Source: Myxacorys californica WJT36-NPBG1 (lineage in GTDB: Bacteria > Cyanobacteriota > Cyanobacteriia > Leptolyngbyales > Leptolyngbyaceae). From it: DNA of 64,000 nucleotides. Positions within the stretch are counted from its first letter, which is position 1, and the number at the start of each line of letters is the position of its first letter. The DNA lies in NCBI GenBank assembly GCA_019359315.1, contig JAHHHO010000014.1, forward strand, positions 1 through 64,000. The letters are read 5' to 3'. The notes under the pieces were generated by a model, which made no database searches, was not told where the DNA came from, and saw nothing but the letters and a program-made list of their open reading frames with translations. Shown in pieces: positions 1 to 64,000 of this stretch. Made by a program: the position numbers and the translations under genes.

Positions 1-104
1 ACAAGCTCAAGCACTTTCGCCGGGTCTTTTCTCGCTTCGAGAAGACCGCCAAGAATTTTCTGAGCTTTGTTTATTTCACAGCCTTGCTGATTGAACTTCG
101 CTGA
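1..104 (+). mobile_element. C-terminal fragment of IS5-type transposase (partial)
   Basis: The frame beginning at base 3 reads without a stop to TGA at 102-104 and encodes about 33 residues ending in FTALLIELR, with HFRRVFSRFEKTAKNFL before it. That pattern (a basic KHFRR-F-RF-K stretch followed by a short hydrophobic helix and stop) is the usual end of IS5/IS4-type DDE transposases. Only the tail is in the window, so the IS continues to the left. It ends 14 bases before the aroC stop codon, so the right end of the element probably lies at or near the aroC 3' end. The family is inferred from the motif alone. Confidence 0.6.
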
Positions 105-118
105 AAGGTCAACAGAAC

Positions 119-1207
119 CTAGGACAAATCTCCGCACTGTCCGCGCTGCCGTAAGAAGTGATCGCACAATACCAACGCCACCATCGCTTCAACCATTGGC
201 ACAGCTCTCGGCAAAACGCACGGATCATGACGGCCTTTCGCTGCCAGTGTGACTTCTTCTCCATCATTCGTCACAGTACGCTGTTCTTTGCGAATCGTTG
301 CCGTTGGCTTGAAGGCAATTCGCATCACAATGTCTTCACCATTCGAGATGCCGCCTTGCACACCGCCAGAGCGATTCGTCACCGTCCGAATCGTGCCGCC
401 GTCAGAATAGAATTCGTCGTTGTGTTCGCTTCCGGTGAGCAGCGTTCCGGCAAAGCCTGAGCCGATTTCAAATCCCTTGCTCGCAGGCAGAGACATCATC
501 GCTTTCGCTAGATCGGCTTCTAATTTGTCAAACACGGGATCTCCTAAACCGACCGGAACCCGTCTTGCTACACACTCGACTACGCCACCGATCGAGTCGC
601 CCTGATTGCGAACTTGCTCGATCAAATCGATCATACGATCGCTGCACTCGGCATCCGGACACCGCACAATGTTACTTTCAACTTGATCCATCGTCACAGC
701 GCTCGAATCAATCATCGCTTCGATGTCTTTGATACGCTTGACATAGGCGATGATTTCAACATTTGCCGCTTCTTTGAGGATCTTCTTAGCGATCGCGCCT
801 GCTGCGACTCGCCCAATTGTTTCTCGTGCCGAAGATCGCCCGCCGCCCTGCCAGTTGCGAATCCCATACTTTGCGTCATAGGTTGCATCCGCATGAGACG
901 GACGGTATTTCACCGACATCTCATCGTAGTCCTGCGATCGCTGGTCTTTATTTCGTACCAACATTGCGATCGGCGTTCCCAGCGTCTTTCCTTCAAACAC
1001 GCCCGACAAAATCTCACACTGATCGGCTTCCTTGCGAGGCGTCGTAATTTTGCTCTGTCCTGGACGCCGCCGATCTAGCTCCACCTGAATCTCTTCCGCT
1101 GAAATCTCAATGAGCGGTGGGCAACCATCGATCACGACACCCACACCGCCGCCATGCGATTCTCCAAATGTGCTAATGCGAAACAGATGCCCAAATGTAC
1201 TGCCCAT
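119..1207 (-). CDS. aroC: Chorismate synthase
   Basis: This enzyme converts 5-enolpyruvylshikimate-3-phosphate to chorismate with reduced FMN, the last common step of aromatic amino-acid and quinone synthesis in the cytosol. The 362-residue protein has the normal length and the family signatures: [19 protein letters not shown] at the N-terminus, [14 protein letters not shown] near residue 105 and [13 protein letters not shown] near residue 119. The ATG at 1205-1207 gives the conserved MGSTFGHLF start. The gene reads toward the left edge and its last codons (RGQCGDLS) lie next to an IS remnant, so the extreme C-terminus may have been altered by the insertion. The next gene upstream is tRNA-Lys. 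Confidence 0.97.
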
Positions 1208-1326
1208 GAGTGTCTATGCTGAAGGGAGTCTTTCATCGTACCGGAAAAAGAATTCGTAGCCCACAAGCCGCACTGGAAAAGTTTTCCTGATGACGACAGA
1301 CAGACTACGAACTACCAGCTATTTTA

Positions 1327-1398
1327 TGGGTCGCCCGGGATTCGAACCCGGGACCAGTCGGTTAAAAGCCGAATGCTCTACCGCTGAGCTAGCGACCC
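1327..1398 (-). tRNA. tRNA-Lys (anticodon UUU)
   Basis: A 72-nt cloverleaf on the minus strand. The acceptor stem GGGTCGC pairs with GCGACCC, followed by discriminator A. The D-arm is AGCTCAGC-GGTAGAGC. The anticodon loop CTTTTAA (minus strand, 1368-1362) places TTT at 1366-1364. The T-arm is CCGGGTTCGAATCCCGG. CCA is not encoded. All stems pair perfectly. Confidence 0.97.
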
Positions 1399-1670
1399 TT
1401 GCGGTGTTTTGACCTTAACCAGAATAACACGTATCACTAGAAAGTGGAGAAAAAAGTTGAAGACTTCCAATCACGTTTCTCTCAGGACTGACGCCATTCA
1501 AGATAGCCCTCTTCATAAAGCAGGTCGTAGATCCCTCCGATCCTTTCTCCCACTCAATAAATACGCGGAGCCAAAACTCTTGTTCCTTCCTTGGACGAAT
1601 CTTTCACCAGGCAGAGGTTAGAGCAAGTGGCAATTGCTATTCTCCTGAGATCAAACAGGAGTATATTTCT

Positions 1671-2681
1671 ATGCAACTGAAGTCAATTCAGGATCAGGTT
1701 GTCGTGGTTGTTGGAGCCTCTAGCGGAATTGGGCGAGAGACAGCCCTTCAGTTTGCCAAACAGGGAGCAAAGGTCGTTGTCTCCGGTCGCAGTGAGGAGA
1801 AGCTTGCATCCTTAGTGGATGAAATTCTCAGCTTTCAAGGCGAAGTGACTCCAGTTATTGCTGATGTTGCAGAATTTGATCAGGTTAAGGCGATCGCAGA
1901 TAAAGCAGTAGAGATGTACGGTCGGCTTGACACATGGGTCCATGCGCCCGCTACCGTTGTGTTTGCCCTCTTTGAGGAAACCAAACCCGAAGAGTTTAAG
2001 CGGGTAATTGAAGTTAGCCTGTTAGGACAAGTCTATGGTGCAATGGCAGCGATCCCGCATCTGAAGCGAGAAGGACGGGGAGCATTAATTCATCTTTCGT
2101 CGATCGCGGGACTGCGATCGCTGCCACTACAAAGCTCCTACTGTTCTGCGAAACATGGAGTTGAGGGCTTTCTAGAGTCGCTGCGGGTAGAGTTGCAGCA
2201 TGAAGGCATTCCGATCAGCGTCACCAGCATCAGACCTTCGGTGATTAATACACCCTTTTGGGACAACGCCTTAACGCGCTTAGGCGTACAGCCTGCCGGG
2301 ATCCCGCCCTATTATGATCCCAGGCTGGTTACGGATGCAATTCTCTACACGGCAACTCATTCCACCCGCGATTTCTTTGTGGGTGATTCTGCTAGAGTGC
2401 TGGATTTCTTGCAGAAGCTTTCACCTTCGCTTGTGGATGCGCTATTGCTCCAGATTGGCTTTCCGCTTCAGCAAACCAAGGAGCCTAAGTCTGAAGATGA
2501 TCCAAACAACCTGTATGAGCCTGTGTTGAGCGATACCAGAGTGGATGGAGACTTTAACAACATGGTTATTCCTAGCGTTTTGGATTGGGTGGATAAGAAT
2601 CCCGTGTTGAAGTGGGGAGCGATCGCCACTGTTGCAGCCGCCTTTGCAGTCACACAAGGAATGAGGGACAGCTCTAAATGA
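1671..2681 (+). CDS. Short-chain dehydrogenase/reductase with C-terminal membrane anchor
   Basis: A classical SDR of 336 residues. The NAD(P)-binding glycine motif GASSGIG is at about residue 15, HLSSIAG precedes the active site, and YCSAKHG supplies the Tyr-x3-Lys pair near residue 158. An extension beyond the usual 250 residues ends in a hydrophobic stretch (WGAIATVAAAFAVTQG), suggesting a single membrane or granule anchor. The ATG at 1671 follows AGGAG by 10 bases. The stop overlaps the phaE start by 4 bases (ATGA), so the two are probably translationally coupled. Its place at the head of a PHB locus suggests a role in acyl-CoA or lipid reduction, but the substrate is unknown. Confidence 0.85.
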   Translation: MQLKSIQDQVVVVVGASSGIGRETALQFAKQGAKVVVSGRSEEKLASLVDEILSFQGEVTPVIADVAEFDQVKAIADKAVEMYGRLDTWVHAPATVVFALFEETKPEEFKRVIEVSLLGQVYGAMAAIPHLKREGRGALIHLSSIAGLRSLPLQSSYCSAKHGVEGFLESLRVELQHEGIPISVTSIRPSVINTPFWDNALTRLGVQPAGIPPYYDPRLVTDAILYTATHSTRDFFVGDSARVLDFLQKLSPSLVDALLLQIGFPLQQTKEPKSEDDPNNLYEPVLSDTRVDGDFNNMVIPSVLDWVDKNPVLKWGAIATVAAAFAVTQGMRDSSK

Positions 2682-3175
2682 ATCATTTTTTGCAAAGTCC
2701 CCACCTTGGATATACCCGCGAGTTCAACCACAAACTATTTCAAAGCCTAGAAGCATGGTTTAACTTACAGCACGCAAGTTTTGATTACCAGCTTGTGCTA
2801 TTGGAGGTTTGGCTCAAAACTGTTGAGGAGTTTCTGCGCGTGTTACTATCCCTGGCTGAAACGGGAGAAACAATTCAGCATTGGCAGCAATTTTTACAGG
2901 TGTGGAGTCAACTGTTCGATCGCGCGTTTGCCCAAGCGTTTCAATCAGAACATCCGCTTCAGGTTCGAGGAAAGTTTTTAGATGCAGCCATAACCTTTAG
3001 AAAACAACAGCAACAATTGATGGAAGTGCTTCTAAAGGGGAACGATCTCCCTACTCGCAGCGAAGTAGACGAAATTCACCGCAGTATCTATGAGTTGCGT
3101 AAGGAAGTGAAGAGCCTCAAACAAGCCTTTATGGAGTCGCAGAAGGAGCGCGATCAAGAACAGGAGGACATTTAA
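2678..3175 (+). CDS. phaE: PHA synthase subunit PhaE, class III, short form
   Basis: PhaE is the non-catalytic partner of class III polyhydroxyalkanoate synthase. The diagnostic C-terminal block LPTRSEVDEIHRSIYELRKE followed by VKSLKQAF is present at about residues 125-153. The N-terminal part is helical and rich in Gln, Leu and Trp. The protein has only 165 residues, about half of the roughly 330 known for Synechocystis PhaE, so it lacks much of the N-terminal region. The start overlaps the SDR stop by 4 bases. phaC follows after a gap of 421 bases holding a decayed gene, unlike the tight phaEC pairs of other cyanobacteria. Confidence 0.85.
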   Translation: MNHFLQSPHLGYTREFNHKLFQSLEAWFNLQHASFDYQLVLLEVWLKTVEEFLRVLLSLAETGETIQHWQQFLQVWSQLFDRAFAQAFQSEHPLQVRGKFLDAAITFRKQQQQLMEVLLKGNDLPTRSEVDEIHRSIYELRKEVKSLKQAFMESQKERDQEQEDI

Positions 3176-3189
3176 CCATGCAGAACTTG

Positions 3190-3579
3190 AGGTTTTGAAG
3201 TCTGTATTTTTGACGAAATCAGTCATTCCTGTGCTGAGGGTTCAGCGTTGTTCTCCGCTGGTTCTTGGCCGCGCAATTTTCTAAATGATCAGCCGCTCGT
3301 CAATTTTGAATACTCACAACTGTTTTCTGGGTTAGTATTTTTCATTGACGTTGCTTACTGATGGGTTAGCAATGACATTTCTAATAATCGCGGGATCATC
3401 AAATTTGGAATTTGTGTTCAATCTTTAGTTTTTGCGCTCCTGGCTTATCACACTCTAATGGAAACATCCACCCACTGTATTTAATTCCAGGAACTATTGA
3501 CCTGGTCTTTGCGATTCTCTACAGTGTGTTTCTGTTTTTATATTCCAACAATCAAGGTGAACCCGCTTTGGAACTATAG
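3190..3579 (+). pseudogene. Decayed gene for a small membrane protein between phaE and phaC
   Basis: No intact frame spans this 420-base gap, but joined frames give protein-like sequence. One frame reads EVLKSVFLTKSVIPVLR (from about 3190). Another reads GLVFFIDVAY, an in-frame TGA, then NNRGIIKFGICVQSLVFALL and AYHTLM. A third continues YLIPGTIDLVFAILYSVFLF with LYSNNQGEPALEL and stops at 3577-3579. The pieces run in order along the plus strand and predict several membrane helices. At least one internal stop and two frameshifts are needed to join them. The product is not identified; a small integral membrane protein is the best description. Confidence 0.5.
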
Positions 3580-3596
3580 TTTGTGAAATACAATTT

Positions 3597-4667
3597 ATGA
3601 AATACCCCTTTGCCAATGACTTAGAGTCAATTGAAAAACTAACCCAGGGAGCCGCAATCTTCGGCAAACTGCGCGAGGAAGATATTCAGGTTGGGGTAAC
3701 TCCCAAAGAAGTGATTTATCAGGAAGATAAAGTCACGCTCTATCGCTTCACGCCCTCGGTTGAACATTCACTAAGCATCCCCATTCTCATTGTTTATGCG
3801 TTGGTCAATCGTCCCTATATTGTTGATTTGCAACCGGATAGATCGCTGGTTGCAGATTTACTAAAACTCGGCTTGGATGTTTATTTGATCGACTGGGGCT
3901 ATGTAAGTCGAGCCGATCGCTGGTTGACTCTGGACGATTACATCAACGGTTATCTCAATCGCTGTATTGATGTTGTCTGCGATCGCCTGAGCATTGAGCA
4001 AATCAATCTGTTAGGCATTTGTCAGGGTGGAGTATTTAGCCTTTGCTACAGTGCCCTTTTTCCTAAGAAAGTGAAAACGCTGATTACGATGGTAACTCCC
4101 GTTGATTTTCACGTTCAGGAGGGACTGCTCAATCTTTGGAGCGGATGCACATTAGCGACAAAAGCGTTTGATGTGGATTTGATGGTGGATACACTGGGCA
4201 ACATTCCCGGTGAATTTCTAAATCTTGAATTTTTGATGCTCAAACCATTTCAGCTTGGCATTGAAAAGTACGTCGGTTTAGCAGAAATTGCTGATCGTGA
4301 AGACAAATTGCTAAACTTCCTGCGGATGGAAAAATGGATTTTTGATAGTCCCGATCAGGCTGGGGAAGCTTATCGTCAGTTCATCAAAGATTTTTACCAA
4401 GACAATAAATTGATTCGCGGATCGCTCGACATCGGCGGTCAACGAGTGAATTTGCAGAACATTCAAATCCCTGTTCTAAACATTTATGCAGAACACGATC
4501 ATCTCGTTCCACCTCAATCTTCGATCGCACTTGAGCAATACATTGGTAGCGAAGACTATACAGTGCGATCCTTCCTAACCGGACACATTGGCATGTATGT
4601 CAGCAGCAAAGTAAAACAGGATTTACCACCTACGATCGCGAACTGGCTAAAAGCGAGAATTAGATAA
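3597..4667 (+). CDS. phaC: Poly(3-hydroxyalkanoate) synthase subunit PhaC, class III
   Basis: This is the catalytic subunit that polymerises (R)-3-hydroxybutyryl-CoA into PHB at the granule surface together with PhaE. The 356-residue length is typical of class III. The lipase-like box is GICQGG with nucleophile Cys142. The remaining triad residues are Asp301 in AEHDHLVPP and His330 in LTGHIGMY. The ATG at 3597 gives the normal N-terminus. A rho-independent terminator lies about 240 bases downstream. Confidence 0.95.
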   Translation: MKYPFANDLESIEKLTQGAAIFGKLREEDIQVGVTPKEVIYQEDKVTLYRFTPSVEHSLSIPILIVYALVNRPYIVDLQPDRSLVADLLKLGLDVYLIDWGYVSRADRWLTLDDYINGYLNRCIDVVCDRLSIEQINLLGICQGGVFSLCYSALFPKKVKTLITMVTPVDFHVQEGLLNLWSGCTLATKAFDVDLMVDTLGNIPGEFLNLEFLMLKPFQLGIEKYVGLAEIADREDKLLNFLRMEKWIFDSPDQAGEAYRQFIKDFYQDNKLIRGSLDIGGQRVNLQNIQIPVLNIYAEHDHLVPPQSSIALEQYIGSEDYTVRSFLTGHIGMYVSSKVKQDLPPTIANWLKARIR

Positions 4668-4907
4668 GGCATCATAAAGCATCAAGAAAGAATTAGTTGC
4701 AGTAACTTTGAACACATTAAAAAGGTATTCTTAGCAACATATCAATGTATTGTTAGAAACAAAAATTCCTAATGTTTGGCTCTTTCATTAGGTAGATGAT
4801 TGGGGAGAATAACCAGACTAATCTTTAACTTATGAATTATTGGCGAAATTCAAACTTTAAGGAAAGATAATGCAGAGTTTTCTTTACAGGCTATTCAAGT
4901 ATAAAAG

Positions 4908-4940
4908 AGCTCCCCAAGACCGTTTCCTGGGGGCTTTTTT
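4908..4940 (+). terminator. Rho-independent terminator downstream of phaC
   Basis: AGCTCCCCA pairs with TGGGGGCT (eight pairs, one bulged T) and is followed by six T residues. It lies between phaC and the convergent phasin gene and fits termination of plus-strand pha transcription. Confidence 0.7.
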
Positions 4941-4963
4941 ATACTTGGATTTGGCTATTTCAC

Positions 4964-5227
4964 CTACTTGCTTCGCAGCATATTGAAGTAATTTTGCCAA
5001 AGTTGCCTCTGAGATTCGAGCGAAAGATGAGTTACACGAGCTTGAAATTCTAGAGAACTGGTTACAACTTGTTCTTGGAAATTCACAGCATTATCAAAGT
5101 TCTCACGCATATCTTGTCTAGTGGAATCTTGCATCCCCGGCATAGCAGAAGTCCAGCTTTTGAAAAGCTGTCTTTGAGTTTCGCTGACTTGAGCCAAAAA
5201 CTGCTCAAAATTGTTAGACCAATCCAT
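4964..5227 (-). CDS. phaP: Small cyanobacterial phasin (PhaP-like)
   Basis: An 87-residue helical, amphipathic, Gln-rich protein with no signal peptide or Cys. The sequence (MDWSNNFEQFLAQVSETQ, FDNAVNFQEQVVTSSLEFQ, LSLESQRQLWQNYFNMLR) matches the pattern of small cyanobacterial phasins that coat PHB granules and control granule number and size. The assignment rests on that pattern plus its place between phaC and phaA. It is divergent from phaA, with a shared intergenic region of about 190 bases. Confidence 0.7.
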   Translation of the reverse strand: MDWSNNFEQFLAQVSETQRQLFKSWTSAMPGMQDSTRQDMRENFDNAVNFQEQVVTSSLEFQARVTHLSLESQRQLWQNYFNMLRSK

Positions 5228-5418
5228 TGAAATCTCTCCTTTTGCTAATTAACTAATGCTAACTGCTCAATTTACAACCATACTCAATAGTAACCAATAT
5301 TCAGCAATGTTTTCGGATGTATGAAATTCATAATTTGCTGATTTTGTTTACTCAAAAATTTTGAGAATAAGCACCTTGAAGTCAGTTTTAATCATGTTTT
5401 AACAGTAGGGAAAAGTGA

Positions 5419-6609
5419 ATGCAAGAAGCTTATATCGTGTCAGCAGTGCGGACACCTCTCGGTCGCTTTGGAGGAGTGTTGGCAGGGTTTTCTCCGGTGG
5501 ATTTGGGCGCGATCGCCATGCAAGCTGCACTAGAGCGATCGGGTGTACCCAAAGAAGCGTTGGACTTATACATCCTCGGCAACGTGCTAAGAGCCGGACA
5601 CGGGCAGTCTTTGCCGCGTCAGGCAGCTTTTAAAGCGGGGATTCCAGACACCGTTAATGGGTATGCCGTTGATATGGTCTGCTCATCGGGCATGATGAGC
5701 GTCATTAACGCTGCGGCTACCATTCGTTCTGGAGAAGCGGAGATTGTTTTGGCTGGCGGCATGGAATCGATGTCTCAAACGGGTTTCTTTTTGTCACACC
5801 GCGCCCGTTGGGGATACAAATCGCTGCTGGGATCACCCGAACAAGTCACCGATATTTTGCTCTACGATGGGCTTACCGATCCCACCACTGCCGAAACGAT
5901 GGGCACGCAGGCAGAACGTTTGGCTGCTACCTACCAGGTGACACGGGCTGATCTCGATGACGTTGCCCTCAACTCACAGCAACGAGCCGCGATCGCTACT
6001 GACAAAGGCTGGTTTCAGTCTGAAATCGTTCCCGTCGAGATTGCTGGGAAGAAGGGGACACAAGTGATTGATCGAGATGAAGGAATTCGCTCAGAAACGA
6101 CGTTAGAAAGTCTCGCAAAACTTAAACCTGCCTTTCAAGACGATGGTGTATTCACCGCAGGCAACAGCAGCCAAATTTCAGATGGAGCCGCTGCGCTAGT
6201 TTTGGCAAGTCGATCGGCAGTAGAGCGGTATGGGCTTAAGCCCATTGCCCGCTTCGTCAGCGGAGCGTGGGTTGGGGGAGAATCGTGGCGGTTTCCAGAA
6301 GTTCCTATTCTGGCAGTTAATAAACTGCTGAACAAACTCAACCTGAGAATTTACGATTTTGACTTGTTCGAGAATAATGAAGCGTTTGCCCTCAGCAGCG
6401 TTTTGTTTCATCGCAAATTGGGCATTCCCTACGAAAAATTAAATGTATACGGGGGCGCGATCGCACTCGGACATCCAATCGGCGCATCCGGAGCCCGCAT
6501 TATCGTCACTCTGCTGAATGCACTGCAACAGCAAAACGGACAGATGGGCTTAGCGGCAGTTTGCCACGGGACAGGCGGAGGAACTGCGATCGCGATTGAA
6601 CGCCTTTAG
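5419..6609 (+). CDS. phaA: Acetyl-CoA acetyltransferase (beta-ketothiolase)
   Basis: Condenses two acetyl-CoA to acetoacetyl-CoA, the first step of PHB synthesis. The 396-residue biosynthetic thiolase has all family signatures: VCSSGM with acyl-enzyme Cys88, NEAFA near residue 316, the GGAIALGHPIGASGAR block with the catalytic His near residue 350, and the C-terminal CHGTGGG with the second catalytic Cys. The ATG at 5419 follows AGGGAAAAGTGA. phaB begins about 50 bases downstream in the same direction, consistent with a phaAB operon. Confidence 0.96.
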   Translation: MQEAYIVSAVRTPLGRFGGVLAGFSPVDLGAIAMQAALERSGVPKEALDLYILGNVLRAGHGQSLPRQAAFKAGIPDTVNGYAVDMVCSSGMMSVINAAATIRSGEAEIVLAGGMESMSQTGFFLSHRARWGYKSLLGSPEQVTDILLYDGLTDPTTAETMGTQAERLAATYQVTRADLDDVALNSQQRAAIATDKGWFQSEIVPVEIAGKKGTQVIDRDEGIRSETTLESLAKLKPAFQDDGVFTAGNSSQISDGAAALVLASRSAVERYGLKPIARFVSGAWVGGESWRFPEVPILAVNKLLNKLNLRIYDFDLFENNEAFALSSVLFHRKLGIPYEKLNVYGGAIALGHPIGASGARIIVTLLNALQQQNGQMGLAAVCHGTGGGTAIAIERL

Positions 6610-6610
6610 T

Positions 6611-6650
6611 CTGCAATCAACAACCTGCAATCAACAATCTGCAATCAAGG
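6611..6650 (+). repeat. Three tandem copies of a 14-bp unit between phaA and phaB
   Basis: CTGCAATCAACAAC, CTGCAATCAACAAT and the partial CTGCAATCAAGG follow one another directly after the phaA stop. They occupy most of the phaA-phaB spacer. Confidence 0.8.
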
Positions 6651-6661
6651 ACGTTGGCTGG

Positions 6662-7384
6662 ATGAAATCATTAGGACTGGAAGACAAAGTGGTGCTTGTT
6701 ACAGGTGGCAACCGGGGTATCGGAGCCGCGATCGTTCACGTGTTACAGGAGTTAGGAGCCAATGTTGCTTACACCTATCGCAGTGAACCTGATCTCTCCA
6801 CTGGAGCGTTGGCAATTCAAGCAGATGTCACCGACAAAGATGCAATGGCAACAGCCGTAGAGCAAGTCGAGCAAAAATTAGGAACCGTTTACGGAGTTGT
6901 TGCCAATGCTGGAATCACCCGCGATAACTTCTTTCAAAAGCTGACTAGCGAGGATTGGGATGTGGTGCTCGATACAAACTTAAAAGGGGTTTATCACGCC
7001 TTCTTGCCTGTGATTCCTAAGTTATATGAGCAGGGTGAAGGCGCCCTAGTTTCCATCACGTCCATTTCTGGTGAACGGGGAAATCTTGGTCAAACGAACT
7101 ATTCAGCCTCTAAGTCGGCTTTGATTGGCTTCACCAAATCGCTAGCGAGAGAAGCCGCGAGATATGGAGTCCGGGTCAATGCAGTTTCACCGGGATTCAT
7201 TGAAACAGAGATGGTTCAGGCGATCCCAGATAAGCTCAAAGACCGGATTGTGTCTGAAATTCCGCTCCGTCGCTTTGGCAAACCGGAAGAGATTGCTTGG
7301 GCAGTAGCATTCTTGCTTTCACCCATCACGAGTAGTTACATTACGGGGGAGGTGCTGCGGGTGAATGGTGCTCATCACACTTGA
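6662..7384 (+). CDS. phaB: Acetoacetyl-CoA reductase (SDR)
   Basis: An NADPH-dependent SDR that reduces acetoacetyl-CoA to (R)-3-hydroxybutyryl-CoA. Features are GGNRGIG near residue 15, NAG near residue 85, the Ser-Tyr-Lys catalytic set in SITSISGE and YSASKSA, and the PGFIETEM loop. An ATG at 6662 gives the family start MKSLGLEDKVVLVTGG and 240 residues. A longer frame from 6596 would start inside phaA and read through the 14-bp tandem repeats, so I reject it. Context right after phaA supports the PHB role over fatty-acid FabG. Confidence 0.92.
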   Translation: MKSLGLEDKVVLVTGGNRGIGAAIVHVLQELGANVAYTYRSEPDLSTGALAIQADVTDKDAMATAVEQVEQKLGTVYGVVANAGITRDNFFQKLTSEDWDVVLDTNLKGVYHAFLPVIPKLYEQGEGALVSITSISGERGNLGQTNYSASKSALIGFTKSLAREAARYGVRVNAVSPGFIETEMVQAIPDKLKDRIVSEIPLRRFGKPEEIAWAVAFLLSPITSSYITGEVLRVNGAHHT

Positions 7385-7561
7385 TGCCAAATTCGATACT
7401 AAATTTATGTTGCATTGCCACGGCTCCTCGATCACCCCTAAACCCCTGAGAGGGGAACTGAACCTCCGCTCTTACTTCCCTTTCCCCCACTTTTACTCCT
7501 CCTTTTTAAGGCGTTGGGGGATTATCCCCAAGCATCTGTAGCAGGTATCAATTGATTTGGT

Positions 7562-8455
7562 ATGAAGTGTGATGAGATTGGTGTAATTGAAAACTACAAT
7601 AAACCGAAGATGATAGTTCAAGAACAGCGAATCAATTTAAACGGGCTTTCGATCCGATACTTTCAAAGTGGAAATGAAGGCTTACCGCTTGTGTTATTTC
7701 ATGGAACGGGTGAGAGTGCACTGGACTGGTCATGGGTGCTGCCCAAGCTAGGCGAAAAGTATCGTGTTTATGCACCTGATTTTCCTGGTAATGGTGAAAG
7801 TGCAAAACCGATCCGAGACTATTCCGTCGAATTCCTCACCCAGTTTGCTACTGATTTTCTCAAGGCGATCGCAGTCGATCGTGCCGTATTAGCTGGGAAC
7901 TCGTTCGGTGGTTTGATTGCCATGCAGCTTGCCCTCCTCCATCCTGCACAAATTGCTGGCTTAGTTCTAATTGATAGCAGTGGGCTGGGTGAAGCGGTTA
8001 ATCCATTGCTGTCTTCCTTGACCCTGCCTGTCTATGGTGAAATTGGCGTTGCCGGATGCCGCACACCCGTTGGCGCGGTGATGCGATCGCGATCGCGAGC
8101 TGCCTTACAATTTGCCCACCCTGAGCAGATCCCCGTCGAGTGGTATGCCGAACAAGAGTCTCTGGCACAGACCTCTGGCTTTTTGGAAGCCACGTTGTCG
8201 TCACTCCGCGCCCAACTTAACCCAATTGGACAACGTAGCGTGATGGTTGATTCACTTCCGCAGTTACAAATGCCAACATTGCTGGTCTGGGGAGCAGATG
8301 ATTTGATCTTTCCCAAAACGCAGGCTGAAGCGGCTGTGAATCATTTACAGCAAGGATATTTGAGCATTATCCCTGATTGTGGTCACATTCCCCATTTGGA
8401 GCAGCCCGATCGCTTCGTCACAGTACTAGATGAATTTCTCAACAAAATTTCCTAG
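7562..8455 (+). CDS. Alpha/beta hydrolase
   Basis: A 297-residue alpha/beta-fold hydrolase. HGTGESALDW forms the oxyanion-hole region, AGNSFGG is the nucleophile elbow with Ser, GADDLIF carries the acid and DCGHIPHLEQP the histidine. There is no signal peptide, so it is cytosolic. Substrate unknown. An alternative start at 7610 (MIVQEQRINL) would remove 16 poorly conserved residues. It lies 177 bases after phaB with no obvious promoter or terminator between, so a link to PHB metabolism is possible but unproven. Confidence 0.85.
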   Translation: MKCDEIGVIENYNKPKMIVQEQRINLNGLSIRYFQSGNEGLPLVLFHGTGESALDWSWVLPKLGEKYRVYAPDFPGNGESAKPIRDYSVEFLTQFATDFLKAIAVDRAVLAGNSFGGLIAMQLALLHPAQIAGLVLIDSSGLGEAVNPLLSSLTLPVYGEIGVAGCRTPVGAVMRSRSRAALQFAHPEQIPVEWYAEQESLAQTSGFLEATLSSLRAQLNPIGQRSVMVDSLPQLQMPTLLVWGADDLIFPKTQAEAAVNHLQQGYLSIIPDCGHIPHLEQPDRFVTVLDEFLNKIS

Positions 8456-8498
8456 AGTTAATACCAACTTAGAAGGCAAGGGTGACAGATTTAGAAAG

Positions 8499-8523
8499 GT
8501 GGGGCGAACTTTGTTTGCCCCAC
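8499..8523. terminator. Hairpin between convergent genes
   Basis: GTGGGGC pairs with GCCCCAC around an 11-base loop. It lies between the 3' ends of the hydrolase (plus) and the VKOR-like gene (minus). There is no T-run, so function as a terminator is inferred from position. Confidence 0.4.
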
Positions 8524-8566
8524 CCGCCTGTAGTCATCATTCTTTTAATAGGATTAGATTAATTTC

Positions 8567-9103
8567 TTACCGAGCACCACTGGCTGATTCGGTATTCTCT
8601 CCTGACTGACCCAACAGAGTCTGAACGGCAGTTAATACCTCAGGTACTGCCAGCGCCAGGGATGCAAACGAACAAAGCGTTGCGACTTGGCAGTATTCAC
8701 AGAACGCTTTGTTTTCACTCCATTCTTCACCAGCCAATTCAGTAGAAGCAACACAGTCAACCAAAAGCTTGGCACCCATTGCGATCGGAATCAGTGGGCT
8801 TTCGCGGGCGCGGTTTTGCCCCCCGGTTGAGGTCAGCCATGCCGTGATGCCATAGTTGATGACCATTAATGGACCATCTGGAGTATTGAGCCGACTGTAA
8901 GCATAGTTGGAAGCATCAACGCGATCGGAATCAACAAACGGGATGGGCAGATCAGGTAGTTCTTTTAAGACTCCGGTTTGGTAGAGCGAGACGATTTGTC
9001 CCATTGATGCCCCAAGCAGCGACAGCCCCATAATCCACCGACGGCGCTGTAAGGCAGGGCTATCTCCTTCACGGAGTTCTTTGCTCAGTTGTTGCGGTTT
9101 CAT
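8567..9103 (-). CDS. Vitamin K epoxide reductase-like membrane protein
   Basis: A 178-residue protein with a basic N-terminus, a hydrophobic helix (WIMGLSLLGASMGQIVSLY), a central polar loop and two further hydrophobic segments. The motif FCEYCQVATLCS near residue 135 provides a CxxC next to a helix, as in VKOR proteins that reoxidise disulfide-forming partners using quinone. Cys near residue 116 could be a second redox residue. The protein is shorter than cyanobacterial VKOR-thioredoxin fusions and has no thioredoxin domain. Family assignment is by motif and topology and is moderately sure. Confidence 0.55.
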   Translation of the reverse strand: MKPQQLSKELREGDSPALQRRRWIMGLSLLGASMGQIVSLYQTGVLKELPDLPIPFVDSDRVDASNYAYSRLNTPDGPLMVINYGITAWLTSTGGQNRARESPLIPIAMGAKLLVDCVASTELAGEEWSENKAFCEYCQVATLCSFASLALAVPEVLTAVQTLLGQSGENTESASGAR

Positions 9104-9494
9104 ACTGTATCTTTTGCTTTATACATTTCTAATCATGTTCAGGAATTTCTTAGATATCTGCCCCTACGCTGGGTATAGTCTGTTTGTCCTAAATGAGGAA
9201 ATCGTGGTTAAAAGGCAAGGGAGAAGGGTGATGGTTGATTCAAGCCTATACCTGGAGAGCTTTTTTACCGACCACCCAGCTTCTCAAACATCTTTTAAGT
9301 AATGTTCTGGAAGTAACGTTCCGGACAAAGCTAGGAGAATCACCGGATTAGATGCTGAGATTAAGACACCATAATTTAGTGTTCAACGAGGACATCTAGG
9401 TACTTCTAAATTCAAGGTTCAGGAGTAGTGCGATTGTCTCGCTTACGTTCTGACAAATTAGAAAATTATCCTGCCAGTCAGTGCCCAAGTTCTA
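9104..9494. other. Gene-free stretch between VKOR-like and FTR1 genes
   Basis: About 390 bases. A 73-codon plus-strand frame overlaps the VKOR-like start but has no family likeness, so I do not call it. A 7-bp imperfect hairpin lies near 9304-9326 (TCTGGAA with TTCCGGA). Nothing else is recognisable. Confidence 0.5.
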
Positions 9495-10424
9495 TTAGCT
9501 TTCAACAGCACTAGGCTGAGTGGGGGTCGATGTTGCACCCAAGCTTTGGAAGTAGAGACCACCAACAGTTAGAAGAAATAGAACATATGCGATCGCTTCG
9601 ACAACATACAGATGATCCACATATCCAAATAGCGTATGCAAAATAACGCCAGGAAATTGTTTAGCCGGTAATGCTTGCGACGTATCCCAGACTAACTTTC
9701 CTAAAAAGCAAGACTGATCTGTTGCGGCAACGCAAACCGAAGCAAACCGAGGATCAAGCTGAGACAAAATAAATGCGCCTTTATCGAAATGGGCAAGCGC
9801 TGAGATCACCAATCCTGAAACGATCAGCAGGAGAAACACACCCATCACCTGAAAGAACTGCCGTAAGTTGATTTTGATCCCCAGTTTGAACAACGCGATT
9901 CCGATCGCGATCGCGCCAATTAACCCAGCGATCGCGCCGACAACCGGAAGCCAGCCTTGCTGAAACTGAGCCGCAATAAAAACAACTGTTTCAAACCCTT
10001 CTCTCAGAACTGCAAAGAAAATAATTCCAAAAATTCCCCAACCTGCGCCACGGTTAACCGCTTTGCCAATCTCCTGTTCAACCTCGGACTTGAGAGATTT
10101 AGCTTGTTTTGTCATCCAAATCAGCATCCAACTGAGCAGCGCGATCGCAACGGCTCCAAACACGCCTTCTAAAATCGGCTTCAAGGCTGGCGCATAAGGC
10201 TGATTTGAGCGCTCTAGAAGTTGCAACGTCCAGACAAACAGCCAGCCCACTAAACCACTGGCTAAAATACCCGTTCCGATGCCACTGTAAACCCAGCCAT
10301 TCAGATTAGATTTGTTGGATTTGTTGAGATACGCCAAGACAATTCCAACGACTAAAGCCGCCTCGACACCCTCACGTAAAGTAATGATAAACGTGGGAAT
10401 TGCTGCACTGAAGTCCATCGGCAT
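9495..10424 (-). CDS. FTR1-family high-affinity iron permease
   Basis: An integral membrane permease of 309 residues with about seven hydrophobic helices. The two REGxE iron-binding motifs are present: REGVEAAL in the first helix (near residue 17) and REGFETVVF in the fourth (near residue 141). These define the Ftr1/EfeU family, which moves ferric iron across the inner membrane. No EfeO or EfeB gene is adjacent. A zinc-ribbon membrane protein lies 94 bases upstream on the same strand and may be co-transcribed. Confidence 0.93.
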   Translation of the reverse strand: MPMDFSAAIPTFIITLREGVEAALVVGIVLAYLNKSNKSNLNGWVYSGIGTGILASGLVGWLFVWTLQLLERSNQPYAPALKPILEGVFGAVAIALLSWMLIWMTKQAKSLKSEVEQEIGKAVNRGAGWGIFGIIFFAVLREGFETVVFIAAQFQQGWLPVVGAIAGLIGAIAIGIALFKLGIKINLRQFFQVMGVFLLLIVSGLVISALAHFDKGAFILSQLDPRFASVCVAATDQSCFLGKLVWDTSQALPAKQFPGVILHTLFGYVDHLYVVEAIAYVLFLLTVGGLYFQSLGATSTPTQPSAVES

Positions 10425-10518
10425 AATGAGAGCTTTACACTGGAGGTTCAGCTTCTACGATATGCGAAAAAGGTTTGGCAGATCCCCGTCCAAACGCTAA
10501 ATCTTTTTCAGCAAGTGC

Positions 10519-11070
10519 TTAACGCTGATCGAGCAACCGCCGCAGTCGCACCTTACTCGAGACATAGAACGGAAACTGATAGTGTTCTGCCATCAACCAC
10601 GACACAAACCCGAAATGCAGCGCAAAAGTCAGCCCGATCCAAACCGTAGGTAGCCAAGACCCAGGGCTGCCGTCAAGCGGTGGAAAAGCGTGAGACGAAA
10701 GCCAAATCAGCGAAGGAGGCAAGACCACCAGCGCCACGCTCACTAGCCAGATCACGACCGTTAAATCGACATCAAGCTGATTTGCGGCTTGCCAATTTCG
10801 CCCTGTCCAACGCCAGGTCATGGGTTGAGAACTATCTTCAACATGAATAGACTGTTCTCGCAGATTGGCGGTGAAGATGTGACGGCAAAAATTACAGGCA
10901 AACGCATCCATCAAGGTCAGAGACTCGATGTGACCGTGGCGGCAAATCGGACAAATGTAAGTTTCTTGAAAGGTGAGGGCGCGTCGATCTTCTAGACTTG
11001 GCTTTGCCAAACCCTTCGGAGCTTCGCGGAGCGAATCGTGAGAACCAGAATCGTGTTTAGAATGCGGCAT
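10519..11070 (-). CDS. Zinc-ribbon membrane protein of unknown function
   Basis: An ATG at 11070 preceded by AAGGAA gives 183 residues; a longer frame from a TTG at 11103 is less likely. Residues 35-65 hold two CxxC pairs (CPICRHGH and CNFCRH), a zinc ribbon. Two hydrophobic segments follow (VVIWLVSVALVVLPPSLIWL and the PTVWIGLTFALHFGFVSW region). Residues near the N-terminus (SLREAPKGLAKP) are encoded by a dispersed repeat. It precedes the FTR1 gene on the same strand, so a link to metal handling is possible; function is otherwise unknown. Confidence 0.75.
   Translation of the reverse strand: MPHSKHDSGSHDSLREAPKGLAKPSLEDRRALTFQETYICPICRHGHIESLTLMDAFACNFCRHIFTANLREQSIHVEDSSQPMTWRWTGRNWQAANQLDVDLTVVIWLVSVALVVLPPSLIWLSSHAFPPLDGSPGSWLPTVWIGLTFALHFGFVSWLMAEHYQFPFYVSSKVRLRRLLDQR
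11011..11036 (-). repeat. Dispersed hairpin repeat, family 1, inside the zinc-ribbon gene
   Basis: On the minus strand: ATTCGCTCCGCGAAG then CTCCGAAGGGT. The stem TTCGC/GCGAA replaces TTGGC/GCCAA seen in the copies at 11818 and 26113, while the loop TCC and the tail AAGCTCCGAAGG are identical. It is read in frame as DSLREAPKG. Confidence 0.7.
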
Positions 11071-11173
11071 AATCGATTCCTTCATGGGAAGGATATTCTT
11101 CAACTCTAGGCTTCCTTCAATCTAAACGATCGAGTTTGCTGATTGGTTTCACTCTCCAAAACGATTCATCTCT

Positions 11174-11204
11174 TAATAAAAAGAGACATCTAATATTAGA
11201 TGCC
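11174..11204 (-). terminator. Rho-independent terminator of the lipoprotein gene
   Basis: The perfect palindrome CATCTAATATTAGATG (11187-11202) is followed on the minus strand by TCTCTTTTTATT. It lies about 90 bases downstream of the lipoprotein stop. Confidence 0.65.
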
Positions 11205-11291
11205 TCCAGAGGTTCAAACCGAAACCTTGTTGTGACGTTATTCGAGTCGAGTCACGAATGTTGTTTCACAAATGTTGTTCAATGTCTGTGC

Positions 11292-12095
11292 TTACGCACC
11301 TACCGTTTTCAGCACTTCTTGACCATTTTGCTGAAGAATCACGGTCGGTTGTCCGTTTTTGCTCATCGTGATGCGCTTTAGCAGAACTTTTCCATTGGCG
11401 AGGTAGTCTCCAGACTGCACATATCGCGCTGAAGCGTCGGGTTCTTGCACGATCGCAGTCAACTTACCGCCCACTTGCAGCACGCCAGTAATCGCTACGG
11501 TATCGGCTAGGTTTGTCAGGGTTGGGGGTGCTGCTTGAAACGTTTCGGTTGGGGAAGCCGCTGCGGGTAAAGAAGGAAGAACCGTAATCGGTGCAGGGAC
11601 AGGTAGAATCGCCGCTTGCACAGGTTGCGGACTTAGCGCCGTTGGTTTGACTTGTACTTTTGGCAACGGCATCGGCTGGCTAAAGCTGAGCTTGGCGCTG
11701 GCCTGTGATTTACTGGCTTGTGGCTTACTAACAGTAGGCTGAGGGGTAGTTGCTACAAACTGAGCCGCCACCGTTGGACTCACTCTTAAGTCACCCGGCG
11801 GTAATGCTGCAAACGGATCGCGATTGGCTCCGCCAAGCTCCGAAGGATTGGGCGTGTCAGGCTGAGAGGAATTTGTTGCAACCTCAGCTAATCGCGTTGA
11901 CCCGTTCGTAACTTGAATCATGCCTGCGATCGGGATGGGAGCGAGAGGAGGATTTGCGGCAGGAACAGTAGGCTGGGAAAAAGTCTGAGGTGCTGGTAAA
12001 GGTGCTTTTGCTTGGGTGGCGGCATTATTGCTACGGCAGCTTGACAGTACTAATGCTGCTAAAGCTAGACCAGTCACTAATTTTAGGGTTTTCAT
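11292..12095 (-). CDS. Proline-rich lipoprotein with C-terminal PilP/GspC-like segment
   Basis: A 267-residue secreted protein. The N-terminal signal MKTLKLVTGLALAALVLSSC ends in a lipobox (LSSC, Cys20). Residues 25-190 are low complexity (Pro, Ala, Ser, Gln). The last 70 residues (ITGVLQVGGKLTAIV, YVQSGDYLANGKVLLKRI, VILQQNGQEVLK) resemble the small beta domain of PilP or GspC proteins that link pilus or secretin parts. The family call is by eye and tentative. [10 protein letters not shown] within the linker is translated from a dispersed repeat. No pilus gene is adjacent. Confidence 0.65.
   Translation of the reverse strand: MKTLKLVTGLALAALVLSSCRSNNAATQAKAPLPAPQTFSQPTVPAANPPLAPIPIAGMIQVTNGSTRLAEVATNSSQPDTPNPSELGGANRDPFAALPPGDLRVSPTVAAQFVATTPQPTVSKPQASKSQASAKLSFSQPMPLPKVQVKPTALSPQPVQAAILPVPAPITVLPSLPAAASPTETFQAAPPTLTNLADTVAITGVLQVGGKLTAIVQEPDASARYVQSGDYLANGKVLLKRITMSKNGQPTVILQQNGQEVLKTVGA
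11818..11848 (+). repeat. Dispersed hairpin repeat, family 1, inside the lipoprotein gene
   Basis: A 31-bp sequence identical to 26113-26143. It begins TCGCGATTGGCTCCGCCAAG and continues CTCCGAAGGAT. TTGGC-TCC-GCCAA forms a hairpin. On the minus strand it is translated in frame as PSELGGANR. Confidence 0.85.
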
Positions 12096-12234
12096 ACTGA
12101 CTTTTTACTCACACGTGGTTCATTTTTCTCAGGATGTTTTCTATTCTTCCCAACGCACGTTTTATTCCAACAGTTTTATTTTGATAGAGAAGATTTACGG
12201 AGAATTCACTCGCTGGCTTTTCTAGAATGGAGGG

Positions 12235-14490
12235 ATGAACCGAGCAACGCACCCTATTTCTAAAGATCTTGTTCTTGTTGGTGGTGGGCACAGCCACGCG
12301 ATCGCGCTTCGCATGTTTGCCATGCGTCCTCTGCCTGGAGTCCGAATAACGCTGATTAGCGACGCTTCAGATACGCCGTATTCAGGCATGTTGCCAGGAC
12401 ATGTAGCCGGATTCTACTCACATGAGGAATGTCATATTAATCTGCGATCGCTCTGTCAAATCGCTCAGGTTAATTTCATCCGCGATCGCGTTATCGGATT
12501 AGATCTGATTAACGATCGCGTGCAGTGTGCTAATCATCCCGCGATCGCATTTGATCTTGTATCAATTGATACTGGTAGTACACCAAAGTTACCGTCAGCG
12601 TTTCCGCACTCTAAACACCACGTGGCTGCAAAACCAATTGCGACGTTTCTAGAGTGGTGGTATCAGTTGGGTGAGAATGTTCCACCGAATCTGAGCCTTG
12701 GCATTGTTGGTGGTGGGACTGGTGGCGTTGAACTGGCGTTGAATATGCAACATCGGTTGCGTGATCTGTGTTGTCAACCCGAATCAGACGATTTCACAAT
12801 TCACTTATTTCAGCGTAGCCAGACGCTAATGCCAAAGCATAATACACGGGTGCAACGGCATTTCGAGCAACTCTTGCGCGATCGCGGTATTCAACTCCAT
12901 TTAGGAGAAACGGTTCAGGGAATTGAGAATGATGCGATCGTATGTGAATCGGGACTAATGGTTCCGTGTGATGCGACCGTTTGGGTCACGCAAGCAACGG
13001 CTCCAAAGTGGCTGGCAGAATCGGGATTGACCGTTGACGCGGATGGATTCGTTCTAGTCAACGACACCTTACAATCGGTCTCCCATTCCCAAGTTTTTGC
13101 GGCGGGAGATGTTGCCACAATGGTGAACTATTCTCGACCAAAAGCGGGTGTGTTTGCCGTGCGTCAGGGAAAACCACTATTTCAAAATCTCCAACATGCT
13201 CTCACGGCAAGACCGTTGAAGCCCTATCGACCGCAGAGGAACTATCTCAGTTTGATTGGAACGGGGGACCAGTCGGCTGTCGCATCTTATGGACAGTTGG
13301 GATTTCAGGCGGGCTGGTTGTGGACGGTCAAAGATTGCATCGATCGAGCGTTTATGAATCGCTTTACTGGATTAGAAGCGACAATGACAGCATCAATGAC
13401 AACACCTAGAACGAAGGAGACAAATCGCACTCGCGCTGTTGTAGAGCAAATGCGCTGTCTAGGTTGTGGTGCAAAAGTTGGTAGCAGCACCTTAGAACAA
13501 GTTTTACAACGCATTGGAGACGAATTACCTAATCCCCAACGCAATGATATTTTGATCGGACTTGATGATCCTGATGATGCGGCTGTGATGCAAATTCCAT
13601 CGGGAAAAGCAATGGTGCAAACAATCGATTATTTTCCCGCGTTAGTGAGCGATCCATTTTTATTTGGGCAAATTAGCACGAATCATAGTTTGAGCGATCT
13701 GTTTGCAATGGGTGCAACGCCACAGAGCGCTCTTGCGATCGCAACCCTTCCCTACGCAACCGAAGCCAAACAAGAAGAAATGCTCTATCAACTCCTTTCA
13801 GGAGCCGTTAAAACCTTGCAGCGATCGCACGCTGTTTTGGTTGGCGGACACACCGTTGAAGGCGAAAAACTCGCGTTTGGCTTAACGTGTAATGGGGTCG
13901 CAGATCCAGATCGATTACTGCGAAAAACCGGAATGCAAGCCGGACAAGTTCTAATTCTGACCAAACCTCTTGGCACAGGAACCCTATTTGCTGCTGAGAT
14001 GCGCCAAAAAGCAAAAGCCAGATGGATCGATGGCGCGATCGCATCGATGCTCCTGTCCAATCAAGACGCGGCGAACTGCTTTCTCAAGCATGGCGCAACT
14101 GCTTGCACCGATATTACGGGATTTGGGTTATTGGGACATTTGGTTGAGATGGTGCGTGCTTCAAAGGTTGCGGTCACACTGTCTTTAGAAGCACTGCCCT
14201 TTCTGGAAGGCGCGCAAGCCTGTGTTGAACAAGAAATTTTTAGTTCTCTCCATCCGCAGAATATCCGAGCGAGTCAATGGATCGAAAACCTTTCTGCTGT
14301 CCGCTCTCACCCAGCCTTTCCACTCCTGTTTGATCCGCAAACATCCGGCGGCTTGCTTGCTGCTGTGCCATCGGCTCACGCAGATCCTTGTCTATCGTCT
14401 CTCAAAGCCGCAGGGTACGCTCACAGCACTATCATCGGATCTGTCCGTTCTCACCACGATGGTCTAGAACCCGTTACGATCGCACAATAG
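12235..14490 (+). CDS. selD: Fusion of NAD(P)/FAD oxidoreductase and selenophosphate synthase
   Basis: A 751-residue two-domain protein. Residues 1-385 are a pyridine nucleotide-disulfide oxidoreductase resembling type II NADH dehydrogenases: FAD motif LVGGGHSH near residue 16, NAD motif IVGGGTGGVE near 158, and VFAAGDVATM near 290. Residues 400-745 are SelD (selenide, water dikinase), which makes selenophosphate from selenide and ATP. The active-site segment is CLGCGAKVG, keeping the equivalents of E. coli Cys17 and Lys20. GLDDPDDAAVM, GGHTVEGEK and DPQTSGGLL are further SelD blocks. This fusion is known in cyanobacteria. The MnmH gene follows 26 bases downstream. Confidence 0.95.
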   Translation: MNRATHPISKDLVLVGGGHSHAIALRMFAMRPLPGVRITLISDASDTPYSGMLPGHVAGFYSHEECHINLRSLCQIAQVNFIRDRVIGLDLINDRVQCANHPAIAFDLVSIDTGSTPKLPSAFPHSKHHVAAKPIATFLEWWYQLGENVPPNLSLGIVGGGTGGVELALNMQHRLRDLCCQPESDDFTIHLFQRSQTLMPKHNTRVQRHFEQLLRDRGIQLHLGETVQGIENDAIVCESGLMVPCDATVWVTQATAPKWLAESGLTVDADGFVLVNDTLQSVSHSQVFAAGDVATMVNYSRPKAGVFAVRQGKPLFQNLQHALTARPLKPYRPQRNYLSLIGTGDQSAVASYGQLGFQAGWLWTVKDCIDRAFMNRFTGLEATMTASMTTPRTKETNRTRAVVEQMRCLGCGAKVGSSTLEQVLQRIGDELPNPQRNDILIGLDDPDDAAVMQIPSGKAMVQTIDYFPALVSDPFLFGQISTNHSLSDLFAMGATPQSALAIATLPYATEAKQEEMLYQLLSGAVKTLQRSHAVLVGGHTVEGEKLAFGLTCNGVADPDRLLRKTGMQAGQVLILTKPLGTGTLFAAEMRQKAKARWIDGAIASMLLSNQDAANCFLKHGATACTDITGFGLLGHLVEMVRASKVAVTLSLEALPFLEGAQACVEQEIFSSLHPQNIRASQWIENLSAVRSHPAFPLLFDPQTSGGLLAAVPSAHADPCLSSLKAAGYAHSTIIGSVRSHHDGLEPVTIAQ

Positions 14491-14516
14491 TTAAGTGGCG
14501 ATTACACCGTATCTTC

Positions 14517-15572
14517 ATGTCGCAAAGCTACTCTGTTGATGATTTTCTAAATCGTTCTACCCTGCTTCTAGACACTCGAAGCCCAGGAGAATATGAACAA
14601 GGACGAATTCCGGGTGCAACCAGTTTTCCGCTCTTTTCTGACGCAGAACGGGCACAAGTGGGCACATGTTACAAACAGCAAGGACAAGAAGACGCGATCG
14701 AACTGGGGTTAGAACTAGTTGCGCCGAAAATGGTGGAATTTGTTAGAACCGCAAAGCAGCTTGCCCCAACTCGGCAGGTGCGGCTGCACTGTTGGCGTGG
14801 CGGAATGCGAAGCAGCAGCATGGCATGGCTTCTAGAAACCGCTGGCTTTGATGTGACGCGACTGAAAGGAGGCTACAAAGCCTTTCGGGAATGGGTGCGA
14901 TCGACACTTTCTACACCTCGATCCATTCTCACGCTGGGCGGCATGACCGGAACAGGCAAAACTCAAATGCTGTATGCTTTGGCTGAGCAAGGAGAACAAA
15001 TTTTAGATTTAGAAGCATTAGCCAATCATCGCGGCAGCAGTTACGGAGCGCTAGGACTGCCCGACCAGCCCACAACCGAGCAGTTTGAAAACGAGATTGC
15101 GATGCGATGGTCAACATTGGATCCGACTCGTCCGGTATGGATTGAAGCAGAAAGTCGGCGGGTTGGCATGTGTCGTGTGCCGGATGAATTGTTTACGCAA
15201 ATGATGCGATCGCCCGTGGTGAGAATGGTGCGATCGCAGCAAGAACGAATTAATTTACTGTTAGATGTTTATGGTTCTGCCAATCCCGAAGAGTTGATTG
15301 AGGCAACTGCACGGATCAGTAAAAAGTTAGGAGGACAACACGCGAAACAAGCGATTAGCTGTATCCGTCAAGGGAATTTAGCACCTGCAATCAACATTGT
15401 ATTAAATTACTACGACAAAACTTACCTATACGATCTGCAACGCCGAAATACAATTATTCAATCAGTTGATGTGACAGAACTACCCCTTCAAGTTGCAGCA
15501 AAACGACTGATTGATAAATCGAAACAGATAGTTAAAGAGCAATCAGTTCAAGAGCCAATTATTTCTCACTAA
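14517..15572 (+). CDS. mnmH: tRNA 2-selenouridine synthase
   Basis: MnmH (SelU) uses selenophosphate to convert 2-thiouridine at the wobble position of Lys, Glu and Gln tRNAs to 2-selenouridine through a geranylated intermediate. The ATG at 14517 gives MSQSYSVDDF and 351 residues; a longer frame starts inside selD. An N-terminal rhodanese domain carries LDTRSPGEYEQG and the catalytic loop LHCWRGGMRSSS near residue 91. A P-loop GMTGTGKTQM follows near residue 142. The gap to selD is 26 bases and forms a selenium operon. tRNA-Lys(UUU), a predicted substrate, is 13 kb away. Confidence 0.95.
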   Translation: MSQSYSVDDFLNRSTLLLDTRSPGEYEQGRIPGATSFPLFSDAERAQVGTCYKQQGQEDAIELGLELVAPKMVEFVRTAKQLAPTRQVRLHCWRGGMRSSSMAWLLETAGFDVTRLKGGYKAFREWVRSTLSTPRSILTLGGMTGTGKTQMLYALAEQGEQILDLEALANHRGSSYGALGLPDQPTTEQFENEIAMRWSTLDPTRPVWIEAESRRVGMCRVPDELFTQMMRSPVVRMVRSQQERINLLLDVYGSANPEELIEATARISKKLGGQHAKQAISCIRQGNLAPAINIVLNYYDKTYLYDLQRRNTIIQSVDVTELPLQVAAKRLIDKSKQIVKEQSVQEPIISH

Positions 15573-15601
15573 AGCAAACAGAACATTAAAGGAAATTTTC
15601 A

Positions 15602-15955
15602 ATGCTATTATCTATTTCTGATACTCACTTCAAAATTGATTTGGATCTTTGGGAACGAATTTGGGCGTTTTATTTCAACGCAGATTTACACATTCCATTA
15701 GCTCACATCGTTCGGGCATCAACTGAGGAGCCATCCAGCGATTGGCGAGAAGTCCGGATGCCAGGAACTGCCATTCCGGGCGTGATTAAAGCCGGAACTT
15801 ATTACACGTCGCGGGGAAAAGAATTTTGGTATGTGACTCGTGGCAGCAATTATCTAACGTTGGAATTGAAGGATGAATTTTATCAAAAAATTGTCTTAAC
15901 GATCGAACAAAACCAAACGTGGGCAGATCAGCTCAATGAGCGTCTCGCAATCTAA
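15602..15955 (+). CDS. PH-like domain protein of unknown function
   Basis: A 117-residue soluble protein, about 30 bases after mnmH and on the same strand. The pattern LWERIWAFYFNADLHIPLAHI, then MPGTAIPGVIKAGTYYT, FWYVTRG and YLTLELKDEFYQKIVLTI resembles bacterial PH-like domains used as small beta-sandwich modules. No catalytic motif is visible. Whether it belongs to the selenium operon is not clear; the short spacing suggests co-transcription. Confidence 0.7.
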   Translation: MLLSISDTHFKIDLDLWERIWAFYFNADLHIPLAHIVRASTEEPSSDWREVRMPGTAIPGVIKAGTYYTSRGKEFWYVTRGSNYLTLELKDEFYQKIVLTIEQNQTWADQLNERLAI

Positions 15956-16064
15956 TGCCTAATTCTAAAAGTCCCGTTTGTTCATCTGGGCTTCTTACAG
16001 AAGGCGAATGTTTGGCGGAAGATTGAATGGCTCACTCAATCTTCCGGCGACGCAATGCAATTGA

Positions 16065-17678
16065 CTAACTCGCGGTTCCTACGGAGTTGCGCTCGGCGCT
16101 AACCACGTCTCGCTCTCGGCTCTCAGATGCTGCGTGCAGACGTTGGTTCTTCAAATACTCCTCCAGTTGGGCTTCGATCTGCGATCGCACCTCCTGGCGA
16201 TATTCCAGAAAATGCTCGTTTAACGCACACACCGAAAGGTAATGCTCGAACACACCCGGATTGCGTTTGAGAATGCTAAACAAGTGATGCCAAAATATCC
16301 AGCGTGTTTCTCGCACCACACCTTGTCTCCAGCACACCGTTAGAAAAGCTCGCAGGACTTTCCAGGTGACTTTTCTGAGCTTAGCTTTATGCCGGGGTGC
16401 GCCGAGCTTTAAGAAATGGCGATAGGTGCGATTGAGGTAGTTGCTCGGATCATAAAGCTGCCAGAATCCGCGCACATATTCGCGGGTGACTTCCTCTAAC
16501 GGGCGAGTCGGCACAAAGTTCATTAACGTGGTTTGGTTGATGTTGGCAACATCTTCCATCAGGCGTCCTTCTCGCTTCAGCCGATGCCACAATGCCGTGT
16601 CAGGCAAAGCTTGCAGCATACTGAAAATGGCGATCGGAATCGTCGTCTGTTCGACAAATCGCACAATGCGATCGCCCGCTCCCGGCGTTTCGTTGTCAAA
16701 CCCAATGATGAATCCTGCCATCACGCGCAGTCCAGTTGACGCGATCGCATCGACAGCATCACTGAGCGAGTTACGTGTATTCTGATGTTTGTTGGTGAGC
16801 GTGAGACTCGCTTCATCAGGCGTTTCAATGCCTAAAAAGACGCCGTTGAAATTGCACTCAACCATCAAATCCATTAATTCTTGATCGTTGGCTAAATCGA
16901 CCGACGCTTCTGTACTGAGGTGGAACGGATACTCATGCTCCGCCATCCACACTTTTAGCTCTTTGAGAAATAACTTAACGTTGCGCTTGTTGCCAATAAA
17001 GTTGTCATCCACCATAAAGATGCTGCGTCGCCAACCCAGTTGGTAGAGCGCCTCTAATTCGGCTAGAAGTTGCTCCGGGCTTTTGGTGCGTGGCTTGCGC
17101 CCATACAGCACAATAATGTCGCAGAACTCGCATTGAAAGGGGCAGCCCCTAGAGAACTGCACCGACATATTATCGTAAAAATCTAAGCTCAGCAGGTCAA
17201 AGCGGGGAATTGGCGTGATCGTCACATCGGGGCGCTCGCCATTGGGAGCACGAAAGACGCCTTGCGATTCGCCTCGCTGGACGGCCTCAACAAAGAGCGG
17301 TAGGGTAATCTCGCCTTCATCCAAAATAAGATAATCGGCCCCGGCGGCTTCTGCTTCTTGAGGAAGTGCCGTTGCATAGGGTCCACCGACCGCGACTGGT
17401 TTACCCCGTCGTCTCGCCTCTCGAATTTGGGCGAGAAAATCTTCTTTTTGCACAATCATGGCGGACAAAATCACGAGATCTGCCCAATCCCAATCTGCAT
17501 CGCTCAGCGTGTTCACGTTGCGATCGACGAGTCTAAATTCCCACTCCTGAGGCAAAATAGCTGCAACCGTAATCAGCCCTAAAGGAGGCAGCATTGCCTT
17601 GCGATCGACCAGTTGTAGCGCTTTCTCAAATGACCAAAAGCTTTGTGGAAAAATCGGATAAATCAGCAGAACTCGCAT
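16065..17678 (-). CDS. B12-binding domain radical SAM protein (DUF4070 type)
   Basis: A 537-residue protein. Residues 1-150 form a cobalamin-binding-like Rossmann domain (MRVLLIYPIFPQSFW, VAVGGPYATALPQEAEA, DYLILDEGE). The radical SAM cluster motif CPFQCEFC is near residue 180, followed by VDDNFIGNK and GFIIGFDNE. The C-terminal 150 residues match the DUF4070 pattern (SNYLNRTYRHFLKLG). Related cyanobacterial enzymes act on lipids or hopanoids, but the substrate is not evident. The last residues SAERNSVGTAS and the stop context come from a dispersed repeat. Confidence 0.9.
   Translation of the reverse strand: MRVLLIYPIFPQSFWSFEKALQLVDRKAMLPPLGLITVAAILPQEWEFRLVDRNVNTLSDADWDWADLVILSAMIVQKEDFLAQIREARRRGKPVAVGGPYATALPQEAEAAGADYLILDEGEITLPLFVEAVQRGESQGVFRAPNGERPDVTITPIPRFDLLSLDFYDNMSVQFSRGCPFQCEFCDIIVLYGRKPRTKSPEQLLAELEALYQLGWRRSIFMVDDNFIGNKRNVKLFLKELKVWMAEHEYPFHLSTEASVDLANDQELMDLMVECNFNGVFLGIETPDEASLTLTNKHQNTRNSLSDAVDAIASTGLRVMAGFIIGFDNETPGAGDRIVRFVEQTTIPIAIFSMLQALPDTALWHRLKREGRLMEDVANINQTTLMNFVPTRPLEEVTREYVRGFWQLYDPSNYLNRTYRHFLKLGAPRHKAKLRKVTWKVLRAFLTVCWRQGVVRETRWIFWHHLFSILKRNPGVFEHYLSVCALNEHFLEYRQEVRSQIEAQLEEYLKNQRLHAASESRERDVVSAERNSVGTAS
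16071..16102 (-). repeat. Dispersed repeat, family 2, at the 3' end of the radical SAM gene
   Basis: Minus strand: TTAGCGCCGAGCGCAACTCC then GTAGGAACCGCG. It differs at three positions from the 32-bp copy at 22425 and is related to the copy at 36742. It is translated as AERNSVGTA, immediately before Ser and the stop codon. Confidence 0.75.
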
Positions 17679-17846
17679 TCTATAAACGCCCTCACAACAG
17701 TGATAATAACGGGGATATACGGGAATCGAAGTTTACCCAAGCTTAGCGTGTTATAGCATGTTTTTTTTTAATTACAGGCTGAAGGGTTAAATCTTGCGAA
17801 CAGATGTAATGTTTTTTGAATAGCTTCAGCAACGAAGGGGCAGTAC

Positions 17847-18998
17847 CTAGACAGTTCCTTGCATGTATCCAGGAATATCTTCGTTTAAAGCCGATGGCGT
17901 TACGCTTTCTGTTCGCGATTCCTTCATTGTGCTTTGCGCTACTGGTTCTTCTACTGTTTCCGATGTTTCAGTTTTAGATGCTTCTGATTTGCTCACAGGC
18001 GTTAATACATTGATATTAGAGTTCCACCATTCGTTTTGCAATTTCTCAATTGCCAATTCTTTTTGCTTCGCTTCGACTTCAATCCAGCACGGCGCAGAGC
18101 GGTAGCAGCTTGGCATCACGGTAATGTAGTCGCTGTGTTTCTGATCGGCAAACGACTCTGCTCCATTGGAAATATGCACCACTTGCCACTCGGGAATCTG
18201 CCATGTTGCTCGGGCTGCGTTAAAGGCAGATGCTACACTTGGATCTTCATAGCTCTCCGCTTGTTCGTGAATCACGTGATGGTGAGCATCAAACACCATC
18301 GGAACTCCGGTAGCATGACAAATTTCTAAAATATCGGTTGCACCGTAGGTGTACTCGTCATTCTCGAAGGTGAGCCGGAGTCGAACATTATCTGGTAAGT
18401 CTCGTACAACTTGTACCAATCGATCGGCGCGATCGCCCTTGCCACCATGGATATTCATCAGTGCCCACGGCGATCGCGGCAACCCCAGAAAATCGAAAGT
18501 GCGTGCGTAGGTGGATAGCACTTTGATACTGTTTTCAATCACTTCTGGGCGGTCAGAGTTGAGGACGATAAATTGCTCAGGGTGCAGCACCAATCGAATG
18601 CCGAGTCTTCTAGCTTGGTCCCCGATCAAACTCATGCCGTCGGCAAATTCGGTCAAAATTTCTGATCCGATCTCGTCATCTGCAAACGGAAATAAGCCAG
18701 AACCCAGCCGATATAGCCCAATCCGATTTGCGGCGCAAAAATCGATCGCAATGCCTAGCCGCCTTAGGTTCTCGGCATACAAATCCCGCAATATTCTCTC
18801 TTGCTCAGCCGTCTCGAACTGCAACAATCGCTTTCGCGTCACGGTTTTAAATCGAACCGTTTTGGAGGCTGAAATACAAACTAGGCCTAGTGGATAATTT
18901 GTAGTTTGCAATTCGTGATTTGTAATTAAGTTTGTGGCTAAAGAATGACTCATAAACGGAGGCTCATAAACTGATATGACTAAATTTAGTGGCTTCAA
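17847..18998 (-). CDS. uvsE: UV DNA damage endonuclease
   Basis: A 383-residue UVDE-family TIM-barrel enzyme that nicks DNA 5' of UV photoproducts and some abasic sites using metal ions. Family blocks: LGLVCIS, NLRRLGIAIDFCAANRIGLY with RLGSGLFPFADDE, LVLHPEQFIVLNS, MNIHGGKGDR, LTFENDEYTY, VPMVFDAHHH and VVHISNGAES. The C-terminal 60 residues are an acidic, Ser/Thr/Glu-rich tail. The start at 18998 adds about 35 residues before the conserved NYPLGLVCIS; a later start is possible. The gene is adjacent to stress-type genes. Confidence 0.93.
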   Translation of the reverse strand: MKPLNLVISVYEPPFMSHSLATNLITNHELQTTNYPLGLVCISASKTVRFKTVTRKRLLQFETAEQERILRDLYAENLRRLGIAIDFCAANRIGLYRLGSGLFPFADDEIGSEILTEFADGMSLIGDQARRLGIRLVLHPEQFIVLNSDRPEVIENSIKVLSTYARTFDFLGLPRSPWALMNIHGGKGDRADRLVQVVRDLPDNVRLRLTFENDEYTYGATDILEICHATGVPMVFDAHHHVIHEQAESYEDPSVASAFNAARATWQIPEWQVVHISNGAESFADQKHSDYITVMPSCYRSAPCWIEVEAKQKELAIEKLQNEWWNSNINVLTPVSKSEASKTETSETVEEPVAQSTMKESRTESVTPSALNEDIPGYMQGTV

Positions 18999-19013
18999 AT
19001 TATAGGGAGGATA

Positions 19014-19055
19014 AGCCCTGCGATCGCACCTCGTTTAAGACGCGATCGCAGGGCT
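19014..19055. repeat. 14-bp perfect inverted repeat built on HIP1 sites
   Basis: AGCCCTGCGATCGC (19014-19027) pairs with GCGATCGCAGGGCT (19042-19055) around a 14-base loop. Each arm contains one HIP1 octamer. It sits upstream of uvsE and downstream of the DUF3140 gene and could act as a terminator, though there is no T-run. Confidence 0.6.
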
Positions 19056-19107
19056 CACACTGAGCGTTCAAAATTTGAAACGAACGACTGTTCGTCCAAT
19101 TGACTCT

Positions 19108-19455
19108 TTAATTTTTAAGAGGGTCATGCCCCCAGTTTTTTAAGGAGTAGCGCCAGCGCGAATGCTCGATGTCACTAGAAGGGCGCTGTGCCGAATGGCG
19201 ATGAATGTAGCTGATGACACGTCGAACCTGCCCATAATCCTCTTCTGTGTAGTCAGCCTCTTGCTTGTGCAGCAACTTAACGATCTGACGCCCAGATTCA
19301 TGACCCGTAGATTCGTCACCCTCATGCTCTTTCATGCCAACTGACTTTGACTCTTCGGTGTCTAGCCAGGACTGAAGTTCTTTAGCCGACATGTTAACGG
19401 CCGCCTTAAATTCCTTGAGAGACGTTTTGTTCTCTGCTTCGGTGTGATGTGCCAT
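19108..19455 (-). CDS. DUF3140 domain protein
   Basis: A 115-residue charged protein. The conserved core is VNMSAKELQSWLDTEESKSVG near residue 20, HESGRQIVKLLHKQEADYT near 55 and DYGQVRRVISYIHRH near 75, the DUF3140 pattern. It ends in RWRYSLKNWGHDP. Function is unknown in the family, which often sits beside DUF2945 genes as here. It starts 6 bases after the DUF2945 stop, so the two are co-transcribed. Confidence 0.8.
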   Translation of the reverse strand: MAHHTEAENKTSLKEFKAAVNMSAKELQSWLDTEESKSVGMKEHEGDESTGHESGRQIVKLLHKQEADYTEEDYGQVRRVISYIHRHSAQRPSSDIEHSRWRYSLKNWGHDPLKN

Positions 19456-19461
19456 ACCTAC

Positions 19462-19674
19462 TTAGTCCTTTTTCTTCAAAGACTCTGGCTTGTGAATCGC
19501 GTCTTTGCCAGACTTATCACTCTTCACCCTATATTCAGGATCGTCTTTGGATGCATCAAAATGATGACCTTTAAAGTCAGTTGGCTTCGTAATTTTTTCT
19601 TCGATCACGCCTTCGGTTTTGCCACCGGAACTGTTCCATTCAACGTGATCGCCTTTCTTTAACTTATCTGTCAT
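19462..19674 (-). CDS. DUF2945 (Tudor-like, hypervirulence-associated) small protein
   Basis: An ATG at 19674 preceded by AGGAAA gives 70 residues beginning MTDKLKKGDHVEWNSSGGKT. The pattern KGDHVEW, then GVIEEKIT, DDPEYRVKSDKSGKDAIHKP is the DUF2945 beta-barrel. A longer frame from 19758 has a poor start and I prefer the internal ATG. Function is unknown. First gene of a two-gene operon with DUF3140, and divergent from glutathione reductase with about 185 bases between them. Confidence 0.8.
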   Translation of the reverse strand: MTDKLKKGDHVEWNSSGGKTEGVIEEKITKPTDFKGHHFDASKDDPEYRVKSDKSGKDAIHKPESLKKKD

Positions 19675-19858
19675 TTTCCTGACTCTGTATACTTCTGCCC
19701 CAGCATAGGCATACGATACTAAAGCAACGTCTGTCTTTTGATAGTCTACAATTTTCACAATTAATTTATATTCAGTTACCTATCTTCCGATAGTTGAATA
19801 TGCGTTATGTCTTCTCTATTTTTGCTGTTAGTAATTTCAGCTTTAAAGAAGTTTTGCT

Positions 19859-21232
19859 ATGACTCATGATTATGATCTATTCGTCATTGGGGCAGGTCCG
19901 GGTGGATTGTCTGCGGCGAAACGAGCCGCAAAATATGGCGCGAAGGTCGCGATCGCTGAGTCGAGTCAACTTGGCGGAACGTGTTCTAATTTGGGCTGCA
20001 TTCCCAAGAAGCTAATAGTCTATGCTGCTGATTTTCCTAAGCTTGCAGAGGCTTACAAAGGCTATGGATGGACGATGCCCTCCAAGCCGCAATTTGATTG
20101 GAAGCAGTTTGTCGCAACGCGAAATCAGGAACTCGATCGCATCCGTCACAGCCAAGCGAGATCGCTAGCAGATGCAGGAATTGAGGTGATTCACGGGCGA
20201 GCTAAATTTGTCGATGCGCAGACGCTGGAGATCAACGATGGCGATCGCAAAATCACAGCCGATAAAATTCTGATTGCCGTAGGCGGGAAGTCTTCTAAAC
20301 CAGACCTGCCAGGAATCGAGCATGCCGTCACCTCGGATCAGATGTTTCACTTGACCGAGCTTCCAAAACGGATGGCAGTCATGGGAGGCGGTTACATCGG
20401 AGTCGAATTTTCTAGCATGATGCATGGACTTGGAGTTGAAGTTTTCTTGATCGAGAGAGGGCCGTGTATTCTGTCTGGGTTTGATGATTTTGTTTGCACT
20501 ACCATCCGCGATCGCTTGCAGGAGCGCGGAATTTCGGTTTATTGCAACACGACGGTCAAGGCGATTGAGAAAACCGGAACGGAAATTTCCGTTCAGCTAC
20601 AAGGTGATCAGACCGAGACACTCACGGTAGATTTAGTATTGTGCGCGATCGGACGTTCTCCAAACTTAGACGGACTAGGACTAGAGCAGATTGGTGTCGA
20701 ACTTGATGGAAAAGCGATCGCAGTGAATTCGTCGAGCCTCACCAGCGTACCCAATATCTACGCAGTGGGCGATTGCACGAACCGAAAGCAACTCACCCCA
20801 GTTGCAAAAGCTGAAGGAAAGGCGTTTGCGGAGCTTGTGTTTGGCATCGGGTCATGTGGTGTGGACTATGGTAGCGTTCCTTCTGCGGTCTGTTCTCGCC
20901 CTGAAGCCGCTTCTGTGGGGTTAACAGAAGCTCAGGCAAGAGAAAATACCAATCCTTCGGAGCTTAATAAACCTGATCAAATCACCAGTCACCAGACTGA
21001 ATTTGTGCCACTCTTTCATCGCTTGAGTGGACAGTCTTCTAAGAGCATCATTAAGCTTGTAGTGAACGACGAAGACGATCGGGTTTTGGGAATTCACATG
21101 GTTGGTGATGAAGCGGCTGAAATTCTGCAAGGCTTTGCACTCGCATTCCAAAAAGGTTTGACTAAAAAGGAACTTGATGACGCGATCGGCATTCATCCCT
21201 CTTCAGCAGAAGAATTCTTCGTTGTGGATTAA
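19859..21232 (+). CDS. gor: Glutathione-disulfide reductase
   Basis: A 457-residue flavoprotein that reduces oxidised glutathione. FAD motif GAGPGG at residue 9, redox-active disulfide GGTCSNLGCIPKK near residue 38, NAD(P) motif GGGYIGVEFSS near 173, second FAD motif YAVGDCTNR near 300, and the C-terminal HPSSAEEFF with the catalytic His-Glu pair. The interface-domain segment TNPSELNKPDQ near residue 363 is a few residues longer than typical and contains 17 bases matching a dispersed repeat. Cytosolic. Divergent from the DUF2945/3140 pair. Confidence 0.93.
   Translation: MTHDYDLFVIGAGPGGLSAAKRAAKYGAKVAIAESSQLGGTCSNLGCIPKKLIVYAADFPKLAEAYKGYGWTMPSKPQFDWKQFVATRNQELDRIRHSQARSLADAGIEVIHGRAKFVDAQTLEINDGDRKITADKILIAVGGKSSKPDLPGIEHAVTSDQMFHLTELPKRMAVMGGGYIGVEFSSMMHGLGVEVFLIERGPCILSGFDDFVCTTIRDRLQERGISVYCNTTVKAIEKTGTEISVQLQGDQTETLTVDLVLCAIGRSPNLDGLGLEQIGVELDGKAIAVNSSSLTSVPNIYAVGDCTNRKQLTPVAKAEGKAFAELVFGIGSCGVDYGSVPSAVCSRPEAASVGLTEAQARENTNPSELNKPDQITSHQTEFVPLFHRLSGQSSKSIIKLVVNDEDDRVLGIHMVGDEAAEILQGFALAFQKGLTKKELDDAIGIHPSSAEEFFVVD
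20949..20965 (-). repeat. Partial copy of dispersed repeat family 1 inside gor
   Basis: Minus strand AAGCTCCGAAGGATTGG, identical over 17 bases to part of the copy at 11818 and its flank. Read on the plus strand in frame as NPSEL. Confidence 0.5.
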
Positions 21233-21248
21233 TTTGTAGTGGCCGCCA

Positions 21249-22172
21249 TTACTTGTTGGCAACTTCATACCGTTTAAATTGCTGTCCTACAAAGGTCAGA
21301 GAATCTGATAAGTGAGTTTGCCAGTATTTCCAAGTGTGTTCACCTGAAAATGTTTTTAACTCACTTTCTACTCCCAGTTCCGTTAAAACTTGGTGAAACA
21401 TTTGATTTTGGCTCAAGTACATTGCATCGGAATTTCCTGTATCCAAGTAGATGTGAAACCGTTTTAGATCTTGTGGCGACAGCGTTCTCACAAATTCAAT
21501 TGGGCTGTTCTCAGTTCCGCTTTTATCTGTGAAGTATCCACTGTGGCTAAACACAATTGAAAAGCGATCGCGTCGATGTAAAGCAATATTCATCGCGCCC
21601 CATCCACCAGACGACAGCCCACCAATCGCCCAAAACTTTTGATCCTCTAGCGTTCGATAGCGCTGCTTCACTGTTTCGACGAGTTCATCGGCGATCGCGC
21701 TGATCACGTTACCGTTTTGCCCGTCTACATAGGCTGGATCCCAATATGGGCTTGATCCTCGTAGATCATTGCCATCGGGCGTAATAATGATGCTCGGCGG
21801 CAGTGTTCCTGTCGCATAGAGCTGTTTGAGGGTTGCGATCGCTTTGCCAAACACAAACCACGTTTTAGGCTCTCCGTGCCCTCCATGTAGCAAAAAGATC
21901 ACCGGGTAACATTGGTTGGGATGTTGCTTGTAGCCCGGTGGCAGCACAACGCCATACTTCCGGTTTTCACCCAATGCAGAACTAGAATAAGTTTGAATCT
22001 GATAGTTCAGCGAACCTAGTTGACTAGCAGATACAGGTTTGGACGCGCTAAATGAGCAAGTTGGTTGTGGGGTTGGTATCTCCTGAGGCAACCAAGCTTG
22101 CGTAGTTTTTCCGCAACTGGTTAGGGCTATGAGCGAGAGAAGACTGAGAAGAAATGCAGGTTGAGGCTTCAT
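21249..22172 (-). CDS. Esterase-like alpha/beta hydrolase lipoprotein
   Basis: A 307-residue secreted lipoprotein. The signal ends in a lipobox (LTSC, Cys20). The body matches the esterase D / Ig-like enterochelin esterase group: GVVLPPGYKQHP, VIFLLHGGHGEPKTW, GGLSSGGWGAMNIAL with the nucleophile Ser, and GEHTWKYWQTHL with the catalytic His. It is expected on the periplasmic side of a membrane. Substrate unknown. Convergent with gor, 16 bases between the stop codons. Confidence 0.85.
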   Translation of the reverse strand: MKPQPAFLLSLLSLIALTSCGKTTQAWLPQEIPTPQPTCSFSASKPVSASQLGSLNYQIQTYSSSALGENRKYGVVLPPGYKQHPNQCYPVIFLLHGGHGEPKTWFVFGKAIATLKQLYATGTLPPSIIITPDGNDLRGSSPYWDPAYVDGQNGNVISAIADELVETVKQRYRTLEDQKFWAIGGLSSGGWGAMNIALHRRDRFSIVFSHSGYFTDKSGTENSPIEFVRTLSPQDLKRFHIYLDTGNSDAMYLSQNQMFHQVLTELGVESELKTFSGEHTWKYWQTHLSDSLTFVGQQFKRYEVANK

Positions 22173-22327
22173 GAGTAAGCTTAGAGCGACTCCGCACCTA
22201 TGATAAGCGGATCCGCTTCAAGGTGTTCATTAAAACCCTACGTGTCGTGAAAATAGACTAGGTTTGAAATGTAGCTTCGTCTTCGTAGCTATGATAGTCA
22301 GTAATTACGTTCAAACCTGAGGTCAAT

Positions 22328-22822
22328 ATGGTGAAAAAACTATTAGGAAATCCGCTCCTGGGTCTGATGAGCCTTGGAGTCATCGTCAGTGCTGTTGTGG
22401 CTGATCGCGCAACCTTACCTGCGATTAGCGCAGAGCGCAACTCCGGAGGAACCGCCCAACCCGCAACGGTGGTCACTCCCGCTCCTGAATCGCAATTTGT
22501 TCCCAAAGCCCGGATTCAACTAAACAGCGATCGTACCAACATTACGCTGATTAACAATACCTATGCGACGATCGCCTATCAAGCCGTCGGAGACACGCAG
22601 CCCAGAACTCTACAAGGACGAACCCGCGTCACGCTGAAAGGTCTTCGAGCACCTGTAACGCTTACGCTCGATCGCCAAGATGCTGGATTGCTGCTCGTTA
22701 CGCCTAGACCCTCGGCTACGTCTCCAGAAACATTAGAGGTGTTGTTGGATACGACAACAGATTTAAGCGCTGATGCAACCACGCTCAGAGTCGAGCGAAC
22801 AGGCTCAGTGTTCTTATATTGA
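22328..22822 (+). CDS. Exported hypothetical protein
   Basis: 164 residues with an N-terminal hydrophobic helix (LLGNPLLGLMSLGVIVSAVV) that is either a signal or an anchor. The remainder is beta-rich (ARIQLNSDRTNITLINNTY, LLVTPRPSATSPETLEVLLD). Residues 35-45 (SAERNSGGTAQ) come from dispersed repeat family 2, just after the hydrophobic segment. I do not recognise a family. The ATG follows AGGTCAAT. Confidence 0.65.
   Translation: MVKKLLGNPLLGLMSLGVIVSAVVADRATLPAISAERNSGGTAQPATVVTPAPESQFVPKARIQLNSDRTNITLINNTYATIAYQAVGDTQPRTLQGRTRVTLKGLRAPVTLTLDRQDAGLLLVTPRPSATSPETLEVLLDTTTDLSADATTLRVERTGSVFLY
22425..22456 (+). repeat. Dispersed repeat, family 2, inside an exported protein gene
   Basis: TTAGCGCAGAGCGCAACTCC then GGAGGAACCGCC. 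It differs from the 16071 copy at three of 32 positions and is translated as SAERNSGGTA, the same reading frame as in the radical SAM protein. Confidence 0.75.
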
Positions 22823-22871
22823 TACCTTCTCTACTGCATCACCGAATGGGGAATTCTACGACTTCGTTAAA

Positions 22872-22906
22872 AGATTAGGAGGTGTGAACATCACACCTCC
22901 TAATCT
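22872..22906. terminator. Bidirectional terminator hairpin
   Basis: AGATTAGGAGGTGTGA pairs perfectly with TCACACCTCCTAATCT (16 bp, 3-base loop) between two convergent genes. T-runs on either side are short. Confidence 0.75.
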
Positions 22907-22939
22907 TTAGCTTCAGTGTCAGGTGTGCTTCAGCGTTAG

Positions 22940-23263
22940 TTATGAGATCGAGTTGCTCACGTTTGAAAGCGCTTTTGCAAGTTGCTGAAGTTTAGAAGCG
23001 TCACTTCCAGTTGCAGAGCCAGCAGCAGTTTCGGCTTGAGAACTCAGATCGACCAAAAGCTGTCTCACTCCAGATACTCCACTTCCTCCGCCTGTCAAGG
23101 CTAGCTTCAGTTGACCGAGGGTTTCTGCGATCGCGGTTCCCTGTAGCTGCTGTTGCCACGCTTCAATTGCACTCACCGCCGCTTCTGGAGGAATTGAGGT
23201 TAAGCCGCCTTGCAGCGCTGCGATCGTGGAATCAATATCTACATTTTGAGTTGTGTCTGCCAT
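22940..23263 (-). CDS. Conserved small hypothetical protein
   Basis: An ATG at 23263 (GGGAA about nine bases upstream) gives 107 residues starting MADTTQNVDIDSTIAAL; a longer frame from 23305 is less likely. The sequence is acidic, helical and Ala/Ser/Gln-rich (IPPEAAVSAIEAWQQQLQG, IAETLGQLKLALTGG, ALSNVSNSIS). No signal, Cys or motif. The family is not recognised. A near-perfect 66-bp-period duplication lies upstream. Confidence 0.65.
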   Translation of the reverse strand: MADTTQNVDIDSTIAALQGGLTSIPPEAAVSAIEAWQQQLQGTAIAETLGQLKLALTGGGSGVSGVRQLLVDLSSQAETAAGSATGSDASKLQQLAKALSNVSNSIS

Positions 23264-23385
23264 AACTAAATTCCCATTAATTTGCAATCGACAACTCGCC
23301 ATCAAATTGCTTGTAAAAGCTAGATCATAGCTATTGTCAGTTGTGATCTAACTCTAGTGTTTCTTGCAATTAACGTTATATCGTC

Positions 23386-23514
23386 AGTCTCTAGAATGAA
23401 ACCGATTACTCTTATTATTTCTAAACATTAGGCTCCAAGATTAAACTCCGAAGTCTCCAGAATGAAACGTGTTGCTCTTATCATTTCTAAACATTAAGCT
23501 TCAACTTAAACTCA
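23386..23514 (+). repeat. Imperfect tandem duplication of about 64 bp
   Basis: AGTCTCTAGAATGAAACCG at 23386 and AGTCTCCAGAATGAAACGT at 23452 start two copies that both continue CTCTTAT-ATTTCTAAACATTA and end TTAAACTC. The period is 66 bases. It lies in the 366-base gap between the BY-kinase gene and the small hypothetical gene. Confidence 0.85.
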
Positions 23515-23577
23515 CCCATTCGGGTACTGTCAGTTCGTTCTTCTCTAACTTATGGTGGAACTGTTCGAGCAGTTGCT

Positions 23578-23640
23578 AGTTAGCAGCTAGGGAAAAGGTT
23601 TCGATGCCTAACAAATTAGACGAACCCCTAGCTGCTAACT
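23578..23640. terminator. 15-bp perfect inverted repeat downstream of the BY-kinase gene
   Basis: AGTTAGCAGCTAGGG (23578-23592) pairs with CCCTAGCTGCTAACT (23626-23640), loop 33 bases. It begins 32 bases after the stop of the minus-strand BY-kinase gene. No T-run follows, so terminator function is inferred. A 12-bp direct repeat CTTTCTTGATCA lies between it and the stop codon. Confidence 0.5.
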
Positions 23641-23671
23641 CTTTCTTGATCATCCTACTTTCTTGATCAGG

Positions 23672-25894
23672 TTATTTGAAGACCGCTTTGATCCCCTTCT
23701 TGTCAGTGCGAGGGGAATTACCGTAGTAGCGATCGCGGTTATAGTAGCTGCCAGATTCATTTTTAGAAGTAATGCCATTGGCAACAATTCCCAACACGTG
23801 AGAAGACGCTTGCGAGAATAGCGATGTCATCGTGTGAATAGCATCTGAGTTAACCACTCCTGGACGGATTACTAATAATACGCCATCGGCTAACTTACCC
23901 AAGGTTAGACCATCTGCCGTCAGCGCGATCGGAGGTGTATCGATGATGATGAAATCATACTCATCCCGAATCTCTTCTAGAGTATCTGCGATTTGCTGGG
24001 AGTTTAAAAGCGCCATTGGGTTAGGTGGAATCGTACCCGCGGTTAGCACGTCTAAGTTGACCAACACTTCCTGAGCGCTTGTCTGACTATTTGCCTGACC
24101 TACTAGCACATCGCTGAGTCCTTTTAGATTGGTCAGATTCCAGATATGATGCTGCGTCGGACGCCGCATATCCGCATCGATCAATAAGACTCGTTTCCCC
24201 ATCTGTGCTGTTGCCACTGCTAAATTTGCTGCAACAAATGATTTCCCTTCTGTAGGCAATGCGCTTGTCACCGTAATCATTTTCAACGACTTGTCGGTTA
24301 GCGTAAACCCCAGCGTTGTCTCTAACATTTCAAACGCTGCACTCGCGGGAGAATGAGGATTATCTCGCACGGGTAAAACTGACGAATCAATCTCTTTATT
24401 TGGTTTCTGTTCTAGTTGAGGAATGGTTCCTAGCAACGGATAGTCTAAGAACCGTTTTGCCTCTTCGACCGTCTTCACAGACTTATCGATCGCTTCGAGC
24501 AAGAGTGCGACCATAAACCCTAGCATCACGCCTACAAACCCACCCAGCAGCAGATTGAGCAAGATACGAGGCGCAACAGGTTTGTCAGGAACGGTCGCGG
24601 CTGAGACAATTCGAGCATTGCCGACATTCTGATTTTCAATCACCTGCACTTCTTGCAAGCGTTTAAGCAACTGCTCGTAGGTCGATCGCGCTACTTCTAC
24701 TTGCCGCTGCAATTCTCCCTGCTGCTGCTCTAGCCGAGGCAATTGGTCGGCTCGTTTTTGATCCGTTGCTAAAGCGGTGGTTAATACCGTGACGCGATCG
24801 CGCAGTCCTTGCCGCTCAGCTTGAACTTTCAGTAAGTCTGAGGTGAGCGTTTGCCTCAGTGCTCCCAATTCCAGGTTTTGATCAGGTACAGCTTCGGGTG
24901 TTCCTAGAGTTTGAGCGATTCGCGTGTTGAGCTGCGATCGCAGTGCCTCCTCTTTGGCTCTCAAGTTCACAATTTCAGGGTGACTGGGGGTGTAGCGAGT
25001 CCGTTCCACCGCTAATTTATCTTGAACTTGTCGGTAGTCTGACAGCACCCGCTGCACGGAATTCGACTGGCTCAATGCCGTTAGAGCCGTTGCTTGAGAG
25101 GCAGTAAAGCCCAATTGGCCTTGCAGCAGAATCGATCGCGAGTTCGCGTCTGCAAATTCGGCTTTTGCCTTGGTAATTTCATCTGAGATCTCTTTCAATC
25201 CTTCTACTGCGACCTTTGCCTCTTCTCCTAGGGCGACAACGCGGTTTTGCTCTTTAAAGCGCCGCAGCAACAATTCGGTTTGTGAAACTCTCGCCTCGAC
25301 TTCGGGCAGTTGTTTTGTGATGAATTCTCGTGCGGCAGTGGCTTCAGCCCGATTATTGCGGATGTTGTTCTCTAAATACGTCTGAACGAGAAAATTAACC
25401 ACGTCGGCTGCTTCTTTGGCGTCAGTGCTGCGGTAAGAAATTCCTAGAATATCGGTTCCACGAACGCTTTTTACCTTGAGTTTTTTGAGAAACTCCTCAA
25501 TCGAAAGCGGTTTTCCCTCGCGATCGTTGAGGTGCAGTTCTGCGATCGCTTTTCTAGCAAGCGGTTGCGATCGAATAACTTCGGCTTCGGTATCAAGCGG
25601 ATTACTTAACTGGGTTAAGCCGCTCAGTTCACCGGCTTTCTCAGTGAGACTCGTTAGCGATGACACTCGGCTTGTTTTATTAAACAGGAGCTTTCCCTCA
25701 CCTTCGTAAGTCGGCTTTTGCAGCAGCGTAAAAGCCGTTGTCAACCCAAATACAGACCCCATTAACAGAGAGGCAGGCAGCCAACGTCGCCTTAAGATCT
25801 GCCAATACTGTTGAACATTCACCGAATCTTGGTCAGCGCGAGTCGATTGCATGGCAAGCTCAGTCACGATAGAGAGGATACTTGTATTCCCCAT
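23672..25894 (-). CDS. Polysaccharide co-polymerase with BY-kinase domain (Wzc-like)
   Basis: A 740-residue inner-membrane protein. An N-terminal Wzz domain begins with a membrane segment (LPASLLMGSVFGLTTAF), then a long coiled-coil region (residues 150-430), a second membrane segment (RILLNLLLGGFVGVMLGFMV) and a cytoplasmic bacterial tyrosine kinase. Walker A is SALPTEGKSF near residue 545 and A' is VLLIDADMRRP. The Tyr-rich tail has SYYNRDRYYGN. It controls chain length and export of exopolysaccharide. An alternative start is M15 (MQSTRADQDS). It is divergent from a sugar transferase and galE, forming an exopolysaccharide locus. Confidence 0.93.
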   Translation of the reverse strand: MGNTSILSIVTELAMQSTRADQDSVNVQQYWQILRRRWLPASLLMGSVFGLTTAFTLLQKPTYEGEGKLLFNKTSRVSSLTSLTEKAGELSGLTQLSNPLDTEAEVIRSQPLARKAIAELHLNDREGKPLSIEEFLKKLKVKSVRGTDILGISYRSTDAKEAADVVNFLVQTYLENNIRNNRAEATAAREFITKQLPEVEARVSQTELLLRRFKEQNRVVALGEEAKVAVEGLKEISDEITKAKAEFADANSRSILLQGQLGFTASQATALTALSQSNSVQRVLSDYRQVQDKLAVERTRYTPSHPEIVNLRAKEEALRSQLNTRIAQTLGTPEAVPDQNLELGALRQTLTSDLLKVQAERQGLRDRVTVLTTALATDQKRADQLPRLEQQQGELQRQVEVARSTYEQLLKRLQEVQVIENQNVGNARIVSAATVPDKPVAPRILLNLLLGGFVGVMLGFMVALLLEAIDKSVKTVEEAKRFLDYPLLGTIPQLEQKPNKEIDSSVLPVRDNPHSPASAAFEMLETTLGFTLTDKSLKMITVTSALPTEGKSFVAANLAVATAQMGKRVLLIDADMRRPTQHHIWNLTNLKGLSDVLVGQANSQTSAQEVLVNLDVLTAGTIPPNPMALLNSQQIADTLEEIRDEYDFIIIDTPPIALTADGLTLGKLADGVLLVIRPGVVNSDAIHTMTSLFSQASSHVLGIVANGITSKNESGSYYNRDRYYGNSPRTDKKGIKAVFK

Positions 25895-26067
25895 GACTGT
25901 GCTTTAACAAGCTTTCCTGAGCATCCGTGTAACTTCTGAAGTGATTTTAGCTGGCTCAGTAGAATTACTATTCTTACGCAGAATTTTCAACAGTAAGGTG
26001 AGGTTTTCAAGTTCCAGGGCATCCTAGGTACTAATTCGGTTGTCTCCGTGTTTTTTGCAGGTCGGTG

Positions 26068-27138
26068 ATGCCAATGTCAACAAATAGTATTCGTTCTCTC
26101 AGTATTGCAAGTTCGCGATTGGCTCCGCCAAGCTCCGAAGGATCGGTTCTGCCCCACTCGAAAGGAATTCGCTTTGCGAAGCCTCGAAGAGCGCGGGTGC
26201 TCTCTCTGCCGCCGCAATGGTTAGTGTTAGGGTCAGACGGCCCTGTTGTTGACGACGCTGTTTCTAAAGTAGAGAAAGCCTTACAAAGCGCCTCACCACT
26301 GCTCACAATTACGACTCTCACTCACGGCTCATGCTCAACTGAGGACCTATCCAAGGTGTGGTCAGGGGTAATTGTTACTGAACCGTCTGAGTTAACTGAG
26401 CCTCAATCAAGACAATTGATACAACTCCGGTTGCAAGGCATTCCAATATGCGATTTACCAGGATTCTACGAGGCGTTTTACTTAAAATTACCATCTGCTT
26501 ATTTAACGGCCTCGTGGTTTGTTTTCAACTTTAATCTAGCCTTGGTTTCTAACGGTTTAGTTCAGCATCTGAAACGATTGGTTGACCTATTAGCATCGGT
26601 ATCGTTGCTAGTGGCTACTGCTCCAATCCTGTTCATTGCTGCGACGCTGATCAAATTAGACAGTCCAGGTTCAATTTTTTATAGCCAAATCCGAACCGGA
26701 CTGAATCAGGTTCCTTTTCGGGTGTATAAGTTTCGCTCAATGCGTGAGGATGCTGAGACGGTAGGCGCACAGTGGGCGCAGGAAGGCGACTCCCGGATCA
26801 CGCGAGTCGGGCGCTGGATGCGATTAACCCGAATCGATGAACTGCCGCAACTCTGGAATGTGATTCGGGGAGATATGAGCCTCATTGGGCCGCGCCCAGA
26901 GCGTCCTGAATTTGATGCTCAACTGGCTCAAACGATTCCTCATTACCAGTTGCGCTACTGCGTCAAACCGGGAATCACGGGCTGGGCACAAGTGATGTAT
27001 CCGTATGGAGCATCGGTTGAGGATGCTTACGAAAAGTTGGCGTATGACCTTTACTACATCAAAAACTATTCTGTTTGGTTGGATGTTGCGATCGCAGTGA
27101 GAACCGTTCGAGTTATTTTACAGGGCAAGGGCAGATGA
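26068..27138 (+). CDS. Undecaprenyl-phosphate sugar-1-phosphate transferase
   Basis: Transfers a sugar phosphate to a lipid carrier to begin exopolysaccharide repeat units. The conserved C-terminal catalytic domain has a membrane helix ([23 protein letters not shown]), then [48 protein letters not shown] with PERPEF. The N-terminal 130 residues are atypical and residues 15-45 are translated from two dispersed repeats. Start codons at 26065 (GTG), 26068 and 26074 (ATG) are all possible. It overlaps galE by 4 bases (ATGA), so the two are coupled. Confidence 0.9.
26113..26143 (+). repeat. Dispersed hairpin repeat, family 1, in the sugar transferase gene
   Basis: 31 bp identical to 11818-11848. 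Here the plus strand is translated, giving [10 protein letters not shown], while the other copy is read from the opposite strand. Confidence 0.85.
26167..26191 (+). repeat. Divergent copy of dispersed repeat family 1
   Basis: ATTCGCTTTGCGAAG then CCTCGAAGAG. It keeps the architecture of a 5-bp stem TTCGC/GCGAA with a 3-base loop followed by a CTCGAAG tail. It is translated as IRFAKPRRA, 24 bases after the first copy. Confidence 0.5.
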
Positions 27139-28268
27139 AGAAAGTATTGGTCACGGGCGGGGCAGGCTATATCGGTTCGCATGTGGTGCGGCAACTGGGT
27201 GAAGCGGGCTACGAGGTGGTAGTGTACGACAACTGTTCGACTGGGGTTGCCTCGTCGGTGTTGTTTGGAAAATTAATCGTTGGCGATTTAGCCGATCTCG
27301 ATCGACTGTACCAAACGTTCGCTCGTCATCAATTTGATGCTGTTTTACATTTTGCGGCTAGTTTGATCGCTCCAGAATCGGTCGTCAATCCTCTGGACTA
27401 TTACGCCAACAACACGCGCAACACATTAAATCTTTTGCGCTGCTGTGATGCCTTTGGCATTGATAAATTGATTTTCTCTAGTACTGCCGCCGTGTATGGA
27501 GAACCCGGACTCACGCCTGTCACCGAAGGCTGTCCAACCGCGCCAATCAATCCTTACGGACGCTCAAAATTGATGAGTGAGTGGCTCATTCAAGATGCGG
27601 CAAATGCGTCTCGGTTGCGCTATGTGATTTTGCGCTACTTTAACGTGGCAGGAGCCGACCCTGGCGGACGCATTGGGCAACTCTCTGCCAATGCAACTCA
27701 TTTAATTCGCGTGGCGTGCGATGCTGCCCTTAGCCGTAAACCGGGTGTGCGAATTTTTGGAACTGATTTTCCAACGTCCGATGGCACAGGCATTCGAGAT
27801 TACATTCATGTCGAAGATCTGGCCTCAGCCCATCTAGCTGCTCTCACGTATCTCGAGGCGGAACAGCCGAGCCAGATTCTGAACTGTGGCTACGGTCAGG
27901 GATATAGCGTTCGGCAGGTGATCGATCGAGTGAAGGCAATTTCAGGCAGCAATTTCTCGGTAATTGAGACAGAGCGGCGTCCGGGCGATCCAGCGTGTGT
28001 CAAAGCGTGCGCAAATAAGATTCGTCAGATTTTGAAGTGGCAACCGCAGTTTGATGATTTAGATACGATCGTGCGCTCTGCCTTGCGATGGGAGCTGCAG
28101 CGCGACAATCAGCTTAGGAAGCATCCGCTCGTGGGCGCGATCGCAAAGCGTCTGCATCAGCCTCTGATATTAACCGCTCCCGATTCCCTTGCTGTTATGC
28201 CCGACACCGACGACGTGGAGTTAAGCTATTGGTCGTCCCCTTCGATCAATTACGAGCTAGCACAGTAG
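27135..28268 (+). CDS. galE: UDP-glucose 4-epimerase
   Basis: Interconverts UDP-glucose and UDP-galactose for polysaccharide synthesis. The ATG at 27135 overlaps the previous stop and gives [21 protein letters not shown] motif GGAGYIG at residue 8; FSSTAAVYGEP and YGRSKLMSE carry the catalytic Ser and Tyr-x3-Lys; FNVAGADP, GTDFPTSDGTGIRDYIHVED and ILNCGYGQGYSV are extended SDR motifs. 378 residues, about 40 longer at the C-terminus than typical. The 3' end overlaps convergent trhO by 19 bases. Confidence 0.94.
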   Translation: MKKVLVTGGAGYIGSHVVRQLGEAGYEVVVYDNCSTGVASSVLFGKLIVGDLADLDRLYQTFARHQFDAVLHFAASLIAPESVVNPLDYYANNTRNTLNLLRCCDAFGIDKLIFSSTAAVYGEPGLTPVTEGCPTAPINPYGRSKLMSEWLIQDAANASRLRYVILRYFNVAGADPGGRIGQLSANATHLIRVACDAALSRKPGVRIFGTDFPTSDGTGIRDYIHVEDLASAHLAALTYLEAEQPSQILNCGYGQGYSVRQVIDRVKAISGSNFSVIETERRPGDPACVKACANKIRQILKWQPQFDDLDTIVRSALRWELQRDNQLRKHPLVGAIAKRLHQPLILTAPDSLAVMPDTDDVELSYWSSPSINYELAQ

Positions 28269-29065
28269 GGACAAGCAATTCCAGCTTGATAAAGTTCGGT
28301 GGTTTGCTCGGTGGGGGAAAGAGGATGTCCGCAGGCACGACACATGACATAAGAGCCGTCTTCGATGCCTTGAGTCACGGCAACGCGCTGATCGAAAACA
28401 AAACATTCTCCCTGCCAAAGGCTTTCTTCGGCTGGGACGGCTTCTAGATAGCTGAGAATACCGCCTTTCAGATGATAGACCTCTTCAAATCCCTGAGCCA
28501 GCATGAGCGCGGATGCTTTCTCACACCGAATGCCACCCGTGCAGAACATGGCAATCTTCGGGTGTTGCTGCGGATCGAGCTGACTTACGTACTCCGGAAA
28601 TTGCCGAAACGAAGTGGTTTGAGGATTGTGCGAGCGCTTGAATGTGCCGACACTCACCTCAAAAGCATTCCGAACATCAATCACGGTTACATCCGGGTCG
28701 GAAAGTAGGGCGTTCCACTCCTGTGGCTTGACATAGGTTCCGGTTCCCTGACTGGGATCGATCTCTGGCATTCCGAGCGTGACAATTTCTTTTTTTAGCT
28801 TCACCTTCATCCGATCGAAGGTGGAAGACTGAGTGATTGATTCTTTGTGCTCTAGATCTGCTAAACGCGAATCGGTCTTTAGAACGGCAAGCAGGTTATG
28901 AACGGCAGTAGCATCGCCCGCGATCGTGCCGTTAATGCCTTCTTCTGCTAACAAAATGGTTCCTTTCAACCCCTGCTCCAAACAGTACGTTAGCAGAGGC
29001 TCTCGTTTTTCAGCGTAATCCGTGAGCCGCACGAATTTGTGGAAGGTGGCAACGAGTTGAGGCAT
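28250..29065 (-). CDS. trhO: tRNA uridine(34) hydroxylase (rhodanese family)
   Basis: TrhO (YceA) hydroxylates U34 of tRNAs to 5-hydroxyuridine using oxygen. The 271-residue protein has an N-terminal acylphosphatase-like domain (FVRLTDYAEKREPLLTYCLE, GTILLAEEGINGTIAG) and a rhodanese domain with DVRNAFEVSVGTF and the active-site loop CTGGIRCEKAS. The C-terminus has a putative zinc site (CRACGHPLSP and CPYC). Together with mnmH it makes two wobble-uridine enzymes in this window. Confidence 0.92.
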   Translation of the reverse strand: MPQLVATFHKFVRLTDYAEKREPLLTYCLEQGLKGTILLAEEGINGTIAGDATAVHNLLAVLKTDSRLADLEHKESITQSSTFDRMKVKLKKEIVTLGMPEIDPSQGTGTYVKPQEWNALLSDPDVTVIDVRNAFEVSVGTFKRSHNPQTTSFRQFPEYVSQLDPQQHPKIAMFCTGGIRCEKASALMLAQGFEEVYHLKGGILSYLEAVPAEESLWQGECFVFDQRVAVTQGIEDGSYVMCRACGHPLSPTEQTTELYQAGIACPYCASS

Positions 29066-29129
29066 GGAAAGCAGAGGTATGGAGAATCTAGTTTAACGTT
29101 TTGGAGGACGTTTAGCGATTGAACCCGCG

Positions 29130-29561
29130 TCAGTGCGATCGTTGCCTGCGCCACAGCACAACAGCACAAACCATCCCACACACCGCACCGATTAACAAAC
29201 TCGCCGGAGCTACAAACACCAGTGACAGATCGGCTTGAGATCGCTTCGGAAAGCCGCCAATCCAAAGTAGAGCAACGGCTCCGATCAGAGCTCCAATCAT
29301 TGAGCCAAATAGCACCCAACGAAAAGCGGAAACTCGGTTGTCACTGACGAAAGGAGAAACTCCAATCATTCCAACAACCAGCCCCGTGAGGGCTCCGAAA
29401 CAGGCTCCAAATGTGATCGCGTTTTGGATCAAACTGTAACCGAGAATGAAATACGCTCCGGGTACTACGATCAGCGTTCCGAAAATTGTCCAGACGACTA
29501 GAGCGATCGTCACTAGAGCATATCGATTTGGCATAAAGACGTTGAACGTGGAGAACCACAA
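29130..29561 (-). CDS. Small membrane protein of unknown function
   Basis: A 143-residue protein with four hydrophobic helices (ALVTIALVVWTIFGTLIVV, FGACFGALTGLVVGMIGV, WVLFGSMIGALIGAVALL, ASLLIGAVCGMVCAVVLW), Gly-rich like small channel or holin-type proteins. The start is either 29561 or the internal ATG at 29534 (MPNRYALV). It lies 4 bases from the stop of the upstream glycosyltransferase gene and is probably co-transcribed with it. No family recognised. Confidence 0.65.
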   Translation of the reverse strand: MWFSTFNVFMPNRYALVTIALVVWTIFGTLIVVPGAYFILGYSLIQNAITFGACFGALTGLVVGMIGVSPFVSDNRVSAFRWVLFGSMIGALIGAVALLWIGGFPKRSQADLSLVFVAPASLLIGAVCGMVCAVVLWRRQRSH

Positions 29562-29565
29562 TTAT

Positions 29566-30522
29566 CTAATTCTTCTGAGCGTCAGCATATGCAGCATAAA
29601 CGCCTTTGACGTTGTACCAGTTGAGAAAAATTCGAGCGACTTCTAATGCTAATTGCGGTTTGCCTTGTTGAATAAGCCACCGCAGTAGAGGAGCCATTGT
29701 TTGTTCGTTTAGCAATCCACCCAGCGTCAGCAATCCCCATAGCGTGCGATGAATCCACGTCATCTGGATCATCATTTTCACGTCCCATGTCGGATGCTTT
29801 TGGTAGAACAAAACTCCCATTCGACCGCGTTGAATTTCTTTATCGATCAAGCTTGGAATCTGATCTAACGAGAACGCTGGATGCCAGTGATATCCGGCTG
29901 CATCAGGGCATTTCACGAGTTTTAAGCCCAGTTTTTTGAGCCGAACGCCAAGTTCGAGATCTTCCCAGCCATAGAGTTGAAATTCGGTATCAAACAGTCC
30001 AGCTTCGATCAGCCAATGACGCGCGATCGCAACGTTTCCCGTGGCAAAATACGCCGCCGAAAAATCCGTCACTTTGTAAGGTTCTGATGTCGGACGCTCA
30101 AAATTACAGGTATTAATCACCCGCCCGTAGGTAAACAAGCGATCGCTCCCCAAGTCGTGTTGACCCTGAATCAGCGCTTCAGCGTGGGACTTGAGAAAAA
30201 CATCTGTCACCACTAGGTCGCTATCAATAAAAATAATCGTGTCGCCGTTTGCTTCTTCAACACCCCGATTCCGAGCCGCAGACGGTCCTAAATGCGCTTG
30301 GCAAATCAACCGAACGTGAGGAAACGGATCCGATTTAAGCCAATCGACTGTGCCATCGGTCGAACCGTCATCTACGACCACGACTTCGTACGCCGAAAAC
30401 AGCGGACTTGATACTTGGTCTTCTAGCGATCGCAAGCACTTTTCCAAAATCGGTTTGCGGTTATAGGTGGGAATGACAACACTGAAGTACACGGCTTTCC
30501 TCTCAAGCGCCATTGGTTTCAT
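29566..30522 (-). CDS. Family 2 glycosyltransferase
   Basis: A 318-residue GT-A glycosyltransferase. VVIPTYNRKPILEKCL starts the fold, VVVDDGSTDGT carries the nucleotide site, IIFIDSDLVVTDVF holds the DxD metal motif, and YGWEDLELGVRL is the ED catalytic region. There is no membrane segment in the first 250 residues. Part of the exopolysaccharide neighbourhood with the sugar transferase and galE, though on the opposite strand. Donor and acceptor unknown. Confidence 0.9.
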   Translation of the reverse strand: MKPMALERKAVYFSVVIPTYNRKPILEKCLRSLEDQVSSPLFSAYEVVVVDDGSTDGTVDWLKSDPFPHVRLICQAHLGPSAARNRGVEEANGDTIIFIDSDLVVTDVFLKSHAEALIQGQHDLGSDRLFTYGRVINTCNFERPTSEPYKVTDFSAAYFATGNVAIARHWLIEAGLFDTEFQLYGWEDLELGVRLKKLGLKLVKCPDAAGYHWHPAFSLDQIPSLIDKEIQRGRMGVLFYQKHPTWDVKMMIQMTWIHRTLWGLLTLGGLLNEQTMAPLLRWLIQQGKPQLALEVARIFLNWYNVKGVYAAYADAQKN

Positions 30523-30526
30523 CTCG

Positions 30527-30564
30527 GTTTTAGCTCAATCAAGGTGTTTTAGCTCAATCAAGGT
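30527..30564 (+). repeat. Perfect 19-bp tandem duplication
   Basis: Two adjacent copies of GTTTTAGCTCAATCAAGGT (30527-30545 and 30546-30564) directly upstream of the glycosyltransferase start. Confidence 0.9.
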
Positions 30565-30752
30565 ATAGTCCTCTCTAAAAGACGCCCAACGTCAAGCTCA
30601 GTTCCACTTTGGGTTTATCTTCGGGTTCATTGACAAATTTCAATCGCTTATCATTCCTACTAGGTTTAATTCTGTGCATCTCCTAACGGTTGCAATCAAC
30701 AATTAGCTGCATAATTATAAGCTTGTTGTTCTAATGAAACCGAGGAAACGTC

Positions 30753-31958
30753 ATGGGTCGAGCCAAGAAAGTTGTGCTGGCATATTCAGGTGGGGTAGAT
30801 ACCTCGGTCTGTATCCCCTACCTTAAAGAAGAATGGGGCGTCGAGGAAGTGATCACCTTAGCCGCGGATCTAGGTCAAGGAGATGAACTCGAACCGATTC
30901 GCGAAAAGGCACTCAAGTCGGGTGCGTCTCAATCGCTGGTCGCAGATGCAACGCAAAGCTTTGTCAAAGATTACGCGTTTCCTGCCATTCAAGCCAATGC
31001 ACTTTATGAAAATCGCTATCCGCTCTCAACGGCGCTGGCTCGCCCATTAATTGCGAAGCTGCTCGTTGATGCCGCCAAAGAATATGGAGCGGATGCCGTA
31101 GCGCATGGCTGCACTGGAAAAGGGAACGATCAAGTCCGATTTGATGTGTCGATCGCGGCCCTCAACCCCGATCTCAAAGTTCTTGCGCCTGCTCGTGAAT
31201 GGGGTATGAGCCGCGAAGAAACCATCGCGTATGGCGAGCGGTACGGCATTCCCTCCCCAGTCAAAAAATCGTCTCCGTACAGCATCGATCGCAACTTGTT
31301 GGGGCGCAGTATCGAAGCCGGACCGCTCGAAGACCCGATGACCGAACCGCTCGAAGAAGTTTACTTAATGACCAAAGCGATCGCTGATACCCCAAACGAA
31401 CCGGAATATGTAGAGATTGGATTTGAGCGAGGCATCCCGATTAGTCTAGACGGGCAGCCCCTTAACCCTATTGATTTGCTGACGCAACTGAACGATCGTA
31501 CCGGCAATCACGGCATCGGACGCATCGACATGATTGAAAATCGGCTCGTCGGCATCAAATCTCGTGAGATTTATGAAGCGCCTGCATTGCTGACGCTAAT
31601 TCACGCCCACCGGGATTTAGAAAGCCTAGCCTTGACTTCTGATGTGATGCACTACAAGCGTGGAATCGAGGAAACCTACTCTCAAATTGTCTACAACGGC
31701 TTGTGGTACAGTCCCCTAAAAGAGGCGCTAGATGCGTTCATTTCCAAAACTCAAGAGCGAGTCACAGGATCAGTTCGGATTAAATTGTTCAAAGGGAATG
31801 CCATGATCGTCGGTCGGCGGTCGGCTCATTCTCTGTACACGCCAGACCTAGCAACCTACAGTTCAGACGACAAGTTCGACCACAAAGCAGCGGAAGGGTT
31901 CATCTACGTTTGGGGCTTGCCGACTCGCGTTTGGTCGCAGAATCTTGGCAACAAGTAG
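30753..31958 (+). CDS. argG: Argininosuccinate synthase
   Basis: Joins citrulline and aspartate with ATP in arginine synthesis. The 401-residue length is typical. Signatures: [13 protein letters not shown] (PP-loop) near residue 10, [14 protein letters not shown] near 117, [17 protein letters not shown] near 173, [14 protein letters not shown] near 316. The ATG at 30753 follows GAGGAAACGTC. A terminator hairpin lies about 40 bases downstream. Confidence 0.97.
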
Positions 31959-31998
31959 ACGCTCTACCCTCAACAGATAAAACCAGATTTGATTTATC

Positions 31999-32030
31999 AG
32001 AGGCATCCCACACAGGGTATGCCTCTCTTT
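31999..32030 (+). terminator. Terminator of argG
   Basis: AGAGGCAT pairs with ATGCCTCT around a 12-base loop and is followed by CTTT and then AGTTTT. Confidence 0.6.
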
Positions 32031-32090
32031 AGTTTTAGGTTAACAGACAAGAGTTTTAGGTTAACAGACAAGTTTTAGGTCAACAAACAT
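32031..32090 (+). repeat. Three tandem copies of a 19-21 bp unit
   Basis: AGTTTTAGGTTAACAGACAA at 32031 and 32052 followed by a degenerate copy at 32071 (AGTTTTAGGTCAACAAACAT). It lies directly after the argG terminator. Confidence 0.85.
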
Positions 32091-32256
32091 CAGGACAGAA
32101 GCAACCAGCTCTTCTCTGCAACGGGATTCTATAGCGGCATAGCACACGCTTTTGATCACACTCCGCGCCTTGCAAAGTGCCTCCAAGCAGCATTCTTACA
32201 TCTGGTGGTCTGTTACAAAATTCGCTGCGAATAGCCAAGTCTTGAGAACTTAGGAA

Positions 32257-32910
32257 TTACTCGCTGTCGCCTGAAACCGGGGGGTCAGCGATCGTTTGTT
32301 TAGCTTTGCGAGACTCCAACCAAAGCGGCACCGCAATCCAGGCCACAACTAGAAGCAACGCCACTGCACCAAACTGAGAGGCCAAAGTGACTAGCTTCTC
32401 AAGCGGCACAAGCTGACCCGCAAAAAATGCCAGCGTCACCATCACCGATGCCCAAGAAATGGCTCCAGTCACGTTGTAGAGCGTGAACTTCCAGTAAGGC
32501 ATCTCTGCAATTCCCGCTAGTGGACTAGCAAAAATTCTCAGCAATGCAATAAAGCGACCTAGAAAAACCGCTTTTCCTGCATTCTGAGTAAACTGATTCT
32601 TTAACTCTTGCAGTTGTGTTTCTTGAAAACGGAAAATGCTGCCTAGCCTCAGCAACAACGCCCATCCACCGAGCCGACCGATCCAGTAACCGAAATTGCC
32701 CCCGATCGCAGCTCCAAGCGCCGCATCTCCGAGAACAAGCCAATAATTTAAGCGATCGCTGCCTGCGAGAAAACCGCCCACGATCGTGACCGTTTCCCCC
32801 GGAATCGGCAACCCCAAATTTTCAAGTAAAATCCCGAAAAAAATAGCCCAGTAACCGTACTGCTGAGCGATTTCTTGGATGGCTTCTGGCGAGAGAAAGT
32901 CGAGTGACAT
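32257..32910 (-). CDS. DedA family membrane protein
   Basis: A 217-residue integral membrane protein of the DedA/SNARE-associated family, whose members move undecaprenyl phosphate or other lipids. Blocks: ENLGLPIPGETVTIVGGFLAG, NFGYWIGRLGG, FTQNAGKAVFLGRFIALLRIF, and IAEMPYWKFTLYNVTGAISW. The conserved arginine and glycine positions are intact. The ATG at 32910 gives the typical N-terminus. It stands alone between argG and the STAS gene. Confidence 0.9.
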   Translation of the reverse strand: MSLDFLSPEAIQEIAQQYGYWAIFFGILLENLGLPIPGETVTIVGGFLAGSDRLNYWLVLGDAALGAAIGGNFGYWIGRLGGWALLLRLGSIFRFQETQLQELKNQFTQNAGKAVFLGRFIALLRIFASPLAGIAEMPYWKFTLYNVTGAISWASVMVTLAFFAGQLVPLEKLVTLASQFGAVALLLVVAWIAVPLWLESRKAKQTIADPPVSGDSE

Positions 32911-33479
32911 TAGAGCAACCTTTACAAAGCTTCATCCTTCTCTCTGATCTTGACGTAGGTTTACTGATTGTGTCAATGCCGAAATTTCAGTGGGGCAATA
33001 GTGAGCCTTGCCAAGTTTTGCAAAATCACAGTTTCAGCAAAGTTATGCGAAGAATGAAGCGTGATGAAACCAGAGTTTGAAAGTTTGCCACGTAAAGTAG
33101 CGAATCAAGAAGTAGGGAATACTTAAAAAGGCGGGTTACAAATCCCAAATCCTTCTGCCTGTAACCTTCGTGCAACTTTTCATTAAAGACTTCATTAAAA
33201 CTAGAAAGCAGTTAGAGGAGGCATAAAGTTTCCATAAACCTTTTGAAATCCTGCATACGCCAATGGAACTTAGTTCCTATAGTGGAGACGCCAACTTCAG
33301 TTTCAGTAAATCTACTGGAATCGAGCCTTCAGTACGTAACATTACTGTGCATCCGGCCTAAATTATCTTCTACACACACAAGTGTTACGTAGACATAAGC
33401 AACAGTAGCAGCTAATCGCCTGTCTTAGACGGGCACAATCAGAAATCTAGCAAAAATCTGGCATTGTGCAGGGTGTTTG
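32911..33479. other. Gene-free stretch between DedA and STAS genes
   Basis: About 570 bases with no convincing coding potential in either strand and scattered stops. It holds the divergent promoters of both genes. A short inverted repeat GGAACTTAGTTCC lies near 33260-33275. No other structure seen. Confidence 0.5.
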
Positions 33480-33899
33480 ATGGAGGGGTTGAGGAGTAAT
33501 ACATACGGGGACGACGTTATGGCTTTAGCTAACAACCGCGAAGAAATCTTGCTACAGCCTCGTGGTCGTCTAGATTCGCGAGGAGCAAAGTGGTTACAGC
33601 AGCAGCTAGAGTCTATCGCTCCAAGATGCTACAAACTCTGGATTATTGATTTGTCCAGCGTAGAGTTTATCGATAGCTCTGGGCTGATTGCCCTTGTATC
33701 AGGGCTAAAGGTGGCCACTGAGGCAGGTGCAAGGCTAATCTTATGCGGCTTGCATCCTTCAGCAAAATTAATCTTTGACATTACACAACTCGATCGAGTC
33801 TTCACCATTTTTGAGAACTATGATGCGTTGCTCCTGTCATTGCAAGTCTCTGAAGAGACTGGGTCCGCTCTAGAAGTGGCTTGCTCTCCTAGGGCTTGA
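33480..33899 (+). CDS. STAS-domain anti-sigma factor antagonist-like protein
   Basis: A small STAS protein with the core ILLQPRGRLDSRGAKWLQQQ, KLWIIDLSSVEFIDSSGLIAL, and GARLILCGLHPSAKLIFDIT. The Ser-Ser in FIDSSGLIAL is the usual site phosphorylated by anti-sigma kinases. Start codons at 33477 (TTG), 33480 (ATG, with AGGG upstream) and 33519 (ATG, MALANN) are possible; I use 33480. No anti-sigma factor kinase is adjacent. The stop lies inside an 18-bp duplication. Confidence 0.85.
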   Translation: MEGLRSNTYGDDVMALANNREEILLQPRGRLDSRGAKWLQQQLESIAPRCYKLWIIDLSSVEFIDSSGLIALVSGLKVATEAGARLILCGLHPSAKLIFDITQLDRVFTIFENYDALLLSLQVSEETGSALEVACSPRA

Positions 33900-33922
33900 T
33901 CAAATCCTAGGGCTTGATCAAA
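33887..33922 (+). repeat. Perfect 18-bp tandem duplication over the STAS stop codon
   Basis: TCCTAGGGCTTGATCAAA occurs at 33887-33904 and 33905-33922. The first copy contains the TGA stop, so the extra copy is not translated. Confidence 0.9.
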
Positions 33923-33929
33923 GTAGAGA

Positions 33930-33967
33930 CGTCTGTGGTAACACTTTGCAAAGCGTTACCACAGACG
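33930..33967. terminator. Bidirectional hairpin between convergent genes
   Basis: CGTCTGTGGTAAC pairs perfectly with GTTACCACAGACG (13 bp); the loop also holds CTTTGCAAAG. It lies between the STAS gene and the convergent coiled-coil gene. No T-run, so terminator role is by position. Confidence 0.6.
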
Positions 33968-34025
33968 CTAACCTCTCTCATGACGGGCGTTGCCTCTAAG
34001 CAAGCTGAAACCCAAGCATCGACCT

Positions 34026-34580
34026 TTAGGCATTACCAAGGCTAGGGAGCGAAAGGTCACCTCGCGAGAAACTGGGTAAATCTAAGTCAGAGGCACGGCG
34101 ATTCTTTACTGCTAAGCGGTAGCTCACGCTCTGTAGCTCCGCATGGAGTTGACGATTCTCGCGCTGAATCATCGCCACTTTCTCTTTTACCGGAGCCATC
34201 CGTTCCGCAAACTTTTGCCGATAAATCTTAGGCAGTTCCTGCACAACTTGCTCTAGCATTCTAGAGCGCTCCGTCAGTTCTTCGACCGATTGCTTGGACT
34301 GCTGAAGCTCCGTGTTTTGCTCTTCGATTCTCCCCTGATAAAACGTCACCTGCTCTTCAATCTCATGAAGCTGTTTGCGCAGGGCGCACATTTCAGCGAG
34401 ATGTCGTTCTGAAGGTTCACTATGGCTAGGAGCCGCAGCAGCACTGGCATTAACGTTTCCTTTCACTAAGCGGAATAGTTCTTGCGACAGTTGTTGCACC
34501 AACTGATCGCGCATCTGCAATTCTTCTTGCAGACGCACCACTTCAGCCTGAAATTCTTGGGGACGGGGGATATCAGTCAC
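34026..34580 (-). CDS. Coiled-coil protein of unknown function
   Basis: A 184-residue soluble protein, mainly heptad-type helix: residues 5-40 (EFQAEVVRLQEELQMRDQLV) and 60-160 (LRKQLHEIEEQVTFYQGRIE, QSKQSVEELTERSRMLEQVV). A Ser/Leu-rich tail (SRGDLSLPSLGN) follows. No catalytic motif. It is 45 bases downstream of a thioredoxin-reductase-like gene on the same strand and could be co-transcribed. No family recognised. Confidence 0.7.
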   Translation of the reverse strand: MTDIPRPQEFQAEVVRLQEELQMRDQLVQQLSQELFRLVKGNVNASAAAAPSHSEPSERHLAEMCALRKQLHEIEEQVTFYQGRIEEQNTELQQSKQSVEELTERSRMLEQVVQELPKIYRQKFAERMAPVKEKVAMIQRENRQLHAELQSVSYRLAVKNRRASDLDLPSFSRGDLSLPSLGNA

Positions 34581-34625
34581 GATAGAGGTACTCCGTTGTT
34601 GACTAAATTTTGCTGGCTAAATTTG

Positions 34626-35627
34626 CTATTTCGCTTGAGTCAGTTGAACATGCTCTTCCCATAGACGGGGAGAAGATGCTCGACGAATATCTCGCCAAAT
34701 TGCAGTTGCAGCCAATGTACCATCTGCAACCGCAATTGAAACTTGATTTAGTCCTTCTTTGAGGTCACCAAGAGCAAAAATTCGAGGGTGAGATGTCCGA
34801 CACATATCGTCTGTGACTAGATTGCCGCCTTTCCAATCTAGGTCAAGCCCTTGCAAGTACTGATTGTAAAAATGAGAACCCATTGAGATGAGCCCTGTCT
34901 CTAATTCTACGGTGGTTCCATCAGTCAGTTCTACGCCCGTCATATGATGATTCTCTCCGAGGAATCGACGTAGGGGAGTTTCGATGAGTGGATAACCGTG
35001 GGCTTTGAGCTTGTCTCGCATGTCTTGACCAACCTCGCACAGCCCTTGCGTAAACACTGTGATGTACGGCGTAAACCAGTTCAAGACGAAGGCAGTATTA
35101 ATCGCCGCTTCAGAATTAACGAATAGCCCGCACTTTTGATCTGCCATGTCGTAGCCATCGCAAATCAGGCAAACATGGAGATTGTATCCGGCATAATCAA
35201 ATACATTTTGCTGATCTTCTAACTGCGGCAGATGATCGATGATGCCACTAGCAGACACTAAATATTTAGAGCGAAAGACAGGATAGCAGTCGCCCGTTTT
35301 GCCAACTTTGACCTTGACCGCAAATGTGTCTCCTTCGTCTGTCACCTGTTCTACAAACCCTGGAAGGTAATCTCCACCCACGGACAGCACGTGAGATTGT
35401 CCTTGCTGTAATAGAGTTCTTCCGGAGGTTTCGGGAGGCAATCCTAGATAATTGCGAAGCTCTTGCATCCAGAACGATCGCCCACGTCCTTTTTCTATGA
35501 CTAAAGTAGATAACCGATAGCGTTGTAGATAGATGGCGGCAGATAAACCTCCGGCACCTCCGCCCACGACGATCGCATCATAAACGTGGTCAAGCCGCTC
35601 TTCGAGATTTTTCTTGGAAAGCTTCAT
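34626..35627 (-). CDS. Thioredoxin reductase-like flavoprotein
   Basis: A 333-residue two-domain NAD(P)/FAD oxidoreductase. FAD motif VVGGGAGGLSAA near residue 20. The redox pair is CLIC in HVCLICDGYD near residue 153, in place of CATC, and it keeps the following DG. A classical glycine-rich NADPH motif is not obvious in the second domain. The C-terminal FALGDLKEGLNQVSIAVADG matches the family. Similar proteins are common in cyanobacteria; electron acceptor unknown. The leader contains two mutually exclusive hairpins. Confidence 0.85.
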   Translation of the reverse strand: MKLSKKNLEERLDHVYDAIVVGGGAGGLSAAIYLQRYRLSTLVIEKGRGRSFWMQELRNYLGLPPETSGRTLLQQGQSHVLSVGGDYLPGFVEQVTDEGDTFAVKVKVGKTGDCYPVFRSKYLVSASGIIDHLPQLEDQQNVFDYAGYNLHVCLICDGYDMADQKCGLFVNSEAAINTAFVLNWFTPYITVFTQGLCEVGQDMRDKLKAHGYPLIETPLRRFLGENHHMTGVELTDGTTVELETGLISMGSHFYNQYLQGLDLDWKGGNLVTDDMCRTSHPRIFALGDLKEGLNQVSIAVADGTLAATAIWRDIRRASSPRLWEEHVQLTQAK

Positions 35628-35722
35628 AGTAATTCGCTATGTGTAATTCGCAATTGATGGAGCTTACTCACAGGTTTTAGTGTGGTAGCCATGATTTAAT
35701 TCTAATTTGATTATTTTGCGAG

Positions 35723-35758
35723 CAGGTTTGAGGAAATCTTAAACCTGGAGATTTCCTC
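35723..35758 (-). promoter_or_regulatory. Two overlapping, mutually exclusive stems in a leader
   Basis: CAGGTTT (35723-35729) can pair with AAACCTG (35741-35747), and GAGGAAATCT (35730-35739) can pair with AGATTTCCTC (35749-35758). The two pairings interleave with loops too short for a pseudoknot, so only one can form at a time. The element is about 95 bases upstream of the TrxR-like gene start on its transcribed strand. Confidence 0.4.
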
Positions 35759-35911
35759 AACTTTTGGCTCTACCGTTTTGAGACCGCTCGCTGTGCACAG
35801 TCATTAGGATTAAGAGAGATACTTTGCATCTGCTGTAAAGCGTCTCTCGTCTTTAGCTTGGCGCGGTACTAGTAGAGAAGTTTGTCAAACCTAGATTGAT
35901 GGGTTTGGAAA

Positions 35912-35930
35912 GGGACACCGTAGGCGTCCC
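35912..35930 (-). terminator. Hairpin downstream of the PadR gene
   Basis: GGGAC pairs with GTCCC around ACCGTAGGC, 45 bases after the PadR stop, followed on the minus strand by TTT. A weak terminator candidate. Confidence 0.4.
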
Positions 35931-35975
35931 TACTTTGACAAAGCGCTCTTTGACGAAGCGCTCTTTGACGAAGCA
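35931..35975 (+). repeat. Three tandem 15-bp units next to the PadR stop
   Basis: TACTTTGACAAAGCG, CTCTTTGACGAAGCG and CTCTTTGACGAAGCA are contiguous and end immediately before the PadR stop codon (35976-35978). Confidence 0.85.
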
Positions 35976-36350
35976 CTAGGTAGGTTTGGTGGACTGATAC
36001 TCTACGTTTTCTGAGTGTTCCGCATACTGGTGCCACAGTTGAGCCAAACTATGAGCCTTGTCCCTCTTCTCCGATTGAATCTGATACATTCGGCGCGGAC
36101 GCCCTCGCCCCTCAACTTTCTTCCAGTAGGAAGTAACCATTTCTTCCCGTTCTAAAAATTTAAGTGCCGCACATAATACTGTGTCCGACAGCCTGTATTT
36201 GGGATGTTGTGTTTCTAGCTGCTGAATCAATTCGGTTCCGTATGAATGTTGCTCACACAAGACTCTGAGGATGTAGCAGACTGCCAACTCTTGGTTGAGA
36301 AAGATCGGTTGTGGAGCCTGAAAAAACTGATAGATGTCTTGAATTCTCAT
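35976..36350 (-). CDS. PadR-family transcriptional regulator
   Basis: An ATG at 36350 preceded by GGAGGAGCAAG gives 124 residues; a longer frame to 36404 has no ribosome site. The winged-helix PadR pattern is LAVCYILRVLCEQHSYGTEL, RLSDTVLCAALKFLEREEMV, then the wing VEGRGRPRRMYQI. Cyanobacterial PadR proteins include the clock-linked Pex; whether this is its orthologue cannot be decided from the sequence alone. Single gene, no obvious target beside it apart from the flavoprotein downstream. Confidence 0.85.
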   Translation of the reverse strand: MRIQDIYQFFQAPQPIFLNQELAVCYILRVLCEQHSYGTELIQQLETQHPKYRLSDTVLCAALKFLEREEMVTSYWKKVEGRGRPRRMYQIQSEKRDKAHSLAQLWHQYAEHSENVEYQSTKPT

Positions 36351-36435
36351 CTTGCTCCTCCGAACGTTGGGGTCAGAGTAGTGACAGTAATGGAGCGGAG
36401 ACAAGCAGAGCGATTGGTTTCTCTATCTGAGAGCA

Positions 36436-36465
36436 AATGACGAACCATAAAATGACGAACCATAA
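36436..36465 (+). repeat. Perfect 15-bp tandem duplication
   Basis: AATGACGAACCATAA occurs at 36436-36450 and again at 36451-36465. Confidence 0.9.
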
Positions 36466-36741
36466 ATGGTGGAAATACAATTAAGCACAGTAGTTTGCAG
36501 GTTAGATTCCCAACGAAGGCAGTTAGGAAAACCTTAAAACAGTTTTGGAACATTATATTGGGCGTGGTTTCCCCAAAGTTGTGCCTTGTGCTAGTTATGT
36601 TTGTGACTACGCGAGAATACTGACTAATTGGGTTTGAAGCAGCACAAAACCCGATTGGTGGCAAGCTTCCAAGGAGTGTCTGACTTCCACACATGAAAGC
36701 GCGATACTTCGGAAATTAGACAAGACTTTCAAGTTGCGCGG

Positions 36742-36772
36742 TTAGCGCTAAGGCGACTCCGAAGAAACCGCA
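36742..36772 (+). repeat. Dispersed repeat, family 2, intergenic copy
   Basis: TTAGCGCTAAGGCGACTCCG then AAGAAACCGCA. It is one base shorter than the coding copies at 16071 and 22425 and more diverged. Confidence 0.6.
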
Positions 36773-37276
36773 GGGTGAATAAAGTAACGCAGTAATCGTT
36801 TGTGTGCCAGTGTTCATAGCCAATACTATTAATCAACGTAAGTACACTTAGTTTTATATAATTTTGTACTTCCTGTCATACACAAATTCAATCACAAAGT
36901 GTCATTTCGCGGTCGCTTCTTACTACTTCTTTAGGGTTTAGAGTTACGTCCAATCAGGATGCAGAAACTAAAGTCTGTTGCTTACTATAGAGGTTGCTAA
37001 GACAGAATTTCACTGCCGCGAATTTGATTGCATTTTAGACCAATAAGTTAGTAGTTGATATTTCAAAGAGCAAATTGGCGGATTTATTTACTCATTATTA
37101 CTGATACTTTCATGCAAGTGAAATTAACTGGACTAGGGCTTGCGATCGCACAATAGCCTACTTGCGTTTTTGAAAGAATAATTACAGAAGCATAGTACAA
37201 TCAAGATCGAGAGCAGGTTCACTGCTACCATTTCTTGAGTTGCATAATCATATAGAAACGGCAATGCGAACGACAA

Positions 37277-38452
37277 CTAGCGGAGTTTCTTTCGATATTT
37301 GAATGCGGCAACCGATAGAAGAATACTGCATCCTGCAAACGATGCGATCGCGCCATCCGGTTCGGGTATAGGCTCCGGTGTTAGCAAATAGCCTTGCTCC
37401 TGCCCATTAACCAGTCCGGTTCCGATGATCTGTCCAGCATTATTAATCCGCGTTGCCGATGAAAGCGTCCATCCCGCCTCAATCGGCAGCTGAGTGTTGA
37501 GATCAACGAGGACACCATTTTCCCAAATCACCGCCCGTTGCTGTCCGTCAGATGTGTAGGAATAGCCCACGATTTGGCTACTGTTGTTGATACTATTGGC
37601 AACGCTTGCGAAGGGAAAAGGGCCACTGCTTCCCCCCAACGTTCCTAAATCTTGCCCGACCGTATTACGTTTAGGATCTGCCCAAAACATCGCTCGAAGC
37701 GGACTGCTGAGTGCCACGCCGATTGGACCGTAACCAACAACCTGTCCGCGATCGTTGATGCCCTTGGCTACGGTTTCTCGCGGAAAGCAATCCGTTGGGA
37801 TTGGGCAATAAACGGTTCCGGTCAGAACGATCGCCTGTTGCTCCTCTTCAAAAATGCCAACACCTGGGCCACGACGACCTGAACCAAACCGCTGCCCCGC
37901 AATTTGACCTTGGTTATTAATGCCTGTAGCCGCCTCACCTCCATTGAATTCAAATTTACTACCATCAGGGTTTTGTCCCTGACTAAAGGAACCTGACGGA
38001 ACCTGTACCCCATACAGAATTTGTCCGCGATCGTTAATGTCAATGGCAGTGGTTGTCGGACAGGCATAACCCACACAGGAAGCATTGAGGCTAATTTGAG
38101 AAACCGTTTTGCCATCAGTTAGAAAAACTCGATCTGAGCTGCGTGAGAAATCCAAAGGGGCATCGGTAGTGGGCTGACTAACGACCAGTCCGTCTCCTAA
38201 GATTTGCCCCGAATTGTTGATTGCTTTTGCGGCAAACGTCGTATTGGTGACGCCAAGCTGCGACTTTAAATCCGTTAGATTGCCGCTATTCCACACATAC
38301 TGTCCTCCAACTACGTCGCCGCGATCGTTGAGATCGGCAGGCATAAACGGAATCTGTTGGACTGAGTAAAAGCTCGCCGCTGTAGCAGAGCCTGCGCCGA
38401 GCCATGCCAACAGATTTCCGGCTACGGTGACTAGGGCAAATCTCATCGACAT
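37277..38452 (-). CDS. HAF-repeat protein with PEP-CTERM sorting signal
   Basis: A 391-residue exported protein. A signal peptide (FALVTVAGNLLAWLGAGSATA) is followed by repeated motifs of the form INDRGQIVG or INNSGQILG with intervening W or T residues, the extracellular HAF-type beta-propeller repeat. The C-terminus is PIPEPDGAIASF, a hydrophobic helix and the basic YRKKLR, a PEP-CTERM signal. These signals are cut by an exosortase, but no exosortase gene is in the window. Likely secreted or surface-bound. Confidence 0.88.
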   Translation of the reverse strand: MSMRFALVTVAGNLLAWLGAGSATAASFYSVQQIPFMPADLNDRGDVVGGQYVWNSGNLTDLKSQLGVTNTTFAAKAINNSGQILGDGLVVSQPTTDAPLDFSRSSDRVFLTDGKTVSQISLNASCVGYACPTTTAIDINDRGQILYGVQVPSGSFSQGQNPDGSKFEFNGGEAATGINNQGQIAGQRFGSGRRGPGVGIFEEEQQAIVLTGTVYCPIPTDCFPRETVAKGINDRGQVVGYGPIGVALSSPLRAMFWADPKRNTVGQDLGTLGGSSGPFPFASVANSINNSSQIVGYSYTSDGQQRAVIWENGVLVDLNTQLPIEAGWTLSSATRINNAGQIIGTGLVNGQEQGYLLTPEPIPEPDGAIASFAGCSILLSVAAFKYRKKLR

Positions 38453-38727
38453 AGCAACGCGTTAACTCTAAAGGATGCAGGTTTCAGCGTGTCAGCAAAG
38501 CTTAATTCCTGTCATCTCTCTGAAGACAAAATCCTGAGCGGCGTGGACTAGGACATTTGACATTTAGTTTAAGCCGTTACTCGCGAAACGGGGAGTGTGC
38601 TGACCGACAATTGGGTACGGGACTTGAGTACGGGAATCTGTTCAGAAATGGCTATCTCAACGACATTCCGCTTCGAGTAGAACTCGTTACACTAGAGAAT
38701 GGTCGCCACATAACCTCTTCATCAACT

Positions 38728-40725
38728 ATGGCAGATTTCAACATCCAAGCGCCGTTTGAACCGAAGGGCGATCAGCCAACCGCGATCGCAACACTCGCCA
38801 ACTCCATTAACGCTGGGAATCGTTTTCAGACCCTCCTTGGTGCAACGGGAACCGGAAAAACGCATACGATCGCCAGGGTGATCGACAAGGTTGGTAAACC
38901 GACTCTGCTTTTAGCTCACAACAAAACGCTTGCTGCTCAGCTTTGTAACGAGTTGCGAGAATTCTTTCCTAATAACGCGGTCGAATATTTCATCAGTTAC
39001 TACGACTACTATCAACCTGAAGCTTACGTTCCGGTCAGCGACACGTACATCGAAAAAACCGCATCGATCAACGATGAGATTGATATGCTGCGGCACTCCG
39101 CCACGCGATCGCTATTTGAGCGTAAAGATGTGATCGTCGTCGCCTCAATTAGCTGCATTTATGGCCTGGGAATTCCATCGGAATATTTGAATGCCTCGAT
39201 TCCTCTGCGCGTAGGGGAAGAAATCAACCAGCGTCAGATCCTGCGCGATCTTGCCTCGGTGCAGTACACCCGCAATGATTTAGATTTAGGTCGCGGAAAG
39301 TTTCGCGTCAAGGGCGACGTATTAGAAATTGGACCTGCTTACGAAGATCGGATCATCCGCGTCGAATTTTTTGGCGATGAAATTGATGCCATTCGATATG
39401 TCGATCCGGTCACAGGCGCAACCTTGCAAAGCATGGAAGCCGTCAACGTCTATCCGGCTCGTCACTTTGTCACGCCAGAAGACCGGCTGCAATCGGCGTG
39501 CGATGAGATCGAATTAGAACTCAAACAACGCTTAGTCGAGCTAGAAACTAACGGAAAGCTACTCGAAGCCCAACGCTTAGAGCAACGCACTCGATACGAT
39601 TTAGAAGTCTTGCGAGAAGTTGGGTTTTGCAATGGGGTTGAAAACTATTCTCGACACTTAGCCGGACGGGCAGCAGGAGAGTCGCCCGAATGCTTGATTG
39701 ATTATTTTCCAAAAGATTGGCTGTTGGTGATTGACGAATCTCACGTCACAATCCCTCAGATTCGAGCGATGTATAACGGCGACCAAGCGCGAAAGAGCGT
39801 CTTGATCGAGCATGGCTTTCGCCTGCCGAGTGCTGCCGACAACCGTCCCCTCAAGGCAGAAGAATTTTGGGAAAAGGTGAACCAGTGCATATTCGTATCC
39901 GCGACTCCCGGAAACTGGGAGCTTGAAATCTCTGAAGATCACATTGCGGAGCAAGTGATTCGACCCACTGGCGTTCTCGATCCGGAAGTGTTTGTGCGCC
40001 CGACCAATGGGCAAGTCGATGATTTGTTGCACGAAATTCAAGAGCGCGTTGCAAAACACGAACGGACGCTGATCACGACGCTGACAAAGCGGATGGCAGA
40101 AGACTTAACAGAGTACTTTCAAGAGCGCGGCGTTCGCGTTCGCTACTTGCACTCGGAGATTACCTCCATCGAGCGAATCGAGATCCTACAGGATTTACGC
40201 GAAGGCATTTTTGATGTGTTGGTTGGTGTCAACTTGCTGAGAGAGGGACTGGATCTTCCCGAAGTCTCACTAGTCGCGATTTTAGACGCAGACAAAGAAG
40301 GATTTTTGCGGGCCGAACGATCGCTGATTCAAACGATCGGACGGGCAGCACGTCACGTCGAGGGCAAAGCGATTCTTTATGCTGATAACTATACGGACAG
40401 CATGGCGAAAGCGATCGAGGCAACGGAGCGCCGTCGTGAGATTCAGATGAAGTACAACGAAAAGCACGGCATTGTGCCAACACCCATTATCAAGAGATCT
40501 AGCAATGCGATCTTGTCGTTTCTAGACGTTTCTCGTCGATTAAATGCTCAAGAACTGGATCAAGTCTACGAACATGCCAACGACATTCCCCTTGAGAACA
40601 TTCCGACTCTGATCACTCAGCTAGAGGCCCAGATGAAGGACGCCGCCAAAAAGATGGAGTTTGAGGACGCCGCTAAATACCGCGACAAAATCAAACACTT
40701 GCGCGATAAGCTGCTGGGGCATTAA
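38728..40725 (+). CDS. uvrB: Excinuclease ABC subunit B
   Basis: UvrB is the damage-verifying helicase-like subunit of nucleotide excision repair. The ATG at 38728 gives [20 protein letters not shown] and 665 residues; the frame opens earlier (38557) but that part is unrelated. Walker [13 protein letters not shown], beta-hairpin [16 protein letters not shown]-box [22 protein letters not shown] and QTIGRAARH of the helicase fold, and the C-terminal UVR motif ([18 protein letters not shown]). Unlinked to uvrA or uvrC here. Confidence 0.96.
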
Positions 40726-40813
40726 TACTTTCTACTCGCCAGCGTCTCTTTGCAGCATCGTTCCATCGCTTAGGGCACACTATGGCTGTTCAAGGGGCGA
40801 TGGAGTATTAATT

Positions 40814-41839
40814 ATGTTGGGTTTACCTGTGCGCATGGGGATCGGTCTCAGTTCTGTAGTGTTGGCTCTTGGTATTTCTTCTGTGACCCGCGCCCAAACG
40901 CTGCCTTATACTCCCATCGCTCCGCCGCCAATACCGACTACTTCTACCCAGGACAACAACGCTACCGAAGAATTTCGGGTCAGCGCCTCGCAGCGTGACT
41001 TTAAAGGAAACCTTTGGATTGCAACACCTTTTGGGGTTGCAAAACTTGACCCCAACACAGGTCGAGTGTTGGCAAGAGTGCCGCTCCCGAATCTTGCGAT
41101 CGCCGCGATCGCGCAAGATCGTGTCGGGCGAATTTGGGTCGGAACTTACGAAGGCATTTGGCGCATCGATCCACGTACCAATCAGGTGACGGCTCAAACC
41201 ATCACGCTTCCCTCTAACCGAGTATTATCGATGCTCGTCGATCAACGGGGCTATCTCTGGGTGGGAACCGACCAAGGCTTGGTCTTAGTCAGCCCAGACA
41301 AAGGACTTGTGATGACGACTTTGAAAGAACTACCCGGGGTCAGTGCCAATGCACTCAGCCTAGATTCTGAAGGTCAACTTTGGGTTGGTACATTAGAAGG
41401 ACTTGTCCAAGTCGATACGGCCAGCGCTCAAGTCCTGCATGCAATGAGTGGAATCTCAGGCGGCTCTGTTCAGACCCTGGCGTTAGATTCTAAGGGTTCG
41501 CTATGGGCAGGCACTCCCAGTGGTTTAGTGGAAATTAATCCTCTAGACGGGAAAATTGTGCGATCGCTCACTCAATTGAGAGGACGAAATGTTCTATCCC
41601 TCGGAACCGATCAAGTGGGCAGCGTTTGGGCTGGAACGAGCCAAGGATTATTTCGGGTCAATCCTGGCAATGGTGCGATCGTCGGTCAGGTTCCAAACTT
41701 ACCATCAAGCCGAGTACTGACCCTATCTCCTGACACAGGCAACAAACTTTGGGTCGGCACAACCGAAGGACTGGCGTGGGTCAGTATGACGACCTACCAA
41801 ACCAAGCCTCACATCATGTTCAGCCATCGTTCCCCCTAA
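40814..41839 (+). CDS. Exported two-component-regulator-type beta-propeller protein
   Basis: The ATG at 40814 gives 341 residues with a signal peptide (MGIGLSSVVLALGISSVTRA). About seven copies of a reg_prop repeat follow, each of the type GRIWVGTYEGIWRIDP or GYLWVGTDQGLVLV, forming a beta-propeller. There is no kinase or membrane domain after the propeller, so it is a free propeller in the periplasm. Function unknown. It lies between uvrB and panB on the same strand. Confidence 0.82.
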   Translation: MLGLPVRMGIGLSSVVLALGISSVTRAQTLPYTPIAPPPIPTTSTQDNNATEEFRVSASQRDFKGNLWIATPFGVAKLDPNTGRVLARVPLPNLAIAAIAQDRVGRIWVGTYEGIWRIDPRTNQVTAQTITLPSNRVLSMLVDQRGYLWVGTDQGLVLVSPDKGLVMTTLKELPGVSANALSLDSEGQLWVGTLEGLVQVDTASAQVLHAMSGISGGSVQTLALDSKGSLWAGTPSGLVEINPLDGKIVRSLTQLRGRNVLSLGTDQVGSVWAGTSQGLFRVNPGNGAIVGQVPNLPSSRVLTLSPDTGNKLWVGTTEGLAWVSMTTYQTKPHIMFSHRSP

Positions 41840-41903
41840 CGAGCAGAGTAAAATAGAACTAATCTACCCGTAATTTGAGCAACTCCAAATTACGACTTAC
41901 GCT

Positions 41904-42680
41904 ATGCTTACTCCGCAGCAACTCATTCAGTGGAAGCAGCAAGGACGGGCGATCGCAGTCCTTACCGCTTGGGACTATGCCATTGCCCAGATTTTGGATC
42001 AAGCAGGCGTCGATGTGATCTTGGTCGGCGATTCGTTAGCAATGGTGGCCTTAGGACATGAAACAACACTGCCGCTCACACTAGAGGAAACACTGCATCA
42101 CGCAAAAGCAGTTTGTCGCGGGGTCAAGCAGGCATTAGTGGTTGTCGATTTGCCATTCATGAGTTATCAAGAAAGTCCGCAGCAGGCAATTCGATCGGCA
42201 GGGCGTGTGCTGAAAGAAACTGGCGCAGGCGGCGTCAAGCTCGAAGGCGGTCATCCTGCGATGGCAGAAACCGTTGCTAAACTTGTTCACATTGGCATTC
42301 CGGTCATGGGACATGTTGGGTTAACGCCTCAGTCTGTCCGGCAAACAGGCTTTCGTCAGCAAGGAAAATCTAGTGAAGACCGTGAGCGGATTGTGGCAGA
42401 AGCGATCGCGCTCGAGCAAGCAGGCGCATTCTCGATTGTGTTAGAACACATTCCATCGGATCTAGCCAAAACAATTAGCGAGAAATTGGTGATTCCCACA
42501 ATTGGGATCGGAGCGGGAAACCAATGCGATGGTCAAGTCCTTGTCACATCGGATGTGTTGGGGCTGGGCACATGGAAGCCAAAGTTTGCAAAGTCCTATC
42601 TCAATTTATATGAATTGATTACGACAGCGACGCAGGAGTATTGTGGCGAGGTGCGATCGCATCAATTCCCAGAAGCCTAA
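41904..42680 (+). CDS. panB: 3-methyl-2-oxobutanoate hydroxymethyltransferase
   Basis: Adds a hydroxymethyl group from methylene-tetrahydrofolate to 2-oxoisovalerate in pantothenate synthesis. The 258-residue TIM barrel has the family motifs [81 protein letters not shown] and [16 protein letters not shown]. The ATG at 41904 gives the standard start. Confidence 0.95.
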
Positions 42681-42738
42681 TCACCATTGCACCACTTAAA
42701 AAATATGGGTTGGAGTTAGAAAACGTCTGGGTAAGTCT

Positions 42739-42765
42739 AAAAAAACCTGGAGGTTACCCCCCAGG
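42739..42765 (-). terminator. Rho-independent terminator of ndhD
   Basis: On the minus strand CCTGG-GGGGTAACCT-CCAGG forms a hairpin directly followed by seven T residues, about 25 bases after the ndhD stop. Confidence 0.8.
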
Positions 42766-42789
42766 CGTGCAGCAATATTTATGAGAGAT

Positions 42790-44394
42790 TTACTTGACCA
42801 TGCCTAAAAGCTCAGCATTTGCAGCAGGCAGCTTTGGCGCGATCGAAAACTGAGGCAAATCTTGATACGCTTGGCTAGCAATTACTGGAACTGCATTGCG
42901 CGCATGACTTGCAATCGCAACTGTTTTCACGTCATAAGTTTGAGTCGCCAGCTTTGGATATAAGCCGATCCCAATGATTGGCAGTAGCAGGCAAGCCGCA
43001 ATGAAAAACTCTCTTGGCTTCGCATCTAACACAATGTTCTGCACAATCGCTTTGCCTTCTTTGCCGTAGAACATTTCGCGCAGCATCGAAAGCAGGTAAA
43101 TCGGCGTAATGATCAGACCCACCGCTGCTAGTAGAACCACAACTCCCTTAAAGGCAGAAGTGTAAGCATCGCTCGTGGTGAAGCCTAAGAAAATTGCCAA
43201 TTCCCCGACAAAGCCGCTCATTCCAGGCAACGCCAAGGATGCCATTGAACACATGGTAAATAGAGCAAAGGTTGTCGGCATCTTCTTCGCCAATCCGCCC
43301 ATGTCATCCATGTTGAGGGTGTGGGTGCGATCGTAGACAATTCCAGCCAAGAAGAACAACGCGGGTGCAATCAATCCGTGGGAGAGCATTTGTAGCACTG
43401 CCCCATTCATACCCAATTCAGTAAATGAGGCAATTCCCAACAGCACAAAGCCCATGTGAGAGATCGACGAATACGCCATCCGACGCTTCAGATTTCGCTG
43501 AGCAAAAGACGCCAATGCTCCGTAAATAATATTGACAATACCGAGAATCGCCAGAATTGGGGCGAAGTAAACATGAGCATGAGGCAACATTTCCACATTC
43601 ATGCGAATGAGGGCATAGCCACCCATCTTTAGCAATACTCCAGCCAGAATCATCGAAACCGGAGCCGATGCTTCACCATGAGCATCCGGTAACCATGTGT
43701 GAAGCGGGAAGATAGGTAACTTGACGCCATAGGCAATCAACAGTCCAGCATAAACACACAGCTCAAACGGCAAGGAGTATTCCTTCAAGCCCAACTCATG
43801 CAGGTTAAAGGTAACCACATCGCCCGAAAATGCCATTGCTAAAGCAGCGACCAGAATGAAGATAGAACCAACTGCCGTATAAAGAATAAATTTAGTACCT
43901 GCGTAGAGCCGCTTCGGGCCACCCCAAATCGAAATCAGGATGTAGACCGGAACCAGTTCAACTTCCCACATGAGAAAGAACTGAATCATATCTTGAGCGC
44001 AGAAAACGCCAATCTGAGCGGAATACATCACTAGCATCAGAAAATAAAAAAGCCTGGGCTTTTCTTTCACCTGCCAGGCTGCCAGCATCGATAAAGTTGT
44101 AACTAATCCCGCTAAAACAACCAGCGGCATCGAGATTCCATCCACCGCAACCGACCAATTAATACCAACTTGTGGCACCCAAGCATAGCTCTCAGCCAAT
44201 TGGAAGTCAGGATTTTGAAAGTCGTAGTGGCTCCAAACCGCGTAGACCAAGAGCGCAAAATCAAGCAGTCCAACGCCCAAAGCGTACCAGCGTACTGTTT
44301 TGCCTTGTTTGTCTGGCAGGATCGGGATTAAGAGAGAGGCTACCAGGGGCAGCAGGATTAGGGTCGTTAGCCAAGGAAAAGAGGTACTCACCAT
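42790..44394 (-). CDS. ndhD: NAD(P)H-quinone oxidoreductase subunit 4
   Basis: A proton-pumping membrane subunit of cyanobacterial NDH-1. The internal ATG at 44394 gives [20 protein letters not shown], the usual N-terminus; a longer frame to 44451 is unlikely. 534 residues and about 14 hydrophobic helices. [49 protein letters not shown], and [18 protein letters not shown] are the antiporter-like signatures with the conserved Glu and Lys. It resembles NdhD1/D2 (respiratory and cyclic flow) rather than the CO2-uptake D3/D4 forms. A single gene with its own terminator. Confidence 0.94.
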
Positions 44395-45088
44395 GAGAAC
44401 TGAAACCAGGTTTGTAGGGATGTAGAGAGGTCGGTTCGATGTGAAGCACACCTAATCAATCCGCAGAGAGGCTCGTGTATCGGGTGAAGCAAGAGGCTGT
44501 AGTGTGCCAAATCTTTAGATCGATAGTGAGCTAGGCAGGATTCGCGGGTGAATCGAAGTGTCTCAAGGCGAGGCGGTGACTATCCACAAATCCCGCAATT
44601 CAATAAACCAAAAGGCTTTATTGAGCGGATCGAGAAAGGAGGAGGTTAACCCAATGAGGATTAATACCTACTGACCCATCTTACTCTAGTTTGATGAAGT
44701 TTATTAAACTTTAAAAACAGAGTGTGACGGTTTTTTGATTGAAAGTTTGCGTTTAAGAAGGCGCGATCGCTGAATTTGCCGATCCAGTAAGCTATGAAAC
44801 TAATCCCTCTCGGCTGAAAGCGTCTACTTTCACGCTGCTTAACAATCGTTCACATTATAGGCGTGTGTTTTTGAATCGCGTAAAAACTTAATATTTGGCT
44901 AAATCCTTGATAGGCAAACCGTTCCGTCTATAAGATTAGGCATAGAAAAAGAGAGGCAAGCACTTGCCTCTCTTTTTTAGTTGAAACAGAACTTTACTTA
45001 AGGTTCTTGCGAAAAGTTCTAATGATACCTAAATTCATCAGCTGCCAAAAATTGGCACTCTTATCGCCCTAGCTGAAACTTCCTCAGA
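44395..45088. other. Gene-free stretch between ndhD and comB
   Basis: About 690 bases containing the ndhD promoter region and a strong bidirectional terminator (44946-44978). A 15-base palindrome AAGTTTATTAAACTT lies near 44697. No gene or RNA recognised. Confidence 0.5.
44946..44978 (-). terminator. Strong terminator downstream of comB
   Basis: AAAAAGAGAGGCAAG and CTTGCCTCTCTTTTTT form a near-perfect hairpin with A- and T-tracts on both sides. It lies 110 bases after the comB stop on that strand and would also work in the other direction. Confidence 0.8.
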
Positions 45089-45823
45089 CTAGCTGTTTTT
45101 CACCAACACTCCAATCTCACGCTGAATTGGCACAACATCTAGCACATCTAATCCTGCGCAATATTTCAAATCGTCATGGCAGTCGAGTTTAAGCAAGCGC
45201 TTACCGTGACTGGCATAGTGCAAGAGTTCCAATAAATTCTCTTTCCACTGCTGATAGAGAGTCACTGCGCCCACGACTTCATCGTTGCCCGTGATCTCCT
45301 CTAGTGAGCAATCAAGCCTTTCAGCTAGAGTATGCGCGATCGCACCTGCACAGACTGTATCTTCTAACGCAAACGAGCCTTCCCATCCTGCGTTCACAAT
45401 CCATACGGTATCCGGTTGCTGCTTGAGCAAATATTCAACGATCGCCTTGCGGTTAATCAACGCTGCCGCTAAAACGGTTGGCGATGCCTGAATCTTCTGA
45501 AGCGCTCGCGTTCCATTCGTTGTGCTAATGAAAAGACGCTTTTCATTCATTAACTGAGGCGTGCAGTCAAGCGGAGAATTTCCTAAATCGCAGCCTACCA
45601 CCTTGCTGCCACCGCGCTCGCCTGCCCGTAACCGTTTCTCTGGCATCCAGCTTTCGCTTTCATGCATCAGCTTGTCCAGATCGCTAAAGACTTGAACCGC
45701 TTCGGCTCCTACCGCTAATGCCGTTGCGATCGTGCTTGTTGCTCTCAACACATCGATTGCGATCGCGCAATCAGCATAATTTTGGTCAGGAGTGAGTTCA
45801 GGAGTATGAAAAACGCAAAGTTT
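45089..45823 (-). CDS. comB: 2-phosphosulfolactate phosphatase family protein
   Basis: ComB-family hydrolase of 244 residues from the ATG at 45823 ([15 protein letters not shown]). Motifs: [51 protein letters not shown], and [13 protein letters not shown]. In archaea this enzyme dephosphorylates 2-phosphosulfolactate in coenzyme M synthesis; the cyanobacterial role is not established. A longer start at 45850 adds nine non-conserved residues. Confidence 0.88.
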
Positions 45824-46020
45824 CATAGTGTCAAAAAGACTGCGGAGCAAAGGTATACGGATTAAGCAGTGATGTAGAAGCCGGAAATTGTCACAGTTTC
45901 AGAATACTGGATACTTCGCGGATCAACGCAACTATTCTTAATCCATAACAATAGAGTAAAAGCAATGCTTGTAACACTCAGAATTGGTTTTTCCTCAAGT
46001 TTGATTCCTAATACTCGAAA

Positions 46021-46040
46021 GGGTAGGCAACCGCCTACCC
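46021..46040 (-). terminator. Terminator hairpin downstream of recA
   Basis: GGGTAGGC pairs with GCCTACCC around a 4-base loop, 70 bases after the recA stop; on the minus strand it is followed by TTT only. Confidence 0.55.
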
Positions 46041-46109
46041 TTGTACTCTTTAAACCATCAACTTAAAGCATCAACGCGCTTTTGCAAGTTTCTGTGAGGC
46101 AAACTGCGC

Positions 46110-47180
46110 TTATTCTTCTAGCTCATCATCGTCGATATCATGCTCATCGACTATGCCAACCGTGTTCGCCGAAACCTCTGCGCCCATTTCTAGCTTCTCG
46201 CGCACCAGTTTCTCAACTTCCACGGCAAACTCAGGCTTTTCTTCCATGTACTTAATGGCATTGTCGCGACCTTGGCTAATATTGTCGCCGTTGTAGCTAT
46301 ACCAAGCCCCCTTGCGAACCACAACGCCCGTTTCTTCTGCCATGTCAATCAGGCAGCCCAAGGTCGAGATACCCTTACCAAAGATGATGTCAAACTCCGC
46401 AATACGGAATGGCGGCGCGACTTTATTCTTCGCGACTTTCACCTTGGCGCGAGTGCCATACTCTTCGTTGCCCTTCTTCAGCGTTTGAATCCGGCGAATG
46501 TCGAGTCGCACCGAGGCGTAATACTTCAGCGCTTGTCCACCCGTGGTCGTCTCAGGGCTACCATAAGTAACGCCAATCTTCTGACGCAACTGGTTGATAA
46601 ATACCACCGTACAGCCAGACTTACCAATGTTTCCGGTAATCTTGCGCAAGGCTTGGCTCATCAGACGCGCTTGCAGACCCATGTGAGAATCGCCCATCTC
46701 ACCTTCAATCTCAGCGCGAGGAACGAGAGCGGCTACCGAGTCGATGACCACGATGTCTACCGCCGTCGATCGCACCAACTGATCAACGATTTCTAACGCA
46801 GCTTCTCCAGTATCCGGCTGAGACACTAACAGATTATCAATGTCTACCCCTAAGTTAGCGGCATACGCCGGGTCAAGGGCATGTTCTGCATCGACATACG
46901 CGGCTACGCCACCAGCTTTCTGAACTTCTGCCACGGCATGAAGCGCGATCGTCGTTTTACCCGAACTTTCAGGACCGTAAACCTCAATCACTCGACCTTT
47001 GGGCAAGCCACCACCAAGTGCTAGATCCAGCGTCAGTGCGCCACTCGAGATCGTTTCCACCTTCATTCGGGTGGCATCGCCCAAGCGCATAATGCTGCCT
47101 TTACCGAAGTTGCGCTCAATTTGAGTCAGCACCATGGTTAGTGCTTTTTGCTTATCAGAACTCTCTGTTTTTGTTGCCAT
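46110..47180 (-). CDS. recA: Recombinase RecA
   Basis: DNA strand-exchange and SOS coprotease protein of 356 residues, the normal length. Walker [10 protein letters not shown] near residue 70, VDAEHALDP near 97, Walker [17 protein letters not shown] near 143, loop L1 [18 protein letters not shown], and loop L2 [20 protein letters not shown] with GQAL. The C-terminus is acidic ([12 protein letters not shown]). The ATG at 47180 gives [14 protein letters not shown]. Divergent from xseA. Confidence 0.98.
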
Positions 47181-47375
47181 TAGCGCCTCAGAAAATGAAA
47201 GTATGGGGTGGGGGAAAGAATGGTCGAGGTTAGGTATGACTAATATCTAACAACTAAGATGAAGGACGAACAACTCATTCTCAATCTTATGTAGCATGGA
47301 AGCAGCTATTCTACGATTTGCTCAGTAAAGTTGCTCGGTAAGGTGTAAATCTGCTCTTCTTCCAGGGTACACACG

Positions 47376-48629
47376 ATGACCTCTAATTTGCCGTCTTTAC
47401 TGGTGCCAGATACCGCCCTTTCTGTGGCGGGTCTCACGGCATACATCCAACTCCTGCTCGAGGAAGATGATCAGCTGCGCCAAGTTTGGATCACGGGAGA
47501 AGTATCGAGCGCAACGCAATACAAGAGTGGCTTGTTTTTCACGCTGCAAGACCCGGATGCTAAAGCCGCAATTAGTTGTGTGATCTGGAACAGTCAGTTG
47601 CATAAGTTAGCGACGTTACCGGTTCAGGGAGAGCAGTTTATTTTGCTGGGTCGGGTGCATGTACAACCCCATCGTGGTACTTACCAATTGATTGTGTGGC
47701 AAGCCCTGCCCGCAGGAGAAGGGTTAAGAGCATTGCGCTACCGCCAACTGCGGGATCGCTTAGAGGCAGAAGGACTGTTCGACCCAGAGCGAAAGCGTCC
47801 TCTACCGCTTCATCCGCAAACTGTAGCCGTTGTCACCTCACCCCAAGCTGCAGCTTGGGGTGATATCCAACGCACTCTAAAGCGCCGCTATCCAGGATTG
47901 CGTGTCCTGTTCTCTCCGGCACTTGTCCAAGGAGATCAGGCTCCTGCGTCTATTGTGGCTGCGATCGCTCGAGTCGAACGCGATAATAGAGCAGATGTAC
48001 TAATTCTATCACGCGGTGGCGGTGCGAGCGAGGATATGGCCTGTTTTGATCATGAAATTGTGGTACGAGCGGTGGCAAACTGCCCCATTCCGGTGATTGC
48101 GGGGATTGGGCATCAGCGTGACGAGTCGTTGGCGGATTTAGCAGCGGATGTTCATGTCCACACGCCCACTGCTGCTGCTGAACTCGCGGTTCCTTGTCTT
48201 GCAGATTTGCGGGTTGAGCATGGGGAGCGGCTAAACGCGTTAAACCAGGCTGTGAACAGATATCTGAGCAGTGAGCGCGATCGCGTGCAGACAATGCGCG
48301 ATCGCTTCGGTCGATTAAAGCTCGATCGGCTGCTTAAACAAGAGTATCAAGTCGTGTCCTGGCTACAGCAACGGCTGATTCAATCTACTCAACGTCGCTT
48401 TCAATCCGCGCAGCAACATCATCAGATGCTGCAAGAAAAATTGACGACTCTTGATCCTCAAGCCGTCTTGCAGCGAGGCTATGCGGTTGTAAGGCAGGGG
48501 AACGGCGGAATTGTCCGATCAATCAATGATGTAAATCAGAACGAAAATTTAACCATTCAACTTGGTCAAGGGCACATTAAGGTTACAGTCACGGATGTAT
48601 CAGGTGCTTCACCCAAGTTCTCTAAATAG
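47376..48629 (+). CDS. xseA: Exodeoxyribonuclease VII large subunit
   Basis: XseA, the catalytic subunit of a single-strand-specific exonuclease that degrades DNA ends. 417 residues: N-terminal OB fold ([33 protein letters not shown]), then [52 protein letters not shown] with [15 protein letters not shown], followed by a coiled region and a small beta tail. xseB follows 86 bases downstream. Confidence 0.95.
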
Positions 48630-48715
48630 GGACTAACAAAGAAGAGAACGCCCACTTCGCTTGTTTTTGGGGTAACGTATGGCTAAGTCCCAAAACTGCT
48701 GCTAAGGTAACTCGC

Positions 48716-48940
48716 TTGCCATCTTCACCTGATTACGAGCATTGGAATTACGAAAGAACGGTTGCTAGAGTTGAAGAAATTTTGACAAGAATTGAATCTG
48801 GCGAACTAGACCTTGCGGCTGTTTTTGAAGAGTTTTCTGCGGCAGTTGAATACTTACGCCAATGCGAATCTTTTCTAGCAGAACGGCAGAAGCAAGTCGA
48901 TTTGCTAATTGAGACGTTGACCGACGAAGCTGAGTTTTAG
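48716..48940 (+). CDS. xseB: Exodeoxyribonuclease VII small subunit
   Basis: The 74-residue XseB partner: [40 protein letters not shown] and a Glu/Leu-rich end. Its start is unclear. The frame opens with TTG at 48716 and, in the same frame upstream, reads [11 protein letters not shown] without a start codon. An ATG at 48679 (GGGG upstream) in another frame reads MAKSQNCC and stops, so a single-base shift in TCCCAAAA would create [20 protein letters not shown]. Either the TTG is used or a frameshift has altered the start. Confidence 0.85.
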
Positions 48941-48956
48941 TAACCAGATTAATTGC

Positions 48957-49298
48957 CTAAATATTACAGACTTCTTCTGTAATGGCCTCGATTGTTAACT
49001 TCAAGTCGGGTAAGTAATTTTCAATAATGTTCCATACCACCTCGAGGTCAATATCTAGATACTGATGTGTTAGTAGATTTCAGAAATCAGCAATTCGCCT
49101 CCAGTTGAGTTCAGGGTGTGCTGCTTTCCACTCATTAGGTAGGCGCTGAGTTGATTTGCACAATGTTTGCAAATTTCTAATAACGGCATCTTGGGTCTTC
49201 AAATTCTTTAGGAATCCAGCTTTTCCTTCTATTAAGTAGCTTTCAATTCTTACAATGCAATCGCGAATGTAGATCAGATAAACTCGCTTATCTTTCAT
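48957..49298 (-). pseudogene. hepT: HepT-like HEPN toxin gene with an in-frame stop
   Basis: Read from ATG at 49298 the frame encodes 72 residues (MKDKRVYLIYIRDCIVRIES, KTQDAVIRNLQTLCKSTQRL, HPELNWRRIADF) then TGA at 49082-49080. Reading past it the same frame continues NLLTHQYLDIDLEVVWNIIE and LPDLKLTIEAIT to TAG at 48959-48957, which is the normal end of DUF86/HepT proteins. The stop replaces the Arg of the RNase motif R-x4-H (R-NLLT-H), most simply by CGA to TGA. The start overlaps the mntA stop by 4 bases. This is a toxin gene inactivated at its catalytic residue. Confidence 0.8.
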
Positions 49299-49582
49299 AA
49301 TGGTTTCGCCTCTTCCAAGACACGATCGCGGATAAAGTAATGCACCGCTCTTGCAGTTACAACATCAACTTTTCGACCTAATAAATCCTCAAGCTCGTGA
49401 ATTAAGCCTGTCGGAAACCAAGGACTTAGTTTTTCGCCCAAATCAATTAAGAAATCAACATCACTCTCTGACGTTGCCTCTCCACTAACTACAGAGCCAA
49501 ACACTCGAACATTTCTGGCACCATGTTTTGCCGCGATCGCTAATATTTCATCCCGCTTCTCTTGCAGATCCTGAAAGTCCAT
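49295..49582 (-). CDS. mntA: MntA-like minimal nucleotidyltransferase antitoxin
   Basis: A 95-residue nucleotidyltransferase-fold protein. The signature is VFGSVVSGEATSESDVDFLI near residue 28, giving the GSx10DxD motif, with LIHELEDLLGRKVDVV following. MntA proteins AMPylate HepT toxins to silence them. The gene overlaps nurA by one base (TAATG) and hepT by four, so the three are probably translated together. Its target here is truncated. Confidence 0.88.
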   Translation of the reverse strand: MDFQDLQEKRDEILAIAAKHGARNVRVFGSVVSGEATSESDVDFLIDLGEKLSPWFPTGLIHELEDLLGRKVDVVTARAVHYFIRDRVLEEAKPL

Positions 49583-50790
49583 TACGCAATGCTGCCTCGC
49601 TTACGAGTTTCTTTATAAGACGTTCCTACATTTTTGAGTCCAGCTCGAATCATTTGTTGTTCTAGCAGTGCGAAGAATCGAGCACGATCGCCGCCTCTTA
49701 CCACCGCTTGATTATGCGCTTCTGCCAAGGCTACCGGATAGCCATAACCCTTTTGAACTTGGGCTAACACAAGACTTAATGCTGAATCTAACATCTCGCG
49801 ATCGCCCGCCACCCAGCCCGGAACCTCGACCCGCGCAATCTCGCTACCCACATGCACATAGCAGAAATGAATCGCATGATCTCCGTAAAACTCTTGAATT
49901 CGTGCCGAACTTTTCCATAAGGGACTGCGCTGTCCAGGCTGTAACAGTCTTCCCCACAACGCTGTGTCTTTTAAGGGATCAAGCACTTGGCATGGGGCAC
50001 GGTTAGAAGACGCTTCGCGACCTGTTTGTCCGGCACAATGAGAGGCGCAATCAGGGGCAAGATAGGCGCAACTCTGAAGCCGCAGGAAATTTAACGCTTC
50101 ACCACTGCGAGACGCACTAATGTATCCAACTAGCGGAACGTCTAGCGATCGCAGCTTATCCCATGCCTCCAAAATCGGCGTCAGGATCTGATCCCGCGCT
50201 TCAGTAGGCAATGGTTCTAGAAACCAGTACAGTAGTGAGCCATCGACGAGCGCGATCGCAGGCGCTAAGCGATCGCGGTCTTCTTCGACTAACGCTTCCG
50301 CCAATTCTGCCAGCACACACGCTTCTTGAGTTGTACGCTTGTATCCCATCCATTCTTCAGTCCTGATGCCCCACTGCCGCGACGCATAGAGATCTTCAGA
50401 ACGATAAAACGCTTCGGGCAAGCTATCCAATAGAGGAAATTTGCTTTGACCGTAATGTAGAACAATGCGCCCAATGTTGATTAGATAGCAGTATGCAATT
50501 TCGTGATGACTTGGCGCAATCTGAGAACCATCCGTAGCAATGACTGTGTGAGCCGATGGAGCTAAGTCAACATCGATCCGGCTATTTAGCGATTCAATCG
50601 GTTCGGCAGCGGTGAATATGAAGCGATCGCGCCACGTTTTTTGCATCTCTACTAGTTCAGATTGCCGCTCAGAAGCTTGTGCCATCAGCAGTTCGGCTCG
50701 TTCAATTCGTTGACGAGTTGCCGTTGCCTCCACCGTTAAGTGCTGGCTAATGCCTTGCATTTGCTGAGCTAGTTTGGTGAGATCCAGCAT
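49582..50790 (-). CDS. nurA: NurA domain DNA repair nuclease
   Basis: A 402-residue NurA-domain protein, a 5' to 3' exo/endonuclease of DNA end processing. The active-site entry is VIATDGSQIAPSHHE near residue 84, with LVDGSLLYWFLEPL near 186 and FCYVHVGSEIARVEVPGWV near 300; these supply the acidic metal ligands. The segment CASHCAGQTGREASSNRAPC near residue 255 looks like an inserted, repeat-like stretch. In archaea NurA works with the HerA helicase, but no herA is next to this gene. First gene of an operon with mntA and hepT. Confidence 0.85.
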   Translation of the reverse strand: MLDLTKLAQQMQGISQHLTVEATATRQRIERAELLMAQASERQSELVEMQKTWRDRFIFTAAEPIESLNSRIDVDLAPSAHTVIATDGSQIAPSHHEIAYCYLINIGRIVLHYGQSKFPLLDSLPEAFYRSEDLYASRQWGIRTEEWMGYKRTTQEACVLAELAEALVEEDRDRLAPAIALVDGSLLYWFLEPLPTEARDQILTPILEAWDKLRSLDVPLVGYISASRSGEALNFLRLQSCAYLAPDCASHCAGQTGREASSNRAPCQVLDPLKDTALWGRLLQPGQRSPLWKSSARIQEFYGDHAIHFCYVHVGSEIARVEVPGWVAGDREMLDSALSLVLAQVQKGYGYPVALAEAHNQAVVRGGDRARFFALLEQQMIRAGLKNVGTSYKETRKRGSIA

Positions 50791-50863
50791 TCGCTTACTA
50801 CCAGTTCCTTTGCACTAGTAGCATAGCGCTTTGCTATTTGTTTAGGAACTAATTACAGCAGGA

Positions 50864-51646
50864 TCATCGCCATACAGAAAAATCCTGACAAAACTGATCC
50901 AGCGAAAGGAGATGAATTCGATTATCTTTGAATGCTGCTTGTCGTTCTTCAGGAGTGTTATACCCCCAATTCGCAAGAAAAAGCTCTACCGTTTCTAGCT
51001 GAGGTTGATGTTGCACAACTTGCAATGTTTTTAATCGATCTTCAATAAACCAAATCACCGAGTCATCGCCATATTTCTCTTGCAACTCTTGCAAAATTTG
51101 ATACTTCGAGCGTTTTGCCTCTTTACCGTAAATTTGAGAATCTGAAAAATTTAATCCTTGCTGTTGCAGTAGCTGTTGGATAAAACGCCCTTCTTTAGTG
51201 CTAATAATGACAGAGTTTGTTGAACGAGCAATGGCTTTTTGAAGTCGCTGAAGTACACCTGGATAAAATCGATGTTCTGCCAACCAGCTATCTAAATCAG
51301 ATGCGATCCACTGATCTCGAATGGTATCTACAATAGCGCTGACTTCCAAAGGTTTCAATTCATGCTCGGCGATGATTTCCGATGCGATCGCGGCCCATCG
51401 CTCTAAGATCTCATCTTCATTCGTTTTCAATATCAATGCCCGCAGCAAAACTGGCATTTCCCAACCACTTTCGACGACAGGGCGCAATCGGTAAAAGCTT
51501 TCATCAAGACCTTGTGGTGGAGCCGTCTGATCGAGTTGCCAAATCTGGCAGTATGCTCTCCACGCCGTTTGAAAATACTCTTTCAACCCATCACAAATCA
51601 CACCATCAAAGTCGAGTGCTAAAAGAGTAGGATTGCTTGCCCGCAT
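50864..51646 (-). CDS. HAD-superfamily hydrolase
   Basis: A 260-residue HAD phosphatase. Motif I is LALDFDGVICDG near residue 10 with the nucleophile Asp; motif II is IISTKEGRF near residue 155; the lysine is in GKEAKRSKYQIL; motif IV is VIWFIEDRLKTL. The helical cap is long (residues 25-120). Substrate unknown. It lies downstream of radA on the same strand, with a hairpin between. Confidence 0.85.
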   Translation of the reverse strand: MRASNPTLLALDFDGVICDGLKEYFQTAWRAYCQIWQLDQTAPPQGLDESFYRLRPVVESGWEMPVLLRALILKTNEDEILERWAAIASEIIAEHELKPLEVSAIVDTIRDQWIASDLDSWLAEHRFYPGVLQRLQKAIARSTNSVIISTKEGRFIQQLLQQQGLNFSDSQIYGKEAKRSKYQILQELQEKYGDDSVIWFIEDRLKTLQVVQHQPQLETVELFLANWGYNTPEERQAAFKDNRIHLLSLDQFCQDFSVWR

Positions 51647-51739
51647 AATTTCTCAGAAATCGTTGTCCTCTCACCCTACCGCATTCCCAATCCTTCAATT
51701 GGATAATCAATTCTTAAAGGCTTTCTCTAGATTAAGTAC

Positions 51740-51770
51740 TAGAGGAGCGATCCGAAGAATCGCTCCTCTA
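51740..51770 (-). terminator. Hairpin downstream of radA
   Basis: TAGAGGAGCGAT pairs perfectly with ATCGCTCCTCTA (12 bp, 7-base loop) three bases after the radA stop. No T-run. Confidence 0.55.
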
Positions 51771-51772
51771 AT

Positions 51773-53248
51773 TCACTCTTCCAAATTTGGCTCTTCTGGC
51801 TCACGGCTACGACTACCCGCCAGAGCCGCCGCCATCGCATCTACGACTCGCGACACCTGGACGACCTCTAGCCCAACGTCTTTATAGCTCGATCCCTTCG
51901 GAACAATTGCCCGCGTGAAGCCAAGTTTAGACGCTTCTTTGAGCCGGAGTTCCATCTGAGAAACGGGGCGAACTTGTCCGCCTAGCCCCACTTCACCAAT
52001 CACAACCGTATGGGGATCGATGATGCGATCGCGGAAACTTGCCGCTACTGCCACCGCCACTCCCAAATCTGCTGCGGGTTCTCCCACGTTTAAACCGCCG
52101 GACGACGCAACATAGGCATCAAGTTTAGACAACGGAATGCCAACCCGCTTCTCCAGCACCGCGAGAATTTGTAGCAGACGGTTGTACTCAATTCCAGTTG
52201 TTGAGCGGCGGGGTGAACTATAGCTTGTCGCACTGACAAGCGCTTGCAGTTCGACGACGATCGGGCGGGTTCCTTCACATGCCACAATGGTGGCGGTTCC
52301 CGAAGACCCTTCTTCCCGGTTGCCTAAAAACAGTTCCGATGGATTGGTGACTTCTTCTAAGCCCTGATCCACCATCTCGAAAACGCCGATCTCGTGCGTC
52401 GCCCCAAACCGATTCTTCACCGATCGCAGCAACCGATGGCTGGCGAAACGATCGCCTTCAAAATACAGAACTGTATCAACGAGGTGTTCGAGGACTTTCG
52501 GACCTGCGATCGCGCCTTCTTTGGTCACGTGTCCCACAATAAACAGCGTAATGTTCTGCTGCTTTGCCACTCGCATCAAAATGGACGTACATTCCCGAAC
52601 CTGTGACACCGATCCCGGCGCTGACGTTAGCGCACTATAGTAAAGCGCTTGAATACTGTCGATAATGGCAACTCTCGGTTTTAGCGACTCCAGTTCTTCC
52701 AGAATCGTATCCAAATCAATTTCCGGCAGAAGGTAAAGATTGGATGGGTCTGCTTCTTGGTCTCCCTTATCTCCCTTAATTCCCAGCCGTTGCGCCCTCA
52801 GCTTCACCTGCTGCCCCGATTCTTCTGCACAAACATAAAGCGTGGGATATCGCGTAGACAACTGATTTGCGGTTTGCAGCAACAGCGTCGATTTGCCAAT
52901 TCCAGGGTCGCCGCCAATCAGCACTAGCGACCCTGGAACAATTCCACCCCCTAACACGCGATCGAGTTCGGTATAGCCCGACGCCAACCGAGCTTCAGTG
53001 TGATCCGAAATTTCCGTAAGTTTTAAGGCAGAAACGGCGTGAGCAGGGCTATTCTTAGTCGAAGTACGCCCGTTGCCACCATTGACGCTGCGAACACGAG
53101 TTGCCGTAGCAGTCTGCGCGGCAGGGCGAGCAACCTGTTCTTCTAGCGAATTCCACGTTCCACAGGAGGGACATCGACCAAAATATTGAGACGATTCCGC
53201 TCCGCATTCATTACAAACAAAGGTCGATCGTACTTTTGGCATTTGCAA
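51773..53248 (-). CDS. radA: DNA repair protein RadA (Sms)
   Basis: A RecA-like branch-migration helicase of 491 residues. N-terminal zinc finger CNECGAESSQYFGRCPSCG near residue 13. Walker A GGDPGIGKSTLLL near residue 113. The RadA-specific motif KNRFGATHEIGVFEM near residue 275. A C-terminal Lon-protease-like domain (GGLNVGEPAADLGVAVAVA, VIGEVGLGGQVRPV). It acts in homologous recombination alongside RecA, whose gene is 4.6 kb away on the same strand. Confidence 0.95.
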   Translation of the reverse strand: MQMPKVRSTFVCNECGAESSQYFGRCPSCGTWNSLEEQVARPAAQTATATRVRSVNGGNGRTSTKNSPAHAVSALKLTEISDHTEARLASGYTELDRVLGGGIVPGSLVLIGGDPGIGKSTLLLQTANQLSTRYPTLYVCAEESGQQVKLRAQRLGIKGDKGDQEADPSNLYLLPEIDLDTILEELESLKPRVAIIDSIQALYYSALTSAPGSVSQVRECTSILMRVAKQQNITLFIVGHVTKEGAIAGPKVLEHLVDTVLYFEGDRFASHRLLRSVKNRFGATHEIGVFEMVDQGLEEVTNPSELFLGNREEGSSGTATIVACEGTRPIVVELQALVSATSYSSPRRSTTGIEYNRLLQILAVLEKRVGIPLSKLDAYVASSGGLNVGEPAADLGVAVAVAASFRDRIIDPHTVVIGEVGLGGQVRPVSQMELRLKEASKLGFTRAIVPKGSSYKDVGLEVVQVSRVVDAMAAALAGSRSREPEEPNLEE

Positions 53249-53406
53249 AAATTAATATTAGGTTGCTCTGCAAATCAGGTAAACATTAAGAAACTCTGAA
53301 GCTCAGCCAGAATAAGGTTTTTACGCCCTCAAAATGAAGAAACGAGTTACTATCTTTAATGATAAAGTACAAAAATTAAGGTTTATAGATTTGACTTCAA
53401 GGAGCG

Positions 53407-54147
53407 TTGCAAAACTTGGAAACTCATAAAGAAAAGATCTTGGTGGTCGATGACGAGGCAAGTATTCGCCGCATTCTCGAAACTCGCCTTTCTATGATTG
53501 GATACGATGTCGTAACGGCAGCAGATGGTGAGGAAGCCCTTGATACGTTTCGTAATGCCGATCCCGATCTAGTCGTTCTCGATGTGATGATGCCAAAGCT
53601 CGATGGCTATGGCGTTTGTCAAGAACTCCGCAAAGAGTCGGATGTGCCGATCATTATGCTGACGGCATTGGGAGATGTTGCCGATCGCATCACGGGGCTA
53701 GAACTTGGCGCAGATGATTACGTGGTCAAACCGTTTTCTCCAAAAGAACTCGAAGCGCGAATCCGCTCGGTTTTGCGCCGGGTGGATAAGACAGGGGTTA
53801 CGGGTATTCCTAGCTCTGGTGTGATTCACATCAACAGCATTCGGATTGATACCAACAAGCGCCAAGTCTACAAAGGGGATGAACGAATTCGTCTGACAGG
53901 TATGGAATTCAGCTTGCTAGAACTCCTCGTCAGCCGGTCTGGAGAACCCTTCTCTCGGTCAGAGATTCTGCAAGAGGTTTGGGGTTACACCCCTGAGCGA
54001 CACGTCGATACTCGTGTAGTAGACGTTCACATTTCTCGTTTGCGTGCCAAGCTTGAAGATGATCCTAGCAACCCAGAACTAATTTTGACAGCTAGAGGAA
54101 CGGGTTATCTATTCCAAAGAATTTTGGAGCCTGGGGAGATCGAATAA
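53407..54147 (+). CDS. rpaB: OmpR-type response regulator RpaB
   Basis: RpaB is the essential cyanobacterial regulator that controls high-light, photosystem I and clock output genes through HLR1 sites. The 246-residue sequence matches the highly conserved family: receiver EKILVVDDEASIRRILETRL, phospho-Asp59 in VVLDVMMPKLDG, MLTALGDVADRITGLELG with ADDYVVKPFSP, and winged helix EFSLLELLVSRSGEPFSR with HVDTRVVDVHISRLRAK. The start is a TTG at 53407 or 53416 (LETHKEK); the first is three bases after AAGGAG, the second about twelve. The histidine kinase partner is not in the window. Confidence 0.95.
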   Translation: MQNLETHKEKILVVDDEASIRRILETRLSMIGYDVVTAADGEEALDTFRNADPDLVVLDVMMPKLDGYGVCQELRKESDVPIIMLTALGDVADRITGLELGADDYVVKPFSPKELEARIRSVLRRVDKTGVTGIPSSGVIHINSIRIDTNKRQVYKGDERIRLTGMEFSLLELLVSRSGEPFSRSEILQEVWGYTPERHVDTRVVDVHISRLRAKLEDDPSNPELILTARGTGYLFQRILEPGEIE

Positions 54148-54187
54148 GGTTGCTGCCAGCTTTGGCGCTCCATGCTTGACTTGAAAT

Positions 54188-54478
54188 CTATAGCTGTTCA
54201 GAGCTTGTAACCGTAATTTGTCTAGGCAAGTAATCGGTTCCAAGCTTTTTTGCACAGAAGCCTATCGAGATGGTTTGGTTAGGCTGCACATTGCGCCCCC
54301 ACGCTGGAGGCGCGACCGTGTAGTGTGAATTTTGTTTCTCATACCAAATTGCACTGACCAAATTACACTGAGAAGATGGCAGACAACGTTGAAGAACTTG
54401 CAAAAAGTGCTGCCGATTGTAAATTACTTGCTCAAACGCGATGGCCAACGAGGCGATCCGAGCGATCGCGATTAGCAA
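54188..54478 (-). pseudogene. Fragment resembling the C-terminal half of a cellulose-binding module (CBM2)
   Basis: The frame contains YTVAPPAWGRNVQPNQTISI followed by GFCAKKLGTDYLPRQITV. This matches the end of family 2 carbohydrate-binding modules: an aromatic strand, a W..N-V-PNQ turn and the GF strand. The first half of the domain and any signal peptide are absent; the N-terminal 40 residues (MLIAIARIASLAIAFEQ) are unrelated. It lies between rpaB and the terminator of the acidic-protein gene. A relic is the best reading; a short expressed peptide is not excluded. Confidence 0.4.
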
Positions 54479-54507
54479 CGATGAGATTAGACCTGATAAA
54501 ACAGAAG

Positions 54508-54533
54508 AAAGGGTAGTGACTGCACTACCCTTT
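54508..54533 (-). terminator. Terminator of the acidic-protein gene
   Basis: AAAGGGTAGTG pairs with CACTACCCTTT around a 4-base loop; on the minus strand CTTTCTTCT follows. It starts 12 bases after the stop of the 202-residue gene. Confidence 0.7.
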
Positions 54534-54544
54534 TTAAGATTGAA

Positions 54545-55153
54545 TTACTTTTTTTCAGCACTCTCAATGTCGATTGCATAACGAGCGATCGCTAGGGTAA
54601 TTCGTGCCTTCTCGGTTTCAGAAAGGTCTTCCCACGCCGCCGAACGCATATTGTTTGCTGGATCCTCGCCTCGCATTGAGTAAGCAAAAGGACGCGCCAG
54701 AACTTGCAAATCATCTTCTGCCCACCCAGGCAGCACGTCCTGCACACACTGCACTAACTGATCGGCGAGCGCGATGGAGGTCTGCGCCACTTGCTGAGCT
54801 TGCTGTGCGATGGCATTTAATAAATCCTGAGGAACATTGGCAAACTTGTGTGATAGCGAAGTTTGCAGAGTTGTTACCGAGAACAACTGATCGATATGGT
54901 TGAACAGAGACTGCGATCGCTCGGCGACGTCTTGATCCGATAGCTCCAAAGTAAGCGCTTGCTCTAAATCATTGAAGAATGATTCTGACGCTGGATCGGC
55001 AGGATTCCAGGGATAAGGAAGTTTGCTCTTTGGCTGATCTAGTACCTCAAACTCATCTCCGTTCCACGTCACGCCTTCTGCTTTGAGCAGCGCATCGAGA
55101 AGATCTTGCTCCACATTAATTGAGCGATTAGAACGACTTGCTTCCTTACTCAT
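54545..55153 (-). CDS. Acidic conserved hypothetical protein, third gene of the PP2C/CHAT cluster
   Basis: 202 residues, acidic, helical, with no signal or membrane segment. Recognisable stretches are LLDALLKAEGVTWNGDEFEV, YPWNPADPASESFFNDLEQA, LLNAIAQQAQQVAQTSIALA, GWAEDDLQVLARPFAYSMRG and AAWEDLSETEKARITLAIAR. I know no function. It is the last gene on the minus strand after the PP2C and CHAT-FHA genes (139 bases from the latter) and ends at a clear terminator, so it may be their partner. Confidence 0.75.
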   Translation of the reverse strand: MSKEASRSNRSINVEQDLLDALLKAEGVTWNGDEFEVLDQPKSKLPYPWNPADPASESFFNDLEQALTLELSDQDVAERSQSLFNHIDQLFSVTTLQTSLSHKFANVPQDLLNAIAQQAQQVAQTSIALADQLVQCVQDVLPGWAEDDLQVLARPFAYSMRGEDPANNMRSAAWEDLSETEKARITLAIARYAIDIESAEKK

Positions 55154-55292
55154 AGCTGATGAATCCCGCGTCCACGAATTAAATTAGGTTTGCTTTCTAG
55201 AGCTACAGACTGCCCAACCTCGATTCCGTAACTGATCCTACAATTTCCGTTAAATCACGCAATGATGGGACAGTTTCTGCAACGTCCTCCTC

Positions 55293-56945
55293 TCAGATCG
55301 CCTCTGACAGCATAACTGAAAATTCTAAGACAGAATTCTGAGAACCCCCGAATTTTAGTTGCGCTCCGGGCTGCAACGACACCTCCTGATGGTGGACTTT
55401 CTGCCAGTCGCCGGCAACCGTGACCCACGTTCCGTACCGAGAAAAATCTCGCAGAAAATAGGTAGGTTGATGAGCGCCTTCTGCCACGCTGCGATAGAAA
55501 ATTTCTGCATGTTTGCGCGAGACGCCTGGTTCGCTTGAAAGAACAACGTCGTTTTCAGCACTCATGCCGACTCGCATCAAGCCACCTCGAATCTGCCATA
55601 CTCTGGAAGTTTCCAGCGATCGCAGGGCGGCGATCGGCGTGGGTTGCCCAAGCTGACTAGGAGTGCGCGGAATTTGAGTTAAGCTTTCATCCGATGGCTT
55701 GATCAATTCCCCGTCAAACTCAGGGTGCATGTAGAGGACAGGCAATGTCCAGGCTTGATGATTAAACCGAAACAAGGTCAGTAAATGTTGCCGCGCCACG
55801 GCGACTGCTTGATCGATCGGCATTCGCTGAGCCAAGGCTTGAGCGAGAACTTCGATAAAGCTCAACGCTTCTTCATCCGTAATCGAATCGCGCATCGCTA
55901 AAACAGCCGGAACCCCGTGATGCAGCAACACTTCTGCCAAACTACTCCGAGGAATCACCTGATAGCCTTGCTGATCGGGTTGTGCGCCCCAACAGGCATT
56001 AAACACGGCTAATTTGACTTGACAGCGCGTGAGGACCTGCGCTAGTTCCGTTCCATTCATCGGCATGTCAGGACGCAAGAACAGCATCCCGCCATCTGGT
56101 GCGGGGACTCCGTGCCCTGCATAAAACAGGACGTTGTACCGCTTGGCTTCTAATACTTCAATCAATTCTGCGGGCGTCGGTTGTAATAGGGTATCGACCC
56201 GACAGGGTGCCATCCGCCGTCCATCCCCACCCTTTGGATTTAAGATCCGAGTCAGCGCGATCGCTTCTTGCTCTAGCCGCAACCGGTTTAGATCAGCCTT
56301 CTGAATTCCTTCTAGCGCACTAGAATTAGGCTGCGCTCCCGGAGCCGCGTCTTGGCCCAACACCAGCAGAATATTCAAGCTTTGCTCAGAGCGCAAGGCA
56401 GGCAGCGCATCTACGTCACTGGTCGTGCGACTGAAGAGAAGCTGCTGGCTCAGGGACACCGCTTGCTTGCCCGCATCGCTCTGCATAATCTCCCACGGAA
56501 TTTCAATCAAGGCGGGATCGCGGACATCGATCCGGATTCGCAGGGGTTTACCTTGCCCAATCGCGATTCCCTGGCTTTGATCGAGGCTACTCTGAATCGG
56601 CCCATCAAATAGCCAATGCCATAGCCCAACTCCTAGCGTCTGCATCAACCGCCCGCCCCGAGAAACGGGCTGTCCTAGAGGGGATTCAATTAGAACGGGG
56701 GGACGGGCTTGCGACACGTGAGGCACATCCGGCAAGCCCCGCGCCGAAAATAGCTCTTGCCATGCCCACCAAAGCTGTGCCAGTTCATCTGACCAGATCG
56801 AGTCGTGCAGCACATATCCTGCTCGATAGGGCGCTTGGATAACATGAATGGCAAAGTGCGGCGCTTGGGTTGCCCGCAATCGTCCGATCGCTAAACTTAA
56901 GCAGGGAATGTCCAACACAGCCATTAATTCACTACAAATACTCAA
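55293..56945 (-). CDS. CHAT-domain protein with C-terminal FHA domain
   Basis: 550 residues. Residues 130-405 form a CHAT (caspase-like) domain with catalytic His278 in FYAGHGVPAPDGG and Cys318 in VFNACWGAQ. Residues 450-545 form an FHA domain that reads phospho-threonine: MRVGMSAENDVVL, SRKHAEI (Ser476, Arg477, His479) and FSRYGTWV, where the usual Asn before GT is Tyr. No signal or membrane segment. It follows a PP2C phosphatase gene by 76 bases on the same strand, suggesting a phosphorylation-controlled protease. Substrate unknown. Confidence 0.9.
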   Translation of the reverse strand: MSICSELMAVLDIPCLSLAIGRLRATQAPHFAIHVIQAPYRAGYVLHDSIWSDELAQLWWAWQELFSARGLPDVPHVSQARPPVLIESPLGQPVSRGGRLMQTLGVGLWHWLFDGPIQSSLDQSQGIAIGQGKPLRIRIDVRDPALIEIPWEIMQSDAGKQAVSLSQQLLFSRTTSDVDALPALRSEQSLNILLVLGQDAAPGAQPNSSALEGIQKADLNRLRLEQEAIALTRILNPKGGDGRRMAPCRVDTLLQPTPAELIEVLEAKRYNVLFYAGHGVPAPDGGMLFLRPDMPMNGTELAQVLTRCQVKLAVFNACWGAQPDQQGYQVIPRSSLAEVLLHHGVPAVLAMRDSITDEEALSFIEVLAQALAQRMPIDQAVAVARQHLLTLFRFNHQAWTLPVLYMHPEFDGELIKPSDESLTQIPRTPSQLGQPTPIAALRSLETSRVWQIRGGLMRVGMSAENDVVLSSEPGVSRKHAEIFYRSVAEGAHQPTYFLRDFSRYGTWVTVAGDWQKVHHQEVSLQPGAQLKFGGSQNSVLEFSVMLSEAI

Positions 56946-57021
56946 ACATGATGCTTCCCAAACTCAATCTTAAAGGCTAGACCTGTTAGAAACGAACTCT
57001 TCGTTCGGTTTCTGTCATTCG

Positions 57022-59346
57022 TTAGCGATTTGGCTGAGGAGATTGCCGTGGCGTATCCGTGGGCGAAGGAGTTGAACTCGTTGTTGAACTCGCTGGACTA
57101 GAGGTTGTAGTTGGACTCGGAGTTAGGCTTGGAGTCAGGCTTGGAGAACCAGGAGTACACGCTCCTAACTGATTGGGCTGGAGGCTAAGGTCTTGGTTGA
57201 TAAAGGGCGCGATCGCGCTTTCCTGCTGCCATCCAGTTTGTCCTGGAATGGCAAATCCACTATCAGGCGGAACCGAACACACTTTCAGCCCAACCCAAGT
57301 TTGGCCCTGGACGGTTCGCTGTCCTACCACCTGAAGAACACTGCCTGAAGGAATTTGTCCCACAATCTGTTGAGGCGAGAGGTTGATCGGCTGTTCAGGA
57401 TTCCGTAAGAGCGGTAGTTTCGGGCTCGCCGCATCCCGTTCGAGTTGCAGCAGCGATCCCGTTGATAATTTGACGCTAGGAGACGGGGAGGGATCAGGGG
57501 CAACTGCTGTAGGTGTCGAGGGAGTGGCTAATGGGGGCGTTGGGATTACGGCTCGGCGTAGCTCTGGAATCAGCAGAAGTGCTAAGAGTCCGCCGAGTCC
57601 GAGCAATCCGAGAAAGGTAAAGATTGGGGCAAGCCACCGCCCCGATCTAGACGCGTTAGACGGCACAACAATTTGTGTTTTTAGACGGGACGGATTGCTG
57701 GTCGCCTTGCTAGGAGGCGTCTGGGGAGGAACTGCCGATTGAGCCGTAGATAAGATAGGAGCATCGCCACGTTCTTGGCTAACTTGAAACCGCATGAGAG
57801 CGATCGTCACGTTATCGTGGCCATTTCGAGTGTTGGCAATCTCGACTAATCGGCGGGCAGCAGTTCCTAAATCTGCTTTGCCATCTAAAAGCGGCGCAAT
57901 TTCGGTCTGCCAGCATTCCTCGATGCGATCGTTGTCGCTCAACCCATCGGAACACAGCAGAAACACACAGTCTTCGTCTATGACAAATCGCTGCACAGTG
58001 GGATGAAGATACGTTGAACTACCCATTCCCAACGCTTGCACTAGAGAGCCAGAGGCGGGATGCTGGAGCGCTTCACGGTACAGGGTATAGCCAAGCCGCA
58101 CTTCCCGCGAGGCTACGTCATCATCAAGCGTGACTTGATAGCACTCGGTGCGAGTGATGCGGTAGGCGCGGCTATCTCCCACATGGGCAAGGTAGAGTTG
58201 ATGGGCAGAGGCTAAACCCATGACCACGGTTGTCCCCATGCGCTGGCGCTCTTGCCGTCGTTCTAAGTCATTTTGCTGACTGATGCTGTTGTTGGCAGCA
58301 CAGACCGCTTCATCTAACATATGGGATACGCTGGCGGCGTCCATAGAATGGGAAGCATTTTTCTGGACTTCTTCAGCGATCGTTGCGATCGCGATTCCTG
58401 ACGCAACTTCTCCGCCTTCATGTCCGCCAATTCCGTCACACACAATTACTAAAGGGAACGGCGCGGCCTCGGTTGACGTGACAAAATTCGTGCCTTGGGG
58501 GGGATAGCAAGCGTCTTCGTTGGTCTGGCGGCTTGGCCCTTGATCGGTATCGGTGGCGATGTGAACTTGGCGATGCTGCCCGGTTGCATGGGTTGCCAAC
58601 GCTTGATCGAGAATGGCAACCAAATGTTCTGGGGCTGTGATCTGCTCGTCAATCAAGTTTCGGCAGAGGTCGCTCAGAAACTCTGCGATCGCACTGTTAG
58701 ATCGGGGTTGCCACTCTGCCCAGAGGTGTCCCAACTGAACGAGCGTAGGCGGCTGGCGATCATGGGCGAGTTCTAGCGATCGCACTAACGCACCATCAAC
58801 TCGCAGCAATTCTGGAACAAGTAGGGTCGAGGCAACCTTCTCTGAACTCATCGGTTGCCAAAGCTGAGCAATTTGCCACAGCCAATTCAATTGACGCAAC
58901 GCAGAACTGGATGGCCATTGACTAGCGAGATCTGGCATCAGCATTCCGCTCAAGTCTTGACCTTGGCTAGACCTAGCTCCGCTTGAATAGATGGGGGCTT
59001 GCTCTAAAAGCAAAACAGCCATGTCTTCTGACTCAACAAAGCCGTAAATTTGAGGAATATGAATACGGTAAGGGAAAAGCCGCAAATAAGCTTCGAGACT
59101 CGGCGTAATATCTGTCGGTGCCTCTGGGATCAAACCAGGCGTTGTGTCTAGCAGAATTCTCTGACTTTTCAAAATATAGCGGTTGGCAACCCTATCGCCC
59201 GGACGAAGCGTTTCCAAACCAACACCTACGGCCCAGAGATATCGCTTTGGCAGAGGCGTTTGGCAGTTTGAGCAGATCTGACTGCTCTCTGCATTGGGCA
59301 TCTGACACAAGTAGTTAGGACACTGAATAGGTGAATCGTTTTGCAT
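57022..59346 (-). CDS. PP2C-type Ser/Thr phosphatase with zinc ribbon, kinase-like region and membrane anchor
   Basis: 774 residues. A zinc ribbon (Cys9, Cys14, Cys25, Cys28) starts the protein. Residues 45-255 look like a degenerate protein-kinase fold (RVANRYILKSQRILLD, DMAVLLLEQAPIYSS) without catalytic Lys-Asp motifs. PP2C spans about 262-525: DTDQGPSRQTNEDA, VIVCDGIGGHEGGE, LAHVGDSRAYRI, LLCSDGLSDN and NGHDNVTIAL, with all metal Asp residues. A membrane helix (WLAPIFTFLGLLGLGGLLAL) near 580 is followed by a small beta domain and a Ser/Thr/Pro-rich tail. First gene of a cluster with CHAT-FHA. Confidence 0.9.
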   Translation of the reverse strand: MQNDSPIQCPNYLCQMPNAESSQICSNCQTPLPKRYLWAVGVGLETLRPGDRVANRYILKSQRILLDTTPGLIPEAPTDITPSLEAYLRLFPYRIHIPQIYGFVESEDMAVLLLEQAPIYSSGARSSQGQDLSGMLMPDLASQWPSSSALRQLNWLWQIAQLWQPMSSEKVASTLLVPELLRVDGALVRSLELAHDRQPPTLVQLGHLWAEWQPRSNSAIAEFLSDLCRNLIDEQITAPEHLVAILDQALATHATGQHRQVHIATDTDQGPSRQTNEDACYPPQGTNFVTSTEAAPFPLVIVCDGIGGHEGGEVASGIAIATIAEEVQKNASHSMDAASVSHMLDEAVCAANNSISQQNDLERRQERQRMGTTVVMGLASAHQLYLAHVGDSRAYRITRTECYQVTLDDDVASREVRLGYTLYREALQHPASGSLVQALGMGSSTYLHPTVQRFVIDEDCVFLLCSDGLSDNDRIEECWQTEIAPLLDGKADLGTAARRLVEIANTRNGHDNVTIALMRFQVSQERGDAPILSTAQSAVPPQTPPSKATSNPSRLKTQIVVPSNASRSGRWLAPIFTFLGLLGLGGLLALLLIPELRRAVIPTPPLATPSTPTAVAPDPSPSPSVKLSTGSLLQLERDAASPKLPLLRNPEQPINLSPQQIVGQIPSGSVLQVVGQRTVQGQTWVGLKVCSVPPDSGFAIPGQTGWQQESAIAPFINQDLSLQPNQLGACTPGSPSLTPSLTPSPTTTSSPASSTTSSTPSPTDTPRQSPQPNR

Positions 59347-59355
59347 TGAGACTTA

Positions 59356-59389
59356 CGCACTGACTAGAAAGGCGCACTGACTGGGAAGG
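59356..59389 (+). repeat. 17-bp tandem duplication
   Basis: CGCACTGACTAGAAAGG then CGCACTGACTGGGAAGG (two differences), 10 bases upstream of the PP2C start codon. Confidence 0.85.
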
Positions 59390-59487
59390 TGGAAAAGGGC
59401 AATGCGGATTAGCTTAACATTCCACCGAAAACAGCAATTGCCACCCTTCTATGTTATCCCGCGTAGGTTATTCCACTTAATTTCTAC

Positions 59488-59528
59488 TTGACGCCAGGCT
59501 GAACCTGCTGGAGGAATACTGGCGTCAA
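59488..59528. promoter_or_regulatory. 10-bp inverted repeat in the PP2C/pedR divergent region
   Basis: TTGACGCCAG (59488-59497) and CTGGCGTCAA (59519-59528), spacing 21 bases. It could be an operator for a dimeric regulator or a leader hairpin; no partner site known. Confidence 0.4.
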
Positions 59529-59547
59529 CGCTGCGTCCATGAAGAAC

Positions 59548-59575
59548 ATATCGACCGATTAATATCGACCGATAT
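59548..59575 (+). repeat. 14-bp tandem duplication
   Basis: ATATCGACCGATTA and ATATCGACCGATAT are adjacent, with a degenerate third unit (GACTGACCAACATCGAC) after them. Confidence 0.75.
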
Positions 59576-59675
59576 AGACTGACCAACATCGACAGGATAA
59601 ATGACTAGGTATTTGCGCTTTCCCCAGATCCACCTAGAATTGAGAGGGGAATAAGTAGATATACACAGCAGGATA

Positions 59676-59981
59676 ATGGATATGGCAGAAAATGAGTCTA
59701 AAGTTTCATCCTCTCAGGCTCAGTCGCCATTGTCAGAACGGGAACTCCAGGTCATTGAACTCGTGGCGTCGGGGTTCACGAATCTAGAGATTGCTGAAAA
59801 GTTGGAAATTAGCAAGCGAACGGTAGACAACCATATCAGCAATATCCTGACCAAAACGGGAACCGATAACCGTGTGGCGTTAGTACGCTGGGCGCTGCAA
59901 TGGGGCAAAGTGTGTATTGATGAAGTGAACTGCTGCACCCTGCCGCCATACAAGGCTAATGAGGACAGAGCCTCGTCTTAG
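59676..59981 (+). CDS. pedR: Small LuxR-type regulator, PedR-like
   Basis: A 101-residue stand-alone LuxR/GerE helix-turn-helix protein: SPLSERELQVIELVASGFTN, LEIAEKLEISKRTVDNHISN then ILTKTGTDNRVALVRWA. There is no receiver domain. The C-terminus has Cys80, Cys86 and Cys87 (KVCIDEVNCCTLPP). Small regulators of this layout in cyanobacteria include PedR, which senses photosynthetic electron flow through a cysteine and thioredoxin. I assign by length, HTH type and cysteine position. Divergent from the PP2C gene. Confidence 0.75.
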   Translation: MDMAENESKVSSSQAQSPLSERELQVIELVASGFTNLEIAEKLEISKRTVDNHISNILTKTGTDNRVALVRWALQWGKVCIDEVNCCTLPPYKANEDRASS

Positions 59982-60057
59982 AAGAGCTTGAGTTCAAGGA
60001 ATTGAGTTCAATAGTGGGGTCTTCCCCAATATAGCGATCGTACACGAGGTGCAAACG

Positions 60058-60309
60058 TTGAAATATTCCATCCGAAATGCTCGGCTTCCTTTGGCAGTTT
60101 ACCGAGAGATTGCGGCTCATCTCTCTCAACTGGAGGGCGTGAAGACCGATTTGACGCCAGAAACTTCTAAATCCTTTGACTACACGGCAAGCCAAATTGA
60201 TCGCTTAGAGATTCAACTTGCTGATCCCGCCCAGGCAGAGGAGAAAGTTGAACAAATTTTGGCGTACTATAGCGATCGCTTTGGTGCGTGGGAACGCCAG
60301 TCAACCTAA
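60058..60309 (+). CDS. Conserved small hypothetical protein upstream of hisS
   Basis: The TTG at 60058 with GAGG 8 bases upstream gives 83 residues (MKYSIRNARLPLAVYREIAA); a GTG at 60049 is an alternative. The sequence is helical and polar: HLSQLEGVKTDLTPETSKSF, DYTASQIDRLEIQLADPAQA, and a tyrosine-rich end (ILAYYSDRFGAWERQ). No motif. It lies 25 bases before hisS, so they are probably co-transcribed. Family not recognised. Confidence 0.7.
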   Translation: MKYSIRNARLPLAVYREIAAHLSQLEGVKTDLTPETSKSFDYTASQIDRLEIQLADPAQAEEKVEQILAYYSDRFGAWERQST

Positions 60310-60334
60310 ATATTATTGAAATTTCAAAAGCGCA

Positions 60335-61615
60335 ATGGCTTCAATTCAAGCAATTCGAGGAACGCGGGACATTTTGCCTGGTGAGATTGGCGACTGGCAA
60401 ACGATCGAATCGGTGGCTCGAACGATTCTAGGCTGTGCCGCTTATCAGGAAATTCGCACGCCTCTGTTCGAGCAGACCGACTTATTTGAGCGGGGCATTG
60501 GCGAAGCAACGGATGTGGTCGGCAAGGAAATGTACACCTTTAAAGATCGCGGCGATCGCTCTCTTACCTTACGCCCCGAAGGAACGGCAGGCGTTGTGCG
60601 ATCGTATGTTGAACATGGACTCCATGCCCAAGGCGGGGTGCAGCGATTGTGGTACACCGGAGCCATGTTTCGCTACGAACGTCCCCAAGCCGGACGGCAG
60701 CGCCAGTTTCATCAGTTGGGCGTAGAAGTATTGGGCAGCAGCGATGTGCGAGCGGATGCCGAAGTCATTGCGATCGCTAACCAAATTCTTCAAACGATTG
60801 GCTTAAAAAACCTCTCGCTGCAACTGAACTCGATTGGCGACGCGAGCGATCGCAGCAACTACCGGGAAGCCCTCGTCGCTTATCTGGCGCCCTTTCAAGA
60901 CCAGCTTGATCCCGATTCGCAGCACCGTTTGAGCCACAATCCGCTCAGAATTCTAGATAGCAAAGACGCTAACACCCAAGCCATTCTCGATAAAGCACCC
61001 AGCATCTTGGAGTATCTCAGCCCTGATTCGCAGAAACGGTTTGAGCAAATCCAAGCTCTCTTAAATGATTTGGGCATTCCGTCCACGATTAATGCTCGCC
61101 TTGTGCGCGGCTTAGATTACTACACGCATACCGTTTTTGAGATTCAGTCAGAGGACTTGGGCGCACAAGCAACAGTTTGTGCAGGCGGGCGCTATGACGG
61201 GCTGGTGAGCCAGTTAGGCGGACCCGAGACGCCAGCCGTTGGATGGGCAATGGGGCTAGAACGCTTGGTCATTCTTTTGCAGCAGCTTCAAGCCCAAAAA
61301 CTACCGTCGGTTGACTTTTATATCGTTTCTAGGGGCGAGGCGGCAGAAGCCCAAGCCCTAAAGCTCGCACAAGCCCTTCGCCAAAGCGGATTCAAAACTG
61401 AATTGGATCTCAGTGGCAGCGCCTTTGGTAAGCAATTTAAACGTGCCGATCGCAGTGGAGCCGCCGCGTGTTTAATTCTAGGTGATGCAGAAGCCGAGGC
61501 TGCAACTGTGCAACTGAAATGGCTGAAGAGCGGTGAACAAAGCGCGATCGCCCAAACAGAGTTGCTGAGCAATCTTGATCAGCTAAGGCAGCAGCTTACC
61601 CACGCAACAGCATAA
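60335..61615 (+). CDS. hisS: Histidyl-tRNA synthetase
   Basis: A class II aminoacyl-tRNA synthetase of 426 residues. GTRDILPGEIGDW at the start, motif 2 LTLRPEGTAGVVRSYVEHGL, histidine-specific LVRGLDYYTHTVFE and the AGGRYDGLVSQLGGP block, motif 3 PAVGWAMGLERL, then the anticodon-binding domain. Charges tRNA-His in the cytosol. The ATG at 60335 gives MASIQAIRGTRD. Confidence 0.96.
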   Translation: MASIQAIRGTRDILPGEIGDWQTIESVARTILGCAAYQEIRTPLFEQTDLFERGIGEATDVVGKEMYTFKDRGDRSLTLRPEGTAGVVRSYVEHGLHAQGGVQRLWYTGAMFRYERPQAGRQRQFHQLGVEVLGSSDVRADAEVIAIANQILQTIGLKNLSLQLNSIGDASDRSNYREALVAYLAPFQDQLDPDSQHRLSHNPLRILDSKDANTQAILDKAPSILEYLSPDSQKRFEQIQALLNDLGIPSTINARLVRGLDYYTHTVFEIQSEDLGAQATVCAGGRYDGLVSQLGGPETPAVGWAMGLERLVILLQQLQAQKLPSVDFYIVSRGEAAEAQALKLAQALRQSGFKTELDLSGSAFGKQFKRADRSGAAACLILGDAEAEAATVQLKWLKSGEQSAIAQTELLSNLDQLRQQLTHATA

Positions 61616-61901
61616 GTAGAGCCTAAAGAATTGCATTTCCCGTCCTGCAAAAATCACCAATTTTTTGGGTTCACCTACTTAACTTAAAGGCATCGCGTTG
61701 ATGAAATGGCGACGAACTAATTCAGAGCAACCGTTAGTTGATCGATGAGTGGATTGTAACGATTCGATTAATCTTCTACTTCATCCGTTGTGACAGAGTG
61801 AACTTTTCTAAAGACTTTGTTATGGTTTCCACCTTTTTCTCCTTAGAATAAATCTCGAATTCTTTTTGTTCTTTTCAGAATTATTAGGAACTATTAAAAA
61901 T

Positions 61902-62375
61902 ATGACTGAACAAGTCGTGAAGCCTTACCAGGGAGATCCCTTTGTAGGAAATCTCTCCACACCCATCAACGATTCTTCGTTCACCCGTGCGTTTATTGGC
62001 AACTTGCCAGCTTACCGCAAAGGTCTCTCGCCTCTGCTGCGCGGTCTAGAAATTGGCATGGCACACGGCTATTTCCTCGTCGGACCTTGGACAGTCTTCG
62101 GACCCTTGCGCGATTCCGAGGAGGCGGCTTTAGGCGGATTGATCGCGGCCGTTGCCCTCATCCTGATCGCGACGCTTTGCCTCTCGTCCTATGGATTGGC
62201 CACCTTTCAGAATGACGACGACAACTCCTCCAAAAATTCGCTTCAGACCTCAGAAGGGTGGAGCCAATTTGCGGGTGGATTCTTTATTGGGGCAGTCGGC
62301 GGTGCGTTTGTGGCTTACTTGCTGTTAACCAATCTTCCGATTCTTGACTCTATTATGCGCGGCGGCTTCAACTAA
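61902..62375 (+). CDS. psaL: Photosystem I reaction centre subunit XI
   Basis: PsaL joins PSI monomers into trimers or tetramers in the thylakoid membrane. The ATG at 61902 gives [20 protein letters not shown] and 157 residues, a normal length; a longer frame from 61866 is not conserved. Conserved blocks are [40 protein letters not shown] and the membrane helices [20 protein letters not shown] and [20 protein letters not shown]. psaI is not visible directly downstream. PSI genes are known targets of RpaB, whose gene is 8 kb away. Confidence 0.97.
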
Positions 62376-62415
62376 ACAAGTTGTGCGACGCTCAGTCACT
62401 TCAATCTTGCTGTTT

Positions 62416-62446
62416 GAGTCTGATTTTCAACAATCAGGCTCTTTTT
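62416..62446 (+). terminator. Rho-independent terminator of psaL
   Basis: GAGTCTGATT pairs with AATCAGGCTC (one G-T pair) around a 6-base loop and is followed by TTTTT, 40 bases after the stop. Confidence 0.8.
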
Positions 62447-62554
62447 CATGGTCTTTATCTCCGGGAGTTAGAGGTAACTTTCATAATCCGTAGTCAAATC
62501 GTCGAACTTGGTCTACTCTTAGAACTACAAATTTCGGTGGGAAGCTCCTTAGCC

Positions 62555-64000
62555 ATGCCTGAGACAGCAGAATGGGAATTTCTGTTACAGCAAGAAGGCG
62601 ATCGCTCGTGGTTGCCGCTCGAATCGCCAGATGTGGAGATTTTGGAAGGTCGATATCGGATCATGGCGCGATCGCAGCGTCAGAATGCGACGGTGGACAT
62701 TCAGATTGCTCATGAAGATTTCGACGACGATCCACCGAAGCGGCGCACCCAGAAGCGGACAAATCGAACCAACCAAAATGGCTTGCTAGTTGTGATTCCA
62801 TACACCACGCTGAAGCCAGGAGCCTGGGAAATTGTTTGCTCTAATAGCGATCTAGTGACCGATTTGTTAGGCAATAGCTCAAAGCACACGGTTAAGCTCC
62901 ACGTTCTGAGTCGCGAATCGGATACGTTGGATGACTGGGATTCAGATTGGCAAATTTCTGCTGCCCAATCAACTGATGCAAATGCTGCTTCTAGCATCGC
63001 ATCGACTTCTAGCGAAATAACAGCGCACTCTAACAAAGAGAGTTCATCCTCCTCAGAAGAAACTGCCGAGTTTAAACCGTTGCCGTCTTTAGAAGACATC
63101 GTTGAGCTCGAACCACTGCCTGTTTCAGAATCCGACACAGTAGAGCTAAGCGATGCCATTCCTCCGATAATCCCTGAACCCGAAGTTTCCGAAATTAATG
63201 ACTCTGAAACTAATGACTCTGAAACTAATGTCTCTGAACTTGATGTCTCCGAAGCCGAAGTCTCTGAACTTGATGTCTCCCCATCTGAAATAGCTGAAAG
63301 CTCTCCACCATCGGCATCAGATGATATTGCTGAGATAGAAAGATTGCTTTCTTCAGGCGTGGACAACCTAGCTCCTATCTCAAACGCTGAAGATTCGTTC
63401 TTACTGGCTTCAACAGAACTCGTTGAGCGATCGCACGATACCGATGAACTTGCTCTAGAGTCCAACGCAGATCCGCTAGTTGCTTTAGAAGAACTGGCTG
63501 AAGTTGAACAATTGCTTGCCTTTGAGACCGACGAGATAACTGAAACCAATGCGATAACGGTATCGGGTAAAGAACGGTCTCTGGCGCTAAGGGAGACGGC
63601 TCCAATTGAGGAAAAAGATTTTCTGGCGATCGACCCTCAAGAAGACGCTGATCCTTTGGTTGAACATTGGCTTGAGCAGGCTGAGCAGATGTCCCAACAG
63701 ATTGCCGATGAGGTACTGCAAGAATACGGGTTGTCGCCCGATGACCTGACAATCAGCAGCGAATTCCCAGACATCCCGCTCACCAACATTCCCTCTCTTC
63801 CTCCCTTACAGATTGAACTCACGCAAAGCACTTACATTGCTCGTCGCGGCGAAACCCTAGTTTTAACTGGGCAGATTACAGCCACCGAGGAGGTTGCAGG
63901 CGATGTGCCAATGTTAGCCTCCGCTCTGCTAAATGTCGTGCTGCGTGATCCTCAAAGTGGCGAAACGCTGCTAGAAACTCAAGCAGCAATTGCGAGTCAG
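62555..64000 (+). CDS. Large acidic protein, 5' part only
   Basis: An ATG at 62555 opens a frame of 482 codons that runs off the right edge. The N-terminal 130 residues look folded (MPETAEWEFLLQQEGDRSWL, EILEGRYRIMARS, LLVVIPYTTLKPGAWEIVC). Residues 145-390 are strongly acidic and Ser-rich with repeats such as ETNDSETNVSELDVSEAEV. Residues from about 400 become ordered again (IPSLPPLQIELTQSTYIARR, GETLVLTGQITATEEV), resembling a beta domain. No family recognised. The antisense Ser-rich frames in this region are shadows of it. Confidence 0.8.
   Translation, partial: MPETAEWEFLLQQEGDRSWLPLESPDVEILEGRYRIMARSQRQNATVDIQIAHEDFDDDPPKRRTQKRTNRTNQNGLLVVIPYTTLKPGAWEIVCSNSDLVTDLLGNSSKHTVKLHVLSRESDTLDDWDSDWQISAAQSTDANAASSIASTSSEITAHSNKESSSSSEETAEFKPLPSLEDIVELEPLPVSESDTVELSDAIPPIIPEPEVSEINDSETNDSETNVSELDVSEAEVSELDVSPSEIAESSPPSASDDIAEIERLLSSGVDNLAPISNAEDSFLLASTELVERSHDTDELALESNADPLVALEELAEVEQLLAFETDEITETNAITVSGKERSLALRETAPIEEKDFLAIDPQEDADPLVEHWLEQAEQMSQQIADEVLQEYGLSPDDLTISSEFPDIPLTNIPSLPPLQIELTQSTYIARRGETLVLTGQITATEEVAGDVPMLASALLNVVLRDPQSGETLLETQAAIASQ

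Follow-up and report, generated by a model that had tools for sequence, protein, structure and literature searches.

Gene content of the locus

The window analysed here is a 64,000-nucleotide stretch of the Myxacorys californica WJT36-NPBG1 genome (contig JAHHHO010000014.1). Its minus strand carries three consecutive genes, first PP2C, then CHAT-FHA and last X3, with intergenic gaps of 76 bp and 139 bp.

57022..59346, minus strand: PP2C-type Ser/Thr phosphatase ORF, 774 aa (ORF list and Pfam)
55293..56945, minus strand: CHAT-FHA ORF, 550 aa counted from TTG (ORF list and Pfam)
54545..55153, minus strand: X3 ORF, an acidic helical protein of 202 aa without known family (ORF list; Pfam, AlphaFold and pI)
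54508..54533, minus strand: terminator-like hairpin with an 11-bp stem just past the X3 stop (its position fits; this class of site is not enriched over shuffles)

A sequence-only reading had described three same-strand genes that end at one terminator, and the ORFs and a terminator-like hairpin do lie where it placed them, with the PP2C, CHAT and FHA domains all recognised by Pfam. CHAT-FHA more probably begins at the ATG at 56924 (codon 8) than at the TTG at 56945, for in a relative a stop codon lies immediately before this position. In-frame TGA codons had been reported for several CHAT-FHA genes and suggested recoding; this was set aside, as those checked lie upstream of the true start or outside the re-aligned match.

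The surrounding genes, RadA, RpaB, HisS, PsaL and PedR, have housekeeping or regulatory functions. PedR, the photosynthetic electron transport-dependent regulator, lies at 59676-59981 and is divergent from PP2C, and the PedR and HisS neighbours recur in about 10 of the genomes read. The nearest named genome, that of Myxacorys almedinensis, has the same gene neighbourhood and is 90% identical over CHAT-FHA, which points to a filamentous, Leptolyngbya-like cyanobacterium as the source of the window.

A CHAT domain related to HetF and Craspase

The N-terminal part of CHAT-FHA is a peptidase domain.

55746..56627, minus strand: CHAT caspase-like peptidase domain, residues 107-400 (Pfam, 83.3 bits against a cut-off of 24)
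56112..56114, minus strand: catalytic His278, invariant in 72 of 72 sequences
55992..55994, minus strand: catalytic Cys318, invariant in 72 of 72 sequences

With a domain score over the curated cut-off and a conserved His/Cys dyad, the protein belongs in the CHAT peptidase family of clan CD. The dyad had been predicted from the sequence, with non-conservation of the catalytic residues named as grounds for abandoning the prediction; both residues are the same in all 72 proteins aligned. Within the model developed below, which we hold at somewhat under an even chance, CHAT-FHA would be a cytosolic caspase-like cysteine protease and a relative of HetF, the protease activity being suggested by domain and dyad. 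Two further CHAT genes in the same genome (C120:1879-2436 and C38:18744-19250) are interrupted by in-frame stop codons, which gives them the appearance of decayed copies.

To our knowledge a partner is known for only a few CHAT proteases, namely Csx30 for Csx29 and PatU3 for HetF. By sequence, the closest characterised CHAT domain is that of HetF (NCBIfam NF045509), which functions in heterocyst development and cell division and, according to a review (PMC12288457), cleaves the regulator PatU3. CHAT-FHA is not HetF itself: it scores 147.9 bits against the HetF model, far under the cut-off of 1200 bits, the match covers the CHAT part only (residues 101-417, roughly 32-38% identity), and in the tree CHAT-FHA forms its own clade apart from HetF (support 98/94). 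HetF contains TPR repeats as well as a transmembrane segment but no FHA domain (PMC8406250), whereas CHAT-FHA lacks these parts, carries an FHA domain and is distributed differently among genomes. A full-length HetF-like protein is encoded elsewhere in the same genome (C76, 811 bits).

A fold search with the CHAT-FHA model returned Csx29/TPR-CHAT and separase as the best matches (Csx29, E 2.6e-11). Csx29 cleaves Csx30, a product of its own locus: recognition is through a folded domain at the C-terminus of Csx30, and the cut falls in a loop (PMC10028731). The likeness to Craspase lies both in the fold and in a CHAT protease encoded beside a dedicated protein partner; unlike Craspase, the module in the window has no CRISPR effector, TPR or RNA trigger, and no solved chain with similarity to X3 was detected. 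Separase and securin share the clan-CD fold, and solved complexes of phosphorylated substrates are among the CHAT-FHA matches, but that system is eukaryotic, and none of the solved partners is detectably related to X3. A further match of the CHAT-FHA model is DdvA (PDB 8rot), a protein described as an anti-sigma factor of the transmembrane kind, which would be another possible link between CHAT-like folds and sigma-factor control.

X3 as a probable dedicated partner

The third protein had been called acidic and of unassigned function, and this description holds: X3 has a pI of 4.33 (family median 4.34), and no family in Pfam or NCBIfam contains it, single members of the X3 family giving scattered, weak Pfam matches. 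A fold search of the PDB gave no match below E 0.4, with high RMSD, and the only sequence match to a solved chain, a designed helical bundle, was discarded as probably compositional. AlphaFold predicts a variable N-terminal helix, a conserved block and then a confident helical core with pLDDT >90 over much of residues 100-200, in which D148, R154, R161 and W174 are invariant.

55001..55015, minus strand: X3 motif YPWNP, residues 47-51, the conserved block ahead of the helical core (Y47 invariant, W49 96%)

X3 was also considered as a phosphothreonine ligand and rejected, there being no conserved Thr in the protein.

It is possible that X3 is not cut at all and serves instead as a securin-like inhibitory or chaperone subunit that keeps the CHAT protease inactive, the true substrate being encoded elsewhere. 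The well-folded and strongly conserved helical core suits a stable binding partner, X3 is highly acidic, and separase-securin is among the closest fold matches. A folded domain would, however, suit a substrate as well, as Csx30 illustrates (PMC10028731), and X3 outlives the loss of CHAT-FHA in one genome (G061, below), which would be odd for a pure inhibitor; we regard the securin-like role as somewhat unlikely. Cleavage of X3 by CHAT-FHA, as opposed to its being a regulatory subunit, is itself a guess by analogy with HetF-PatU3 and Csx29-Csx30.

Threonine motifs, the FHA domain and the phosphatase

Beyond the CHAT domain of CHAT-FHA lie a short disordered linker and an FHA domain.

55668..55679, minus strand: linker motif T423-Q-I-P426, candidate phosphothreonine site (disordered segment 421-428 in AlphaFold, and conservation)
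55347..55574, minus strand: FHA domain, residues 458-533, with the phosphothreonine-contact Arg replaced by Met461 (Pfam 42.5 bits, over cut-off; FHA structures matched)

The roles of Arg, Ser and Asn in the FHA phosphopeptide site are taken from PMC6509490. In the FHA domain of the window S476 is kept, Arg is replaced by Met461 and Asn by Tyr504, and in the alignment of 72 relatives the canonical Arg/Ser/Asn set for phosphothreonine binding is thus incomplete in this protein. The contact Arg is kept in 53 of the 72 CHAT-FHA proteins and is Met in all 12 members of the window's clade, while 7 others have Ile, Val or Phe there. Only 3 of 72 retain the usual Asn, and 68 have Tyr or Phe. The FHA domain is structurally sound with a phosphopeptide site that is non-standard in its aligned residues, and it is unlikely to be an ordinary phosphothreonine reader in this species. 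Of the earlier proposal that the FHA domain reads phosphothreonine, the domain and its fold therefore stand, but the reader role is weakened by Met at the Arg position in the window's clade and Tyr or Phe at the Asn position family-wide.

The motif T-x-[ILMF]-P is almost the sole conserved feature of the CHAT/FHA linker, which AlphaFold leaves disordered. Its Thr is found in 70 of 72 proteins (the other two are gapped, and Ser never occurs) and its Pro in all 72. Since T423 is also retained in 19 of 19 CHAT-FHA proteins with an Arg-less FHA domain, reading by its own FHA domain cannot be its sole role. There is a resemblance here to GarA and OdhI, inhibitors of metabolic enzymes in which an FHA domain adjoins a flexible, disordered tail with a conserved Thr that is phosphorylated. 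Those proteins carry the motif ETTS, whereas CHAT-FHA has T-x-[ILMF]-P and a catalytic CHAT domain, and in the window's clade its FHA domain is without the phosphothreonine Arg.

The phosphatase encoded upstream consists of a zinc ribbon, a cyanobacterial N-terminal region, the PP2C domain, a transmembrane helix and a tail rich in Pro, Ser and Thr.

59263..59322, minus strand: zinc-ribbon cysteines, residues 9-28 (cysteine columns at least 90% conserved)
57793..58548, minus strand: PP2C catalytic domain, residues 267-518 (profile match; metal-binding motifs)
57661..57681, minus strand: juxtamembrane motif KTQIVVP (T557), candidate phosphothreonine site (motif enrichment in linkers)
57568..57624, minus strand: predicted transmembrane helix, residues 575-593 (hydropathy; single helix)

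A regular-expression search recovered the metal-binding motifs in 45 of 48 relatives, the window included, which places the protein among the PP2C phosphatases. A membrane-anchored PP2C with a zinc ribbon had been proposed and is upheld by the Pfam PP2C match, the one predicted transmembrane helix and the cysteine columns. The 'kinase-like region' proposed for its N-terminus is not: hhalign against 15 Hanks kinases of the same genome gave a probability of 0.25%, and neither Pfam nor the PDB returned a kinase match to this region. The tail has an SH3-like look, but a whole-protein Pfam scan shows no such domain, and the likeness is not claimed. PRK14559, a cyanobacterial zinc-ribbon PP2C (NF011149), and Stp1 are the nearest known systems in that they share the zinc ribbon and PP2C domain; the window protein scores 265 bits against PRK14559, under the model cut-off of 374, and differs from both in having a membrane helix preceded by a conserved Thr motif.

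A motif T-[QKE]-[ILV] occurs 7-23 residues ahead of the membrane helix in 35 of 47 PP2C linkers (shuffles: mean 7.3, maximum 16), and the Ser version in 4 of 47. The motifs in this juxtamembrane linker and in the CHAT-FHA linker are candidate phosphosites, as judged from conservation. The proposal that Thr phosphorylation controls the CHAT domain is accordingly plausible in one respect, because conserved Thr motifs occur in two flexible linkers, and weakened in the part of it that relied on the FHA domain as reader. A related motif in the FHA-PrsW protein described below (SFTQLFP) was not counted as a linear motif, its surroundings being equally conserved.

The Thr motif could alternatively be a proteolytic site rather than a phosphosite, which counts against the model preferred here. 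On such a reading the CHAT protease would cut its own linker and free the FHA domain, and would cut PP2C before the membrane helix and free the phosphatase; like motifs do lie in flexible linkers of both proteins, where a cut would release a domain. The occurrence of Thr, never Ser, in 70 ungapped linkers is nonetheless expected of an FHA ligand and not of a protease site, and we consider cleavage at these motifs quite improbable.

Conservation, linkage and co-occurrence

The three-gene arrangement is far beyond chance and recurs across many cyanobacterial families. Of 42 genomes in the window's order, 41 carry a CHAT-FHA orthologue, and the one that does not (G026) is also without X3. Among 73 CHAT-FHA loci read, X3 lies downstream on the same strand in 49, PP2C upstream in 47, both in 34 and neither in 11, and most gaps are <250 bp. 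In a set of 80 named loci, which partly overlaps these 73 and was counted only on contigs long enough, X3 comes immediately after CHAT-FHA in 62 of 75 loci, and PP2C is the gene before CHAT-FHA in 53 of 76. Widespread unlinking in related genomes, which the sequence-only reading had named as its refutation, is not seen at these frequencies. Some lineages keep PP2C with CHAT-FHA, X3 having moved away, while others keep CHAT-FHA with X3 and have a penicillin-binding protein in the PP2C position. In genus g18 (L086, L090, L091, L092, L093) the gene directly upstream of CHAT-FHA on the same strand, replacing PP2C, is of the PBP2 type, which hints at a cell-wall link; HetF reportedly binds FtsI.

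A sample of 386 genomes from the phylum contains CHAT-FHA in 86 and X3 in 88; both are present in 85, CHAT-FHA alone in 1, X3 alone in 3 and neither in 297. The claim that the genes form a conserved functional unit, checked by gene order across cyanobacteria, is supported by this pairing and by the invariant catalytic His/Cys dyad. The corresponding Fisher p of 8e-81 ignores relatedness, and a lineage-by-lineage argument is better. Outside the window's own family, the separate sample of relatives includes seven families with X3, every one of which has CHAT-FHA, and the X3-less families tested are without it. After correction for PP2C, CHAT-FHA and X3 pair distances remain correlated (partial r 0.69), compared with 0.25 for CHAT-FHA and PP2C given X3. 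The sequence evidence for a CHAT-FHA/X3 partnership is strong.

The four exceptions to co-occurrence (G061, G169, G249 and G279) are all draft genomes. In G061 (L291, C16) CHAT-FHA is truly reduced to a 64-residue C-terminal FHA remnant between PP2C and X3, and PP2C, X3 and an FHA-PrsW gene beyond X3 look intact. X3 can therefore persist without CHAT-FHA, which counts against the preferred model, as do the 11 of 73 loci with neither neighbour and the presence of the PP2C family (122 genomes) also where the module is missing.

Related genomes inherit gene order, and it might be expected that linkage by common descent with weak selection would produce such clusters even if the three proteins do not act together, as the 11 CHAT-FHA loci with neither neighbour could suggest. 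However, CHAT-FHA and X3 are kept or lost together even where they are unlinked: family f21 and genus g50 have CHAT-FHA and X3 apart wherever present, with neither gene in related genomes, as in g50, where G253 has the pair, unlinked, and G107 and G131 have neither. Nor does HetF, taken as a control, track the pair, for G101, G142, G152, G157, G177, G189 and G348 have CHAT-FHA and X3 without HetF, and conversely G089, G097 and G181 have HetF with neither. Common descent alone is in our judgement very improbable. G107 (C1:1966961) and G131 (C1:1945656-1946984), which are without CHAT-FHA and X3, carry HetF-like ORFs of ~460 aa in which the ends of HetF are matched and the CHAT region seems to be missing.

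One further neighbour recurs. Where X3 follows CHAT-FHA, the convergent gene in 24 of 49 loci codes for a PrsW-type intramembrane metalloprotease joined to an FHA domain (for example L092:1970-3385, with 25 genes like it); many genera show this convergence with X3. The canonical FHA site (Arg, Ser, Asn) is invariant in 27 of 27 of these proteins. Their distribution overlaps that of CHAT-FHA (66 of 86 genomes) but is looser; in G015 FHA-PrsW and X3 are still neighbours while CHAT-FHA lies elsewhere, and in the window genome the FHA-PrsW gene is on another contig (G000 C35, L180:1435-2784).

A programmed-death or phage-defence role was also raised in the earlier reading, and Craspase and other defence systems do employ CHAT proteases. 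Such a role is scarcely credible here given that PADLOC yielded no convincing defence model (the best matches, Cas6 at 0.0019 and SAVED_CHAT at E 0.026, are partial and weak), that the neighbours are housekeeping or regulatory, and that CHAT-FHA is spread over many families and near-universal in its order.

A candidate phospho-regulated proteolytic switch

We tentatively favour, at a little less than an even chance, a conserved cyanobacterial proteolytic switch in which a protease of HetF/Craspase type acts with a dedicated client and is gated by Thr phosphorylation and PP2C, a model assembled from domain content and conservation. In it X3 would be the client of CHAT-FHA, either as a substrate or as an obligate regulatory subunit. 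A Hanks-type kinase, for which the 27 Hanks kinases over cut-off in the window genome are candidates, would phosphorylate T423 in the disordered CHAT/FHA linker; the membrane PP2C encoded upstream would reverse this, possibly in answer to an envelope signal, and the phosphorylation state would set the access of the protease to X3. The FHA domain would act as a docking arm that may read phosphothreonine in most lineages. In the window's clade, where the key Arg is lost, it probably docks without phosphate, and the reading of phosphothreonine may be left to other FHA proteins such as FHA-PrsW.

A further reading goes beyond this switch and seems to us unlikely as it stands. It would make of these genes a second, HetF-independent caspase-like pathway under Ser/Thr phospho-control, in which CHAT-FHA and PP2C share a Thr switch whose state is determined by a kinase and by this membrane phosphatase, CHAT-FHA cuts X3, and FHA-PrsW takes part in the circuit.

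No published study of the CHAT-FHA/X3/PP2C cluster was found among 5.39 million open papers, and prior work in subscription journals is possible: no open paper joins a CHAT domain, an FHA domain and cyanobacteria, and of just two that mention PrsW, FHA and cyanobacteria neither concerns this module to judge by its title.

What emerges is a CHAT protease and an unannotated family that are near-obligate companions across many cyanobacterial families, together with a candidate phosphosite and a clustered phosphatase. X3, family-less in Pfam and NCBIfam, thereby gains a first functional context, and the roles of CHAT proteins outside CRISPR and heterocysts become a defined test with one protease, one client and one Thr. 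If true, the HetF-independent pathway would link the state of the envelope to regulated proteolysis in these cyanobacteria.
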